This document shows, one piece after another, positions 1 to 52,232 of a DNA stretch of 52,232 nt (positions are counted from its first letter, which is position 1; every line of letters starts with the position of its first letter). Below the pieces are notes generated by a model. That model saw only the letters and a program-made list of their open reading frames with translations, made no database searches and was not told the origin of the DNA. Both the position numbers and the translations under genes were made by a program. This stretch comes from an uncultured bacterium (lineage in GTDB: Bacteria; Bacteroidota; Bacteroidia; Bacteroidales; CAIXTV01), in the NCBI GenBank assembly GCA_903922465.1, contig CAIXTV010000215.1, positions 1 to 52,232 of the forward strand, read 5' to 3'.

Positions 1-624
1 TAAACACCTTCTTGGGTCTTGGGTCTTCTTCCAAGAAGTCTACTAGGCTATACGTCCCTATCTATTCCCTACTTCAGTTATAAGAACCAAACCTGTTAGG
101 TTTTCCTAATAAAATAAAATTCCAAAAAGCTAAAAGCCTAAAAGCCTAATAGTCTAATATCCTATTCACCCCTTCTCCAAAATAAAATTTCTGTCTGAGT
201 ATTATTAATAATAACAGTTACAAGAATACTTGCTGTCAATCTTATTTAATCATGGAAGCCGACGTTTATGCTTAGTAAATGTGTATGGCGTAATGTATAA
301 AAACATGAGGAGATATGTAATTGATAAAACTAATAAAAACGTATTGTAAATTCCATTAATTAGTATTGAAATAAATATGACGTGTAGTAAACCCAGTATT
401 TCATTAAACAAAAATTACAAATATTATAATTTAGAATATTGCTGGCTTTCATAAGATAATTAATTAGGGGGATAATCATTTTGATGAGTATTTATTTCGA
501 TATGTTTGAAATGAGAATAATTATTAATGACTTGTAAGTGGTAGATAATAAGATGAATAAATAGTATATGAATTGAAATTTAAGTGAAATTAACTTTTGT
601 TGAAGAAAATATTCAGACTAGATA
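1..624. other. Intergenic region before the first adhesin gene
   Basis: No credible coding region is visible. The stretch is AT-rich with stops in all frames. It holds a short run of GCCTAAAA-like repeats near 124-162 and a small TTGGGTCT duplication near 12-27. The upstream gene lies outside the window. Confidence 0.6.
124..162. repeat. Degenerate AAAAGCCTAA short repeat
   Basis: About four imperfect copies of a 9-10 bp unit (AAAGCCTAA, then TAGTCTAATAT). Read on the other strand this resembles the TTAGGC-type tracts at 49067-49106 and 50648-50683. Tracts of this type are common between genes in Bacteroidota. No function is assigned. Confidence 0.5.
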
Positions 625-655
625 TTTGCATGGATAAGAAAAAGTATTATTATTG
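625..655 (+). promoter_or_regulatory. Putative Bacteroidota promoter for the giant adhesin gene
   Basis: TTTG at 625-628, a 19-bp spacer, then TATTATTG at 648-655, close to the Bacteroidota pattern TTTG-N19-21-TAnnTTTG. The gene starts 39 bp further on, giving an untranslated leader of roughly 30 nt. Confidence 0.5.
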
Positions 656-694
656 CAGCCTAATAATATTTAACAACATTAAATTAAAAAACAC

Positions 695-3600
695 ATGAAA
701 AAAACGTACTTATTGCTTGTAAGAAGATTTTCTCCAAACTTAATTATGATGCTTATCTTTATAATGTTTGGCTTTTGTCAGGGTGTGAATGCCCAAACAC
801 CCCTAACCACCGAGACATTTGAAGGGACATTTCCCAATACGGGATGGGCTATTGGTGGAACTGGCACAACTGCAGTAACAAAAAACACTGCATATAGCGC
901 ATGTTCTACATATCCTCAAACAAACAATTGTGCAATTTTTGACTCATATAATAATCTTAGTCCAACTTATACGTTTTTGACTACTCCTACTTTTAGTTTA
1001 GCTGGTTATACAGCTGCTACTCTAAGCATTGATTTAATAAATATGGGGGTTGCAAATACTACTTTTGTAGTTACTCTTTCAACTGATGGAGGTACTACTT
1101 ATCCAAATACAATTGCTTCAAATCCTAAATCAACAGGTGTTGTTTTTACAAATAAAACATATAGCTTAACTCCCTATATCAATCAAGCCAATGTTAAAAT
1201 TAAGTTCCAGTTGACAAGTAATTATTCGTCTGACAAGTGTGCGAATGATGTTTTCCTCGATAATGTGGGTGTTACAGGAACCTTATGCCCAGCGACAATT
1301 ACAGGGAGCACCCCTGCAGCCCTATGTGGAGTGGGAAGTGCAACTTTAGGAGCAACAGGGTCGGCAGGTACAACTTTAAACTGGTATGCAGCTGCAACCG
1401 GAGGAACGTCTTTGGGGACAGGAGAAACCTTTGTTACTCCTAGTCTTTCCACTACGACAACTTATTATGTAGACGCCACCTCAACTTGCACATCGGGCAG
1501 GACAGCAGTAGTTGCTGCTATTACACCTTCAGCAGTTGGAGCTATCACTGGTTCTGCAACTCCTGTGGTTGGTTCATCACAGGTCTATTCGGTTACTAAT
1601 ATTCTTTCTACAACCTTTAACTGGACATTTCCGGCAGATTGGGTGCAAACGGCCGGAAATACAACAAATTCAGTTACTGTAACAGTTGGTGCCACTAGCG
1701 GAAATGTTGGCGTTGCACCATCCAATACTTGCGGAACCACTGCTAATACTTTGGCTACTACAGTAAATATGACTATGACATTAACATCAGGCACGAGTTG
1801 GAAATGTCCCCCAGGAGTAACCTTAATAAATGTTGAATGCCGTGGTGGCGGAGGCGGAGGAGGCGGTGCCTCAACCACAAGTGGAGCAGCAGGCGGTGGC
1901 GGTGCCGGAGGTTCATATTCTAAAGTGAGTAATATTGTTGTTGTCCCTGGGACATCATATTCTTATGCATTAGGTGCAGCCGGTACAGCCGGAGCATCGG
2001 GAGCATTAGGAGGCACAGGAGGTAGCACTACCTTTAATACCAATACGGTCATCGCTGTCGGCGGACCAGGTGGAAGTGGAGCAACAACAGCTGTTGGAGC
2101 AGCCGGTGGAATAGGTACAACCACAGGAAATACTGCAGGAACCAATTGGGCAGGAGGAAACGGTGCATCTGGAACAGCAAGTTCAAAAGGTGGAGGTGGA
2201 GGAGCAGGAGGAAGCACAAGCGCTGCTGGTGCAGCAGGTGTAGGAGCAGTTGGAGGAACCGGGATTTCACCTTGTGGAAATGGCGGCGCTGGATCAACAA
2301 CCAATGCAAATGGTTCTGCTGGAACAGTATACAGTAGTGGAGGGGGTGGAGCATATAGAACTAGCGGAACCAAAACAGGTGGAGCTGGAACTGCTGGCCA
2401 TATGATTATTACTGCTATTACTGCGGTTCCTTGTACGGGTGCAATAGGTGGAACAGCAATTGGGAATGCATCCTTTTGTGGTTCAGGAACCCCAACGATA
2501 AGTGCTAGTGGGTATTCAACAGGCACTGGCAGTGCTTATCAATGGCAGAATTCTGCTGATAACTCTCAATGGGTAGATTTTAACGGACAAACAACCCCCA
2601 ATGCATTGGTGACAGGCCTTGTTACGAGTACTACTTATTATAGGTTAAAAGTAAGTTGTACTGCTGGTTTATCCGTAGATTACTCAAATGTAATCACAGT
2701 TACCATTAAGCCAATTCCAACCGCAAGTGCAAACAATAATTCACCCATTTGTGCAGGCGGCACATTAAACTTAACTGGAACAAGTAATATTGGCACAACA
2801 TTTAGTTGGACAGGTCCTAATAGTTTTGTTTCAACAACACAAAATCCTAGTATTTCAAGCGTTAGTATTGCGGCAGGTGGAACGTATTCGTTAACTGCTA
2901 CGGAAAATGGATGTACATCAACGGCAAGCACAACTGTTGTAACTATTAATCCAGCACCAAGTGCTATTAGTATAGTGCAGAGTCCTTTGTCTGTTTGTTC
3001 CGGTAGCGTTGCAACTTTAACGGCAAGTGGGGGTGAATACTCGGTAAACACATTTAGCGATAACTTTAATGCGAGTTCCAGTAATTTTACCGCTGCTACA
3101 GTATCAGGTACAACAACTACTACAGCGACTTTAAATACTACCTATTTTGCAGAAGGCACAGGTTCGGTATATTTTAATACAAGTGGTTTTAGTTCTGTGG
3201 CAACTTATAGTTTAAATTCGAATATTAATTTATCGGGAGTTAGTTCTGCCCAGTTAATATTTTCTCAAATTGCAGCCATGGAAGGCAATTCTACCTCGTA
3301 TGATTATGGTTATGTTGAGTATTCTACAGATGGAGGAAGCACTTGGGTGGCTTTCCCAACAAGTTCTTATGCAGGTGCTGGAACATTATTTAATAGTGTA
3401 GTCAGTTTTTCAACAAAAAGTTATGCGAGCTGGATTACAGCTTTAACAACTGCTACGTCTTTGCCTACCAATAGTTTGTGGAAAACAGAAACCATTAATA
3501 TTCCAATAGCTGCTTTAACCAGTCAATTTAGAATACGTTTTCGTTATACTAACGATAGCAGCACAAACTATTATGGTTGGTTAATTGATAATTTGAAAAT

Positions 3601-6600
3601 CACAGCAGTAAAACCTCAGGTTAGTTGGACTCCAAGTACTGATTTATATACAGATGTTATTGCAACATCTGCTTATACAGGTAGTATGAATTCAGTAGTA
3701 TATGCGAAGCCAACTGCAAGTGAATCATATACGGCTACGGCTACTTTAGGAAGTTGCAGTAAGTCTGCCCTAATTACTATCAATCCAATTACATTACCTA
3801 GCATTTCTGTCGAAAATGCAACAATTTGTACAGGAGGATCTGCAGTGTTAACCGCAAATGGTGGATCAACTTATAGCTGGTCACCCTCAGCTAGCCTATC
3901 GGCTTCTACTGGCTCAGTTGTTACCGCTAATCCAACTGCTAGCACGATATATACCGTTACTGGAACTTCTGCTGAAGGATGTTCAAATACAACAACTGCT
4001 ACTGTTACATTAAACACTGCTGTCAACATTGCTTCACATTCAGGAAATCAAGTTATACTTGATGGAGGAACCGCAACATATTCGGTTAATGCAACGGGAA
4101 GTGGTCTGAGCTACCAATGGCAAGAGAATTCAGGAAGTGGTTTTGTTAATATTTTAGGAGCTCAAAGTGATACATACTCGTTTACAGGTGCTACTTCTAT
4201 GTCGGGATATCTGTATCATTGTATAGTTTCAGGTGCAGCTCCTTGCACATCTGTTACATCATCTGATGTAAGCCTAACTATAAGTTCCATCAGTATTTCA
4301 TCTCAACCCGTAAATCAAACAGTTTGCAGTAACGAAACTGCAATATTTTCAATAGCGACCTCTGACGGGGTGACTTCATACCTATGGCAAATTAGCACCG
4401 ATAATGGTGTCTCATGGTTGGATTTAGCAGAAGAAACAAATGTTAGCTTACATTTATCAGGCCTCACTTCTTTGAATACTGGAAATAAATACAGATGTAG
4501 TTTAAATGGAGGGGCTGTTATTTCAGATCCTGCCTTGTTAACCGTGCATGATGCCGTTTTAATAGTGACACAACCTATATCGCATACGATTTGCTCAAAT
4601 ACTAGCTATGTCGAATTTTCAGTTAGTGCCAGTGGAAGTAATTTAACATATCAGTGGGAGTTTAGTCCTAATGGTGGTTCAACATGGTCTACAATAAGTG
4701 GGGCAAATTTAAACACCTTGACAATTAATACACCCAATTCCTCATTGAGTGGGAATGAATATCATGTTATAATTAGTGGCACTTCTCCTTGTTTGAGTGT
4801 AACTTCTAACTCTGCTACTTTAAATATAATGAATGCTAGTATAAGTGCATCTGATTCTGCCATTTGTTTAAATCAGAGTGTAACTTTGACAGCTGCTTTC
4901 CCTTCTTTGTCGGCCATTTATAGTTGGACTTGTTCAACAATAGGTAGTGGTTTAACTGTGGAAAACACCAATAATCCTTGTGTAATAACGCCAACTTTGG
5001 CAGGAACATATATTTATACTTTAACCGCATCAGGCGATGGATGTTCTGATACTAAAACCATAAGTATTACAGTGAATGCTCTCCCCAATATTACCAAGGC
5101 AACAGCTACTCCATCTGTAGTTTGCAGTGGTGCAACAATCTCCTTGGTTGGCGCGAGCGTTCCAGCTACATCAGGAACTGCAACTATTGGGGCAGGGGCA
5201 ACGACAGGGTCTAGCTATGATGCCATATTCTATCATTTGTATGGAGGAAGTAAAACACAACATATTTTGTTAAAATCAGAATTAAATGCAGCAGGACTAA
5301 CTACGGGAAACATTACTGGTTTAACAATCTCTGTAGCAACAGGAGGCGGTATTTATGCAGGTTTTGCGGTAAGCATGGCCTTGACAACTGCTTCGAATAT
5401 GAGCGCAGGAATAAACAATACTGCTACATTCTCAACAGTATATAGTAATAGTAGCTTGACAACTGCAACTGGTAATAATCAATTTGTTCTTTCTAGCCCA
5501 TTTTATTGGGATGGGGTTTCAAATATTATAGTGCAATTTTGTTGGAGTAATAACAATGGAGGGGGAACAAGTAATTATGCCAAAATGGATGCAACAACCT
5601 ATGTTTCGAGCGCATATTACCGTGCTGACAATCTTACTTTAGCTTTAATTTGTGGAGGGACTACTGCATCAGGCACTTCATCAAGCAGACCAAAGATTAT
5701 GCTTACAGGGCAGGTGGGTTCGGATCTCACATCCAACTACAACTGGAGTTGGTCTCCAAGTGGGGTAAATACTGCTTCAGGCTCAACCTCAATAATAAAT
5801 ACTTCAGCTTCAGTTGTTAACCAGGCCTATACTGTTACTGCAACAAATGTGTTAACTACTTGTTCAAGCAATTTGACTAGCAGTGCTGTTACGATTAATC
5901 CTTCACCTGTCACTCCTTTAGCTAATAATAGTATACAATGTGGTCCGAACACTCCTGCTTGTTCAGTTACTGGAAGTGGAATTATTGGAAATACTTTTTT
6001 GTGGTATATCACTGCAAGTGGAGGAACAGCCATAAGTGGGCAAAGTGCTTCTACCTTAAGTGCTTATCCCGTTTCCTCTACAACTATATTTTATGTGTCA
6101 GAAACAAACGGTAATTGTACAAGCCCAAGAGAAGCTGTTACTGCTACAGTAAACACTCCTCCTGCTATCAACCTTGTTGCAGGTAATACCGAAGTTTGTT
6201 TAGGAAGTTCAACTACTTTAACAGCATCGAGTTCGAATGTAGGGTATTCATATTCCTGGTCAAATGGATTGGGAGATGCTGCAAATATTACTGCAAGCCC
6301 ATTAGTAAACACTACCTATACAGTTACTGCAATTGATAATTCAGGAGGACCTGATAATGGATGCGTAAATTCGGGAAGTATCAGTTTAACAGTAAATCCA
6401 ATTCCAACAGTTCTTGTTGCAACAGCATCGAGCAATACAATTTGTATCGGGACTTCAGTGAATTTGAGTTCATCTTCAACGAGTAATTCATTCAATAATG
6501 CGACTCTTCTCTCTCCGACTAGTGATGGTGGGTTTGAGACAGGAGGAACACTTGCTTTAAACAACTGGACTGTTGTGAATGGCACTAAAAATATCTGGTC

Positions 6601-9600
6601 AGTTGGAACCGCAGCGGGTGTTCAGGCAGGAACAAATGCAGCTTTTATTGGGACTAGTTTTGTTGGAACAGGAAATGCAAGCGTGAATCATTTTTACAGA
6701 GATATTGTTGTGCCAGTAGGGTCTACAAATATTAAACTAATGTTTTATTTGAAAATGCCAATATTAGATGCCGGCTATGATTATTTGAAAATATTTACTA
6801 CAACTAATAGCAACGTTCCAGTTGCAGGGACTTTGCCAGCAAGTGGTTATACGGAAGTTTTTACAAATGACGCGATTGCATACAGCACCTATACTTTACA
6901 AACAGTGAATCTTCCAAATGCCCTCGCAGGAACTACTGTGAGATTAGTTTTTACTTATAAGTGTGATGCAGTTGCGAACTATGCTGTTCCTGCAGTGGAT
7001 AACATTTCTGTTACCTCAGTGATACCAATATCTTCTACCTATGCATGGGTGTCTAATCCTGTAGGATTTACTTCGGATTCTCAAAATCCATCAAGTGTTA
7101 CTCCTTTTATAAACACACAGTATACTGTTACTGCTCAAAACAGTTTTGGATGTACTAACACTGCTTCAGCTTCGGTTACGGTAAATGAACTTCCACAAGG
7201 TAGCTTATCAGCAAATGGGCCTTTCTGTGTTACAAGCGTAGGTCAATTAACATGGACTGCCACTGCAGGAACAGGCCCTTTTACAATAGTATATAAAGAA
7301 AATGACGGAGCAAATCATACTGCTACAGGTGTTATTAGCGGAATTCCTTTTGATGTGTATACAAATCCTATTATTGTAACAACAAATTATACCTTAGTGT
7401 CGGTCACTGATGTTAATTGTAGCAGAAACAGTAACTTTATAGGAGGATCGGCTAGTATAATCATAAACCCAATTCCTCAGGGAAGTTTAAGTGCAAATGG
7501 GCCATTTTGTGCAACCGGACTTGGGTTGTTAACTCTTACCTCTACTTCAGGAAGTGGAATGTATAATGTAATTTATAATGATGGAATCTCTGATCAATCG
7601 GTTGATGCTGTTGTCAGTGGAACTCCATTTGGAGTAGCAGTCACTCCTGTGACAACTACTACAAACTATAATTTAGTATCGATAACTGATGTTGGTACAA
7701 ATTGTGCAAGAAGCAATGGGTTTACAGTTGCTTTAACAAGTATCCCAGTTTATGCATACCCAAGTTTATCTAGTGTTAATATTAGTAATTCTGAGTTATG
7801 TTCAGGAAGCCCTGCAAATATTTTACTCTCGGGCTTGCTTAGTAATACCCTGCAAACAATTAGTTATAATATAAATGGTGGAGGTTTAATGAATGTTAGT
7901 GTGACTTCTGATATTAATGGAGAGGCAAGTTTCAATACAATAAACTTATCCTCAGTGAATAGCTTACAGAGTATTGTTATTTCAAATATAAGCCGTAATG
8001 ATGTATTCCCTAATTGTTCTTTCGACCCAATTAATAATAATACTGTAACACTCCCTGTGATAAGTGAATTACCATCTCAGCCGATAGTAAGTGTTTTGCA
8101 GCCAACTTGCACTGAAGCGACAGGGATAGTTAATGTTACTTCTGCTATAGCAGGATTAACTTTTAGTATTGACGGAGTTAATTATATTAATACAACCGGT
8201 GTATTTAATGGGATTTCTGCAGGCGGTTCTTATAGTATTACTGCAAAAAATACAAATGGGTGTGTTTCTCTAGCATTAACAGGAATCTTGGATAATCAGC
8301 CATCAACCCCATTGCAACCATTAGTAAGTGTGATCCAGCCGACCTGTCTTGATGCAAGCGGAATAGTTAGCGTTACATCTGATATTTCAGGATTAAGTTT
8401 CAGTATTGATGGTGTTAACTACAATAATATCAATGGTATATTCAATGGAATTCCTGCTGGTAGTTCATACAGTATCACAGCAAAGAATACCAATGGGTGT
8501 ATTTCTATTGCCACAGTTGGAAGTATAGATGCTCAGCCATCGACTCCTTTGCAACCTAATGTAATTGTTACTCAGCCAACTTGCAATATGGCTACAGGAA
8601 CAGTAAGTGTTACGTCTGATATTAATGGATTGATTTTTAGTATTGACGGAGTCAACTATAATAATACAACAGGTATATTTAATGGGATTTCTGCAGGTGG
8701 TTCTTATAGTATAACAGCAAAGAACGCCGAAGGATGCTTCTCCATGGCAAGAACTGGGACGATAAATGCACAGCCTTTAACTCCCTTACAACCAATAGTA
8801 AGTGTTGCCCAACCTAGTTGTATAGTTGCAACAGGGACATTAAGTGTAGCATCTAGTCTTATTGGACTTACTTTTAGTAATGATGGAATAAACTATAATA
8901 ATACCACAGGTATTTTTAATGGAATCCCTGCTGGTGGATCCTATAGTATAACTGCTAAAAATGTTAGTGGATGTGTTTCTGCTACAACAACAGGGACTGT
9001 TAATGTTCAGCCCATTACACCTACTGCCCCAATAGTTGGGACTTTAACTCAGCCAAGCTGTGCATTAGCTACTGGTAGTGTGATTTTAAGTGGTTTGCCT
9101 GCGGGAAGCTGGACTATTAACCCTGGAGCTATAAATGGTTCAACTTCAACAACAAATATTTCTGCATTGGTTTCAGGTGGTCATTTATTTACTGTAACAA
9201 ATTCAATGGGATGTACTTCAGTTTCTTCTGCTAATGTTCAAATTAATGTTCAACCAGTAACACCGTTAGCCCCTGTTGCTCTTGCTGCGAATGGGTTGAT
9301 GGGTAATAGATTTACAGCCAATTGGAATGCTGTGAGTGGAGCAATAGCTTATGCAATTGATGTTTCATTAAATAATACTTTTACCAGTTTTGTTGCCGGC
9401 TATAATAATTTAGTAGTTGGCGCTAACCTAACAAGCATTATTAGTGGCTTATCGAATGGTACTATCTACTATTATCGTGTCAGAGCCTCTAATGCAACTT
9501 GTACAAGTGTCAATTCTAATGTTATTACTGCAAACACCTTGGGTCTTCCTACACTTACTACATCTGTAATTAGTTCAATTACTTTTAACACTGCAAGCAG

Positions 9601-11452
9601 TGGTGGTAATATTATTTCTGATGGTGGTTCAAGTGTTACTGCCAGAGGAATTTGTTGGAATACAATAGGAACTCCAACTATTGCAGATAACATTATCTCA
9701 AATGCTACAGGAATTGGAGCGTTTTCCTCTAATCTCTCCGGCCTCACTGCAGGGACAACTTATTTTGTTAGGGCTTATGCTACAAATAGTGTTGGGACAT
9801 CATACGGAAATCAAATTTCTTTCAATACTCCTTCAGGAGTAGGAATTATAGTAAGTAATAATAATGATGCTGGGGCAGGTTCTTTGCGATATGCTCTTAG
9901 TAATGTAACTAGCGGAGGTACGATTACATTTACTTCCGGCATTGATGGACAAACTATAAATTTACTTACGGGAACTCTTACTATTGATAAGAATGTTATC
10001 CTTGATAATTCAAATCACATCACAGGAATTACTGTTAGTGGCAGTTCAGACAATATTATTATTAATGCTGGAAGAACATTGACTTTAGCGAGTGGTAGTA
10101 AACTAACAATTACTGGTGCTATTAGAAACAATGCAGGTGCGAGTGGTTTTATAATATCGTCAGGGGCATCCTTCATTCAAAATAATGTAGATTTACCTGC
10201 AACTGCTCAAAGGGTTCTAAATAATGGATGGCATTTGTTTGGCTCTCCTTTTAAGAAAAGTATGAGTGCAATGCTCTCCAGTATAACCCCTACAGGCAGT
10301 TCAACTCAGTTGTTGCCTTATGCTAATGGCACAGGTTGGGGGGCAAATGTTACTTCATCAGTGTATTTCTTATTGCCAACAACAGGTTATGCTATAAGGC
10401 CAGTCGTTTCATTTACGGCTACATTAAGTGGAAACCTCTTTTACAGTCCAATAATTTTTGACTATACAAGCTCATTAATATATAATGGTACTACATCTTC
10501 TCAGAGTTGGAATCTTATGGCAAACCCATATACTTCCTATATTAATTGGAACTTGTTAGGCAAAACCAATATTAGTACCTCCTTGTATTTATGGGATAAT
10601 AGCTTGTCTTTAACTGCACCAACTACCAATATTGCTAATTTTAGAACCTATAATTCAATGACAGGGATTGGTGTTCCTGCAGGTACTTTGCCATACATTG
10701 CTCCTATGCAAGGATTCTTCGTGAAAGCAACTTATATTGCCCCAAAACTTACTTTCCCTCCTACAGCCCGTACACATAGTTCCGCAAGTTTCTATAAAGA
10801 GGCTTCTAATACTGAAATATTGCTGCGTTTAAAAACTGAAACTGAACTTGGAAATGATGAATTAGCGATTTGCAAAAATACCGATGCGAAAAAATCTTTT
10901 GAAGGGTTTGATTCGGAAAAGATGTTCAATGATTTACCGATTGAAATGTACACCCAATCTTCAACTGGGGAGAAACTTATTATTAATACCATTGATAAAA
11001 CTAATGTTGTTATTCCAGTTGGAATTAATATTGCAAATGGTTCAAAAGCTAAGATCATCGCTTTTGGATTAGAAAGCAACGAACAAGTTTATCTTGAAGA
11101 CCGTTTTAAAGGTAAGTTGATTAGTCTTTATGAAAATACAGCTTATGAATTTGATTTTTCATCAGAAGCTATTATCGGAAGATTCTTTATTCGTTTTGGA
11201 GACATTAATTCCCCATTAAACAATTCAGATGTTAAGGTGTTTGAAAACAATGATCAGCTCAATATTATTGCTCAGACTGGAGAAGAATTGCAACAAATAG
11301 AAGTCTATTCTTTAACTGGAGCATGTGTTTTTAAATCGGATATAAGTGGAAGTAATGTGTTTAATGCCAAATTAAACTTATCATCTGCAATGTATTTGGT
11401 TAGAGTGAAAACTTCCATCTCAACACAAAATGTAAAAGTAAACTGGAAATAA
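695..11452 (+). CDS. Giant multidomain T9SS-secreted adhesin-like protein
   Basis: 3585 aa. Residues 1-34 form a signal peptide ending in VNAQ. A MAM/jelly-roll-like module follows (about 36-195, TETFEGTFP...), then a glycine-rich module (about 382-568, with a run of eight Gly). A long series of Ig/PKD-like repeats with spaced cysteines comes next, interrupted by further MAM-like modules near residues 785-972 and 1930-2110. Four 79-aa repeats start at residue 2463 and look like SprB-type repeats; a diverged fifth follows. Then come a fibronectin-III-like domain (about 2858-2950), a DAGAGSLRYAL beta-helix-type segment (about 3050) and a C-terminal type A sorting domain (last ~75 residues). Established for such proteins: export by T9SS and attachment to or release from the cell surface. 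The inferred role is adhesion or gliding, but the ligand is unknown. The C-terminal third shares its module order with the next gene. Confidence 0.9.
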   Translation: MKKTYLLLVRRFSPNLIMMLIFIMFGFCQGVNAQTPLTTETFEGTFPNTGWAIGGTGTTAVTKNTAYSACSTYPQTNNCAIFDSYNNLSPTYTFLTTPTFSLAGYTAATLSIDLINMGVANTTFVVTLSTDGGTTYPNTIASNPKSTGVVFTNKTYSLTPYINQANVKIKFQLTSNYSSDKCANDVFLDNVGVTGTLCPATITGSTPAALCGVGSATLGATGSAGTTLNWYAAATGGTSLGTGETFVTPSLSTTTTYYVDATSTCTSGRTAVVAAITPSAVGAITGSATPVVGSSQVYSVTNILSTTFNWTFPADWVQTAGNTTNSVTVTVGATSGNVGVAPSNTCGTTANTLATTVNMTMTLTSGTSWKCPPGVTLINVECRGGGGGGGGASTTSGAAGGGGAGGSYSKVSNIVVVPGTSYSYALGAAGTAGASGALGGTGGSTTFNTNTVIAVGGPGGSGATTAVGAAGGIGTTTGNTAGTNWAGGNGASGTASSKGGGGGAGGSTSAAGAAGVGAVGGTGISPCGNGGAGSTTNANGSAGTVYSSGGGGAYRTSGTKTGGAGTAGHMIITAITAVPCTGAIGGTAIGNASFCGSGTPTISASGYSTGTGSAYQWQNSADNSQWVDFNGQTTPNALVTGLVTSTTYYRLKVSCTAGLSVDYSNVITVTIKPIPTASANNNSPICAGGTLNLTGTSNIGTTFSWTGPNSFVSTTQNPSISSVSIAAGGTYSLTATENGCTSTASTTVVTINPAPSAISIVQSPLSVCSGSVATLTASGGEYSVNTFSDNFNASSSNFTAATVSGTTTTTATLNTTYFAEGTGSVYFNTSGFSSVATYSLNSNINLSGVSSAQLIFSQIAAMEGNSTSYDYGYVEYSTDGGSTWVAFPTSSYAGAGTLFNSVVSFSTKSYASWITALTTATSLPTNSLWKTETINIPIAALTSQFRIRFRYTNDSSTNYYGWLIDNLKITAVKPQVSWTPSTDLYTDVIATSAYTGSMNSVVYAKPTASESYTATATLGSCSKSALITINPITLPSISVENATICTGGSAVLTANGGSTYSWSPSASLSASTGSVVTANPTASTIYTVTGTSAEGCSNTTTATVTLNTAVNIASHSGNQVILDGGTATYSVNATGSGLSYQWQENSGSGFVNILGAQSDTYSFTGATSMSGYLYHCIVSGAAPCTSVTSSDVSLTISSISISSQPVNQTVCSNETAIFSIATSDGVTSYLWQISTDNGVSWLDLAEETNVSLHLSGLTSLNTGNKYRCSLNGGAVISDPALLTVHDAVLIVTQPISHTICSNTSYVEFSVSASGSNLTYQWEFSPNGGSTWSTISGANLNTLTINTPNSSLSGNEYHVIISGTSPCLSVTSNSATLNIMNASISASDSAICLNQSVTLTAAFPSLSAIYSWTCSTIGSGLTVENTNNPCVITPTLAGTYIYTLTASGDGCSDTKTISITVNALPNITKATATPSVVCSGATISLVGASVPATSGTATIGAGATTGSSYDAIFYHLYGGSKTQHILLKSELNAAGLTTGNITGLTISVATGGGIYAGFAVSMALTTASNMSAGINNTATFSTVYSNSSLTTATGNNQFVLSSPFYWDGVSNIIVQFCWSNNNGGGTSNYAKMDATTYVSSAYYRADNLTLALICGGTTASGTSSSRPKIMLTGQVGSDLTSNYNWSWSPSGVNTASGSTSIINTSASVVNQAYTVTATNVLTTCSSNLTSSAVTINPSPVTPLANNSIQCGPNTPACSVTGSGIIGNTFLWYITASGGTAISGQSASTLSAYPVSSTTIFYVSETNGNCTSPREAVTATVNTPPAINLVAGNTEVCLGSSTTLTASSSNVGYSYSWSNGLGDAANITASPLVNTTYTVTAIDNSGGPDNGCVNSGSISLTVNPIPTVLVATASSNTICIGTSVNLSSSSTSNSFNNATLLSPTSDGGFETGGTLALNNWTVVNGTKNIWSVGTAAGVQAGTNAAFIGTSFVGTGNASVNHFYRDIVVPVGSTNIKLMFYLKMPILDAGYDYLKIFTTTNSNVPVAGTLPASGYTEVFTNDAIAYSTYTLQTVNLPNALAGTTVRLVFTYKCDAVANYAVPAVDNISVTSVIPISSTYAWVSNPVGFTSDSQNPSSVTPFINTQYTVTAQNSFGCTNTASASVTVNELPQGSLSANGPFCVTSVGQLTWTATAGTGPFTIVYKENDGANHTATGVISGIPFDVYTNPIIVTTNYTLVSVTDVNCSRNSNFIGGSASIIINPIPQGSLSANGPFCATGLGLLTLTSTSGSGMYNVIYNDGISDQSVDAVVSGTPFGVAVTPVTTTTNYNLVSITDVGTNCARSNGFTVALTSIPVYAYPSLSSVNISNSELCSGSPANILLSGLLSNTLQTISYNINGGGLMNVSVTSDINGEASFNTINLSSVNSLQSIVISNISRNDVFPNCSFDPINNNTVTLPVISELPSQPIVSVLQPTCTEATGIVNVTSAIAGLTFSIDGVNYINTTGVFNGISAGGSYSITAKNTNGCVSLALTGILDNQPSTPLQPLVSVIQPTCLDASGIVSVTSDISGLSFSIDGVNYNNINGIFNGIPAGSSYSITAKNTNGCISIATVGSIDAQPSTPLQPNVIVTQPTCNMATGTVSVTSDINGLIFSIDGVNYNNTTGIFNGISAGGSYSITAKNAEGCFSMARTGTINAQPLTPLQPIVSVAQPSCIVATGTLSVASSLIGLTFSNDGINYNNTTGIFNGIPAGGSYSITAKNVSGCVSATTTGTVNVQPITPTAPIVGTLTQPSCALATGSVILSGLPAGSWTINPGAINGSTSTTNISALVSGGHLFTVTNSMGCTSVSSANVQINVQPVTPLAPVALAANGLMGNRFTANWNAVSGAIAYAIDVSLNNTFTSFVAGYNNLVVGANLTSIISGLSNGTIYYYRVRASNATCTSVNSNVITANTLGLPTLTTSVISSITFNTASSGGNIISDGGSSVTARGICWNTIGTPTIADNIISNATGIGAFSSNLSGLTAGTTYFVRAYATNSVGTSYGNQISFNTPSGVGIIVSNNNDAGAGSLRYALSNVTSGGTITFTSGIDGQTINLLTGTLTIDKNVILDNSNHITGITVSGSSDNIIINAGRTLTLASGSKLTITGAIRNNAGASGFIISSGASFIQNNVDLPATAQRVLNNGWHLFGSPFKKSMSAMLSSITPTGSSTQLLPYANGTGWGANVTSSVYFLLPTTGYAIRPVVSFTATLSGNLFYSPIIFDYTSSLIYNGTTSSQSWNLMANPYTSYINWNLLGKTNISTSLYLWDNSLSLTAPTTNIANFRTYNSMTGIGVPAGTLPYIAPMQGFFVKATYIAPKLTFPPTARTHSSASFYKEASNTEILLRLKTETELGNDELAICKNTDAKKSFEGFDSEKMFNDLPIEMYTQSSTGEKLIINTIDKTNVVIPVGINIANGSKAKIIAFGLESNEQVYLEDRFKGKLISLYENTAYEFDFSSEAIIGRFFIRFGDINSPLNNSDVKVFENNDQLNIIAQTGEELQQIEVYSLTGACVFKSDISGSNVFNAKLNLSSAMYLVRVKTSISTQNVKVNWK
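8081..9265 (+). repeat. Four 237-bp (79-aa) in-frame repeats plus a diverged fifth
   Basis: Copies begin at 8081, 8318, 8555 and 8792, each exactly 237 bp apart; a diverged fifth begins at 9029. Each encodes QPxC near the start, then FSIDGVNY, FNGI.AGGSYSITAKN and GC. The pattern resembles SprB-type adhesin repeats. The exact spacing with no indel suggests recent tandem duplication within the gene. Confidence 0.85.
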
Positions 11453-11476
11453 GATTCTAATCTTTATACTTATAGA

Positions 11477-11507
11477 AGCCTGCATCAAAAAGATGCAGGC
11501 TTTTTTT
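11477..11507 (+). terminator. Rho-independent terminator after the giant adhesin gene
   Basis: A perfect 10-bp stem (AGCCTGCATC / GATGCAGGCT) with a loop of five A is followed by six T. It lies 25 bp after the stop codon, so the adhesin gene is probably transcribed separately from the next gene. Confidence 0.9.
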
Positions 11508-11809
11508 ATAAGAAAAAATTCAAAAGAGTGTGAACGGTAAATTTTTCCTGTTATCCTGAAAGTAAGGAAACCCCTACAAAAAAATAAGGAATATCCTACA
11601 TAAATATCAGGATATCCTTACATGTTTACTTGGAGAATGGTAGTAGTTTTGCCTCATCAAAATTATATACCAAAATATCTTGTAATATTAGATTATTAGT
11701 TAGCGAATTTATTATTTATACATTAGTAATGGCTTAGTAATTAGCATTTACAACTGAAAATATATTTTATAACAAAGAATCAAAATAAACAAACTACCAA
11801 ACTAGAAAT
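11508..11809. other. Intergenic leader of the second T9SS protein
   Basis: No ORF of note. A TAGTTTTG -7-like element at 11644-11651 could drive the downstream gene with a leader of about 150 nt, but no -33 element stands out. A short repeated motif (ATATCCTACAT / ATATCCTTACAT) occurs near 11589-11622. Confidence 0.45.
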
Positions 11810-14800
11810 ATGAAAAACAATCACAATTTAAAGAAATCAAAACTCACTTTTACTTCTTTTACTAAATATCGCATGATTATTATCGCTTTAATATTTACTA
11901 TTATGGCTGTTGGGCAATCAGTTTGGGGAGCTAACCGATTTTCAATTGCTGTTGGTAATTGGAATTCGACTAATACATGGGCAGCTACTTCAGGTGGAGC
12001 AGCAGGTGCTAGTGTTCCCATTGCAGGTGATGTTGTTTATATTCAGAATGGCAAAAGTGTGACTGTTACAGAGGATGCTGCTGCATCTTCAATAACTTTT
12101 ACAGGAGCAGCAGCAACTCTTACCATAAACTCAGGCTTTACTTTGTCTGTTAGTGGCACTGTAATCTTACTTCATAATGTTGGTGCTTCTACTTCTTGTT
12201 TAATAACAGGAGGCGGGACATTGTCATGCGCTTCTGTTGATGCGGGTTCTAATCTATCTCTTAATGGTGATTTTTCTGCAATTATGACTTCTACAATATT
12301 TTCCTTTAATATAAGTGGGGATGTAACCATGATTGCAAAAGAAAGTGGAGCTAATTATGGACAATCTGGCTTTAGGGTTGAAGATGGGACTACAACCGTT
12401 GGCGGACAGATAACTTCTTCTTTAGGGGTAGGTTGTGTTGGAGCTTTTAGAATGAATGGCTTAACGACTGGATTGCAAACAGGAACTTTAGTGTTAAATG
12501 GCGCAACGCCATGGGGTACTCTTACTTCAATTACTCTGACTTTAAATGGCACAAGTGCTACTGTCAAATATAATGGAGCTTCCTCACAAGCAATTCGTTA
12601 TACAACCTATACAAATTTGGAAATTAATAGTGGTGGAACAACTACTTTAGCTGGTAGTACTACCGTAAATGGTGTTTTAACTATGACCAAAGGAATTTTT
12701 TCTTTGGGTGGCTTTACTTTAACCTATGGCTCCACTGCTTCTTTAAACTACAATGGAATTTTGTCACAAACTACCGGTGCTGAGTGGCCTACTACTTTTG
12801 TAAATAACGTAACAATCACAAATAATTCAACTAATGGGGTTAGTCTTAATGCGAACAAAACTTATAATACAGGTGGTGTGTTAACGGTTAATGGCCATTT
12901 GAATTTCAGTACATATTATATCGCAGGGACTGGGGCTTTCACTTTATCTTCGGGGGGGACTATTACTTCTGCTTATGTTACCAACGGTGAAGGTTTTGGC
13001 TTATCAGGAAATAATTCAGCAGGGTCCATTCGCGTGAGTGGAAGCAGAACATTAAGTTCAGGGGCTAATTATATTCTTAATGGCTCAGGAACTGCTCAAA
13101 ATACAGGGACCAATATGCCTGCAAGTGTTAATAATCTTACCCTTAACAACGCCACAGGAATTACCCTATCTCAGTCGACAACTGTGAATGGTACTCTTTC
13201 ACTTACTAATGGTTTGCTAAACACAGGAAGCAATACCATAACTTTGGGTGCCTCTGCAAGTATTTCTAATGCCAGTAGCACATCTTATGTAAATGGTAAA
13301 TTAGCCAGAATATACAGTTCCGTGGGTTCGAAGGACTTTGCTATTGGCAAAGGGGGCAATTACAGACCTTTTTCATTAAACTATACAGAATTATCGGGCA
13401 CAAGCACTGTTGTTGCTGAGCAATTTGAATCGACAATACCCGGTTCAGTTCCTGTATACACTTCTTTATTTACTTCAAGATATTGGGCAATTTCGGAAAG
13501 TGGCAGTTCGTCGAGAACTTATAAACTAAGTATTGACGGAAGTGGTTATAGCCCAACGCATGAAGTTAAAATGATTAAAGGTGATGGCACTACAAATGTT
13601 TCTTATGATGTTACAAGTCCAAATTATACCAATGTGAATGGTTTTACATCCTTTAGTAATTTTGGTTTGGGCGAATCGCAATCAACTACCACCACTGCAA
13701 ATTCAACTAACGCAACTTATGGAGCAACTTCAGTTGATTTGATAGCAAATGTTAGTCCAACACCTACAGGTGGCACGGTTCAGTTTTCTATTGACGGCAA
13801 CTCTGTTGGAGCTGCAGTGAACCTGATTTCGGGGAGTGCTACTTTGAATTATAATCCCCATTTGTTAAATGTTGGCGGGCATACTATAAGTGCTACATAC
13901 AGTGGATATAATATTTATCAGCCTTCCAACACTATTACGAGTGGAACTCTTACTATTGACAAGGCTCCTTTGTCGGTTACGGCGGACAATGTTTCTAAAA
14001 CATTTGATGGCTTTATTTACTCCTTACCTTATACGGTTACTTATAGTGGTTTTGTTAATGGTCAGGATGCTTCTTCTCTTGCTGGAGCGCTTGAGTTTTC
14101 GGGAACGGCCATTGCTGCAACAGCTGTTGGCAATTATACTATTTCACCTGCGGGTTTAATTTCTTCAAATTATTCTTTCACTTATCATGATGGCAGTTTG
14201 GCAATTGATCAGGCGACTTCTGTTGTTTGGAACGGCTCTGCAAGTTCCGATTGGAACACCCCTTCGAACTGGACACCCCCTGTGGCTCCTATTTCGGGGA
14301 TTTCTGCAACTATTCAATCGGCTAGCAATGCTGCTTTGATTAGTTCCACAGGAAATGTTTGCAACAATCTAACGATTAATTCGGGAAGCTTAACTATTGC
14401 ACACAATGGCACTTTGAGTGTTGAGGGAACTCTTGCTAATAATGCCGGAACCACAGCTCTTATCATTAAATCAAATGTAAATGGAAACGGTTCCCTTATT
14501 GAACATACTTCAGGGGTTAATGCAAGTGTAGAACAATATATTACACAAGCTTCAGGCGTAAAATATCATTACATTTCTTCTCCCATCAGCAATGCTTCTA
14601 CTCATATGTTTTGGGGTTATTATATGTATCGACTGAATGAAGTTGCTGGTTTGTGGGTTAGCATGATTGATAATCAGCCTTTGATTCCTATGATGGGCTA
14701 TGCCATTTATAAACAAGCCTTGCAAAATACTAATGAAACCAAAACCTTTTCGGGAATCCTCCATACGGGTACTTATGAGATTTCTTGCAGCAAAACAAAT

Positions 14801-15760
14801 AACAGTTTATTTCCAGGTTGGAACTTAGTTGGAAATCCTTATCCTTCGGCCATCGATATTGATGCTGCTGCCGGTTTTGTTAGAACCAATATTGATGAAG
14901 CCATTTATACCTATAATCAAACAACAGGCCTTTATGGTTATTATTTAAGTGGTGCCGGAATAAATGGGTCGCAATTCATAGCGCCTAATCAGGGTTTTAT
15001 GGTTAGGGTGAGCAGTGATGGAGTGGGTAGTTTGCGACTGACAAATGATGCCCGTGTTCATAACGCACAAGCCTTTCTGAAGAATGCGCCAGTGAATTTA
15101 CTACGTTTAACTGCCACTGCCGATAATTTTAGTGATGAAACCCTGATTCGTTTTAACGATGAATCGACCAATGGTTTTGATGCTAAATTTGATGCTTATA
15201 AACTGATGTCCGAAAAATCGAGTGCTCAGTTATACAGTGTTTCGGGAAGCGAAAATTTATCAATCAATACGCTTCCGAAAACCGATGATGCCATGGTTTC
15301 ATTGCATCTGAAAATAAATCAGGATGGTGAATATAAAATACTTGCCAGCGAACTCAATAGTTTTGATGCTGCAACCTTTATCTATCTTGAAGATTTACGA
15401 TTGAATACCCTTACCGATTTGCGTGAAACCCCTGAATATAATTTTAGTGCAAGCACCAAGGACGAAACTGCCCGTTTTAGGGTATTGTTTAGCCTCACTC
15501 CAAAGAAATTGGGCTGCAATGGCGAAACATGCAAGAATGCAAAGATTTATAGTTATGAAAAAAACATTTTCGTGAATACTCCTCAGAACGCCATTGGGAC
15601 GATAGAAGTGTGTGATGTGGCAGGAAAACAAGTTTTTACGGCTAAATTAAAAAATAATACCCTCAATAGTTTTTCATTAAACCACTTAGTTTCGGGATTT
15701 TATATGGTGAAACTGTATAATGCCGGGGAAGTGATTTCAGAAAAGCTCTTGATAAAATAA
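11810..15760 (+). CDS. Large T9SS-secreted protein with Ig-like and MBG domains
   Basis: 1316 aa. An extended N-terminal signal region has its hydrophobic stretch at about residues 22-36 and ends in VWGAN. The N-terminal half is a Ser/Thr/Gly/Asn-rich repetitive beta structure beginning with a NWNSTNTWA motif, of the type seen in secreted Bacteroidota proteins. Around residues 624-717 is an Ig-like domain of the Big_3_5 kind (YGATSVDLIA...). Around 718-800 is an MBG-type domain (VTADNVSKTFDG). A second NW..P module follows (about 805), then the same pre-sorting module as in the upstream giant protein (WNLVGNPYPS, NQGFMVRV). The last ~75 residues form a type A T9SS sorting domain ending EKLLIK. 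Location is inferred as cell surface or secreted. The ligand is unknown. The shared C-terminal module suggests common ancestry of the two neighbours. Confidence 0.88.
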   Translation: MKNNHNLKKSKLTFTSFTKYRMIIIALIFTIMAVGQSVWGANRFSIAVGNWNSTNTWAATSGGAAGASVPIAGDVVYIQNGKSVTVTEDAAASSITFTGAAATLTINSGFTLSVSGTVILLHNVGASTSCLITGGGTLSCASVDAGSNLSLNGDFSAIMTSTIFSFNISGDVTMIAKESGANYGQSGFRVEDGTTTVGGQITSSLGVGCVGAFRMNGLTTGLQTGTLVLNGATPWGTLTSITLTLNGTSATVKYNGASSQAIRYTTYTNLEINSGGTTTLAGSTTVNGVLTMTKGIFSLGGFTLTYGSTASLNYNGILSQTTGAEWPTTFVNNVTITNNSTNGVSLNANKTYNTGGVLTVNGHLNFSTYYIAGTGAFTLSSGGTITSAYVTNGEGFGLSGNNSAGSIRVSGSRTLSSGANYILNGSGTAQNTGTNMPASVNNLTLNNATGITLSQSTTVNGTLSLTNGLLNTGSNTITLGASASISNASSTSYVNGKLARIYSSVGSKDFAIGKGGNYRPFSLNYTELSGTSTVVAEQFESTIPGSVPVYTSLFTSRYWAISESGSSSRTYKLSIDGSGYSPTHEVKMIKGDGTTNVSYDVTSPNYTNVNGFTSFSNFGLGESQSTTTTANSTNATYGATSVDLIANVSPTPTGGTVQFSIDGNSVGAAVNLISGSATLNYNPHLLNVGGHTISATYSGYNIYQPSNTITSGTLTIDKAPLSVTADNVSKTFDGFIYSLPYTVTYSGFVNGQDASSLAGALEFSGTAIAATAVGNYTISPAGLISSNYSFTYHDGSLAIDQATSVVWNGSASSDWNTPSNWTPPVAPISGISATIQSASNAALISSTGNVCNNLTINSGSLTIAHNGTLSVEGTLANNAGTTALIIKSNVNGNGSLIEHTSGVNASVEQYITQASGVKYHYISSPISNASTHMFWGYYMYRLNEVAGLWVSMIDNQPLIPMMGYAIYKQALQNTNETKTFSGILHTGTYEISCSKTNNSLFPGWNLVGNPYPSAIDIDAAAGFVRTNIDEAIYTYNQTTGLYGYYLSGAGINGSQFIAPNQGFMVRVSSDGVGSLRLTNDARVHNAQAFLKNAPVNLLRLTATADNFSDETLIRFNDESTNGFDAKFDAYKLMSEKSSAQLYSVSGSENLSINTLPKTDDAMVSLHLKINQDGEYKILASELNSFDAATFIYLEDLRLNTLTDLRETPEYNFSASTKDETARFRVLFSLTPKKLGCNGETCKNAKIYSYEKNIFVNTPQNAIGTIEVCDVAGKQVFTAKLKNNTLNSFSLNHLVSGFYMVKLYNAGEVISEKLLIK

Positions 15761-15917
15761 AAGACATATTTATATTTCCAAATACCAAGCCTTGTGATTT
15801 TAACCACCCTGTTTGATTGAGTAATGGCAGTCATTACGATTATAATTTAAGGCTTGTGTTTTGGAAAACAAAGATACTAAGAATTGATTGTTTGATTTAT
15901 ATTTTTTGATGAGTAAA

Positions 15918-15949
15918 AGGCTGTCAAGTGTAGGCAGCCTTTTTATTTT
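15918..15949 (+). terminator. Rho-independent terminator
   Basis: AGGCTGTC pairs with GGCAGCCT (8-bp stem with one G-T pair, 7-nt loop), followed by TTTTATTTT. It lies about 160 bp after the second T9SS protein gene and just before the array-1 locus, so it separates the two transcripts. Confidence 0.75.
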
Positions 15950-15994
15950 AAAAAAAAAGTCAGATAAAATACATTCTATTCGGAAAATAAGTTT

Positions 15995-16002
15995 TACTTT
16001 TG
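15995..16002 (+). promoter_or_regulatory. -7 element TACTTTTG of the array-1 locus
   Basis: A perfect TAnnTTTG match 6 bp before an ATG at 16009. Transcription starting about 7 nt downstream would give an almost leaderless message that runs through the 21-bp array and into the 243-aa gene. No clear -33 TTG is seen. Confidence 0.5.
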
Positions 16003-16008
16003 TGCATT

Positions 16009-16326
16009 ATGAAAGCGAAGACCAAAATACATATGTCTTTTTTCGGGTTTTATTTAAGCAATAACAAGCTAAAGTATACACATTTCTACATGTGTTTTCC
16101 GCATATTAATACCATAACAGCCTTCATTGAAAGTAGCATAAGTAGACTCAAAAGTAGCATAGGCTTTGCAAAAATTAATGTTGGCATTCTTAAAAGTAGT
16201 GTTGATTTACTCAAAAGTAGCATCAACTTATTAGGAAGTAGCACAGCTATGTTCAAAAGTAGCATAGGCTTACCGGAAAGTAGCACAGCTAACATTTTTA
16301 GTAAAATCAATAACATTAATAACTGA
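16009..16326 (+). CDS. Small ORF spanning array 1, heptapeptide-repeat product (uncertain)
   Basis: 105 aa starting MKAKTKIH, directly behind a TAnnTTTG box. The first ~40 residues are unique. The rest is a degenerate seven-residue repeat of the kind KSSIxLL (ESSISRL, KSSIGFA, KSSVDLL, KSSINLL, KSSIGLP), produced by the 21-bp units. This is the only plus-strand frame free of stops across the array, because the other two meet TAG in the unit. A product would have a hydrophobic heptad pattern, but the unit includes prolines and glycines. The ORF could be a real small protein, a translated leader, or an incidental open frame in an array whose period is a multiple of three. No family is recognised. 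Confidence 0.35.
   Translation: MKAKTKIHMSFFGFYLSNNKLKYTHFYMCFPHINTITAFIESSISRLKSSIGFAKINVGILKSSVDLLKSSINLLGSSTAMFKSSIGLPESSTANIFSKINNINN
16129..16296 (+). repeat. 21-bp-period array 1 (8 units)
   Basis: Eight units, each exactly 21 bp. An 11-bp conserved half (AAAAGTAGCAT, with few changes) alternates with a 10-bp variable half. Unit 3 is the most diverged. The short A-tracts recur every two helical turns. The array lies 106 bp before the 243-aa gene on the same strand. Confidence 0.9.
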
Positions 16327-16402
16327 ACAATAATAATAATTCTTTCATGTAACAGTAAATAACAATAAACAAATAATCAATTAAATTAAGGAGGAATGCA
16401 AA

Positions 16403-17134
16403 ATGCCATCATCACAAAGTTCATTTGAAACACGCTACGGAAGGTTTTCCAGTGGCACAGGGTTAATTCAGGATATAACTACTTATAATCCTGCTAAGGA
16501 AATAATTAAAAAAGCAAATTTAACCTCATTTTTAGCAGAGGCTGCGGTAAAAGACGCAAAAGTTAATAGTACTAATACTTTTTATAGAGAAAAAGTAAAA
16601 GAGAGAAGAATTAATGGATTTAGAGACAAAGATAATTTGTCGAATTGTCTCGAAAACAGAATTAGAAACATATATTCATATGTAGGTGCCGAATTCGGAC
16701 ACGATTCGATTACCTACAAAAAGATAAAGAGCTTTCTCGATAAGATAGCTCCTAAATATGATAAGAAAGACCCAGGAGCTCCAGCAGGACAGGGGAAATC
16801 GCCTTCCGAACAAAGTTTCGTGGCTTTGATTGGTTTTGGAAGAAGAGTAGGAGAACTAATCGACGATTTGGGAGTAGCCTACAATCCGGGAAATACCGAT
16901 ATTACACTAGTAGCTTTGGGTGAATTATGCGATATGATGGAGACCTTAACAAAAGATATCGCTAAAGCTGAAATCGAATGGTCGAAAGCAGTTAAAGCAC
17001 GCAAAGAAATTTATGATGGGAAGGATGGTATGACTGACAGGATTAAAGCAATTAAAGATTATCTGGCAAGCTTCGATTTAGGGAAGAAAAGCCCAGATTA
17101 TATAAACTTTTGTCGCATCTTAGCAGGAAGATAA
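16403..17134 (+). CDS. Hypothetical protein (243 aa) downstream of a 21-bp array
   Basis: The start is fixed by a strong Shine-Dalgarno sequence, AAGGAGG at 16388-16394, 8 bp before ATG; this is unusual in Bacteroidota. There is no signal peptide or membrane segment. The composition is charged and probably mostly helical. The N-terminal half has NPAKEIIKKANLTSFL then a basic stretch (KVKERRINGFR). The C-terminal half has SPSEQSF, YNPGNTDITLVALGEL, a helical AKAEIEWSKAVKARKE segment and a terminal SPDYINFCRI. It resembles, from memory, a Bacteroidota-only family of ~230-240 aa proteins of unknown function with SxxQxSFD and YxPNE motifs; a profile search would be needed to confirm this. Function is unknown. 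It is probably co-transcribed with array 1. Confidence 0.8.
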   Translation: MPSSQSSFETRYGRFSSGTGLIQDITTYNPAKEIIKKANLTSFLAEAAVKDAKVNSTNTFYREKVKERRINGFRDKDNLSNCLENRIRNIYSYVGAEFGHDSITYKKIKSFLDKIAPKYDKKDPGAPAGQGKSPSEQSFVALIGFGRRVGELIDDLGVAYNPGNTDITLVALGELCDMMETLTKDIAKAEIEWSKAVKARKEIYDGKDGMTDRIKAIKDYLASFDLGKKSPDYINFCRILAGR

Positions 17135-17137
17135 ATT

Positions 17138-17164
17138 AAAGTTGAACTAATTTAGTTTACTTTT
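17138..17164 (+). terminator. Weak hairpin terminator after the 243-aa gene
   Basis: AAAGT..AACTA pairs with TAGTT.ACTTT with a small bulge, followed by a short T run. Weak, but correctly placed just after the stop codon. Confidence 0.35.
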
Positions 17165-17176
17165 GAGCCCACTACC

Positions 17177-17225
17177 CAATCAATAGCCGGCATTCTGCAT
17201 TTTACAGATTGCCGACTACTGATTG
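17177..17225. repeat. Imperfect inverted repeat between genes
   Basis: The outer arms CAATCAATAG and CTACTGATTG and the inner arms GGCA and TGCC give an imperfect hairpin of about 49 bp. The sequence is of the ATCGGCAATCTGCA type that recurs between Bacteroidota genes. No function is assigned. Confidence 0.45.
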
Positions 17226-17281
17226 TTGGTTTGTGGAAATTTATTTAGCAACCTCTTTACTCAAAATAAAACTTCATTAAA

Positions 17282-17995
17282 ATGAAAAGAAACCTTCTAT
17301 TAATAAGCAACTCAACCAATTTCGGCGAAGCCTACCTAGGTTGGCCTCAAACACTTATTGCCGATTTTATTGCCGAACATAAACTTAAAAAACTCATTTT
17401 TGTGCCTTATGCAGGAGTTTCGATGAGCTATGATGTGTATTACAACAAAGTGAATGAGGTGTTTCGCAATTTTGGAGTAGAACTGAGCTCAGTGCATTCA
17501 GAAGCCAATCCATCAAAAGCAATTGATGAATCCGACGGAGTTGTAGTTGGAGGCGGAAACACTTTTCATTTGGTTTATATGTTGCATAAAACCAAAATAA
17601 TGCAAAAAATACGCGAAAAAGTGTTGGAAGGAATGCCATTTATGGGCTGGAGCGCAGGTGCCAACATTGCATGCCCCTCGCTGAAAACAACTAACGATAT
17701 GCCTATTATCGAACCCGAATCATTCGATTGTCTTAACCTAATCCCATTTCAAATTAACCCCCACTATATTGATGTGAACCCTGTTGGACATGGAGGAGAA
17801 ACCCGTCAGCAACGGATAGAGGAATTCCTTTGTGTGAATCAGCAAATGAAAGTGGTAGGCTTGCGCGAAGCAACGGCATTGTCGGTTAAAGGAAATTCGT
17901 GCAGGCTATTGGGCACACGCAACATGATGTTATTTGAACATAACAAGCCCGCCCGCGAATTGAACGCTATTGATAATTTGGACTTTTTGCTTTAG
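17282..17995 (+). CDS. pepE: Dipeptidase E (alpha-aspartyl dipeptidase, peptidase family S51)
   Basis: 237 aa, close to the ~229 aa of enterobacterial PepE. The enzyme hydrolyses dipeptides with N-terminal aspartate in the cytoplasm. The nucleophile elbow is GWSAGAN with Ser124. A downstream Asp139 (NDMPI) and His161 (INPHYI) fit the Ser-His-Asp/Glu arrangement of the family, and the GGGNTFHL motif at about 90-97 is typical. There is no signal peptide. It is flanked by an unrelated hypothetical gene and the convergent CvpA-Mla operon, so it is likely monocistronic. Confidence 0.93.
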   Translation: MKRNLLLISNSTNFGEAYLGWPQTLIADFIAEHKLKKLIFVPYAGVSMSYDVYYNKVNEVFRNFGVELSSVHSEANPSKAIDESDGVVVGGGNTFHLVYMLHKTKIMQKIREKVLEGMPFMGWSAGANIACPSLKTTNDMPIIEPESFDCLNLIPFQINPHYIDVNPVGHGGETRQQRIEEFLCVNQQMKVVGLREATALSVKGNSCRLLGTRNMMLFEHNKPARELNAIDNLDFLL

Positions 17996-18021
17996 AAAAA
18001 GTCTTTGCTGAAATAAAAAAA

Positions 18022-18534
18022 TCAGATTTCTTTTAACTTATCGGGCACTTCCTTTGCCAATTGTTTGATTTCGGGAAGCAGAAATGAGGATGCCTTATAA
18101 ATAGGATCGTAAAGATATGATTGTTGACGTTGTTTCTGATTAATTAAGGTGTGATGGGTGTCGAAAGTTTCGATTAGCATCAATATCATTCCGGTGAGTA
18201 TGGCCGCTTTTACTACCCCGAACACCAAACCTCCCAACTTGTTAAACAATCCGAGCGACAAGGATGAGGCAAGTTTGTCTAACAAACGTGAAGATAATTT
18301 TATGGCAAAATACACTGCTATGAAGGTGAGCACAATTGCCAACACTGGAATTAGTTTTCCGACAAAGCCATGCAATTGCAACTGCTCGACCACAAAACCC
18401 GAAAACCTAAAGGCTAAAAAAGCGGCTACTATAAGTGCAATGCAAGACGCCACTTCTATAATCAGGCCATTCATTAATCCTCTTATGCCAAACCATAATA
18501 AAGGAATAAAGAGCACAATGTCGATAGCTTCCAT
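18022..18534 (-). CDS. CvpA family membrane protein
   Basis: 170 aa with four predicted membrane segments: DIVLFIPLLWFGI near the start, IALIVAAFLAF, VLAIVLTFIAVYFAI and VKAAILTGMILMLI. The RGLMNGLIIE motif after the first helix is typical of the CvpA (colicin V production) family, whose members support envelope homeostasis. It is last in a three-gene minus-strand operon, 1 bp after the ATPase gene, suggesting a shared envelope role with the Mla-like transporter. Exact function is unknown. Confidence 0.88.
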   Translation of the reverse strand: MEAIDIVLFIPLLWFGIRGLMNGLIIEVASCIALIVAAFLAFRFSGFVVEQLQLHGFVGKLIPVLAIVLTFIAVYFAIKLSSRLLDKLASSLSLGLFNKLGGLVFGVVKAAILTGMILMLIETFDTHHTLINQKQRQQSYLYDPIYKASSFLLPEIKQLAKEVPDKLKEI

Positions 18535-18535
18535 A

Positions 18536-19288
18536 TTATCTTGTTTTCTTAAGAGCCCGGGTTAATTCGGTAGCATACACAAATTTATTCAGCTCTGTGT
18601 TGTCCGAATTAAGAATATTATCTTTATTTCCTTCCCACCACAATTCGCCTTTATTAATAAAGGCAATATTATCGCCAATTTCCATAACCGAATTCATATC
18701 GTGGGTGTTGATAACTGTTGTGATGCTATATTCTTGAGTTATTTCACGAATTAAATTGTCAATAACGTTAGAAGTTATCGGATCGAGGCCAGAATTTGGT
18801 TCATCGCAAAACAAATAACGTGGATTAACCGAAATGGCACGTGCAATAGCGACTCTTTTTTTCATACCCCCACTTAATTCCGATGGAAATAGTTGGTCGG
18901 TATTCTCAAGATTCACTCTTTTTAGGCAAAATTGAGCTCTTTCTCTAATTTCATCCTTAGTTTGATTGGTAAACATCGAAAGAGGAAACATAACATTCTC
19001 AATAACATTCATCGAATCGAACAAAGCACCCCCCTGAAACAACATTCCCATCTCCTGACGAATATCTTTTCGTTGTTCGAAATTCATTTCAGAGAAATTA
19101 CGCTCATTGAAAAATATTTTTCCTTTATCCACTTCAAATAAACCTACAATGCATTTCATCAAAACCGTTTTCCCCGACCCACTTTGGCCAATAATAAGAT
19201 TTGTTTTGCCTTGCTTAAACTGAATACTGACGTCTTTTAATACATCATTCCCATTAAATGATTTAAATATATGAACTGCTTCTATCAT
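18536..19288 (-). CDS. ABC transporter ATP-binding protein, Mla (phospholipid/organic solvent) type
   Basis: 250 aa. Walker A GQSGSGKT at 34-41, Q-loop MLFQGGALF at 82-90, ABC signature LSGGM at 138-142, Walker B YLFCDEP at 158-164 and H-loop in NTHDM. The GGALFDSM stretch after the Q-loop is characteristic of the MlaF/Mkl subfamily, which energises lipid transport between inner and outer membranes. It overlaps the upstream permease gene by 4 bp, a sign of translational coupling. The MCE-domain substrate-binding protein that normally completes such a system is not in this window. Confidence 0.93.
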   Translation of the reverse strand: MIEAVHIFKSFNGNDVLKDVSIQFKQGKTNLIIGQSGSGKTVLMKCIVGLFEVDKGKIFFNERNFSEMNFEQRKDIRQEMGMLFQGGALFDSMNVIENVMFPLSMFTNQTKDEIRERAQFCLKRVNLENTDQLFPSELSGGMKKRVAIARAISVNPRYLFCDEPNSGLDPITSNVIDNLIREITQEYSITTVINTHDMNSVMEIGDNIAFINKGELWWEGNKDNILNSDNTELNKFVYATELTRALKKTR

Positions 19289-20034
19289 GACAATAAGAGT
19301 TGTGTGAGTATCAGATTAAATAAAATGATGAAGATACTACTTGTGACAACTGCCTTAGTGCTGGCTTTGCCCACCTCAAGCGCACCTCCACTGATGTGAT
19401 ATCCTTTGTAACTCGAAATAGATGAAATGAGAAATGCGAAGAAAATTGTTTTAATAAGCGAATAAAAAACATCGTAAGGATGGAAATCGATCTGTAAACC
19501 ATCAATATAATTAGGAGTAGTAACAAAACCAGTCAGCACACCGGCTAACCATCCCCCAAGAATACTGAGAAACATACTCATGGTAATTAAAAAAGGATTA
19601 ATGATAACAGAAGCAACTATTTTAGGGAGAATTAAAAAGTTAGCAGAATTAATACCCATTATTTCAAGAGCATCAATTTGTTCGGTAATCCTCATCGAAC
19701 CAAGTTCAGAAGCAATACTCGACCCAACTTTACCAGCGAGAATCAGACTAATAATAGTCGGACAGAACTCTAATATCATCGACTGCCGAACAGTAAAACC
19801 TATCGACCATGTAGGCATCAAAGGACTGTCAATATTGAAAGCGGTTTGTATAGTAGCCACAGCTCCAATGAAAACAGAGATAAATGCAACTATCCATAAA
19901 GAACTAATTCCGATCTTATCAATCTCCTGAATTAGATTTACGAAAAACACTTTACGCTTTTGAGGTTTCGTAAAGACTTTCCTCAAAAGCATTATATACT
20001 CACCAAACTGATCGAAAAAAGTAATGCCTAACAT
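19285..20034 (-). CDS. MlaE-type ABC transporter permease
   Basis: 249 aa, with five or so hydrophobic segments. The conserved MlaE/YrbE features are visible: GSSIASELGSMRITEQIDAL with the following EIMGINS at about 130-150. It is the inner-membrane partner of the adjacent ATPase in retrograde or anterograde phospholipid trafficking. It is first in the operon permease-ATPase-CvpA. A TACCTTTG promoter element on the minus strand (20051-20058) lies 17 bp before the start. Confidence 0.93.
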   Translation of the reverse strand: MLGITFFDQFGEYIMLLRKVFTKPQKRKVFFVNLIQEIDKIGISSLWIVAFISVFIGAVATIQTAFNIDSPLMPTWSIGFTVRQSMILEFCPTIISLILAGKVGSSIASELGSMRITEQIDALEIMGINSANFLILPKIVASVIINPFLITMSMFLSILGGWLAGVLTGFVTTPNYIDGLQIDFHPYDVFYSLIKTIFFAFLISSISSYKGYHISGGALEVGKASTKAVVTSSIFIILFNLILTQLLLS

Positions 20035-20050
20035 ATTTATATTTCTTTTG

Positions 20051-20058
20051 CAAAGGTA
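20051..20058 (-). promoter_or_regulatory. -7 element of the mlaE-ATPase-cvpA operon
   Basis: The minus strand reads TACCTTTG, an exact TAnnTTTG match, 17 bp upstream of the permease ATG. It implies a leader of about 10 nt. Confidence 0.5.
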
Positions 20059-20152
20059 AAGATAATTGAAATCATTTATAATAATGACGACTTAAATTTC
20101 GTTTATTACAATAAGTTGTTCCTTCAAAAGGTGTTTTGTTAGGAAAAACCTT

Positions 20153-20160
20153 TAATTTTG
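20153..20160 (+). promoter_or_regulatory. -7 element before the small lipoprotein / SprT pair
   Basis: TAATTTTG matches TAnnTTTG exactly. A TTTG at 20135-20138 lies 14 bp upstream, shorter than the usual spacing. The lipoprotein ATG is 50 bp downstream. Confidence 0.45.
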
Positions 20161-20209
20161 ACCTCATAAATGCAAAACAAATTTAGGCCTTAAAAATATT
20201 CGTTTTAAC

Positions 20210-20374
20210 ATGAGAAAACTTTTATTCCTTGTTGTAGTTTTAATTTTCTTTGTGCTTTCCTCTTGTAATCCACCTCGATACGGGAGAAAAGTAAAACATA
20301 AATGCAAAGAATGCCCACGTTTTAGTCAAGTAATACATTTACCTTTAAGTCTCAAAACTATTGATATCTCCTAA
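20210..20374 (+). CDS. Tiny lipoprotein (54 aa)
   Basis: MRKLLFLVVVLIFFVLSSC followed by a short basic tail of 35 residues. The lipobox is VLSSC with the lipidated Cys at residue 19. The tail carries NPPRYGRKVKHKCKECPRFSQ-like content: basic residues, two further cysteines and an ECPRFSQ motif. A related motif (KCPAYSQ) occurs in the tiny lipoprotein at 33759-33890. It overlaps the following SprT-like gene by 14 bp. Function is unknown; the likely location is a lipid-anchored envelope protein. Confidence 0.75.
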   Translation: MRKLLFLVVVLIFFVLSSCNPPRYGRKVKHKCKECPRFSQVIHLPLSLKTIDIS

Positions 20375-20969
20375 TTTTATTGATTACTTACCAGAAGCTT
20401 CACGAAAATATATTGATGGATTATTTTCGGGCGAAAACTTACAAATCATACTAAAAAGCAGTCGTCAAACAAAACTTGGCGATTATCGGCCCCCTCAAAA
20501 GAAGCCTTATCATCGAATTTCAATCAATGCCGACTTAAATCCGTATTTGTTTTTAATGATAACAGTACACGAATTTGCTCATCTTGTAGTGTGGAAAAAA
20601 TATGGCAGAAAGGTCACCGCACATGGAATTGAATGGAAAAATATTTTCAGTGAACTAATGGCGCCTTTGCTACACGAAGAAGTTTTTCCATCTGAACTAC
20701 TACCATTATTAAATAAGTATTTCCTTAATCCAAGGGCTTCAGTTATGGGGGCGCCCTTGCTGTTTCATGCCCTGAAAAGCATTGGCCGACCAAGTCAGGA
20801 GATAATTTTATTAAAGGACATCCAAAACGACATATGGTTCACAACACCCGACACAAAGTTGTATCAACGAATTGGAATAAAAAAGAGAAGAATACTTTGC
20901 AAACAGCAAAAAAATGGCAAATTATACCTAATTCACCCTTATTGTGAAGTCGTTCCAATTCAAAAATGA
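20361..20969 (+). CDS. SprT-like zinc metalloprotease-fold protein
   Basis: 202 aa. The zincin motif HEFAH (His70, Glu71, His74) is followed by HGIEW with a third ligand candidate His88. That arrangement matches the SprT/Spartan family. The only workable start is TTG at 20361, since there is no ATG before the motif. It lies inside the 3' end of the small lipoprotein gene, so translation is probably coupled. No signal peptide, so the protein is cytoplasmic. The C-terminal part carries VMGAPLLFHAL and several basic residues. In eukaryotes Spartan cleaves DNA-protein crosslinks; the bacterial role is not established. Confidence 0.82.
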   Translation: MISPNFIDYLPEASRKYIDGLFSGENLQIILKSSRQTKLGDYRPPQKKPYHRISINADLNPYLFLMITVHEFAHLVVWKKYGRKVTAHGIEWKNIFSELMAPLLHEEVFPSELLPLLNKYFLNPRASVMGAPLLFHALKSIGRPSQEIILLKDIQNDIWFTTPDTKLYQRIGIKKRRILCKQQKNGKLYLIHPYCEVVPIQK

Positions 20970-21058
20970 TAAACTTTTAAACCCAAATATCATCACTTTT
21001 TAGCGTAAATGCATTTCATACAATAATAATTCATATTTTTATCGGAAATTTAGCAACT

Positions 21059-22144
21059 ATGAACACAAACAACTATTGCATAATAATGGCAGGCGGAGTA
21101 GGAACTCGCTTTTGGCCGATGAGCCGCTCAGGACATCCAAAACAATTTATTGATATTCTTGGAACAGGAGAATCATTGCTGCAACAAACAGTAAAGCGAT
21201 TCTATAGCGTTTGCCCCCCCGAAAACATTTATATCGTAACTAATGAAATCTATTATTCATTAGTCAAAGAGCAAATAAAAGGGATTAATGATAATCAGAT
21301 TCTATTGGAACCAGCAAGGAGAAACACAGCTCCATGTATAGCCTATGCTGCTTATAAAATAAAAGACATCAATCCAAATGCAAATATTGTTGTAGCGCCT
21401 TCCGATCATATTATTTTAAAAGAAGATAACTTTACAGAAGTAATACAGGCCGGATTAGCTGCAAGTAAAAAGCATAAATGGCTTCTAACACTTGGCATCA
21501 CACCAAGCCGCCCCGATACAGGTTATGGATATATACAGTTCGATGATGCCAAAACCCATGAATTTGGAATAAATAAAGTGAAAACATTTACAGAGAAGCC
21601 TGTTCTGGAAATGGCACAGCAGTTTTTACAAAGTGGAGACTTTTTGTGGAATGCAGGCATCTTCATTTGGTCTCTTACATCTATATTAGAAGCTTTAGAG
21701 AAACAACTTCCTGAAATTAGTTCCTTATTTAAAGCCGGAAGTGGGAAATATAATACTCCAGATGAACAGGAATTCATTAAAGAAACCTATGCTGTTTGTA
21801 AAAGCATCTCAATTGATTATGGTGTTATGGAAAAAGCACAAAATGTTTATGTAATGGCAGCTGATTTCGGATGGTCTGATCTTGGAACATGGCGTTCGCT
21901 TTATGAAATTCGCGAAAAAACGGTCGATGGCAATGCAATTGTTGGGAAAAATATTATGCTTTATAATACAAAAAACTGCATTATTAATATGCCAAAAGAA
22001 AAACTTGTTGTTATCGAGGGTCTCGAGGATTATATTGTTGTAGAAAATGATAACATTTTACTGATTTGTAAAAAAACAGATGAACAACTCATTCGTCAAT
22101 TTGTAAATGATGTTACAGTTGAAAAGGGAGATAAATTTGTGTAG
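21059..22144 (+). CDS. manC: Mannose-1-phosphate guanylyltransferase (GDP-mannose pyrophosphorylase)
   Basis: 361 aa. The enzyme makes GDP-mannose from mannose-1-phosphate and GTP for glycan synthesis in the cytoplasm. Nucleotide-binding signature MAGGVGTRFWPMSR at 10-23, followed by HPKQF. VAPSDHII and the sugar-site FTEKP are also present, and WNAGIFIW and DFGWSDLGTW are typical of the family. The protein ends after the left-handed helix domain and lacks the C-terminal phosphomannose isomerase cupin found in bifunctional ManC/AlgA enzymes. It is followed by a strong bidirectional terminator. Confidence 0.93.
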   Translation: MNTNNYCIIMAGGVGTRFWPMSRSGHPKQFIDILGTGESLLQQTVKRFYSVCPPENIYIVTNEIYYSLVKEQIKGINDNQILLEPARRNTAPCIAYAAYKIKDINPNANIVVAPSDHIILKEDNFTEVIQAGLAASKKHKWLLTLGITPSRPDTGYGYIQFDDAKTHEFGINKVKTFTEKPVLEMAQQFLQSGDFLWNAGIFIWSLTSILEALEKQLPEISSLFKAGSGKYNTPDEQEFIKETYAVCKSISIDYGVMEKAQNVYVMAADFGWSDLGTWRSLYEIREKTVDGNAIVGKNIMLYNTKNCIINMPKEKLVVIEGLEDYIVVENDNILLICKKTDEQLIRQFVNDVTVEKGDKFV

Positions 22145-22194
22145 ACTCAATTATGAATAGAGCATAAAAAAAATAGTCAACAGCAGGAAAATAA

Positions 22195-22239
22195 AATAGC
22201 CCCTGTCATCAATTAAATTGTTGACAGGGGCTATTTTTT
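22195..22239. terminator. Bidirectional terminator between manC and the zinc-ribbon gene
   Basis: TAGCCCCTGTCA pairs with TGACAGGGGCTA, extended by flanking AAT/ATT pairs, with T runs on both sides when read from either strand. The two flanking genes converge, so it serves both. Confidence 0.88.
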
Positions 22240-22272
22240 GAATTATCTTTTAGATATAGGGGAAAACGAACT

Positions 22273-23283
22273 TTAGATAGTAGAGGCTTTTTCAGCAATT
22301 TCGTTATCGACTAAAATTCTTCCACAATATTCACAAACAATAATTTTTTTATGCATACGTATGTCAAGTTGACGTTGAGGAGGGATTTTGCTAAAGCAAC
22401 CTCCGCATGCATCACGTTCAACCTGAACAACGGCTAAGCCATTACGTGCATTGTTGCGAATTCGATAATAAGCAGTTAATAATCTTTCTTCAAAATATTG
22501 TTGATTAGATTTTGATTTATTTAAAAGATGCTGTTCATCTTTATTAGTTTCAGCAATAATGTCTTCAAGTTCTGCTTTTTTGATTTCTAATTCATCTTTT
22601 CTCTCTTTCAAATCTGTTTGAGCAGTGTCAATTTCTGAATTCTTCATATCCAAAGCAAGACTAAATTCACGAATACGTTTTTCGGAAAGTTGAATTTCTA
22701 AATCCTGATATTCTATTTCTTTAGTTATTGCATCATATTCACGATTGTTGCGAACTTTCATTTGCTGCTCTTCGTATTTTTTCATTAACGCTTTACTGTC
22801 TTTTATGGCAGTTTGCTTTTCAGCAAGAGCAACATTTAAAGTTTCGATTTCGGTAATATAATTTTCAATACGGGTTTCTAAACCAGCAACTTCATCTTCA
22901 AGATCGCTAACTTCAAGTGGTAATTCACCTCTAACAATTTTTATTTTATCAATTTGAGAATCGATAAGTTGTAAAGTGTAAAGTGCAACCAATTTCTTCT
23001 CAATGGTGATATCCTTGTTGTCATCATCATTTTTTTTGGTTATTACAATTACCGGTTCATCTTCTTGAGATTGAATAACTTCTTCTACAGGAGTAGTTTC
23101 TTGAGCTTCTTCATTTATCTCATTGGTGACTTCTATTGTTTCTTCGACTTTTTCTGTGATCTTCTTATCAACTTTACTTTCAGCTTTTTCAACTTTAGTT
23201 TTTGTTGATACTTCAGCTTTGGCTGATTTCTTTGAAGGCTTCTCAGTAGATTTTTTTTCTGGTTTGGCAGTGGTTTTTGCCAT
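22273..23283 (-). CDS. C4-type zinc-ribbon coiled-coil protein (zf-RING_7 family)
   Basis: 336 aa. Residues 1-~95 form a Lys/Glu/Thr-rich, low-complexity tail (KPEKKSTEKPSKKSAKAE...), probably disordered. About 110-275 is a long coiled coil. The C-terminus has the zinc ribbon: ACGGCFSKIPPQ and VCEYCGRILV supply two CxxC pairs. Members of this family have been linked to RNA or ribosome-associated regulation in other bacteria, but a role here is not shown. The acidic/basic N-terminal tail is longer than in typical members (~240 aa). It is followed on the same strand by nothing close; upstream, 30 bp away, is the Nif3-family gene, probably in one operon. Confidence 0.87.
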   Translation of the reverse strand: MAKTTAKPEKKSTEKPSKKSAKAEVSTKTKVEKAESKVDKKITEKVEETIEVTNEINEEAQETTPVEEVIQSQEDEPVIVITKKNDDDNKDITIEKKLVALYTLQLIDSQIDKIKIVRGELPLEVSDLEDEVAGLETRIENYITEIETLNVALAEKQTAIKDSKALMKKYEEQQMKVRNNREYDAITKEIEYQDLEIQLSEKRIREFSLALDMKNSEIDTAQTDLKERKDELEIKKAELEDIIAETNKDEQHLLNKSKSNQQYFEERLLTAYYRIRNNARNGLAVVQVERDACGGCFSKIPPQRQLDIRMHKKIIVCEYCGRILVDNEIAEKASTI

Positions 23284-23312
23284 AATGCTATTGTTTTAAA
23301 TTAAAAAATCAA

Positions 23313-24410
23313 TTAAATAAAATATTTCACCAGGTTATTATCCTGCTCCGAAATTTGGGTTGCAAAGGTAGGAAATTTTTTCTTTAAAATATCACATAAT
23401 AAGAGTTTTGTATATTGTTCTGTTTCAAAGTGTCCGGCATCTATTAAAATGAGCTCTTCTGTATGGTCTCCAAATGAGTGATACTTTATATCTGAGGTAA
23501 TAAAAACATCTGCATTTTTGGCAATGGCTTCTTTTATTAAAAACGCTCCGCTACCACCACAAATAGCTATTTTTTTTACTTCTTTTTCTATTGGCCCTGA
23601 GAAACGAAGCACAGGAGTATGGAGAGTTTTTTGAAGAATTTTCATAAAAGAATCGGCTGGTATACTTTTATTTAGTTCACCTAACATTCCTGCCCCAACT
23701 TCATTAAATGAATTTTGCAGAGAATAAATGTCATAAGCTACTTCTTCATATGGATGGGCATTTAAAAGTGCTTGAAGCACATCTTTTTCTAGATAATTAG
23801 GGTAAACGGTTTCAATCCTGATTTCTTTTTCATGATGCAATTCACCCAATGAACCTACGAAAGGGTTAGCCCCTTCATTAGCCCTAAAAGTGCCTTCTGT
23901 TAACGTATTTGAACTACAAGAGTCATAATTACCGATATTTCCTGCACCTGCTGAAAAGATAGCGATACGGACTTTTTCTGCATAGGCTAGGGGACAAAAT
24001 GTTACTAATTTTCGTAATACTCCAGAAACTGGCTTAAGTATACTTAAATTTATAAGCCCTATTTTTTCAGCCAACATATTATTTACACCATTTTTGATAT
24101 TATCGAAATGGGTATGGGCTGAATAAATAACAATATCGTTTTTTATGGCCTTATGAACTATTTTTTCAATATAAGTCCTGCCTGTAATCTTTTTTATTCC
24201 ATTAAAAAGTAGTGGATGATGCGAAATAATCATATCACAGCCTTTTTGAATGGCTTCATCAATTATATTTGTTGTAATATCAAGGCAAATTAAGGCGCAT
24301 TTCACCTGTGTTTCAGGATTTCCTATTTGTAAACCACTATTGTCATATGACTCTTGCAAGCTTAAAGGAGCATATGTCTCTAACAAATCACTTATCTCTT
24401 TTACTATCAT
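23313..24410 (-). CDS. Nif3-like dinuclear metal-centre protein (YqfO/YbgI family)
   Basis: 365 aa from the ATG at 24410 (MIVKEISDLLETYAP); a start 10 codons earlier is possible in frame but would lie inside the promoter. Family motifs: QESYDNSGLQIG, ALICLDIT, DMIISHHPLLF and YSAHTHFD at the N-terminal half, and DAGHFETE near the C-terminus, which together supply the His/Asp/Glu metal ligands. The insertion between the halves (about 130-230) is of the CutA-like PII type found in the long forms. These proteins form hexameric rings; they are annotated as GTP cyclohydrolase 1 type 2 homologues, but the true reaction is unsettled. Confidence 0.9.
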   Translation of the reverse strand: MIVKEISDLLETYAPLSLQESYDNSGLQIGNPETQVKCALICLDITTNIIDEAIQKGCDMIISHHPLLFNGIKKITGRTYIEKIVHKAIKNDIVIYSAHTHFDNIKNGVNNMLAEKIGLINLSILKPVSGVLRKLVTFCPLAYAEKVRIAIFSAGAGNIGNYDSCSSNTLTEGTFRANEGANPFVGSLGELHHEKEIRIETVYPNYLEKDVLQALLNAHPYEEVAYDIYSLQNSFNEVGAGMLGELNKSIPADSFMKILQKTLHTPVLRFSGPIEKEVKKIAICGGSGAFLIKEAIAKNADVFITSDIKYHSFGDHTEELILIDAGHFETEQYTKLLLCDILKKKFPTFATQISEQDNNLVKYFI

Positions 24411-24437
24411 AATTAAAAAGAATTTCAACTTTGCTTG

Positions 24438-24445
24438 CAAATATA
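24438..24445 (-). promoter_or_regulatory. -7 element of the Nif3/zinc-ribbon operon
   Basis: The minus strand reads TATATTTG, an exact TAnnTTTG match, 28 bp before the ATG at 24410. This supports the downstream start for the Nif3-family gene. Confidence 0.5.
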
Positions 24446-24479
24446 ATAATTCCTCTTATTTTTACCGAAAATATTCGTA

Positions 24480-24731
24480 ATGATTTCACTCGATCGTTTT
24501 ATTTTATTAAGTTTAGCCGAACGTCTACAATATGTTTTTAAGCATGGGAGCGTATTATTTAATAAGACCGATAAGCATCACACCATTAAACTATATTTGG
24601 TAGATAACTTATATGTAGAGGTATGGTTTCATATTGTGAAAAATAAAATAGAGAAAGTGGTAGCCTTAAACGATGAGCAGGTTTTGATACATTACGGCGA
24701 ATTAATTGACATAAGCGGATTTCTCAATTAA
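24480..24731 (+). CDS. Small conserved hypothetical protein (83 aa)
   Basis: No known domain is recognised. The sequence is a compact mix of helix (SLAERLQYVFKHGS) and beta strands (HTIKLYLVDNLYVEVWFHI). It has no signal peptide or membrane segment. It lies 4 bp before queA on the same strand, so it is probably co-transcribed, and it is divergent from the Nif3-family operon. Small ORFs of this size are common beside housekeeping genes in Bacteroidota. Confidence 0.7.
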   Translation: MISLDRFILLSLAERLQYVFKHGSVLFNKTDKHHTIKLYLVDNLYVEVWFHIVKNKIEKVVALNDEQVLIHYGELIDISGFLN

Positions 24732-24735
24732 TTCG

Positions 24736-25968
24736 ATGCCTGATTTTTCTATTAATATATTAGAGTTTGATTACAATCTTCCAACAAACAAGATTGCAGA
24801 ACACCCTTTAGCTGAAAGGCATAATTCAAAGCTGCTGATTTTAGATGAAAGTGGGGAAATAAAACAAGATCTTTTTAAGCACATTTCTGATTTTTTTCCC
24901 GAAAACTCATTACTTGTATTCAACAATACAAGGGTAATGTATGCCCGGATTTTGTTTCAAAAGGAAAATTCTGGAGCGCGCATTGAGATATTTTGTCTCG
25001 AGCCCGTTGCCCCAACATCTGAAATATCTACTGCTTTCAATCAAACTGCCAGTTGTAAATGGAAATGTTTAGTTGGAAACCTGAAGAAATGGAAATCTGG
25101 GAAATTGTTACTTCAAATTGAATCGGAAAGTTTTAATGGAAAGTTGTGGGCAGAAAATCTGGGCGAATATGATGGCGCATGGTTGATTGAATTTTCCTGG
25201 TCTCCTTCCGAAATTCCTTTTTCTCATATACTCGAAGAAACAGGAAAAATCCCTTTACCTCCTTATATTAAAAGAGAAACAGAAGAGGAAGACACCATAA
25301 GATACCAAACCATCTATGCTGAGCCCTTGGGTTCCGTGGCGGCACCAACAGCAGGATTGCATTTTACAGACGAAGTAATGGATTCGCTTAAGTGCAAAAA
25401 CTTCAATGCCGCATATTTGACTTTGCATGTTGGAGCAGGAACATTTAAGCCCGTTGATTCAGAAGAGGTATCAGAGCATATTATGCATTCTGAAAATATC
25501 ATCATTACCAGAGAATGGGTTGAATCGATTTTGCAAAACATTGAAAATCCAATTATCGCAGTTGGCACTACCTCGGTTAGGACATTAGAAAGTGTGTATT
25601 GGATAGGTTATCAGCTTCATCAGGGAGACAAATTAGAGTATCCTTATCGCTTAGAACAGTGGTTTCCATATTCTGCTATTAAAGATGTTTCTCCGAAAAA
25701 GGCTTTTGAAGCTATTCTTACTGAAATGAATAACCGAGGGTGTAATGTTTTAAATGCTTATACCCAATTAATCATCATTCCATCTTATCAATATAGAGTT
25801 GTGAAGGGAATGATTACCAATTTTCACCAACCACGCAGCACATTATTATTATTGGTTTCTGCTTTTATTGGAGACAAATGGAAAGAAGTGTATCAATATG
25901 CTTTAGAAAACAATTTCAGGTTTTTAAGCTATGGAGATGCTTGTCTTTTTACTTACAAAAAGAAATAA
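24736..25968 (+). CDS. queA: S-adenosylmethionine:tRNA ribosyltransferase-isomerase
   Basis: 410 aa. The enzyme transfers and isomerises the ribosyl part of SAM onto 7-aminomethyl-7-deazaguanine in tRNA, giving epoxyqueuosine. Family signatures: FDYNLPTNKIAEHPL at the start, LLVFNNTRVMYARI, PLPPYIKR, SVAAPTAGLHFT, LHVGAGTFKPV and ITNFHQPRSTLLLLVSAFIG. At 410 residues it is longer than the ~350 aa of proteobacterial QueA, with extra sequence around residues 95-125 and 280-320. No other queuosine gene is in the window. Confidence 0.95.
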   Translation: MPDFSINILEFDYNLPTNKIAEHPLAERHNSKLLILDESGEIKQDLFKHISDFFPENSLLVFNNTRVMYARILFQKENSGARIEIFCLEPVAPTSEISTAFNQTASCKWKCLVGNLKKWKSGKLLLQIESESFNGKLWAENLGEYDGAWLIEFSWSPSEIPFSHILEETGKIPLPPYIKRETEEEDTIRYQTIYAEPLGSVAAPTAGLHFTDEVMDSLKCKNFNAAYLTLHVGAGTFKPVDSEEVSEHIMHSENIIITREWVESILQNIENPIIAVGTTSVRTLESVYWIGYQLHQGDKLEYPYRLEQWFPYSAIKDVSPKKAFEAILTEMNNRGCNVLNAYTQLIIIPSYQYRVVKGMITNFHQPRSTLLLLVSAFIGDKWKEVYQYALENNFRFLSYGDACLFTYKKK

Positions 25969-26058
25969 TAAGACGTCAAAATAGTTAATCAATTTGATTA
26001 GCGATATATTTTGTAACTTTATGCGCTTATTTATCGTCTTAGATTAAAAATTAATATC

Positions 26059-26496
26059 ATGGAATCAAAAAGATTGTATCGCGACACTGACCATCAAATA
26101 ATAGGAGGTGTTGCATCCGGAATTGCAGAGTACTTTGTAATTGACCCTGTTGCCATCCGAATTGCCTTTGTTTTATTAGGCATGTTTGGAGGAGGCGGTG
26201 TGCTGATTTATCTTGTCTGTTGGATTGCTATTCCATCAAAAAGAAAATCAGCTGAAACTTATTCTTCACCAGGATTTATTCCTAAGGAAAATGAAAATCC
26301 TGAACCTGTTGCCAAACCATCAAAGCAAATCGATAGAAATGCTTCTCTAATTGGGGGTTTGGTGCTCATTATCGTTGGGGGATTGTTTTTAGCCGAACGA
26401 ATTGTGCCTGACATCCATTTCAGGGATTTTTGGCCGGTAATTTTTATCCTCATTGGGGGTGGTTTGTTATATAGAAGTTTTATCAACAAAAAATAA
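26059..26496 (+). CDS. PspC-domain membrane protein with a LiaF-type helix pair
   Basis: 145 aa. Residues 1-~60 form a PspC domain (RLYRDTDHQIIGGVASGIAEYF, shown in part: IIGGVASGIAEYF; then DPVAIRIAF and YLVCWIAIP). A linker follows, then a LiaF/DUF5668-type transmembrane pair (ASLIGGLVLIIVGGLFL, then FWPVIFILIGGGLLY). PspC proteins sit in the inner membrane and take part in envelope-stress signalling. It is followed after 5 bp by a LiaF-like gene, so the two form an operon. Confidence 0.88.
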   Translation: MESKRLYRDTDHQIIGGVASGIAEYFVIDPVAIRIAFVLLGMFGGGGVLIYLVCWIAIPSKRKSAETYSSPGFIPKENENPEPVAKPSKQIDRNASLIGGLVLIIVGGLFLAERIVPDIHFRDFWPVIFILIGGGLLYRSFINKK

Positions 26497-26501
26497 TCGT
26501 C

Positions 26502-27407
26502 ATGGAACTTAATTTTAAAAAAATATTCTGGGGAATATTATTAGTACTTATCGGCATTCTTTGGATGCTTAAAAATACGGGTATGATTTATTTTTCATGG
26601 CATGCCATGTTGAGTTTATGGCCTCTTATTTTAATCTTTTGGGGGATTTCAGTGTTACCCATTAAAAGCATTTTTAAAGTTGCTTTGTTATTGTTAAGTA
26701 TTGGGATAGGCGTTTTTTCCCTGTATCAAAATAATGATGATGATGATAGTTGCTGTTATTTTAGCTGGGGAAAGGAATCGAAAAACATCGAAATACAACA
26801 GTATAAATTAAAGTATGATACCACTATTCAAAAGGGTGTTTTGAACTTTGATGCTGCTGCAGGTTCATTTATCATTAAAGACAGTACTGCTGAATTAATT
26901 GACTTTAATGCCAATACCCGTAAGGATTATTATGAAATGACTTCTACCATTGAAGGAAATACTGCCAATATATCTTTTCAGCCAAAGAAAACCCACAAAC
27001 ATTGGGATATTGAAGGTAATAAGGTGAATTTGCAACTTAATACGAATCCGGTGTGGGATGCACATTTTGATATTGGTGCTGCCGACATTGATTTTGACTT
27101 CAGTAAGTTCAAAATGAGTCAGGTGAATATTGATGCAGGGGCTTCTTCGATAAAAATGAAGTTTGGTGAGTTGTATTCATATACCAAAGTGTCTGTAGAT
27201 GCAGGGGCTTCTTCCATCAAAATTGAAATCCCTAAAGCTTCGGGTTGTGAAATTAAAAGCGATAATTTCTTATCCGATAAAAACTTTGCAGGGTTTAGCA
27301 AAATGGACGACAATACTTATCGAACTCCAGGCTTCGAAAATGCAGCAAATAAATTATTGATTGAAATTGATGCAGGCGTTTCAAGTATCAATGTGATACA
27401 GTATTGA
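26502..27407 (+). CDS. LiaF-type transmembrane protein with a toast-rack beta domain
   Basis: 301 aa. The N-terminus has four hydrophobic segments (IFWGILLVLIGILWML, WPLILIFWGISVL, VALLLLSIGIGVF). An acidic spacer DDDD follows, then a C-terminal all-beta domain. This carries the near-repeat VNIDAGASSIK, VSVDAGASSIK and IEIDAGVSSIN, the solenoid-like pattern of the DUF2154/toast-rack group seen in LiaF and related proteins. The pair with the upstream PspC-domain gene suggests a joint role in sensing cell-envelope stress. The signal and output are unknown. Confidence 0.85.
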   Translation: MELNFKKIFWGILLVLIGILWMLKNTGMIYFSWHAMLSLWPLILIFWGISVLPIKSIFKVALLLLSIGIGVFSLYQNNDDDDSCCYFSWGKESKNIEIQQYKLKYDTTIQKGVLNFDAAAGSFIIKDSTAELIDFNANTRKDYYEMTSTIEGNTANISFQPKKTHKHWDIEGNKVNLQLNTNPVWDAHFDIGAADIDFDFSKFKMSQVNIDAGASSIKMKFGELYSYTKVSVDAGASSIKIEIPKASGCEIKSDNFLSDKNFAGFSKMDDNTYRTPGFENAANKLLIEIDAGVSSINVIQY

Positions 27408-27535
27408 TTTTCTTCAGTATCTGAACAAAAACAGCAAGAAAGCCGGCAGTTTTCAATCCTCAATTAGCAAGAGCAAGTTTAAAGGGTTTGTATTATTGCC
27501 GGGTATTTTGATATATAATTGGCAATCAACAAATA

Positions 27536-28642
27536 TCAGACCCTAACAGCTTCGATAATGCTAAAAGGAGCAAGGGTGCGTATGACACGTTCGAGTTTGA
27601 ATCCATTTTTACTTAACAGCTGAGCATATTCATCGCGAGTACGTTCGATGCCTCCCGAGGTTGCAATCAGCATTTGAATGTCCAATACTTTGCCAAAGCT
27701 GGGTTTATTATCCGATTCGAAAATATATTCAATTAAAATGATTTTCCCTGAAGGATTCATTGCTTTATGAATGTTATTCAGAATGATGGCTGAATCGTCA
27801 TCGCCCCAATCGTGCAATATGTTTTTCATAATATATAAATCGGCATTCGCAGGCACGGCTTCGAAAAAGCTTCCGCTTTCAATTTGAATGAGCTCTTTAC
27901 GTTCGAGCAAATGGGGCAGGGTGCTATCGATATCAATCACATGAGGCTGGTCGAACAAAATGCCCTTAGTGTTTTTGAATTTGTCGGTAATAGCACACAA
28001 CAGACGTCCTTGCCCGCCGCCAATGTCAACAATGGTGTTGAAATTTGAAAAATTATAAGAACGTGAAATAATAGCAATTGCGATTTTCGAAATATCGGTC
28101 ATGGCTTTGTTGAAACGATCGTTGTTGGCTTCATTTTCCTTTAAATATTCGAATCCTTCCATCCCATATAAAATGCTTGCAGCACTCTTGCCGGTTTTGA
28201 GGCATTGCATCATTTGGTTATATTGGTCCCAATTGTTGGGACTGCAGGTGTAGCGCACAAAATGTTTTGCCGAGTTTTCACCTTCACATAATGTTAGTGA
28301 GAGTTTGGTGTGAGCGAAAACGCGATTTGCTTTTTCTTTAAAAATTCCTTCGGCAGCGAGGGCTCGCATGAGTCGATACAGAGCCTCGGTTTGGCATTCG
28401 GTGAGTTTTGCAAGCTCTTCGATAGGAAGTTCCTTACCTTTCATGAGATCAGCTACGTTCAATTCGGTGATTACTCCGAGGGCCTTACTTATCCAGAAAT
28501 GAGTTGCAATTTCTATCATGGCAAAGTGGGGGAGGGTGAACTTGCGTGAAAGGCGTTTGAGCGCATTTCGAAAGTTATTTGACAATAATCCGAACCAATA
28601 GGGGGGGAGCCAGGTTGAATTTGCGTTTTCGGGTAAACTCAT
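27536..28642 (-). CDS. SAM-dependent O-methyltransferase (plant COMT/ASMT-like)
   Basis: 368 aa. An N-terminal helical dimerisation domain (about 40-120, MIEIATHFWISKALGV; LYRLMRALAAEGIF) is followed by a class I methyltransferase domain. The SAM-binding motif is DIGGGQGRL at 206-214, and the catalytic-base region is NILHDWGDDDS with His277, as in the O-methyltransferase_2 family. The substrate is unknown; members act on small hydroxylated aromatics or secondary metabolites. A 21-bp-period array lies 212 bp upstream. No biosynthetic partners are nearby. Confidence 0.88.
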   Translation of the reverse strand: MSLPENANSTWLPPYWFGLLSNNFRNALKRLSRKFTLPHFAMIEIATHFWISKALGVITELNVADLMKGKELPIEELAKLTECQTEALYRLMRALAAEGIFKEKANRVFAHTKLSLTLCEGENSAKHFVRYTCSPNNWDQYNQMMQCLKTGKSAASILYGMEGFEYLKENEANNDRFNKAMTDISKIAIAIISRSYNFSNFNTIVDIGGGQGRLLCAITDKFKNTKGILFDQPHVIDIDSTLPHLLERKELIQIESGSFFEAVPANADLYIMKNILHDWGDDDSAIILNNIHKAMNPSGKIILIEYIFESDNKPSFGKVLDIQMLIATSGGIERTRDEYAQLLSKNGFKLERVIRTLAPFSIIEAVRV

Positions 28643-29219
28643 GAATATGGAGGTTTGTAATAAGTGGCAAATGAACGAAAAAATAGCATATGAATGTGGA
28701 TAAGCATGATTTGTTTTGCATTTTTAACAGATGTGTTAAGGGTTTTCGGAGATCAATAGCTTTGAAATGAAACATTTTTGTTGGAAATCATATTGAAGAT
28801 TTAATGTGGATGATTTTAGCCGAAAAGCTGAAATGTAGAAATTTCTGTCACTTGCCATAATTCGACCGTCAACAGCCATAGTTTGACCATCAACAGCCAT
28901 AATTTGACCGTCAACAGCCATAGTTTGACCGTCAACAGCCATAGTTTGACCATCAACAGCCATAATTCGACCGTCAACAGCCATAGTTTGACCATCAACA
29001 GCCATAGTTTGACCGTCAACAGCCATAGTTCGATCGTCAACGGTCATAGTTCGATTGTTAACGGTCAAAATTCGACCATCAACAGCTAAACAATATAGCA
29101 AACTAATTCCATAGGCTGATTTCTTAGGCGAAATAGCACAATAGACCCATTTAGAGGCTAAAGTGGAGGTAAACCCAAAGCCTCTAAACAAGATCAAAAC
29201 AAACTGTTGTTCGGATTAC
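28643..29219. other. Intergenic region holding array 2
   Basis: 577 bp between two minus-strand genes. The centre is the 21-bp array. The flanks show no credible gene; open frames across the array on both strands are a by-product of a period divisible by three. Confidence 0.6.
28855..29085. repeat. 21-bp-period array 2 (11 units)
   Basis: Eleven units of exactly 21 bp, each CCATARTTYGACC followed by RTCAACAG. The first eight are almost identical, differing only at three positions; the last three (29023-29085) drift. One plus-strand frame (H-S-L-T-V-N-S) and two minus-strand frames (A-V-D-G-Q-T-M and L-L-T-V-K-L-W) stay open. It lies between the methyltransferase gene and a membrane protein gene. 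Confidence 0.93.
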
Positions 29220-29645
29220 TTACTTTTTGCGGAACCAGTCAACAATATATATCAATCCAAAAATAATCATTGGGAAACCCAATGCAACTGTGTTGGCATC
29301 ACGTCCCATGGGCGTAACAATAAAATGACCCACTGCCCACATTCCTCCCCAGCATAAAATGAGTAGGAGGCCCGAAACCAATTTGTTTTTCCATGTCTGA
29401 AAAACCGCAAAAACAAACACCAAGAATATTAGTTTTATAATGATTTGTTCTAAATCGAAGGGCTTAAAAGGTATTAAATCGCTGATAGGATTTCCATTTT
29501 CTGCCGGAATAAAACTAAACACAAAATACATTGCAAACAAAAACCCATATAGAGTTAATATGATTTGCATGGTTGAAAAGTTTCTCTTCTTTTTGTGCTT
29601 GTGAGTTGTGTGTTTTGATTTGCTTTTCGAAGAATGTTTTTTCAT
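29220..29645 (-). CDS. Small membrane protein with a Lys/His-rich N-terminus
   Basis: 141 aa. Residues 1-22 are almost entirely Lys, His, Ser and Thr (KKHSSKSKSKHTTHKHKKKR), then four hydrophobic segments: MQIILTLYGFLFAMYFVFSF, IIIKLIFLVFVFAVF, LVSGLLLILCWGGMWAV and FPMIIFGLIYIVDWF. The start is probably cytoplasmic by the positive-inside rule. No family is recognised. The His/Lys tail could bind nucleic acid, phosphate or metal, but this is speculation. A minus-strand TACTTTTG box at 29710-29717 may be its promoter. Confidence 0.7.
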   Translation of the reverse strand: MKKHSSKSKSKHTTHKHKKKRNFSTMQIILTLYGFLFAMYFVFSFIPAENGNPISDLIPFKPFDLEQIIIKLIFLVFVFAVFQTWKNKLVSGLLLILCWGGMWAVGHFIVTPMGRDANTVALGFPMIIFGLIYIVDWFRKK

Positions 29646-29709
29646 AATGAGGCTTTTTTGGTTAATATAAAACAGATAAATTAAGTTTTCTAATTACCTA
29701 ACGATAAGC

Positions 29710-29717
29710 CAAAAGTA
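29710..29717 (-). promoter_or_regulatory. -7 element before the Lys/His-rich membrane protein
   Basis: The minus strand reads TACTTTTG, an exact TAnnTTTG match, 65 bp upstream of the ATG. Confidence 0.4.
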
Positions 29718-29929
29718 AAAAATATTTCAATTGAAAATAAAAGGAAATTATTTTTTTTGATAAACATAATAACTCAACTCCTGAAACCTTGATTGCATCA
29801 GGATTTATAAATGTATTTGCTTTACGGTTAATTTTGTTTATTCTCAATTAATAACTGTTTGTCATCGCATTCTTCTTCTGAATCAGTCATAACTTAATGC
29901 TACTGCCAGATGAATTATTTAAGAAAAAA

Positions 29930-30289
29930 TCACGAATTCTTTTTCTTATGGTAGCCCTTTTCATCGAAAGGCTGTAATTCTTCAATTAGCATTTCGAGCA
30001 GTATCTTAACTTCTTTGGCATAATTTATTTCTTTGCCATCAACCTCTTTCACTTCTTCAACAATTTCATAGCTAAAGTTTTCTGCCCCAAATTCTTTCCA
30101 TTCTTTTTGCAAGGCATCGTTGGGGTGATTGCCAAAGTTGAGTTGCAATCGTTGCGAATGCCAGCTAGCCGTCAAATCGAGGCTGCTTCCCATATACACT
30201 TTTCCGTTTAAATGGTTTCTGATTTGAAATACTCCCATCTGATACTTCATTTGTTTGTATTCTTCTTTGAGCTCTTTGCGTGTTTTCAT
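29930..30289 (-). CDS. GIY-YIG nuclease-family protein
   Basis: 119 aa. The GIY-YIG core is recognisable as GVFQIRN followed by KVYMGSS. Downstream HPNDALQKEWKEFG and FSYEIVEEV match the Bacteroidota stand-alone subfamily. The first motif reads GVF rather than GIY, and the usual catalytic Arg helix is replaced by SWHSQRLQL, so activity is uncertain. No signal peptide. It might act in DNA repair or be a remnant of a mobile nuclease; neighbours give no hint. Confidence 0.78.
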   Translation of the reverse strand: MKTRKELKEEYKQMKYQMGVFQIRNHLNGKVYMGSSLDLTASWHSQRLQLNFGNHPNDALQKEWKEFGAENFSYEIVEEVKEVDGKEINYAKEVKILLEMLIEELQPFDEKGYHKKKNS

Positions 30290-30393
30290 AGCTTGCTATT
30301 GGTCTGTAAAGGTAAAATGTATAATCAGATTTAAATCATTGTGTCAGCAAACCGGAGGAATTGTTGCCTATAATGTTTTTACGCTCAAATACA

Positions 30394-31446
30394 TTATAAC
30401 CAATCTACCGATTTTATTATTTCCTCACCTTGAACTGCAACATCAATTATTGCATTCCCAATGCCATCTAACAAAACACAAAGTATTTTGTCGGAATTAT
30501 TCTTTTTATCAGCATTCATCAAATCAAGTAATTCCTGAACATGTTCGCGTGAATATTTATAAATAAAGAAATTCGAGCTTATATATTGTTCAATGTCTTG
30601 CAAATCCTCATCTCTAATCAAATTATGTTTAGCAGAAACTCGGGCTTCGCCAATTATCCCAATTGCAACCGCTTCACCATGCGAAATAGGTTTCTGATCG
30701 TGTTTTAACGAAAGGGCTTCAATAGCATGTCCAAGGGTATGCCCGAAATTTAGTTTTTTTCTTATCCCCTCATCAAGAGGATCTTTTGATATAAATTCAT
30801 TTTTACTGTAAGCCGAAAATGTAACCAAATCGTACCAATCGGTGATGTGCTTTAAAGGGAAACGCAACATTTTTTGCCACATTGTATTATCTGAAATTAG
30901 GGCCATCTTTACGATTTCCGCATAGCCCGAACGGATATGTAAGATAGGAAGGCTACTCAAGAATTCAGTATAAATGAAACAGGCAACAGGCTGATGAAAA
31001 CTTCCAATGAGATTTTTTATTCCAGCATAGTCAAATCCTGTTTTTCCACCAATTGCAGCATCACATTGACTAAGCAAACTTGTGGGTATATTAATATAAG
31101 GTATCCCTCTTTTGTATGTTGACGCAGCGAACCCACCTAAATCGGAGATAACACCTCCTCCAAGATTAATGATAACATCATTTCGGGTAAAGGAGTTTTC
31201 AGTTAGAAAAGACCAAATTTTTTCAACTGATTGAAGGTTTTTATTGCTTTCTCCTGGGTCAATACAAAGAACAAGGGGAGAAGCTAGACGTTCAGTCTCC
31301 TTCAATAATATTGGAAGACAATGCTCTAATGTGTTGGTATCGCATATGATTGCAAATTTTATATTGTTTTCAAACGAGGAAAGTAAGTAGGTGTTCAGAT
31401 GTTTGTCACACTTTTTGCTGATATATTGCCTTAGAATATCTGACAT
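30394..31446 (-). CDS. aroB: 3-dehydroquinate synthase
   Basis: 350 aa, the usual length. The second step of the shikimate pathway: it turns DAHP into 3-dehydroquinate using NAD and a divalent metal. NAD-binding motif NLGGGVISDLGGF at 94-106, then IPTSLLSQCDAAIGGKTG. Metal ligands lie in SGYAEIVKMALI (Glu), FGHTLGHAIE (His) and HGEAVAIG (His). It stands alone, divergent from the proline dehydrogenase gene. A minus-strand TAATTTTG box (31471-31478) lies 25 bp upstream. Confidence 0.95.
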   Translation of the reverse strand: MSDILRQYISKKCDKHLNTYLLSSFENNIKFAIICDTNTLEHCLPILLKETERLASPLVLCIDPGESNKNLQSVEKIWSFLTENSFTRNDVIINLGGGVISDLGGFAASTYKRGIPYINIPTSLLSQCDAAIGGKTGFDYAGIKNLIGSFHQPVACFIYTEFLSSLPILHIRSGYAEIVKMALISDNTMWQKMLRFPLKHITDWYDLVTFSAYSKNEFISKDPLDEGIRKKLNFGHTLGHAIEALSLKHDQKPISHGEAVAIGIIGEARVSAKHNLIRDEDLQDIEQYISSNFFIYKYSREHVQELLDLMNADKKNNSDKILCVLLDGIGNAIIDVAVQGEEIIKSVDWL

Positions 31447-31470
31447 GATTTAGTATTTAGAGCTTTGATG

Positions 31471-31478
31471 CAAAATTA
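31471..31478 (-). promoter_or_regulatory. -7 element of aroB
   Basis: The minus strand reads TAATTTTG, matching TAnnTTTG, 25 bp before the aroB ATG. Confidence 0.5.
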
Positions 31479-31686
31479 GTGATATTTATTTCAGCTTATG
31501 TAAATAATTTTTGATTCTGGAACTTTACACCCAAGATGTTGCAAATTTAGCATCTCACTTGCTGGGATTATATCATAAACTATTAAAACCAAAACTTATT
31601 TATCTCACTTTTGAAACTATTATTCTCTAATTCTCAAATGATTTTAAAATTTGGGGTTAGAAACCCGAAACATAAGTCCAATTCTA

Positions 31687-31715
31687 TTGTTACTTCAAAT
31701 ATTTATGTATTTTTG
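31687..31715 (+). promoter_or_regulatory. Promoter of the proline dehydrogenase gene
   Basis: TTG at 31687-31689, an 18-bp spacer, then TATTTTTG at 31708-31715, fitting the Bacteroidota consensus. The ATG is 18 bp further on. Confidence 0.55.
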
Positions 31716-31733
31716 TAATTACGATATTACCTT

Positions 31734-32903
31734 ATGAAAGTTACCTTTGAGAACACCCAAATAGCCTTTGACGGAAAAAGCGCTAGCGACATATCCCGAA
31801 TGCAGGCATTGTTTAGTATAGTTGCTCGTCCCAGTCTGGTAAAAATCGGAAAAGCTATGCTTAATATCTCTTTATTCTTGCATTTCCCTATTCGATGGAT
31901 ATTAAAGCCAACAATTTTCAAGCAATTCTGTGGTGGCGAAACAATAGATGAATGCGAAGAAGTCATGCTGCAACTTGCTAAAAGCAATATTCAATCGATA
32001 TTGGATTATTCGGCCGAAGGCCTCAATGATGAAGCCCATTTCGATAAGGTAGATAGTGAAATTCTTTCTACTATTGATAAGTCGAAAATACATTCATACA
32101 TCCCCTTTGCAGTTTTTAAACCTAGCGGGATTGCCCGCATCGAACTATTGGAAAAAATAAGTTGTTCCCTTGCACTAAATACTGCCGAAACTCTGGAATA
32201 TGATAAGTTGATAAAAAGAGTGGAAACAATATGTGAATATGCTCAAAGGGCAGATATTCCAGTGATGATAGATGCCGAAGAAAGCTGGATACAAGCTGCA
32301 ATTGATCTTATTGTTGAAAAGATGTCAGAGAAATATAACAAGACCAAAGCTGTTGTATATAATACACTTCAAATGTATCGTACCGATCGCCTTGATTATC
32401 TTAAATCACAGCATGAAATCGCACAGATGAAGGGATATAAATTAGGATTTAAAATTGTAAGGGGTGCCTATATGGAAAAAGAGAGGGAAAGAGCAATTGA
32501 AAAAAGCTACCCTTCGCCGGTTTATCAAACAAAAGAAGGAACTGATAAGGCTTATAACCTTGCTCTTGATTATATTGTTGAGCATAATAATGAAATTGCA
32601 TTATGCGCTGGGACTCATAATGAAGAAAGTTGCTATCACCTTATAAGTTTGATGGAAAAACATGCAATTGCCAATAATGACACTGCAGTGTATTTTGCTC
32701 AACTTTATGGGATGAGCGATCATATCACCTACAATCTTTCGACGGCTAACTACAATGTTGCCAAATATCTCCCTTATGGTTCCCTGAAGTTGGTGTTGCC
32801 CTATCTTATCAGAAGAGCTGAGGAAAATACATCTATAAAAGGTCAAACAGGAAGGGAACTTCAATTGATAATTACTGAAAAAAGCAGAAGAAAAGCCTTG
32901 TAA
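31734..32903 (+). CDS. Proline dehydrogenase (FAD-dependent)
   Basis: 389 aa, a monofunctional enzyme without the aldehyde dehydrogenase half of PutA. It oxidises proline to pyrroline-5-carboxylate and passes electrons to the quinone pool. Beta/alpha-barrel motifs visible: VMIDAEESW, FKIVRGAYMEKERERA (the FAD/proline-site RGAY), GTHNEES, FAQLYGMSDH and VLPYLIRRAEEN, where the paired arginines bind the substrate carboxylate. The start follows a good promoter with a leader of about 11 nt. The P5C dehydrogenase must lie elsewhere. Confidence 0.93.
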   Translation: MKVTFENTQIAFDGKSASDISRMQALFSIVARPSLVKIGKAMLNISLFLHFPIRWILKPTIFKQFCGGETIDECEEVMLQLAKSNIQSILDYSAEGLNDEAHFDKVDSEILSTIDKSKIHSYIPFAVFKPSGIARIELLEKISCSLALNTAETLEYDKLIKRVETICEYAQRADIPVMIDAEESWIQAAIDLIVEKMSEKYNKTKAVVYNTLQMYRTDRLDYLKSQHEIAQMKGYKLGFKIVRGAYMEKERERAIEKSYPSPVYQTKEGTDKAYNLALDYIVEHNNEIALCAGTHNEESCYHLISLMEKHAIANNDTAVYFAQLYGMSDHITYNLSTANYNVAKYLPYGSLKLVLPYLIRRAEENTSIKGQTGRELQLIITEKSRRKAL

Positions 32904-32921
32904 TGTTACAAATGTAAATTA

Positions 32922-33674
32922 TCAGTTCTTTCTTTTTCCGAAATGTAAACTCAAGTATAAAGAAGTGAACAAACGTTGATTGGTGTTGTAAGCCATAATA
33001 GGAATTTCAGTTAAATATCCATCAACAAATCCACCTATTTCGAGAGCCCATATCGTTTGATCGATACCTCCAAACTCAAAATTCAAACCTGCTTTGGCAT
33101 ATACGCCGGGATGAAAGCTGGTCTCCCATATTCCTTTTAAAACTGGGCCGTTGCCGTATATGTTATCCTGCAAATGAACATCAGGATTGTATCTTTCAGT
33201 TTCAATTTTGTAATTTCCCATGTTATCTACCGATTTTATTACATAAATATAATTGGGGATGGTCATCCCTAGTGAAAATCCACCCATTAAGATGTATTTT
33301 ACTTCAACCCCGCCCCAATAAGGTTTTGTGTTCAACAAACGTTGCATTCCTATGCCTCCATGAAGAATGTAAAAACTATTCAGCTTACCGTAGACGTATT
33401 TTCGAGCATTGGTGAATATGGGATTTTGAGTTTTAATTTCTTTAGGATGCTTCATTCCCATAAGTTCTATTTCATACATTTTGTGCCTGAAATAGGTTTT
33501 ATGTGTGCCTCTTCTATAACCAATGCCCCAACTGCTATTGGAATGCAGAAGTATATCCAAAGTCCACTCCTTGCGATACAATATCTTATTCTCTAAATTG
33601 GTTGGCGATTGTGCGCTTGCAACCAATTGAGCTAAAAATAAAACAGAAATCAACAAAGATTTAATCATTTTCAT
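32922..33674 (-). CDS. Secreted or outer-membrane protein of unknown function
   Basis: 250 aa from the ATG at 33674 (MKMIKSLLISVLFLAQ), giving a signal peptide ending VASAQ. A start 22 codons earlier is open but would place the promoter box inside the gene. The mature part has alternating beta-strand pattern, aromatic girdles and a final SLYLSLHFGKRKN, as in small outer-membrane beta barrels. GIGYRRGTHKTYFRHKMYEIE (in part GIGYRRGTHKTYF), GGIGMQRLLN and WALEIGGFVDGYL are notable. It converges on the proline dehydrogenase gene with only 18 bp between the stops. Confidence 0.75.
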   Translation of the reverse strand: MKMIKSLLISVLFLAQLVASAQSPTNLENKILYRKEWTLDILLHSNSSWGIGYRRGTHKTYFRHKMYEIELMGMKHPKEIKTQNPIFTNARKYVYGKLNSFYILHGGIGMQRLLNTKPYWGGVEVKYILMGGFSLGMTIPNYIYVIKSVDNMGNYKIETERYNPDVHLQDNIYGNGPVLKGIWETSFHPGVYAKAGLNFEFGGIDQTIWALEIGGFVDGYLTEIPIMAYNTNQRLFTSLYLSLHFGKRKN

Positions 33675-33692
33675 GTATCTAAAACTAAACCA

Positions 33693-33700
33693 CAAATGTA
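33693..33700 (-). promoter_or_regulatory. -7 element of the secreted protein gene
   Basis: The minus strand reads TACATTTG, with TTTG 17 bp upstream (33718-33721). It lies 19 bp before the ATG at 33674 and decides the start. Confidence 0.5.
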
Positions 33701-33758
33701 CAAAAAAAGCCCATAACCAAAATAAATTGGTCATGGGCAAAACAAAAAAAAATTAAAA

Positions 33759-33890
33759 TTAGTATTTTATTCTTTCAGATTTATATTTATTAGCCTGACT
33801 ATATGCTGGACATTTCTGATGTGCAGCACATGAAGAAACAATTATTGCAACAAATAAAAAGAAAACTATTGTGATTAACGCCTTTTTCAT
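33759..33890 (-). CDS. Tiny lipoprotein (43 aa)
   Basis: MKKALITIVFFLFVAIIVSSC with the lipobox IVSSC and the lipidated Cys at residue 21, then 22 residues: AAHQKCPAYSQANKYKSE and a short basic end. The KCPAYSQ motif parallels ECPRFSQ in the tiny lipoprotein at 20210-20374. A TAATTTTG box on the minus strand (33928-33935) lies about 38 bp upstream, and a secreted-protein gene follows on the same strand. Function is unknown; the inferred location is the envelope. Confidence 0.72.
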   Translation of the reverse strand: MKKALITIVFFLFVAIIVSSCAAHQKCPAYSQANKYKSERIKY

Positions 33891-33927
33891 AATTTTACAG
33901 AGATAAATTCATTTGATAATTAGAACG

Positions 33928-33935
33928 CAAAATTA
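33928..33935 (-). promoter_or_regulatory. -7 element of the 43-aa lipoprotein gene
   Basis: The minus strand reads TAATTTTG, matching TAnnTTTG, 38 bp before the ATG at 33890. It supports transcription of this very short gene. Confidence 0.5.
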
Positions 33936-34009
33936 TAATTATTATTTTGCCTACATTACTATTCTAATCAATTTTATCAACATTTTTTTAAACACAATGT
34001 TCAGTCTAT

Positions 34010-34687
34010 ATGGAAAATATTAATCCCATTATCGAAAACAGTTGGAAAACAGAGCTTCAATCTGAGTTTTCTTCCCCCTACTTTATGACACTAAAGGAAT
34101 TTGTGTTGAGTGAAAAAGCTGCTCATACAATTTTTCCACCCGGAAGTCAGATATTCAATGCGTTCAATTTTACTCCTTTTGATAAAGTAAAAGTAGTTAT
34201 TTTGGGACAAGACCCATATCATGGACCTGGTCAGGCTCATGGGCTATGCTTTTCTGTCCCTGAAGGTATTGCAAAGCCCCCTTCTCTGAAAAATATATTT
34301 AAGGAAATTAATGCCGACCTAGGTTTGCCAGTCCCAACATCAGGAAATCTTACTAATTGGGCAAAGCAAGGAGTTCTATTATTAAATGCAACCCTAACCG
34401 TAAGAGCAGAACAAGCAGGATCACATCAGCGAAAAGGCTGGGAAATCTTTACAGATGCAGTAATAAAAAAACTTTCTGACAAGAAGAGCAATTTGATTTT
34501 TCTGTTGTGGGGAAATTATGCCATTGAAAAGGAAAAGCTTATCGACACTTCAAAGCATTATGTTCTAAAAGCTGTTCATCCGTCTCCTCTTTCTGCTTCA
34601 AGAGGGTGGTTTGGGTGCAAACACTTCTCGAAAACTAATGAGTTTCTGAGAAAACATGGCTTAGATGAAATAAATTGGGGCGAATAA
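34010..34687 (+). CDS. ung: Uracil-DNA glycosylase (family 1)
   Basis: 225 aa, typical length. It removes uracil from DNA as the first step of base excision repair. The water-activating motif GQDPYHG (Asp68) is followed by AHGLCFSVP, and the minor-groove loop [13 protein letters not shown] begins with His190. [10 protein letters not shown] and NLIFLLWG are also conserved. It stands alone, with the tiny lipoprotein gene divergent upstream and a BamA-like gene 120 bp downstream. Confidence 0.96.
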
Positions 34688-34807
34688 TAGTTATTAATAA
34701 TGTCGCACTTGGATGAAAACTGTAACTAATATAAATTCTCAGGAATAATACCCTTGAAAACAGAAAGCCACAGACCTAGCCTTATGAGGAAAATCACGTT
34801 TAAATAA

Positions 34808-36559
34808 ATGAACAGGAACTTATTGTTATTTCTCCTTTTATTTATGATGCATGAGGCGTTTTCTCAGCACCCTATTACTTTGGAGATAATTCCTGTAAAC
34901 ATTGATAGTAACAAGGTCTCACTTCGAAAACCTTCACATTTAGTTTACGATAAATCTTTTGCTTCGGCATTTCAAGGTAAAACTTACCTTAAAAGTTTTT
35001 TATTGAGCCGTTTTGAGAATGGGTTTATCACTGCCCGAATCGATTCGATAGTTGAAGATTCAATGAATTTGAAAGCATATTATTTTCAGGGGGATAAGTA
35101 TGAACTCAATTCCTTATCGAAAGGGAACATCTCTAACGATATCATCAGAGAATCGGGGGTAGCTAAGCTGATAAAAGACAAAAAAGTTTTTTCTCAAAAG
35201 CATTTAGCTACCGTTTTTGAAAAAACCATCAAATGGGCCGAAAACAATGGATATCCCTTTGCTGAAATTGCTTTAGACAGCATTTCAATTGACAGTAATA
35301 AAATCGATGCTTCCTTACAACTGACGCTGAATAAAAAAATCACTATCGATAGTTTGGTTTTTAAAAACAAGCTAAAGATAGCTCCATCATATATTTATCA
35401 TTTATTGGGAATTAAGCCGGGCGATATATACAATGAAAAATTAATCAAGTCAATTGCAAAACGCATCAGCGAATCGCAGTTTTTGAAAGAAATTAAAGAT
35501 GTAGAAACAGGCTTTTATAATTCTGAGGCTACTTTATATCTCTATCTCGACAAACAAAAGAACAATCAGTTTGATGGAATTTTAGGTTTATTACCCAATA
35601 ATGTAAGCACCGGAAAGATTATGGTTACAGGCGATGTTAGGCTTAAGTTGGTGAATGTGTTTGGAAGAGCAGAGCAAATTGACTTAAACTGGCGCAAACT
35701 TGAATTAAGTTCACAGGATTTAAGGCTAGGCTTTAATTATCCCTATTTGTTTAACACCGCTTTTGGCATCGATTTTAATTTTACTTTATATAAAAAGGAT
35801 ACTCTCTATTTGAATTTGAATACCAAGTTTGGCATTCAATATTTATTCACTCCAAATCATTGGATGAAGGCCGTTTATCAGAACCGGTCATCAAGCATGC
35901 TTTCAAGCACAGGTTTTGAACATGCCTTACAATTGCCTTCTTACCTCGATTTTAGCACAGATATGTATGGTCTGGAGTACCATATAAGTGCCTTGGACTA
36001 TTATTTTAATCCAACAAAAGGCTATTCAATAAACGCAAATGCTTCGGGGGGCACACGGAAGATTAAAAAGAACCCCTCGGTTAATGCCGTTTTATACGAT
36101 AGTCTTAAGTTGCAAACAAGTGTTTTCGATGGCAGTCTTGATGTTTCTTTTTTTCAACCCTTACTGAAGCGAACCACATTGCTCATTCGATCATCATCAT
36201 CCAAAATATTCAACAACAACATACTCGAAAATGAACAATTCCGCATAGGTGGATTGAAATCCTTAAAAGGATTTGATGAAGAATCTATCGTTGCTTCAGC
36301 CTATAGCATACTTAATGTTGAATTTCGCTATTTATTAGATCAGAATTCTTACTTGGGTTTATATTGGAACGGAGCTTATTATGAGGGCACTACCGCAGGA
36401 AAGCTTAAACATGATTTGCCCTGGGGAATTGGTGCGGGGCTTAGTTTCGAAACAAGGGCAGGAATATTTTCGGTGTATTATTCTTTAGGAGCTGAAAACA
36501 ATTCATCTTTAAGCATTAAAAATTCGAAGATACACTTTGGCTTAGTGAGTTTGTTCTGA
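34808..36559 (+). CDS. BamA/TamA-type outer-membrane protein (Omp85 superfamily)
   Basis: 583 aa. The signal peptide is MNRNLLLFLLLFMMHEAFSQ. A periplasmic part follows with at least one POTRA-like domain around residues 170-255 (ITIDSLVFKNKLKI, GIKPGDIYNEKLI). The C-terminal ~320 residues form a beta barrel with the conserved FRIGGLKSLKGFDEESI element (the Omp85 RGF-like loop reads KGF) and a final strand ending LVSLF. Known family roles are outer-membrane protein insertion or lipid/adhesin export. With few POTRA domains it is closer to TamA or to patatin-less surface-antigen proteins than to BamA. The substrate is unknown. Confidence 0.85.
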   Translation: MNRNLLLFLLLFMMHEAFSQHPITLEIIPVNIDSNKVSLRKPSHLVYDKSFASAFQGKTYLKSFLLSRFENGFITARIDSIVEDSMNLKAYYFQGDKYELNSLSKGNISNDIIRESGVAKLIKDKKVFSQKHLATVFEKTIKWAENNGYPFAEIALDSISIDSNKIDASLQLTLNKKITIDSLVFKNKLKIAPSYIYHLLGIKPGDIYNEKLIKSIAKRISESQFLKEIKDVETGFYNSEATLYLYLDKQKNNQFDGILGLLPNNVSTGKIMVTGDVRLKLVNVFGRAEQIDLNWRKLELSSQDLRLGFNYPYLFNTAFGIDFNFTLYKKDTLYLNLNTKFGIQYLFTPNHWMKAVYQNRSSSMLSSTGFEHALQLPSYLDFSTDMYGLEYHISALDYYFNPTKGYSINANASGGTRKIKKNPSVNAVLYDSLKLQTSVFDGSLDVSFFQPLLKRTTLLIRSSSSKIFNNNILENEQFRIGGLKSLKGFDEESIVASAYSILNVEFRYLLDQNSYLGLYWNGAYYEGTTAGKLKHDLPWGIGAGLSFETRAGIFSVYYSLGAENNSSLSIKNSKIHFGLVSLF

Positions 36560-36584
36560 TAAAACAACCATCAAAAGTCAGAGC

Positions 36585-37070
36585 TTATTTTTTTCGTTTT
36601 ATTGGAATCCAAAGTTCTTCTTCCGAATCAGGGTGATTGTTTTTGTATTTTTCGCCTAATAGCTGAAAGTGCTCCCTTTTATCCTCTTCATAAACAGAAT
36701 TGGGCAGCCAGTTTGTTAGGATAAATTGGAATGCCTCTGAGAATTCTTTTGCGCCGCCTTTGAAATTGAAAACCACAAATAATCCCCCTTGAAGCGTATA
36801 AGTTTCCATATCCTGTGGGACATTCGAGAAGTCTGAAACTTCTATGGCTGCCCATTTTTCTAATTCAGTATCCTTATTGAAATTGATAAATTCGAGGCTA
36901 GGATTGTATATTTGCATACAAACTAAATCGCTGCCTACATTGTTTTTTATCTCATTACGTCGAGGCATAAAACTATGCCATAATTCATAGGTGCGATCGT
37001 TAGCTAATGACATTGTAAGTCGTTTCCCTATCAGTTTGGTAAGTGGTAATTCTACAATTCTATGTTCCAT
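36585..37070 (-). CDS. GyrI-like / AraC-type effector-binding domain protein
   Basis: 161 aa from the ATG at 37070 (MEHRIVELPLTKLIG). A start 17 codons earlier is open but not needed for the fold. The protein is a stand-alone SOUL/GyrI-like domain, with KLIGKRLTMSLAND, FKGGAKEFSEAFQFI, WLPNSVYE and HPDSEEELWIPIKRK matching the family end pattern. No DNA-binding domain is fused. Such proteins bind small molecules or inhibit gyrase; the ligand is unknown. A TAATTTTG box lies at 37136-37143 on the minus strand, and a 21-bp array lies beyond it. Confidence 0.83.
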   Translation of the reverse strand: MEHRIVELPLTKLIGKRLTMSLANDRTYELWHSFMPRRNEIKNNVGSDLVCMQIYNPSLEFINFNKDTELEKWAAIEVSDFSNVPQDMETYTLQGGLFVVFNFKGGAKEFSEAFQFILTNWLPNSVYEEDKREHFQLLGEKYKNNHPDSEEELWIPIKRKK

Positions 37071-37135
37071 ATTTAATAGTTTTCCCTCGTTTTTTTGCAA
37101 ACATTTTCTCGAAAAATGCAATGTTTTAACGATAG

Positions 37136-37143
37136 CAAAATTA
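37136..37143 (-). promoter_or_regulatory. -7 element of the GyrI-like gene
   Basis: The minus strand reads TAATTTTG, an exact TAnnTTTG match, 66 bp upstream of the ATG at 37070. Confidence 0.45.
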
Positions 37144-37333
37144 CATCGTAAAATTGATTTTCGTACATAAATTTCACTTTTTGAAGGTGGAAATTCGTTT
37201 TATTTCATTTTTGATTAAAAGCGCCCATCGAAGGGTGACAATTTCGAATTTTCATAATGGGAAAACTCGATATATTTTATCGCCATACGATTAAAGAACC
37301 ATTGATAACATTGGGGGAAACGCAATTTTAAAC

Positions 37334-37772
37334 ATCATTCCCATATCTGCAGAAATGATTTCTGCAGATGCAGATAGCATTTCTACACGAGCAAAAATCA
37401 TCACTGTACAAGTAGACATCATCACTGCACGAGCAAAAATCATCACTGTACAAGTAGAAATCATCACTGCACAATCAGACAGTATTACTGCATAAGCAGA
37501 CAGTTTTGCTGCATAAGCAATGGCCACTACTTCATATGCGAATGTCATAAATACACAATCGGGTGGGTCAGGTGCATGTGCGGCCACCTTTACTGCATAA
37601 GCAGCCACCATCGCTGCAAAGCAGGCGCCATAACTGCACGAGCAAGCGCCATGCCTGCACGTGCAGGCATGGCGCCCGATTAAGCAGACACTTAGCCTGC
37701 ACTGCAGCCGTCTTGCCTGCACGTGCAGGCGCAACGCTCGCTTAAGCAAAAACTGCGCCCGCTTTTGCACCC
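37334..37772. repeat. 21-bp-period array 3 (about 21 degenerate units)
   Basis: About 21 units; nearly all are 21 bp and two are 20 bp (starting 37607 and 37690). The shared core is CTGCACGAGCA, itself close to the palindrome CTGCACGTGCAG. Units 4-7 (37397-37480) are most alike, beginning ATCATCACTG. From about 37560 the array becomes clearly GC-richer than its surroundings and palindromes become longer. The minus strand has one frame open across nearly all of it (heptads of the TVMIFAR kind). Confidence 0.85.
37646..37675. repeat. 30-bp perfect palindrome inside array 3
   Basis: The left arm GCGCCATGCCTGCAC is followed directly by its exact reverse complement, with no spacer and the centre between 37660 and 37661. 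A second, 16-bp palindrome (GCCTGCAC and its complement) lies at 37715-37730. Confidence 0.9.
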
Positions 37773-38309
37773 GGATCGCCTAATAGTGTATTTATGATTT
37801 CTGCAAATACTTGCCGATGTTTTGCACATGTGTTTCTTATTTTCGCACATTGTTTCACTTATTTCGTCTAAACTCATAAGTATAAGATTCAATTTAGAAC
37901 GATCATAATTTAATGCTTAATAATGTTCGCCCTTTAAGTTAACAAACAAGATTATTGAGAAAATTCCGGGATTTTATTTTGATAGAAAAACTATCAGCAC
38001 CATTTGTTGACTTTATTTGTGTAATCAGTACATTAGTTTTTTGTACATAATTCCCAAATTGAAGTTTTTTGTTTCGATAGCTATAGCATTAAGTCTGATA
38101 AAGATAAGAATAAAGCAATCTTCTTTTCCCTCATTTATTATTAGCTCGCCTTCAGCAAATCAAATAAAGGGCGCTCATCAATTTCTCTCATTAGTAGTTG
38201 TGTTGAGCTGTCTTTAATATTGTTATTTAATGTAGCCCCAGTCGAAATCTAAAGTTTGCAGTCGAAATCTCGAAATTATTTCTTTACTTTGTAATTCAAA
38301 TACTCATTC
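37773..38309. other. Intergenic region before the acyl-CoA synthetase gene
   Basis: AT-rich, no convincing gene. A 66-codon ORF at 38017-38217 has no supporting promoter, start context or recognised fold. Two 12-bp direct repeats lie at 38239-38270. Confidence 0.55.
38239..38270 (+). promoter_or_regulatory. Pair of 12-bp direct repeats upstream of the acyl-CoA synthetase gene
   Basis: CAGTCGAAATCT occurs at 38239-38250 and again at 38259-38270, 20 bp apart start to start, about 40-70 bp before the ATG. The spacing of about two helical turns fits an operator or activator site, but no regulator is known. Confidence 0.4.
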
Positions 38310-40367
38310 ATGATTAATAAGCAATTAATAGACCCTCAATCCATAGTTGTAATAGGGGCATCTAACGATACTACCAAGCCAGGCGGAAAGATTTTAAAGA
38401 ATATTATTAATGGAGGCTACACAGGCGAACTCTATGTGGTGAATCCAAAAGAAGACGAGGTTCAGGGGATTAAGAGCTTTCGCGATTTAAGTTTATTACC
38501 CAATGTCGATTTGGCAATTTTGGCCATTTCCGCTAAGTATTGCCACGTAAGCGTTGAAATCCTTACCCAACAAAAAAACACCCGTGCTTTTATCATACTT
38601 TCGGCCGGTTTTAGCGAAGAAAATGAAGCAGGAAAAAGATTGGAAGAAAAAATTGTTGCCGAAATACATTCAGTAAATGGATGTCTGATTGGTCCCAATT
38701 GCGTGGGGATACTCACCCAAAAACATCATAGCATTTTCACTTATCCCATCCCTCTGCTCGACCCTCATGGATGTGATTTTATTTCAGGTTCAGGTGCAAC
38801 TGCTTGCTTTATAATGGAATCGGGTATTCCGAAAGGGTTGAAGTTTGCAAATGTGTTTTCTGTAGGCAACTCTGCTCAAATTGGAGTTGAAGAAATTTTG
38901 GCTTACCTCGATGATTCTTTCGATCCCCTCACAAGCTCTAAGGTCAAATTGTTGTATATCGAAACCATAAGTAATCCACAAAAGCTACTTAAGCATGCAT
39001 CTTCCCTTATCAGGAAAGGTTGCCGCATTGCAGCCGTAAAAGCAGGAGCTTCAGAGGCAGGAAGCCGAGCTGCTTCATCTCACACAGGCGCCTTGGCTAG
39101 TTCAGATGTCTCTGTTAAAGCCCTTTTCGACAAAGCAGGCATAGTGCGTTGCTATGGCAGAGAAGAACTTATTGCAGTAGTATCTGTCTTTTTACATCCT
39201 CCTTTAACAGGTAAAAACATTGCCATCATCACCCATGCTGGCGGACCAGCCGTAATGCTGACCGATGCGCTTTCGAATGGCAATATGAATGTTCCTCATA
39301 TCGATGGAGATAAAAGTATTGAACTTCTTTCAAAGCTTTTCCCTGGTTCATCAGTAGCAAACCCCATCGACTTTCTGGCAACAGGAACTGCAGAACAATT
39401 AGCCATAATTATTGATTATGTAAATGCCTATTTCGATAATATCGATGCGATGGTCGTTATCTTTGGCACCCCGGGATTGTTTCCTGTCTTCGATGTTTAT
39501 CAGCTGCTGCATTATAAAATGAGAACATCACCCAAACCTATTTTCCCTGTTTTACCTTCAATTGTTACTGCTAAAGAAGAAATTAAAGAGTTTATTTCGA
39601 AAGGAAGAATTAATTTTTCCGACGAAGTAAGTTTGGGAAATGCCTTGGCCAAAGTATGGAACACCCCTTTGCCAGCCGAGGATTCATTAGATTTGCCCTC
39701 CATCGATAATGTTAGCATTCGAAAAATAGTTGATGCAGCCTCCAATGGCTATCTATCGCCAGAAGGGGTGAGCAGTTTGTTGGATGCCGTTGGCATCCCC
39801 CGTGCCGCCGAAAGCGTTGTTTCTTCCACTTCTGAAGCCATAAGTGCTGCCACCGAAATGGGGTTTCCTGTTGTAATGAAAGTCGTGGGCCCCGTCCATA
39901 AATCTGATGTAGGCGGTGTGGTTATCAATGTAAATTCCGAAGAACAAGTGACAAAAGAGTTTGAAAGGATGATACAAATAAAAGATACTACTGCAGTTTT
40001 AATACAAAAAATGCACAAAGGCACCGAATTATTTGCTGGCATTAAAAGAGAAGAGAAATTTGGCCATTTGATTATGTGTGGTTTAGGCGGAGTATTCATC
40101 GAAGTGTTGAAAGATGTTTCAGTGGCACTTGCCCCTGTTTCACATCCCGAAGCAGAAAGTATGCTACGGAACTTAAAAGGGTATAAGATAATTCAGGGAA
40201 CTCGTGGGATGAAAGGAGTTAACGAAAAAGCCTTTATTGATGTCATTATCAGGCTCAGTATGTTGGTTTCAATAGCCCCCGAAATCTCAGAAATGGATGT
40301 AAATCCACTCTTAGGAAACCCCGAAAGTATTGTTGCTGTTGATGCACGAATAAATATCGAAAAGTAA
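38310..40367 (+). CDS. ADP-forming acetate/acyl-CoA synthetase (fused alpha-beta)
   Basis: 685 aa. It would interconvert acyl-CoA, ADP and phosphate with the free acid, CoA and ATP. Domain order: CoA-binding Rossmann domain (IVVIGASNDTTKPGGKIL, 12-29), succinyl-CoA-ligase-like domain with the phospho-histidine motif SSHTGALA (His258), then a second CoA-ligase domain, and a C-terminal ATP-grasp domain from about 465 (FPVVMKVVGPVHKSDVGGVV, in part VVMKVVGPVHKSDVGG). Both subunits are fused in one chain, as in the ~700-aa bacterial form. An ORF for a deacetylase-like protein starts 11 bp later, suggesting co-transcription. Confidence 0.92.
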   Translation: MINKQLIDPQSIVVIGASNDTTKPGGKILKNIINGGYTGELYVVNPKEDEVQGIKSFRDLSLLPNVDLAILAISAKYCHVSVEILTQQKNTRAFIILSAGFSEENEAGKRLEEKIVAEIHSVNGCLIGPNCVGILTQKHHSIFTYPIPLLDPHGCDFISGSGATACFIMESGIPKGLKFANVFSVGNSAQIGVEEILAYLDDSFDPLTSSKVKLLYIETISNPQKLLKHASSLIRKGCRIAAVKAGASEAGSRAASSHTGALASSDVSVKALFDKAGIVRCYGREELIAVVSVFLHPPLTGKNIAIITHAGGPAVMLTDALSNGNMNVPHIDGDKSIELLSKLFPGSSVANPIDFLATGTAEQLAIIIDYVNAYFDNIDAMVVIFGTPGLFPVFDVYQLLHYKMRTSPKPIFPVLPSIVTAKEEIKEFISKGRINFSDEVSLGNALAKVWNTPLPAEDSLDLPSIDNVSIRKIVDAASNGYLSPEGVSSLLDAVGIPRAAESVVSSTSEAISAATEMGFPVVMKVVGPVHKSDVGGVVINVNSEEQVTKEFERMIQIKDTTAVLIQKMHKGTELFAGIKREEKFGHLIMCGLGGVFIEVLKDVSVALAPVSHPEAESMLRNLKGYKIIQGTRGMKGVNEKAFIDVIIRLSMLVSIAPEISEMDVNPLLGNPESIVAVDARINIEK

Positions 40368-40378
40368 TACTCCAATCC

Positions 40379-41680
40379 ATGCTGCTGGTTTATATTCCCA
40401 GGATTACCAATCGAGCCCAATTTGCCATAAGGCTGATTTGCGAAAACATCTTAGGACTTAAAACTCAGTTCACCTCCTCACCCGATGAATTTAGTTCCTA
40501 TAATGGCCCTAAACTCAACTATTCTTCACGAGGCACCGAAAGTGAAGTTTATATTTGCTCCACTAATTTATTGTTTGAGAGCAATATCAAGTCATTGGAA
40601 GTCTTGGTTGGTGAATTTGAAAACCAGCCTATTATATGCTCTGTTCACGATAAGCAAGCAAGCCTACCTTTCGATATTTTTTCAGCGACTTTTTATTTAG
40701 TAAGTCGATACGAAGAGTATTTACCCTCTATCAAAGATAAATTCGGACGATATTCTCCTAAAAGTAGCCTGGCTTTTAAAAACAATTTCCTCCAAAAGCC
40801 AATGGTAAATCATTGGGCTGAAATGTTAAAGGAAGTCCTTTTGAAAACTTACCCAAATCTTCAATTTCCTCCCCGAAAATATATTCACACCCCAACCATC
40901 GACATCGATTTGGCTTGGGTTTATAAAAATAAGGGCTTAATAAGAACCCTTGGGGGTTTCTATAAATCTCTCGTCAGGCGAAACCTCCCCGAATTCACCC
41001 AACGCCTTAGGGTACTCCTAAATAAAGAACCCGACCCTTTCGATTCTTATTCGTACTTATTAGACCTTCAAAAGAAATATAATTTCAATCCTATTTATTT
41101 TATTCTACTTGCAGATTATGGAACAATGGATAAAAACACTCCTTTTAATAATCTGAAATTTCACTCATTAATAAAACAAATCGGAGATTATGCTAACGTA
41201 GGAATCCATCCTTCATTTGCTTCCAACACCTTTCACGAAAAGCTCGGACAAGAAATAGAAAGACTCTCTGAAATACTACATAAAGAAATTACTCATAGCC
41301 GTCAACATTTTTTAATGTTAGAATTTCCTGCTACCTATAAAAATTTGATTAACTTTGGAATCCAAAACGATTACTCAATGGGATATGCTTCTGAAATTGG
41401 TTTTAGGGCAAGTATTTGCACTCCTTTTCATTTCTATGATATAGAATTGGACAAGGAAACCCAGCTTCTGGTTTACCCCTTTGCTATTATGGATGGGACA
41501 CTTAGAGACTATTATGAAATTGATGCTTCTCTGGCTATGAGTCACATTACGCCTCTTATTCAGGAATGCACAAAGGTTAATGGAACACTAATCAGCCTTT
41601 GGCACAACGAATCTTTAAGCGAAAGTGGTCGGTGGATAGGTTGGAGAAATGTTTTCGAACAAATGCTCCAATCGAGCTAA
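40379..41680 (+). CDS. Polysaccharide deacetylase-like protein
   Basis: 433 aa. The N-terminal ~130 residues form a domain seen with this family in Bacteroidota (IPRITNRAQFAIRLI; SLPFDIFSATFYLVSRYEEY). The rest is a NodB-like barrel: HTPTIDIDLAWVYK with the Asp pair of the first motif, VGIHPSFAS as the His motif, SRQHFLMLEFPATYKNL, DYSMGYASEIGFRA and a final SLWHNES. Substrate unknown, likely surface or capsular glycan. It lies 11 bp after the acyl-CoA synthetase gene. No signal peptide, so action may be cytoplasmic. Confidence 0.86.
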   Translation: MLLVYIPRITNRAQFAIRLICENILGLKTQFTSSPDEFSSYNGPKLNYSSRGTESEVYICSTNLLFESNIKSLEVLVGEFENQPIICSVHDKQASLPFDIFSATFYLVSRYEEYLPSIKDKFGRYSPKSSLAFKNNFLQKPMVNHWAEMLKEVLLKTYPNLQFPPRKYIHTPTIDIDLAWVYKNKGLIRTLGGFYKSLVRRNLPEFTQRLRVLLNKEPDPFDSYSYLLDLQKKYNFNPIYFILLADYGTMDKNTPFNNLKFHSLIKQIGDYANVGIHPSFASNTFHEKLGQEIERLSEILHKEITHSRQHFLMLEFPATYKNLINFGIQNDYSMGYASEIGFRASICTPFHFYDIELDKETQLLVYPFAIMDGTLRDYYEIDASLAMSHITPLIQECTKVNGTLISLWHNESLSESGRWIGWRNVFEQMLQSS

Positions 41681-41894
41681 ATATGTAAAGAAGAATAAAA
41701 TGGGAAACAGAAATGATTTTCGGCTTGTTTCATTGTAGTCTGGAATGAATGTCGTTTTTTGTATTTCCTTTGCCTTCTGATTTATATATTAAGCGATAAA
41801 ACTGTTTATTTAATCTATTGAAATAACCTTGAATTTGAATTACAAATATGAATGCTTGAATTTTTTTCGCAGCAAATAATTAAAATCTTTAGTC

Positions 41895-42827
41895 ATGATA
41901 AAATATGTTAGCCATGAGGTGATTGATAGGGAAAAATGGGATAAATGCATCGATAATTCAACAAACGGATTAGTGTATGCCTACTCTTGGTATCTCGATT
42001 TAATATGTGATGAATGGAATGCCTTGATAGAAAATGACTACGAATCGGTATTCCCTTTGCCTTTCCGAAAAAAAGGTTTTATTCAATACACTTATCAGCC
42101 TTTTTTTGCTCAGCAGTTAGGAGTTTTTTCAACAAATGTGTTGAATTCTGATAGAATACATGCTTTTATTAAAGCAATTCCAAAGAAATACGCATTGATT
42201 GATATCAACCTAAACTCGCAAAACTTTATTGATGACAGGGATATTGATTGTAAAATTAATAAAAATTACATTTTAGATTTACATCATGACTATAAGCTTT
42301 TGCACGAGGCTTTCTCATCCAACACCCGTCGGAATCTTCATGAAGCTAAAGGAAATCATTTAACTGTTGTTGAAGGAATTCCTTCGCAAAATATAATAGA
42401 TTTGTTTAGAAAAGATAAAGGCAAAGAAATTCGTAGTTTTAAAGAAAATGACTATAAAACCCTTCATCAACTAATGAATCACATCCTTGATAAAGGCAAA
42501 GCAATTTCATTAGGAGTGAATGATGCCAATAATCAACTCCTAGCCGGGGCTTTTTTTGTTAAACACAACAATCGGTATATTTTTCTTTTCTCTGGCAACA
42601 GTGATGAAGGCAGGGATGCAAAAGCCATGTTTTTTCTTATCGATTATTTTATTCGTAAATACTCAAATGAAGACTTGATACTTGACTTCGAAGGTTCTAA
42701 TAATCATGGTTTAGCCCGTTTTTATAGTAGTTTTGGAGCAAAGAAAATTCAGTATAAAACCTATTTTGCAAATCGTTTGTTTTTCCCTTTAAACCTCCTG
42801 TTTATGGTTTACAGAAAATTCAAATAA
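41895..42827 (+). CDS. FemAB/GNAT-type acyltransferase
   Basis: 310 aa. An N-terminal half (SWYLDLICDEWNAL, FPLPFRKKG, QPFFAQQLGVFS) is followed by a GNAT fold with SSNTRRNLHEAKG, then AGAFFVKHNNRYIFLFSGNS and LDFEGSNNHGLARFYSSFGA. The last motif (EGS, then FKxxFGA-like) is typical of FemAB/BioF2-like peptidyl or amino-acid transferases. Substrate unknown. The context after a deacetylase-like gene could mean envelope glycan or peptide modification; this is inference. Confidence 0.82.
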   Translation: MIKYVSHEVIDREKWDKCIDNSTNGLVYAYSWYLDLICDEWNALIENDYESVFPLPFRKKGFIQYTYQPFFAQQLGVFSTNVLNSDRIHAFIKAIPKKYALIDINLNSQNFIDDRDIDCKINKNYILDLHHDYKLLHEAFSSNTRRNLHEAKGNHLTVVEGIPSQNIIDLFRKDKGKEIRSFKENDYKTLHQLMNHILDKGKAISLGVNDANNQLLAGAFFVKHNNRYIFLFSGNSDEGRDAKAMFFLIDYFIRKYSNEDLILDFEGSNNHGLARFYSSFGAKKIQYKTYFANRLFFPLNLLFMVYRKFK

Positions 42828-42892
42828 ACTCTATGTCTACACAAAAAGTGAATTTATTTTTCACAAAAGGTATTCCGTTTGCATTAAAATTT

Positions 42893-42900
42893 TATATTTG
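42893..42900 (+). promoter_or_regulatory. -7 element of upp
   Basis: TATATTTG, exact TAnnTTTG, 23 bp before the upp ATG. Confidence 0.5.
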
Positions 42901-42923
42901 GAAACAAATTAAAACAATACGGT

Positions 42924-43589
42924 ATGATACATAATTTGGGCGAGAACAACTCTTTGATTAACGAATTTATTTCCGAAATAAGAGATGTTAACATACAAAC
43001 CGACAGTCTGCGTTTTAGAAAAAACCTTGAACGTTTAGGCCAGATATTTGCTTATGAAGTAAGTAAAAAACTTGAATATAAGCACAAGGAAGTAACCACT
43101 TCCCTGGGAGTTGCTGAAATGAATGTCCTCCAAAATCAACCGGTAATTTCAAGTATTTTGAGAGCAGGACTTCCATTTCATCAAGGCTTTTTAGATTTCT
43201 TTGATCGTTCTGATAATGCTTTTGTTTCTGCATACAGGCGTCATCATAAAAGTGGGAAATTCGATATTCAAATCGAATATGTTTCTTGCCCACCTCTACA
43301 AAACAAAACTCTTATCCTTGTAGATCCTATGTTGGCAACTGGAAATTCCTTGGTGCTTTCATTAAGACAACTGCTCACCTATGGCACTCCAGTTCACATA
43401 CATATAGTTTCTATTATAGCAAGTTTGCATGGGATAGAATATGTAAAACGTAATCTTTCAGGAATGAAATATACCCTTTGGACAGGTGCTGTTGATGATG
43501 AACTTACAGCTCAATCTTATATTGTTCCGGGTCTTGGTGATGCCGGCGATTTAGCTTTTGGAAATAAACGCGAAGAAGATTTACTTTAA
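42924..43589 (+). CDS. upp: Uracil phosphoribosyltransferase
   Basis: 221 aa, close to the usual ~210. It salvages uracil to UMP using PRPP. The PRPP loop is LVDPMLATGNS at about 132-142, with the SILRAGLPF stretch at 77-85 and a C-terminal uracil-site region (YIVPGLGDAGDLAFG). It stands alone and ends facing the osmC-type gene. Confidence 0.95.
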   Translation: MIHNLGENNSLINEFISEIRDVNIQTDSLRFRKNLERLGQIFAYEVSKKLEYKHKEVTTSLGVAEMNVLQNQPVISSILRAGLPFHQGFLDFFDRSDNAFVSAYRRHHKSGKFDIQIEYVSCPPLQNKTLILVDPMLATGNSLVLSLRQLLTYGTPVHIHIVSIIASLHGIEYVKRNLSGMKYTLWTGAVDDELTAQSYIVPGLGDAGDLAFGNKREEDLL

Positions 43590-43663
43590 TCCTCCGCAAC
43601 TATAGCATTAATTGAATAATTAGTCATTCGGCTGTCAAATAGTCATTTGTTAAGGGCAGAATC

Positions 43664-44080
43664 TCAACTGATTATTTTGATTTCATACGTAATTCCCATT
43701 GCTTGCTTATAAACTGCAGATACTCCACAGTATCTTTCTTGGGATAAATCGATAGCTTTTTTAAGTTTCTCAAAATCCAAGTTTTCACCTTTGAACTGAT
43801 AAATAATATGCATTTGGGTATAATGTTTTGGATGCTCTTCCGTCATTTCAGCCTCAATAATAATATCAAAACCTTCGGGCTCAATATGCATTTTTTTTAA
43901 TATTGAAACTACATCCATTCCTGTACATCCTGCCAATGAAGCCATCATTAGCTGTTTCGGTCTTGAACCACTATCCTCGCCTCCGTTCTCAGGCAAAGCA
44001 TCCATTAAAATATTATGACCACTTACATTGGCATTAAACGCCATTTTACCTTTCCATGTAGTTTCAACTATTTGTTTCAT
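43664..44080 (-). CDS. OsmC family peroxiredoxin-like protein
   Basis: 138 aa from the ATG at 44080 (MKQIVETTWKGKMAF). A start 23 codons earlier would run into the divergent promoter region. The two redox cysteines are Cys52 in LAGCTGMDVVSILKK and Cys118 in ERYCGVSAVYK, as in the OsmC/Ohr superfamily. It detoxifies organic or fatty-acid peroxides. Divergent from the MbnP-like gene. Confidence 0.92.
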   Translation of the reverse strand: MKQIVETTWKGKMAFNANVSGHNILMDALPENGGEDSGSRPKQLMMASLAGCTGMDVVSILKKMHIEPEGFDIIIEAEMTEEHPKHYTQMHIIYQFKGENLDFEKLKKAIDLSQERYCGVSAVYKQAMGITYEIKIIS

Positions 44081-44097
44081 TGTAGAGTATTTTTTTA

Positions 44098-44105
44098 CAA
44101 AATTA
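44098..44105 (-). promoter_or_regulatory. -7 element of the osmC-type gene
   Basis: The minus strand reads TAATTTTG, 18 bp before the ATG at 44080. This supports the downstream start and a short leader. Confidence 0.5.
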
Positions 44106-44169
44106 GAATTTCTATCTATGGAAACAAAAATAATGCTTTTTGGTTTCAATTTAATCTGAGATTTATTTA

Positions 44170-44177
44170 TAATTTTG
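44170..44177 (+). promoter_or_regulatory. -7 element of the MbnP-like gene
   Basis: TAATTTTG, exact TAnnTTTG, 18 bp before the TTG start at 44195. The same sequence faces the other way 65 bp upstream, giving a divergent pair. Confidence 0.5.
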
Positions 44178-44194
44178 TAGAAATCAAATTTGCC

Positions 44195-44995
44195 TTGAAA
44201 ACATTTCCTTTAATATTCTTTATTCTAAGCCTTTTTCTATTCTCCTGTGAAAAAGAAAAACCTCTTGTTGAAAAGGATTATGGGAAATTGCAGTTAAGGT
44301 TTTCTCATAAAGTTGATGCTGACAGCCTGCAGCGCTATTCAATTATATATCAAAATGCAGCCGCTAATGCCTATGAAGTAGATGAACTTAAATATTTTAT
44401 TTCTGATGCAAGAATTTACATCAATGGTGGAAATTCGATACTTATAAGCGATAATAATTCAATTCACTATGTAGATTTAGATGTTCAAAACTCCTTAGAA
44501 TGGGACATAACAGATCTTATTCCTGTAGGTAATTACGATTCTATCTCGTTTATTTTTGGTTTAAGTGAAATTCGCAATCAATCAAACTTCTTTCTTAATC
44601 CCCCCGAAGTGAATATGTTTTGGCCAGAAGTTTTAGGAGGGGGCTATCATTATATGATGTTTAATGGCAAATGGCGAAAACCTGATACTTCAATTGAAGC
44701 CTTTAATTTGCATCTTGGAAAAGGACAAATTTATTCAGGGACAACAACGAATCCGGATTCAATTATTGGGTTTGTTCACAATTATTTTAGGGTGAGTTTA
44801 CCCAATTCTGCATTTAGCATAAGCAAAAATGCAACCACTCAAATTAATTTGATGATGAATATTAATAATTGGTTCAATCAACCACAAGTCTATGATTTGA
44901 ATTATTGGGGGCCCTCGGTAATGCAAAATCAAGCTGCAATGAATGCAATTAAAGAAAACGGACAAAATGTTTTTTCGATTTCATCAATACATTAA
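44195..44995 (+). CDS. MbnP-like lipoprotein
   Basis: 266 aa from a TTG start at 44195, chosen because it gives a clean signal peptide (KTFPLIFFILSLFLFSC, lipobox LFSC) and follows a promoter box. A longer open frame begins at 44015 but overlaps the divergent osmC gene. The mature protein resembles the MbnP family: LQLRFSHKVDADSL, DELKYFISDARIYI, SISFIFGLSE, NMFWPEVLGGGYHYM and a late FRVSLPN. MbnP partners a di-haem protein in copper-chelating methanobactin loci, but Bacteroidota members usually occur without them. Role is unknown; no haem partner is nearby. Confidence 0.82.
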   Translation: MKTFPLIFFILSLFLFSCEKEKPLVEKDYGKLQLRFSHKVDADSLQRYSIIYQNAAANAYEVDELKYFISDARIYINGGNSILISDNNSIHYVDLDVQNSLEWDITDLIPVGNYDSISFIFGLSEIRNQSNFFLNPPEVNMFWPEVLGGGYHYMMFNGKWRKPDTSIEAFNLHLGKGQIYSGTTTNPDSIIGFVHNYFRVSLPNSAFSISKNATTQINLMMNINNWFNQPQVYDLNYWGPSVMQNQAAMNAIKENGQNVFSISSIH

Positions 44996-45162
44996 TCTCG
45001 AAATTATAGAGGCTAATCCCGTTTTGTCTTCTTAAGTAAGGATGCTTTGTTTTTACAATGGAATTATTTTCAGAAGCAGTAAACACTTTGGTCTTTAAGC
45101 TGTTTAATCTAAAAAAATATATTAGGGAAAAATAAAATACTTCCTGATGCGTTTATTATAAT

Positions 45163-45170
45163 TATATTTG
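45163..45170 (+). promoter_or_regulatory. -7 element of the small membrane protein gene
   Basis: TATATTTG, exact match, 13 bp before the ATG at 45183; the message would be nearly leaderless. Confidence 0.5.
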
Positions 45171-45182
45171 CAGCCTAATTTC

Positions 45183-45665
45183 ATGGTTTTAATTTCAGCA
45201 CACACAATCCCTTTTTATAAACTCATAGTAGTTTTTCTAATGAGTGGAGTGAAATTTGGTTTCGCCCCATTTTTATCGGCATATGATGGCTATAACTTTA
45301 TAGAAACCTTCGTTCTTACTTCTTTAGGGGGGATTTCCGGGGTTCTTTTCTTCTATTTCTTAAGTGCACTAATTATTTCTTCCTTCAAAAAGATGGAAAA
45401 GAAATGGGGTTTTAAGTTTATGATATTCAAACGTTCAAAGAAAAAGAAGAGAATCTTTACTTTTCGAAATAAGCTATTGGTTCGACTTAGGTCAAACTTT
45501 GGTTTGTTTGGGGTTGCTATATTTACTCCTATATTATTGTCAATACCTATAGGTACATTGATTGCACAACGGTATTATTCAAATAAACGCCTCACTATAC
45601 CATTGCTTTTACTATCCGTTTGCTTTTGGTCGTTTGTGATTTCGCTGGTCATTAATATTCTTTAA
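45183..45665 (+). CDS. Small integral membrane protein
   Basis: 160 aa from ATG 45183. An alternative TTG five codons earlier falls inside the -7 box. Hydrophobic segments: YKLIVVFLMSGVKFGFAPFL, FVLTSLGGISGVLFFYFLSALI, NFGLFGVAIFTPILLSIPIG and LLLLSVCFWSFVISLVINI. A basic cytoplasmic loop (FKRSKKKKRIF) lies in the middle. The small SNARE-associated (DedA-like) family has a similar layout, but no clear motif was recognised. It lies 78 bp before the MacB-like gene. Confidence 0.7.
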   Translation: MVLISAHTIPFYKLIVVFLMSGVKFGFAPFLSAYDGYNFIETFVLTSLGGISGVLFFYFLSALIISSFKKMEKKWGFKFMIFKRSKKKKRIFTFRNKLLVRLRSNFGLFGVAIFTPILLSIPIGTLIAQRYYSNKRLTIPLLLLSVCFWSFVISLVINIL

Positions 45666-45710
45666 AAGAAAATTTCCTTAAAGTATTTTCAATTATTAAA
45701 TCTAAATATC

Positions 45711-45718
45711 TATTTTTG
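45711..45718 (+). promoter_or_regulatory. -7 element of the MacB-type permease gene
   Basis: TATTTTTG, exact TAnnTTTG, 24 bp before the ATG. Confidence 0.45.
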
Positions 45719-45742
45719 CAGTAATTGTAGCTGAGATAGAAT

Positions 45743-46984
45743 ATGAAAGTATTGGTAAAAGAAAATATTAGTATGGCATTAGGCTCTATCAGGAGTCATT
45801 TGCTTAGAACCATCATCACGGTGCTTATTATTTCGTTTGGAATTATGGCATTAGTGGGCATACTTACGGCCATCGATTCCATAAAATCATCTATTAGCGA
45901 TAATTTTACTATGATGGGTTCCAATACCTTTACTATCCGCAATAGGACCCTTAATATACATATGGGTGACAATCATCATCAGCAAAAGAAATTCAAACAA
46001 ATTACTATTGACGAAGCCATGCGCTTTAAAGAGTTGTATAATTATCCTGCCATTACTTCTATATCTACTTTTGCCACTGGAACGGCTACTGTTAAGTTCG
46101 AATCAATTAAGACCAACCCCAATATCGCTATAGTTGGTGTTACTGAGAATTATGTTAGCACTTCTGGAATTGAAATTGAAAAAGGAAGAAATTTCACCCC
46201 AACAGAAATTAATCTTGGTACCAATTTAGTGATTATTGGAGGGGAATTGGCTACAACTTTATTCAAAAAGAAGGAGGAACCCCTTGGTAAAATTATTAGC
46301 ATTGGACCCACCAAATACACTATTATTGGAGTGTTAAAGATTAAAGGCTCGAGTATGGGTTTTAGTGGTGATAAAAACTGTATGCTTCCTTTGACTAATG
46401 TTCGCCAAAACTTTTCGCGACCCGACATGTCTTTCACTATAAGTGTTATGACTTCTTCGGCACAACAAATGGAGCCTGCAATTGGTGAAGCAACAGGCAT
46501 GTTTAGGGTGATTCGCAAGATTCCTATTGGTGAAGACGACGATTTCGAAATTACTAAGAGTGATAATGTGGTGAAAATGCTGATTGATAATCTTAAATAT
46601 GTTTCTCTAGCTGCTACCATCATAGGATTAATCACCCTTTTGGGAGCTGCCATTGGCTTAATGAATATTATGTTGGTGTCAGTTACCGAAAGAACAAGAG
46701 AAATAGGAGTGCGTAAGGCATTAGGCGCCACCAAACAAATCATTCGAAATCAGTTTCTGATTGAAGCCATTGTTATTGGTCAGTTGGGTGGGTTTTTAGG
46801 CATTATCTTAGGGATATTAATCGGAAATCTGATAGGATTGCTCACCGGAAGCGGTTTTATTATCCCATGGATATGGATAATAAGTGGAGTGCTGCTCTGT
46901 CTTATTGTTGGTTTGATTTCAGGAATTTATCCTGCTTATAAAGCATCCAATCTTGACCCAATTGAAGCTTTGAGATACGAGTAA
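45743..46984 (+). CDS. MacB-type ABC transporter permease
   Basis: 413 aa. An N-terminal membrane helix ([22 protein letters not shown]) is followed by a ~230-residue periplasmic MacB-type domain and three C-terminal FtsX helices ([57 protein letters not shown]). The [17 protein letters not shown] motif after the second helix is diagnostic. These mechanotransmitters couple ATP hydrolysis to periplasmic efflux or lipoprotein handling. The ATPase and adaptor are not adjacent here, so the partner must be encoded elsewhere. Confidence 0.92.
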
Positions 46985-47064
46985 ATCTTCTTAAATCAAG
47001 ATTTCCTTAGCCGGAAAGGTAGCGTTAATTCCTGTTGTTTATTCCTGCAAATGATTGTTTGAAA

Positions 47065-47137
47065 CGTCATTGCCAAGAGGAACGACGAAGCAATCTCAAT
47101 ATCAAAGATTGCTTCGGGAGGAACCCTCGCAATGACG
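47065..47137. repeat. Palindromic intergenic element (CGTCATTGC type)
   Basis: Outer arms CGTCATTGC / GCAATGACG and inner arms GAAGCAATCT / AGATTGCTTC are perfect, giving a long hairpin. A partial second copy (ACTCGCAATGACG) follows near 47209-47221. The family is widespread in several bacterial phyla as a small non-coding repeat; its mode of spread is unknown. Confidence 0.85.
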
Positions 47138-47243
47138 CTCATATTATCATTTAGTGCAATATATTAGCTTCTCCATGTCATAAAACTTGGTGTGCCGTAG
47201 GAATGGGGACTCGCAATGACGGTACTATTAATGATATTTCCCC

Positions 47244-48611
47244 CTACTGATTCGACTGAATGGTAGTAAATCCAATCAATTGATCATAGTCTTCAGCATT
47301 GGAACGATAATAGACCCAAATATTATATTCATTTGAAGTTTCGTAGTGATTCCCTTCAATAAAAGCAACATCGGCACATTTACTTCCGGTTTCGAGCACC
47401 ACATATTGATAGTTATAATATCCCTGTTTAAGCAATAAGCGGGTGCTGTAGCATTGATGTCTATAATCGTAATGCAGCAGCGAAGTTTTGTTGTATTGCC
47501 AATTGCAAATTGCTCCGAGCAAATAGACATTACCCGTTAATACAGGACTAGCCATGGGCAAATTGAAATAGGCCCACACATATTCGCTTTCGGTGTTGGT
47601 GTTTTTCCCTTCTTCAGTCTTAATTAACAGCCTCCCATTAATGTCATCATCAGTTTCGTACACTTTAAAGGTGCGCTTTTCGTCGGGTTTGAGGAAAATA
47701 TGATAATAACCTGTGTCGAAATCGGTTCGTAGCACACGATCGGTATTGTGTTTAATGCTTTTCAGGTCGAGGTGGCGGAACTCATTGCCTCCATCAAACA
47801 AGTCTTCACTTTCATAAATATATTCAAGCACATTGCCTTTATACATTGAGGGTTTAAGGTCTTTCGAACAATCTTTTCGTCCGTTTTGAGTGACAAATAC
47901 CTTAAGGGTTCTTGAAGGGTCGTTCACTCTGAAGGAGCCTAAATTAAGAGAGAAATTCACTTCTTGTTTATATTTTCTTTCTTCAATTAAATTGGCTTGT
48001 TTGGCTGTTGCCTGAATGCTAATGGAAGGTTCGAGCACCCAAAACTTCTTCATCAATATGTATTTGTCGGGTGTTTTATCTTCATATACCAATACAAAAT
48101 AACATCCCGAACGCAAAATCTTACAATTATCGTTGGGAAAGGTGGTTGCATAATGCACAAACTTCACGGTGGTATTATATGAAAAGGCATAGTCGCTGAT
48201 TTCGTTATCGGTAAATCCATCAATATATTCGTTTTTGAGGAGACGCGAAGGAAGACCATCGGCATTGCAATGCAGCAAGGTGTAACGATATTTCTTAAGA
48301 TCGCTGCCCAACTCATCAAACGAAAGCAGGAGGGTTTCGCTTCCATTAAGGCTTAGTATAGGTTGCGAAAGTTCGAAGCCCGATTTGTGAAGCAGAACGG
48401 TTTTAATTTGATTGTCATAAACCCCGTCGTCATAAGGGATATAGGTCTTGTTATAATAATCGGAATCGTCGGGAGTGAGGAGTGATTGCCCCTGAATATT
48501 AGCGGCATGAGGCTCAGATTGAAGGATGCCTAATGAAGCTATCAAACAAAACATCAGCATTAAGAAGTTTTTGTTTGAAGGAATAAAGTATCTTTGTGTC
48601 AATATAATCAT
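47244..48611 (-). CDS. Type IX secretion system plug protein-like (DUF5103)
   Basis: 455 aa from the ATG at 48611 (MIILTQRYFIPSNKNF), giving a signal region with FLMLMFCLIASLGIL. An upstream start 21 codons earlier is open but adds no signal features. Family motifs include IPYDDGVYDNQIKTVLLHKSG (in part YDNQIKTVLLHK), ETLLLSFDELGSDLKKY, YTLLHCNAD, EYIDGF and later FAYFNLPMASPVLTG-like YFNLPMASPVL and YNKTSLLHYD. In the T9SS this protein plugs the SprA translocon when no PorV shuttle is bound. It sits near neither other T9SS components nor the two cargo genes at the window start, but links the same pathway. Confidence 0.88.
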   Translation of the reverse strand: MIILTQRYFIPSNKNFLMLMFCLIASLGILQSEPHAANIQGQSLLTPDDSDYYNKTYIPYDDGVYDNQIKTVLLHKSGFELSQPILSLNGSETLLLSFDELGSDLKKYRYTLLHCNADGLPSRLLKNEYIDGFTDNEISDYAFSYNTTVKFVHYATTFPNDNCKILRSGCYFVLVYEDKTPDKYILMKKFWVLEPSISIQATAKQANLIEERKYKQEVNFSLNLGSFRVNDPSRTLKVFVTQNGRKDCSKDLKPSMYKGNVLEYIYESEDLFDGGNEFRHLDLKSIKHNTDRVLRTDFDTGYYHIFLKPDEKRTFKVYETDDDINGRLLIKTEEGKNTNTESEYVWAYFNLPMASPVLTGNVYLLGAICNWQYNKTSLLHYDYRHQCYSTRLLLKQGYYNYQYVVLETGSKCADVAFIEGNHYETSNEYNIWVYYRSNAEDYDQLIGFTTIQSNQ

Positions 48612-48689
48612 GGTGATATTATTAATTTCGAAAATAGAATTAATGCTGATTTTCGGCAGGTCAAAAGTAAACAAAATTAAGCTAAATAT

Positions 48690-49064
48690 ATGGAGGGTAT
48701 AGGAATTAAAGGAATGATATTGTTCGGTATGCTTTTGGCTGCTGTTGCGATGCTGGTTTGGGGGCTTATGGGTCGGAAACCTTTCTTCTCTAAAGTGAAA
48801 ATCAAGATTAAGGATAATCGGATTGTTAGCATAAATAGAGGGAAATCATTATTGATAGGGCTTGCGGAGCAAAAAATATATTTGCCTTCGAGTTGTGGGG
48901 GAGGAGGGAGTTGTGGAAAATGCAAATGCCGCGTGACTAAAGGGGGTGGCAGCATTAGGGTGATAGAAAAAAGCATGTTGACGGATGAAGAAATTAGTCG
49001 GGGCTGGCGTTTAGGCTGTCAGGTGAAAGTGAAAGGGAAGATGGAAGTTGATATAGCTAGATAG
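48690..49064 (+). CDS. Membrane-anchored 2Fe-2S protein, NqrF N-terminal-like, truncated relative to NqrF
   Basis: 124 aa. An N-terminal membrane helix (GMILFGMLLAAVAMLVWGLMG) is followed by a plant-type ferredoxin domain. The cluster ligands are Cys69, Cys75, Cys78 and Cys110, in SSCGGGGSCGKCKC and RLGCQV; an extra Cys80 sits beside them. The order and spacing match the N-terminal part of NqrF (Na+-translocating NADH:quinone reductase subunit F). NqrF then continues with FAD and NAD domains (~400 aa in all), whereas this protein ends directly after the ferredoxin fold. It may be a genuine short redox protein or a remnant; the following 650 bp hold no such domains. Confidence 0.82.
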   Translation: MEGIGIKGMILFGMLLAAVAMLVWGLMGRKPFFSKVKIKIKDNRIVSINRGKSLLIGLAEQKIYLPSSCGGGGSCGKCKCRVTKGGGSIRVIEKSMLTDEEISRGWRLGCQVKVKGKMEVDIAR

Positions 49065-49066
49065 CT

Positions 49067-49106
49067 GTTTAGGGGTTTAGGGGTTTAGGCGTTTAGGGGT
49101 TTAGGG
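49067..49106 (+). repeat. GTTTAGGG 8-bp tandem repeat
   Basis: Five 8-bp units in tandem (the third reads GTTTAGGC), beginning 3 bp after the stop codon of the 2Fe-2S protein gene, then decaying. The sequence resembles a eukaryotic telomere-type repeat by chance; TTAGGC-type tracts occur elsewhere in this window. Confidence 0.85.
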
Positions 49107-49147
49107 GTTTGGATATTTAGGCTTTCGGGTTAATATATTGATATTGT

Positions 49148-49399
49148 GTGCTTAATGTTGTTCATGTGTTGGTGAATCGTGTAGTTAGTTCAGCGAAAAC
49201 TGTAGTTAGCCGTGCGAAACACGTAGTTAGCCGTGCGAAAACTGTAGTTAGCCGAGCGAAAACTGTAGTTAACCGTGCGAAAAACGTAGTTGGCCGAGCG
49301 AATCATGACCATGATCGAACGAATCATGTGGATAAACTGACGAAAAATGTGGGTGTTTTTTGTGGACGAGAATACATATTTGGTGATTTGATGATTTGA
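49148..49399 (+). CDS. Small ORF spanning array 4, heptapeptide-repeat product (uncertain)
   Basis: 83 aa reading VVSRAKT-type heptads six to seven times, then a polar end. It is the only plus-strand frame without stops across the array. No promoter or ribosome site stands out. The basic heptads could form a helix that binds nucleic acid, but an incidental open frame is equally likely. Confidence 0.25.
   Translation: MLNVVHVLVNRVVSSAKTVVSRAKHVVSRAKTVVSRAKTVVNRAKNVVGRANHDHDRTNHVDKLTKNVGVFCGREYIFGDLMI
49163..49351 (+). repeat. 21-bp-period array 4 (9 units)
   Basis: Nine units of exactly 21 bp. The conserved part is GTTAGCCGTGCGAAA and a six-base part varies before the next unit, often ending GTA. 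The first unit and the last two are diverged. A-tracts recur every 21 bp. The array lies 367 bp before the 308-aa gene on the same strand. Confidence 0.88.
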
Positions 49400-49651
49400 T
49401 GATTTGGTGATTTAGGGTTTATTATGGTTGTTTCTGAAAATAAAAATAATTGCCACTGATTCGCAGATTAAAATTTAAAACAAAATTATGGTGATTAATA
49501 GATTTGTGGTTTCTGATGAATTTGAATGACTGTGGAGTATGAAATATTATGTAATTATTTTCTTGTATGAAAATGTTCTGTGAATTTATGAAAATTCGAG
49601 TTTTTCGGATTTTTTTTGAAGTAGGGTTAAATTATTTTTTCATGAACGTAA

Positions 49652-49678
49652 TTGGTATTATTCTTCTTTATATTTTTG
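49652..49678 (+). promoter_or_regulatory. Putative promoter of the 308-aa gene
   Basis: TTG at 49652-49654 and TATTTTTG at 49671-49678 (16-bp spacer, a little short). The ATG is 40 bp downstream, so array 4 would lie upstream of the transcript. Confidence 0.5.
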
Positions 49679-49718
49679 TAGCGTTAAATACATTTAGTCA
49701 CCTTTAAAATTAATTAAA

Positions 49719-50645
49719 ATGGATAAATCATTAAAAGAAAAAGCTACAACAATCAACAATGGAGTTGATTTTTTAACGAACCCTGACAATGTTGCTATTA
49801 TTGAAACAAATGATACAACTGATACTGATTCTGATCATTATATTGCTCAAGCTGCTGAAATGAATATCGAGATTGGAAAAGCTGAGTTAGATATAAAAGG
49901 AATAACTGAGAACCAAAACAATGCAAGAGGTGTTTTGGGGAAATATATGTTTGAAAAAATTTGTTCGCCTTCGTTGCGTTATGCACGCGAAATAAATGAT
50001 AAAAACGTTAAAGCATATTTTAATTTTACTGAAAACAAATTGACAAAATATCCTCTTTCGGGGGTTGTGCCTTTTTGTAATAATATTTTTAATAAATCGG
50101 AAGCTTTACTGTCTAGTGATTCTACTTATACAACTATAACTGGCATAACAAGCGGCATTATTACTGCGGGAAGAGCCAAACTGACCCTAGTTGAAGGGTT
50201 TTTGGGTATGCCAATAAATGCCCGCAAAGCAAAGGGTATTGCTTTGAGAAATGTAAAGAGGATACAGGATGGGATATTTGATTATGATTTTGAGAATTTA
50301 TATAATGATGCTTCATTTTTTGTTGACGCTCATCCTGATTTTGCGAAAGCTTTGAGGGAATTGAGTGGGATAACGGATTTGCCTACGCATCATACGGGTA
50401 TTTTTGGTGTTATGTCTGCCGAAAACGGCGATCCGATAATTGGTGGACAGATGGTTAATTTGGATTTGCCTAAACGCAAGGCTGTCGTTTCTGATAATTT
50501 GGGGAACTATAAGGATGAAATTTTTCGTGCGGGTTTATATCGCTTTAAATATAGTCATCCTGATTATATTGATGTGATTATTACACTGAAAATTAATAGA
50601 GGAATGAAAGTGCAACAGGATGTGATTTTGAAGAAGAAGCCTTAG
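49719..50645 (+). CDS. Hypothetical protein with C-terminal carboxypeptidase-regulatory-like domain
   Basis: 308 aa, no signal peptide. Residues 1-~220 are predicted helical and unfamiliar (HYIAQAAEMNIEIGKAEL; KAYFNFTENKLTKYPL; ARKAKGIALRNVKRI). About 225-308 resemble a CarboxypepD_reg-type beta domain: GVMSAENGDPIIGGQMVNL, a conserved DNLGNYKDEIFRAGLYRFKYSHPDY stretch (in part DNLGNYKDEIFRAGLYRF) and VQQDVILKKK at the end. Cytoplasmic forms of such domains are found in Bacteroidota proteins of unknown function. It follows array 4 and precedes a recombinase gene, so it may be part of a mobile or variable locus. Function unknown. Confidence 0.75.
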   Translation: MDKSLKEKATTINNGVDFLTNPDNVAIIETNDTTDTDSDHYIAQAAEMNIEIGKAELDIKGITENQNNARGVLGKYMFEKICSPSLRYAREINDKNVKAYFNFTENKLTKYPLSGVVPFCNNIFNKSEALLSSDSTYTTITGITSGIITAGRAKLTLVEGFLGMPINARKAKGIALRNVKRIQDGIFDYDFENLYNDASFFVDAHPDFAKALRELSGITDLPTHHTGIFGVMSAENGDPIIGGQMVNLDLPKRKAVVSDNLGNYKDEIFRAGLYRFKYSHPDYIDVIITLKINRGMKVQQDVILKKKP

Positions 50646-50647
50646 GT

Positions 50648-50683
50648 GTTAGGCTGTAGGCATTTAGGCTGTAGGCATTAGGA
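50648..50683. repeat. TTAGGCTGTAGGCA direct repeat
   Basis: Two copies of a TTAGGCTGTAGGCA unit in tandem with a third partial, immediately after the stop codon of the 308-aa gene; same TTAGGC type as the tracts at 124 and 49067. Confidence 0.55.
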
Positions 50684-50685
50684 AG

Positions 50686-50716
50686 AAGGCTTGCTCTGAA
50701 TGAGGGAGCCTTTTTT
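50686..50716 (+). terminator. Rho-independent terminator after the 308-aa gene
   Basis: AAGGCT..CTC pairs with GAG..AGCCTT around a small loop (with a two-base internal mismatch), followed by six T. Confidence 0.75.
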
Positions 50717-50717
50717 A

Positions 50718-50794
50718 ATTGAGAATGGACAGTTGACAGTTGAGAATGGAAAATTGACAATGGACAATTGAGAATGGACAGTTGAGAATGGGGG
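50718..50794. repeat. 7-bp-period ATTGAGA/ATGGACA tract
   Basis: Eleven 7-bp units in a row (ATTGAGA, ATGGACA, GTTGACA and variants), giving a 77-bp tract. Such TTGACAATGGACA-type runs are frequent between genes in Bacteroidota. The 7-bp period divides the 21-bp period of the four arrays, but the sequence is unrelated. Confidence 0.75.
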
Positions 50795-50820
50795 AATGTT
50801 TTTATGAATTGAATTATTTG

Positions 50821-50828
50821 TAATTTTG
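50821..50828 (+). promoter_or_regulatory. -7 element of the recombinase gene
   Basis: TAATTTTG, exact TAnnTTTG, 23 bp before the ATG at 50852. It rules out the ATG at 50831 as the start. Confidence 0.5.
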
Positions 50829-50851
50829 GGATGCTTATCAATTATAATATA

Positions 50852-51973
50852 ATGGAAACTCTTATTTTAACTTTGCAAGAATACGAAGGCAACGAAAGAT
50901 TGTTTGCCGAATTTCCATATAACAGAACAATTGTAGATATAATAAAAACTATACCTGGTGCAAGTTGGAGCTATAGTAAAAAACAATGGCATTTCAATTT
51001 GAACAAGCAAATAATAAAATTATTAAAGGAAAAATTAAATGGGATTGCCATTATTGATGTTTCGCAATTAAAAGCACAATTAGTTGAACGAAAACAAAAA
51101 CAAAATGAAATAAGATATGCTTCAATTGATGAGGAAACATCAAAAGCTTTAGAATACTTTACATTATGGATGGAACAAAAGCGATATAGCCCCGAAACAG
51201 TGAAAAATTATTTGAATCAGGCTTTACAATTTTTCAGATACTATCAACCCTTATCCTATAGGGAACTTGGAGTTAAAGAAGTTGAAAAATATAATCATGA
51301 AGTAATTATTGCTCATAATCTTTCAGTTTCGTTTCAGCGTGGATTGGTAGGTGCACTTAAACTCTTTTATAGTCAATGTGGCGATACAATAATGGATATC
51401 GAAAAACTTCAATCTCCTTTTAAAGAATCGCGTTTGCCGGATGTGCTTAGCAAAGAAGAAGTGCAGAAAATAATTAATGCAAGCAATAATAGTAAACATA
51501 AAGCATTATTAAGCATAATATATAGTTGTGGAATGCGAATAGGAGAAGCTCTTTCGCTGAAAATAAACGACATTGATAAGCAGCGGAAATTAATAAAAAT
51601 AAGACTTGCCAAAGGAAAGAAAGACAGATATGTTCCTTATTCGGATAAATTACGTTTGCTTTTACGAAAATATTACGATGATTGGAAGCCTAAAGAATAT
51701 TTGTTTGAAGGGCAATATGGAGGACCTTATTCTGAAGGCAGCGCCGCAAAGGTATTGCAACATGCTGTTGCCAAATGCAATATTAAAAAGCATGTAACCT
51801 TACATACACTTAGACACAGTTTTGCAACTCATTTATTAGAAGCAGGAACCGACATCAGATATATACAAGAATTGCTTGGACATAGTAATCCGAAAACTAC
51901 AATGATTTATACCCATGTGAGTAGTAAAAAAATAAGTGAAATAAAAAGTCCTTTAGATGATTTGGATATTTAA
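50852..51973 (+). CDS. Tyrosine recombinase (XerC/XerD-like integrase) with an extra N-terminal domain
   Basis: 373 aa from ATG 50852. Residues 1-~65 are an extra small domain ending IPGASWSYSKKQWHF, with the PGxxWxxxxKxW pattern seen in HARP-like modules. Residues ~95-175 form the SAM-like core-binding domain and ~195-360 the catalytic domain. The active-site residues are Arg229 (SCGMRIGEAL), a Lys near 254 (AKGKKDRYVP), His318 and Arg321 (HTLRHSFATHLL), His344 (LLGHSNPKTT) and Tyr353 (MIYTHV). All are present, so the enzyme is probably active. It lacks the extra insertion of integron IntI. The downstream flank is non-coding and structured, as expected for an attachment site. Confidence 0.9.
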   Translation: METLILTLQEYEGNERLFAEFPYNRTIVDIIKTIPGASWSYSKKQWHFNLNKQIIKLLKEKLNGIAIIDVSQLKAQLVERKQKQNEIRYASIDEETSKALEYFTLWMEQKRYSPETVKNYLNQALQFFRYYQPLSYRELGVKEVEKYNHEVIIAHNLSVSFQRGLVGALKLFYSQCGDTIMDIEKLQSPFKESRLPDVLSKEEVQKIINASNNSKHKALLSIIYSCGMRIGEALSLKINDIDKQRKLIKIRLAKGKKDRYVPYSDKLRLLLRKYYDDWKPKEYLFEGQYGGPYSEGSAAKVLQHAVAKCNIKKHVTLHTLRHSFATHLLEAGTDIRYIQELLGHSNPKTTMIYTHVSSKKISEIKSPLDDLDI

Positions 51974-52232
51974 ATTAAAGTATCTTTGCGGATGATAACC
52001 GTAATACATTTACAAAGAAACTTACTGCTATCCTACCCAAATTGGGAGGCTTGTCGTAAGTTTTGGGTAAAAGTATGCTGGGTGTAAACAAGTTACCTGC
52101 TATGTTAGGAAGACCGTAAACAACGACAGGGTTTGACGGACTGACAAACAAAATTTGCAGAAAACAGGGAAGCTGAAAACTGAACAGAGTAAGCGAAAAT
52201 ATAAAAAAACAACAAATTATGCCAGCTTATAA
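51974..52232 (+). other. Non-coding flank downstream of the recombinase, possible attachment region
   Basis: No ORF continues from the recombinase. A stem TACCCAAA (52034-52041) pairs with TTTGGGTA (52062-52069) over a 20-nt loop; an alternative hairpin is CCCAA/TTGGG at 52036-52046. The rest is purine-rich and ends GCCAGCTTATAA at the window edge. Its role as a recombination site is inferred only. Confidence 0.45.
52034..52069 (+). repeat. Inverted repeat downstream of the recombinase gene
   Basis: 8-bp perfect arms TACCCAAA and TTTGGGTA separated by 20 nt, with a competing smaller hairpin in the left arm. It lies about 60 bp after the recombinase stop codon and has no following T run, so it is unlikely to be a terminator. 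Confidence 0.55.

Follow-up and report, generated by a model that had tools for sequence, protein, structure and literature searches.

Family A genes of Bacteroidota and their adjoining 21-bp repeat arrays: a two-part unit proposed from comparative genomics

Genes of an undescribed protein family, here called family A, form together with an adjoining array of 21-bp direct repeats a two-part unit, a partner relation shown by comparative genomics. We describe this unit in a stretch of 52,232 nucleotides from an uncultured bacterium of the Bacteroidales (contig CAIXTV010000215.1; the whole stretch is called the window below) and in the loci of its homologues. A 21-bp array was detected within 800 bp of the gene in 85 of the 94 distinct family A loci for which both flanks were readable, the other nine of the 94 having no detected array. 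The array lay downstream of 80 of 97 family A genes, compared with 2 of 199 other genes of the same contigs (Fisher p = 2e-52, a value that overstates independence, as the loci share descent). Since the control genes come from the same records, composition or assembly cannot account for the association; against the shared descent of the loci stand the differences in unit sequence among loci and two further protein families, B and C, that show the same pattern. These counts were obtained after deduplication, in which proteins at least 95% identical were removed, leaving 102 loci, 94 of them with both flanks. Repeat rows reported by Tandem Repeats Finder (TRF) within 800 bp of the gene in 80 homologues had nearly all a period of 21, 42, 63 or 84, and such rows were rare beyond that distance. 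The preliminary description of the window had proposed a two-part unit, a proposal borne out by the varying 21-bp arrays at 85/94 loci; homologues consistently devoid of arrays were not seen. The array usually starts 4 to 200 bp past the stop codon, and the upstream array of the window is an exception to the downstream position usual in family A. In the source genome, a paralogue of the window gene (contig C258) is similarly preceded, at about 80 bp, by a 21-bp array of its own, and no array was detected at the remote third copy of this genome (C276).

All elements of the window locus lie on the forward strand. The sequence TACTTTTG at 15995-16002 matches the Bacteroidota -7 box TAnnTTTG and is predicted to belong to a promoter; an ATG follows 6 bp on, at 16009, and the array about 115-120 bp downstream. 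From this ATG, an open frame of 105 aa (16009-16326; 108 aa when read from the TTG at 16000) runs across the array and translates into KSSIxLL-type heptads, although we judged it not to be a gene. The array itself, at 16117-16284, comprises 8 modelled units with every spacing equal to 21 in the unit model, and was also recovered by TRF (16211-16291, period 42) and by autocorrelation (lag 21 across 16114-16308). Its units conserve an AAAGTAG core, the remainder being variable, and copies of the core AAAGTAGC at 16130, 16151, 16214, 16256 and 16277 fall on a single shared 21-bp grid. In the entire window, AAAGTAGC occurs 10 times versus 2.0 +/- 1.2 expected, a count that 0 of 100 shuffles attained. 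A Shine-Dalgarno sequence AAGGAGG (16388-16394), separated from the start codon by a spacer of 8 nt, then precedes the family A gene (16403-17134), which encodes 243 aa. Box, ATG, heptad frame, Shine-Dalgarno sequence and gene were thus all located where the preliminary description had placed them, and the array-to-gene gap, which it gave as 106 bp, lies within the range of about 95-118 bp that results from the choice of the end of the degenerate array. No terminator was found in this interval, so that the array would here lie in the leader. The strong Shine-Dalgarno sequence is indeed as rare as had been claimed: AGGAGG stands upstream of 2 of the 376 sampled source-genome ORFs of at least 200 aa, and AAGGAGG is shared by the window gene and the paralogue, 59% identical to it, and absent from all others of 119 family loci. 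Both loci also present the same order of promoter box, array, Shine-Dalgarno sequence and gene, with the TAnnTTTG box at -387 from the gene in the paralogue locus (L002) and at -408 in the window. The location of the array between a putative promoter and the gene therefore holds in the window, but it fails as a general plan, since most homologues carry the array downstream. Elsewhere in the window, positions 695-11452 form one uninterrupted open frame of 3585 aa.

The window protein had no match in Pfam, NCBIfam, PHROGs or PADLOC. Neither PDB sequences nor Foldseek comparison of the family A model with PDB and BFVD yielded a usable hit, with no PDB fold reaching an E below 0.1, and no DNA-binding fold was recognisable in the fold searches. 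The protein is predicted to be all-helical (pLDDT 85, model without strands) and is composed of two homologous halves resulting from an internal duplication (hhalign E 4.7e-13). Members of the family are basic, with a median pI of 9.4 (9.1 for the window protein). In Foldseek, the window model (16403-17131; ma40c5741a673) weakly resembles four-helix bundles, among them 2rld of the S23 family (prob 0.80, E 0.75), which is mentioned as a lead only. Besides the window gene, the source genome holds two further copies, the 59% identical one on C258 and the remote one on C276. Of 395 Bacteroidia genomes, 39 had matches to the family profile, 6 at most in any one genome, and a scan of GTDB genomes retrieved 441 relatives, for the most part from Bacteroidota, of which 80 were kept for the analysis of flanks. 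Phage and plasmid records contained no relative. A single relative of the family, and none of the window protein itself, was found in a viral contig (L283), near a contig end; at 2104-2364, the frame 3' of the gene gives heptads (NSMYRCADSIIKCTHSIARYVGSILK) that correspond to a degenerate 21-bp array missed by TRF.

The period of the arrays is constant. Spacings between units were exactly 21 in 1022 of 1043 cases (98%), and the deviations were mostly of 1 or 2 bp in either direction, not of 3. The penalties of the unit finder favour 21, but TRF and autocorrelation, which are free of such bias, agree on this value and returned 21 and its multiples only. Arrays have a median size of 12 units. 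The sequence of the unit, on the contrary, is private to most loci and common to close relatives, among which it always keeps the same orientation: similarity of units between loci was found for 193 pairs in the sense direction versus 2 in reverse. This similarity declines with protein divergence and fades under about 75% protein identity, and units mostly differ between paralogues of one genome. Within degenerate arrays, conserved positions cluster in short cores, and 81% of 72 such arrays exceeded the 95% point of a null model of uniform decay; such cores inside each array imply sequence recognition. The window and paralogue arrays have the core AAAAGTAG in common (p 5e-4). An array of contig C29, without an adjoining family gene, also resembles the window unit, with a p-value of 1e-3 that is weaker than it looks because this array was picked by a search for the core. 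The averaged conservation profile gave no signal of paired sites within the unit at a distance of 10 bp, one for each half of the protein. Phased A-tract curvature was set aside by inspection, many cores being devoid of an A-tract.

Arrays of the same period are associated with other protein families. An upstream 21-bp array was present in 13 of the 16 members of family B with a readable upstream flank; relatives in this family show a C-terminal CarboxypepD_reg-like domain, and the family shares many genomes with family A. With a median pI of 6.5, family B is close to neutral yet array-linked, which weakens any simple argument for binding based on charge. Homology between families A and B was undetected by hhalign (probability 0.4%, E 0.14). 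In family C, which is helical plus Fn3-like, arrays are found on one or other side of the gene at most loci. The window harbors a family B gene of 308 aa at 49719-50645 (forward strand), whose relatives have 21-bp arrays upstream, and a 21-bp array detected by TRF and autocorrelation at 49180-49302 (array 4, same strand), 417 bp upstream of that gene, with a related kind of unit and outside the module itself. In the source genome, 40 arrays were counted in 754 kb, many of them beside other genes, and 3 were found in 780 kb sampled from eight other genomes. Two more 21-bp arrays of the window, at 28854-29086 and 37386-37668, have no adjoining gene of families A-C, and the unit of the former resembles those at L164:5614, L149:13064 (with a family B-like gene) and L179:1 above a shuffled null. 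The family B gene is adjoined by a tyrosine integrase with a Phage_int_SAM_4 domain (50831-51973), whose score of 204 against the integron integrase model TIGR02249 is below the cutoff of 265. Simple repeats, namely GTTTAGGG octamers at 49067-49110 and AATTGAC-type repeats of 7/14/21 bp at 50717-50791, flank the region of array 4 and family B, and similar low-complexity repeats recur at L156 and L194 of the source genome. Two related 255-aa proteins without Pfam match (L171:7783-8550 and L178:14327-15094), each with a 21-bp array just downstream, possibly represent a fourth array-linked family.

Between relatives whose genes are about 72-90% identical at the DNA level, homology mostly starts 0-390 bp before the gene and stops by the array; flanks of up to 6 kb are unrelated, although a few pairs, such as L066/L076, do share them. 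In Paludibacter, gene and array are carried by integrons, in which genes are separated by elements about 142 nt long that have RYYYAAC and GTTRRRY at their ends and contain a long hairpin; one such element lies directly after a 21-bp array, and one cassette is duplicated (94% across 1641 bp). An attC was found at 14 of 100 family loci searched, mainly in Paludibacter, with a narrow model by which other attC types may go undetected. The window locus had no match to this model and no dispersed repeat beside the module, and repeats elsewhere in the source genome look like low-complexity tails. Because the array stays with the gene whether or not an integron is present, it is to be assigned to the gene, and the two appear to move together as a portable unit.

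We propose, with a probability of roughly 0.4, that the module is a phased row of DNA sites bound by the adjacent family A protein, a reading drawn from comparison of genomes and predicted structure. The array would provide a series of short direct sites at intervals of 21 bp, or two turns of B-DNA, so that all sites would lie on the same face of the helix. The small, basic, helical protein with its two halves would most likely bind its own array cooperatively and form a nucleoprotein assembly, which may be likened to those of Rep proteins on iterons and of ParR on centromere repeats. The target would be DNA rather than RNA, and the assembly may serve in autoregulation, clustering or maintenance of the module. 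As the unit is mostly private to each module, modules within one genome would be largely orthogonal.

Iterons are direct repeats of about 20 bp, and the centromeres of ParR-type plasmids consist of direct repeats in tandem, each one or two helical turns long, with plasmid-specific units, beside the gene of the binding protein. As in the latter, the arrays described here are tandem direct repeats with locus-specific units adjoining a putative partner gene; unlike them, the module has no actin-like or other motor gene and its protein no ribbon-helix-helix. With iteron/Rep systems (RepE, TrfA; PMC4081077), it has in common a small protein built of two like domains and encoded beside direct repeats of about two helical turns, and Rep proteins are thought to read iterons in helical phase (PMC4081077). 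Rep proteins are, however, built of winged-helix domains (PMC4081077), whereas family A is predicted to be purely helical and without fold match, and neither family nor fold searches gave a Rep match. In addition, and unlike iteron replicons, the family A module is chromosomal, shows no AT-rich origin element and has its array mostly behind the gene. The layout of the window, with promoter, tandem repeats and a small protein gene, recalls ToxIN, in which the ToxI units are longer, pseudoknotted and separated by a terminator from toxN, the toxin being an endoribonuclease (PMC8860590). Family A differs by its 21-bp units, mostly downstream, its helical repeat protein and the position of its hairpins between the stop codon and the downstream array, and no match to a ToxN/AbiQ/CptN-like endoribonuclease was obtained with Pfam, NCBIfam, PADLOC or fold searches. 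The Paludibacter gene and array lie inside cassettes ending in attC, as in ordinary integron cassettes, but most family loci including the window lack an attC by the model used, and the array inside the cassette is distinct from attC. TAACTGA direct repeats form intergenic arrays in Beggiatoaceae, Cyanobacteria and a few Bacteroidetes including one Paludibacter species (PMC4679880); they have a fixed 7-bp unit and no partner gene, whereas the present arrays have a 21-bp period, private units and a defined partner family. A CRISPR array, for which nearly identical repeats, unique spacers of similar length and cas genes would be expected, was rejected, the 21-bp units being contiguous with only a short core conserved and the partner protein having no defence-system match.

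It seems unlikely that the array acts as RNA, a role in which the protein would bind the repeat units in the manner of a type III toxin-antitoxin system or an RNA sponge. In favour of it, the orientation of the array is fixed relative to the gene, the order of promoter box, repeats and gene in the window recalls that of toxI-toxN (PMC8860590), and carriage as an integron cassette that has a promoter region of its own would be in keeping with an addiction module; furthermore, in one third of the loci the array begins at most 30 bp after the stop codon and may be transcribed there. However, terminator-like hairpins with T-runs stand between stop codon and array in 26 of the 53 loci with a gap of at least 50 bp, compared with about 1.4 expected by chance for the gaps of all 86 loci, which in many loci places the array, by prediction, outside the transcript of the gene. 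No promoter enrichment was seen in this gap. Upstream of family A genes, promoter boxes are over-represented between -100 and -50. Given that the gap, where wide enough, holds a terminator-like hairpin about half of the time, a role as DNA fits better than one as RNA. RNA folding of the arrays is moreover weak (mean z of -0.47 sense and -0.18 antisense), the window locus has no Rfam match, searches among type III toxin families and folds were negative, mostly variable units of 21 nt are probably too short for ToxI pseudoknots, and an exact spacing of 21 has no obvious reason at the RNA level. An operator role, as initially suggested for the array, or a leader role can likewise not be the common function, given that arrays are mostly downstream and often behind such a hairpin; a function common to upstream and downstream layouts would more easily be exerted at the DNA level. 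At L075, L084 and L094, the hairpins in the gene-array gap often hold CTGCGGTT. Many arrays likewise have CTGC as their core, and arrays may have grown from terminator-like hairpins or share recognition with them. That the array encodes a heptad-repeat mini-protein, another option of the preliminary description, is hardly credible and already contradicted. The 105-aa frame of the window is open behind a promoter-like box and 21 is a multiple of 3, but open frames across 92 arrays numbered 46 in sense and 47 in antisense, 51 arrays had no open sense frame, and stops interrupt the KSSI frame in the paralogue array, on which grounds this candidate was rejected. Both strand counts lie above the column-permuted mean of 35.5; the permuted null alone would therefore be misleading, and the antisense strand is the better control. 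KSSI is the translated form of the common DNA core AAAAGTAG[CT]AT.

Two other readings retain the array as DNA or deprive it of any function. The array could be a cis-acting element for a general host factor involved in chromosome organisation, insulation, recombination or replication, with a neighbouring protein that does not bind it, which we consider somewhat unlikely. Arrays are also found beside other genes in the source genome (the 40 in 754 kb), three families are array-linked of which one is near neutral in charge, and the variety of units makes a single shared sequence-specific reader hard to imagine, so that spacing or shape would have to be the signal. Against this stand the rarity of arrays away from the families elsewhere (3 in 780 kb of eight genomes; 2 of 199 control genes) and the short cores of each array, which imply that sequence is recognised. 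It is quite improbable that the array is a functionless passenger minisatellite, arisen once by the gene, maintained by slippage and borne by cassettes. The free drift of units among lineages, their homogenisation within arrays and the higher-order periods of 42 and 63 bp would suit such an origin, but a period of 21 persists through the loss of sequence, conservation is focused in short cores, and three families with arrays on different sides have the same period.

Beyond family A, we tentatively consider it possible that at least three small-protein families of Bacteroidota each have a private phased 21-bp array, that these pairs serve as orthogonal protein-DNA addresses, and that extra arrays are distant partner sites, for which the C29 array is a candidate. 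The gene-plus-array unit, present in about one tenth of the sampled Bacteroidia genomes, seems undescribed, and no description of such modules was found in the open literature, to which the search was confined. Cultured Pedobacter strains contain two modules with differing units, among them Pedobacter terrae DSM 17933 with its family A loci L091 and L112. If the proteins do not recognise their arrays, it would still have to be explained why the period is fixed at 21 bp and why three families are linked to arrays; if they do, orthogonal protein-DNA pairs of a single design would exist in nature in large number.
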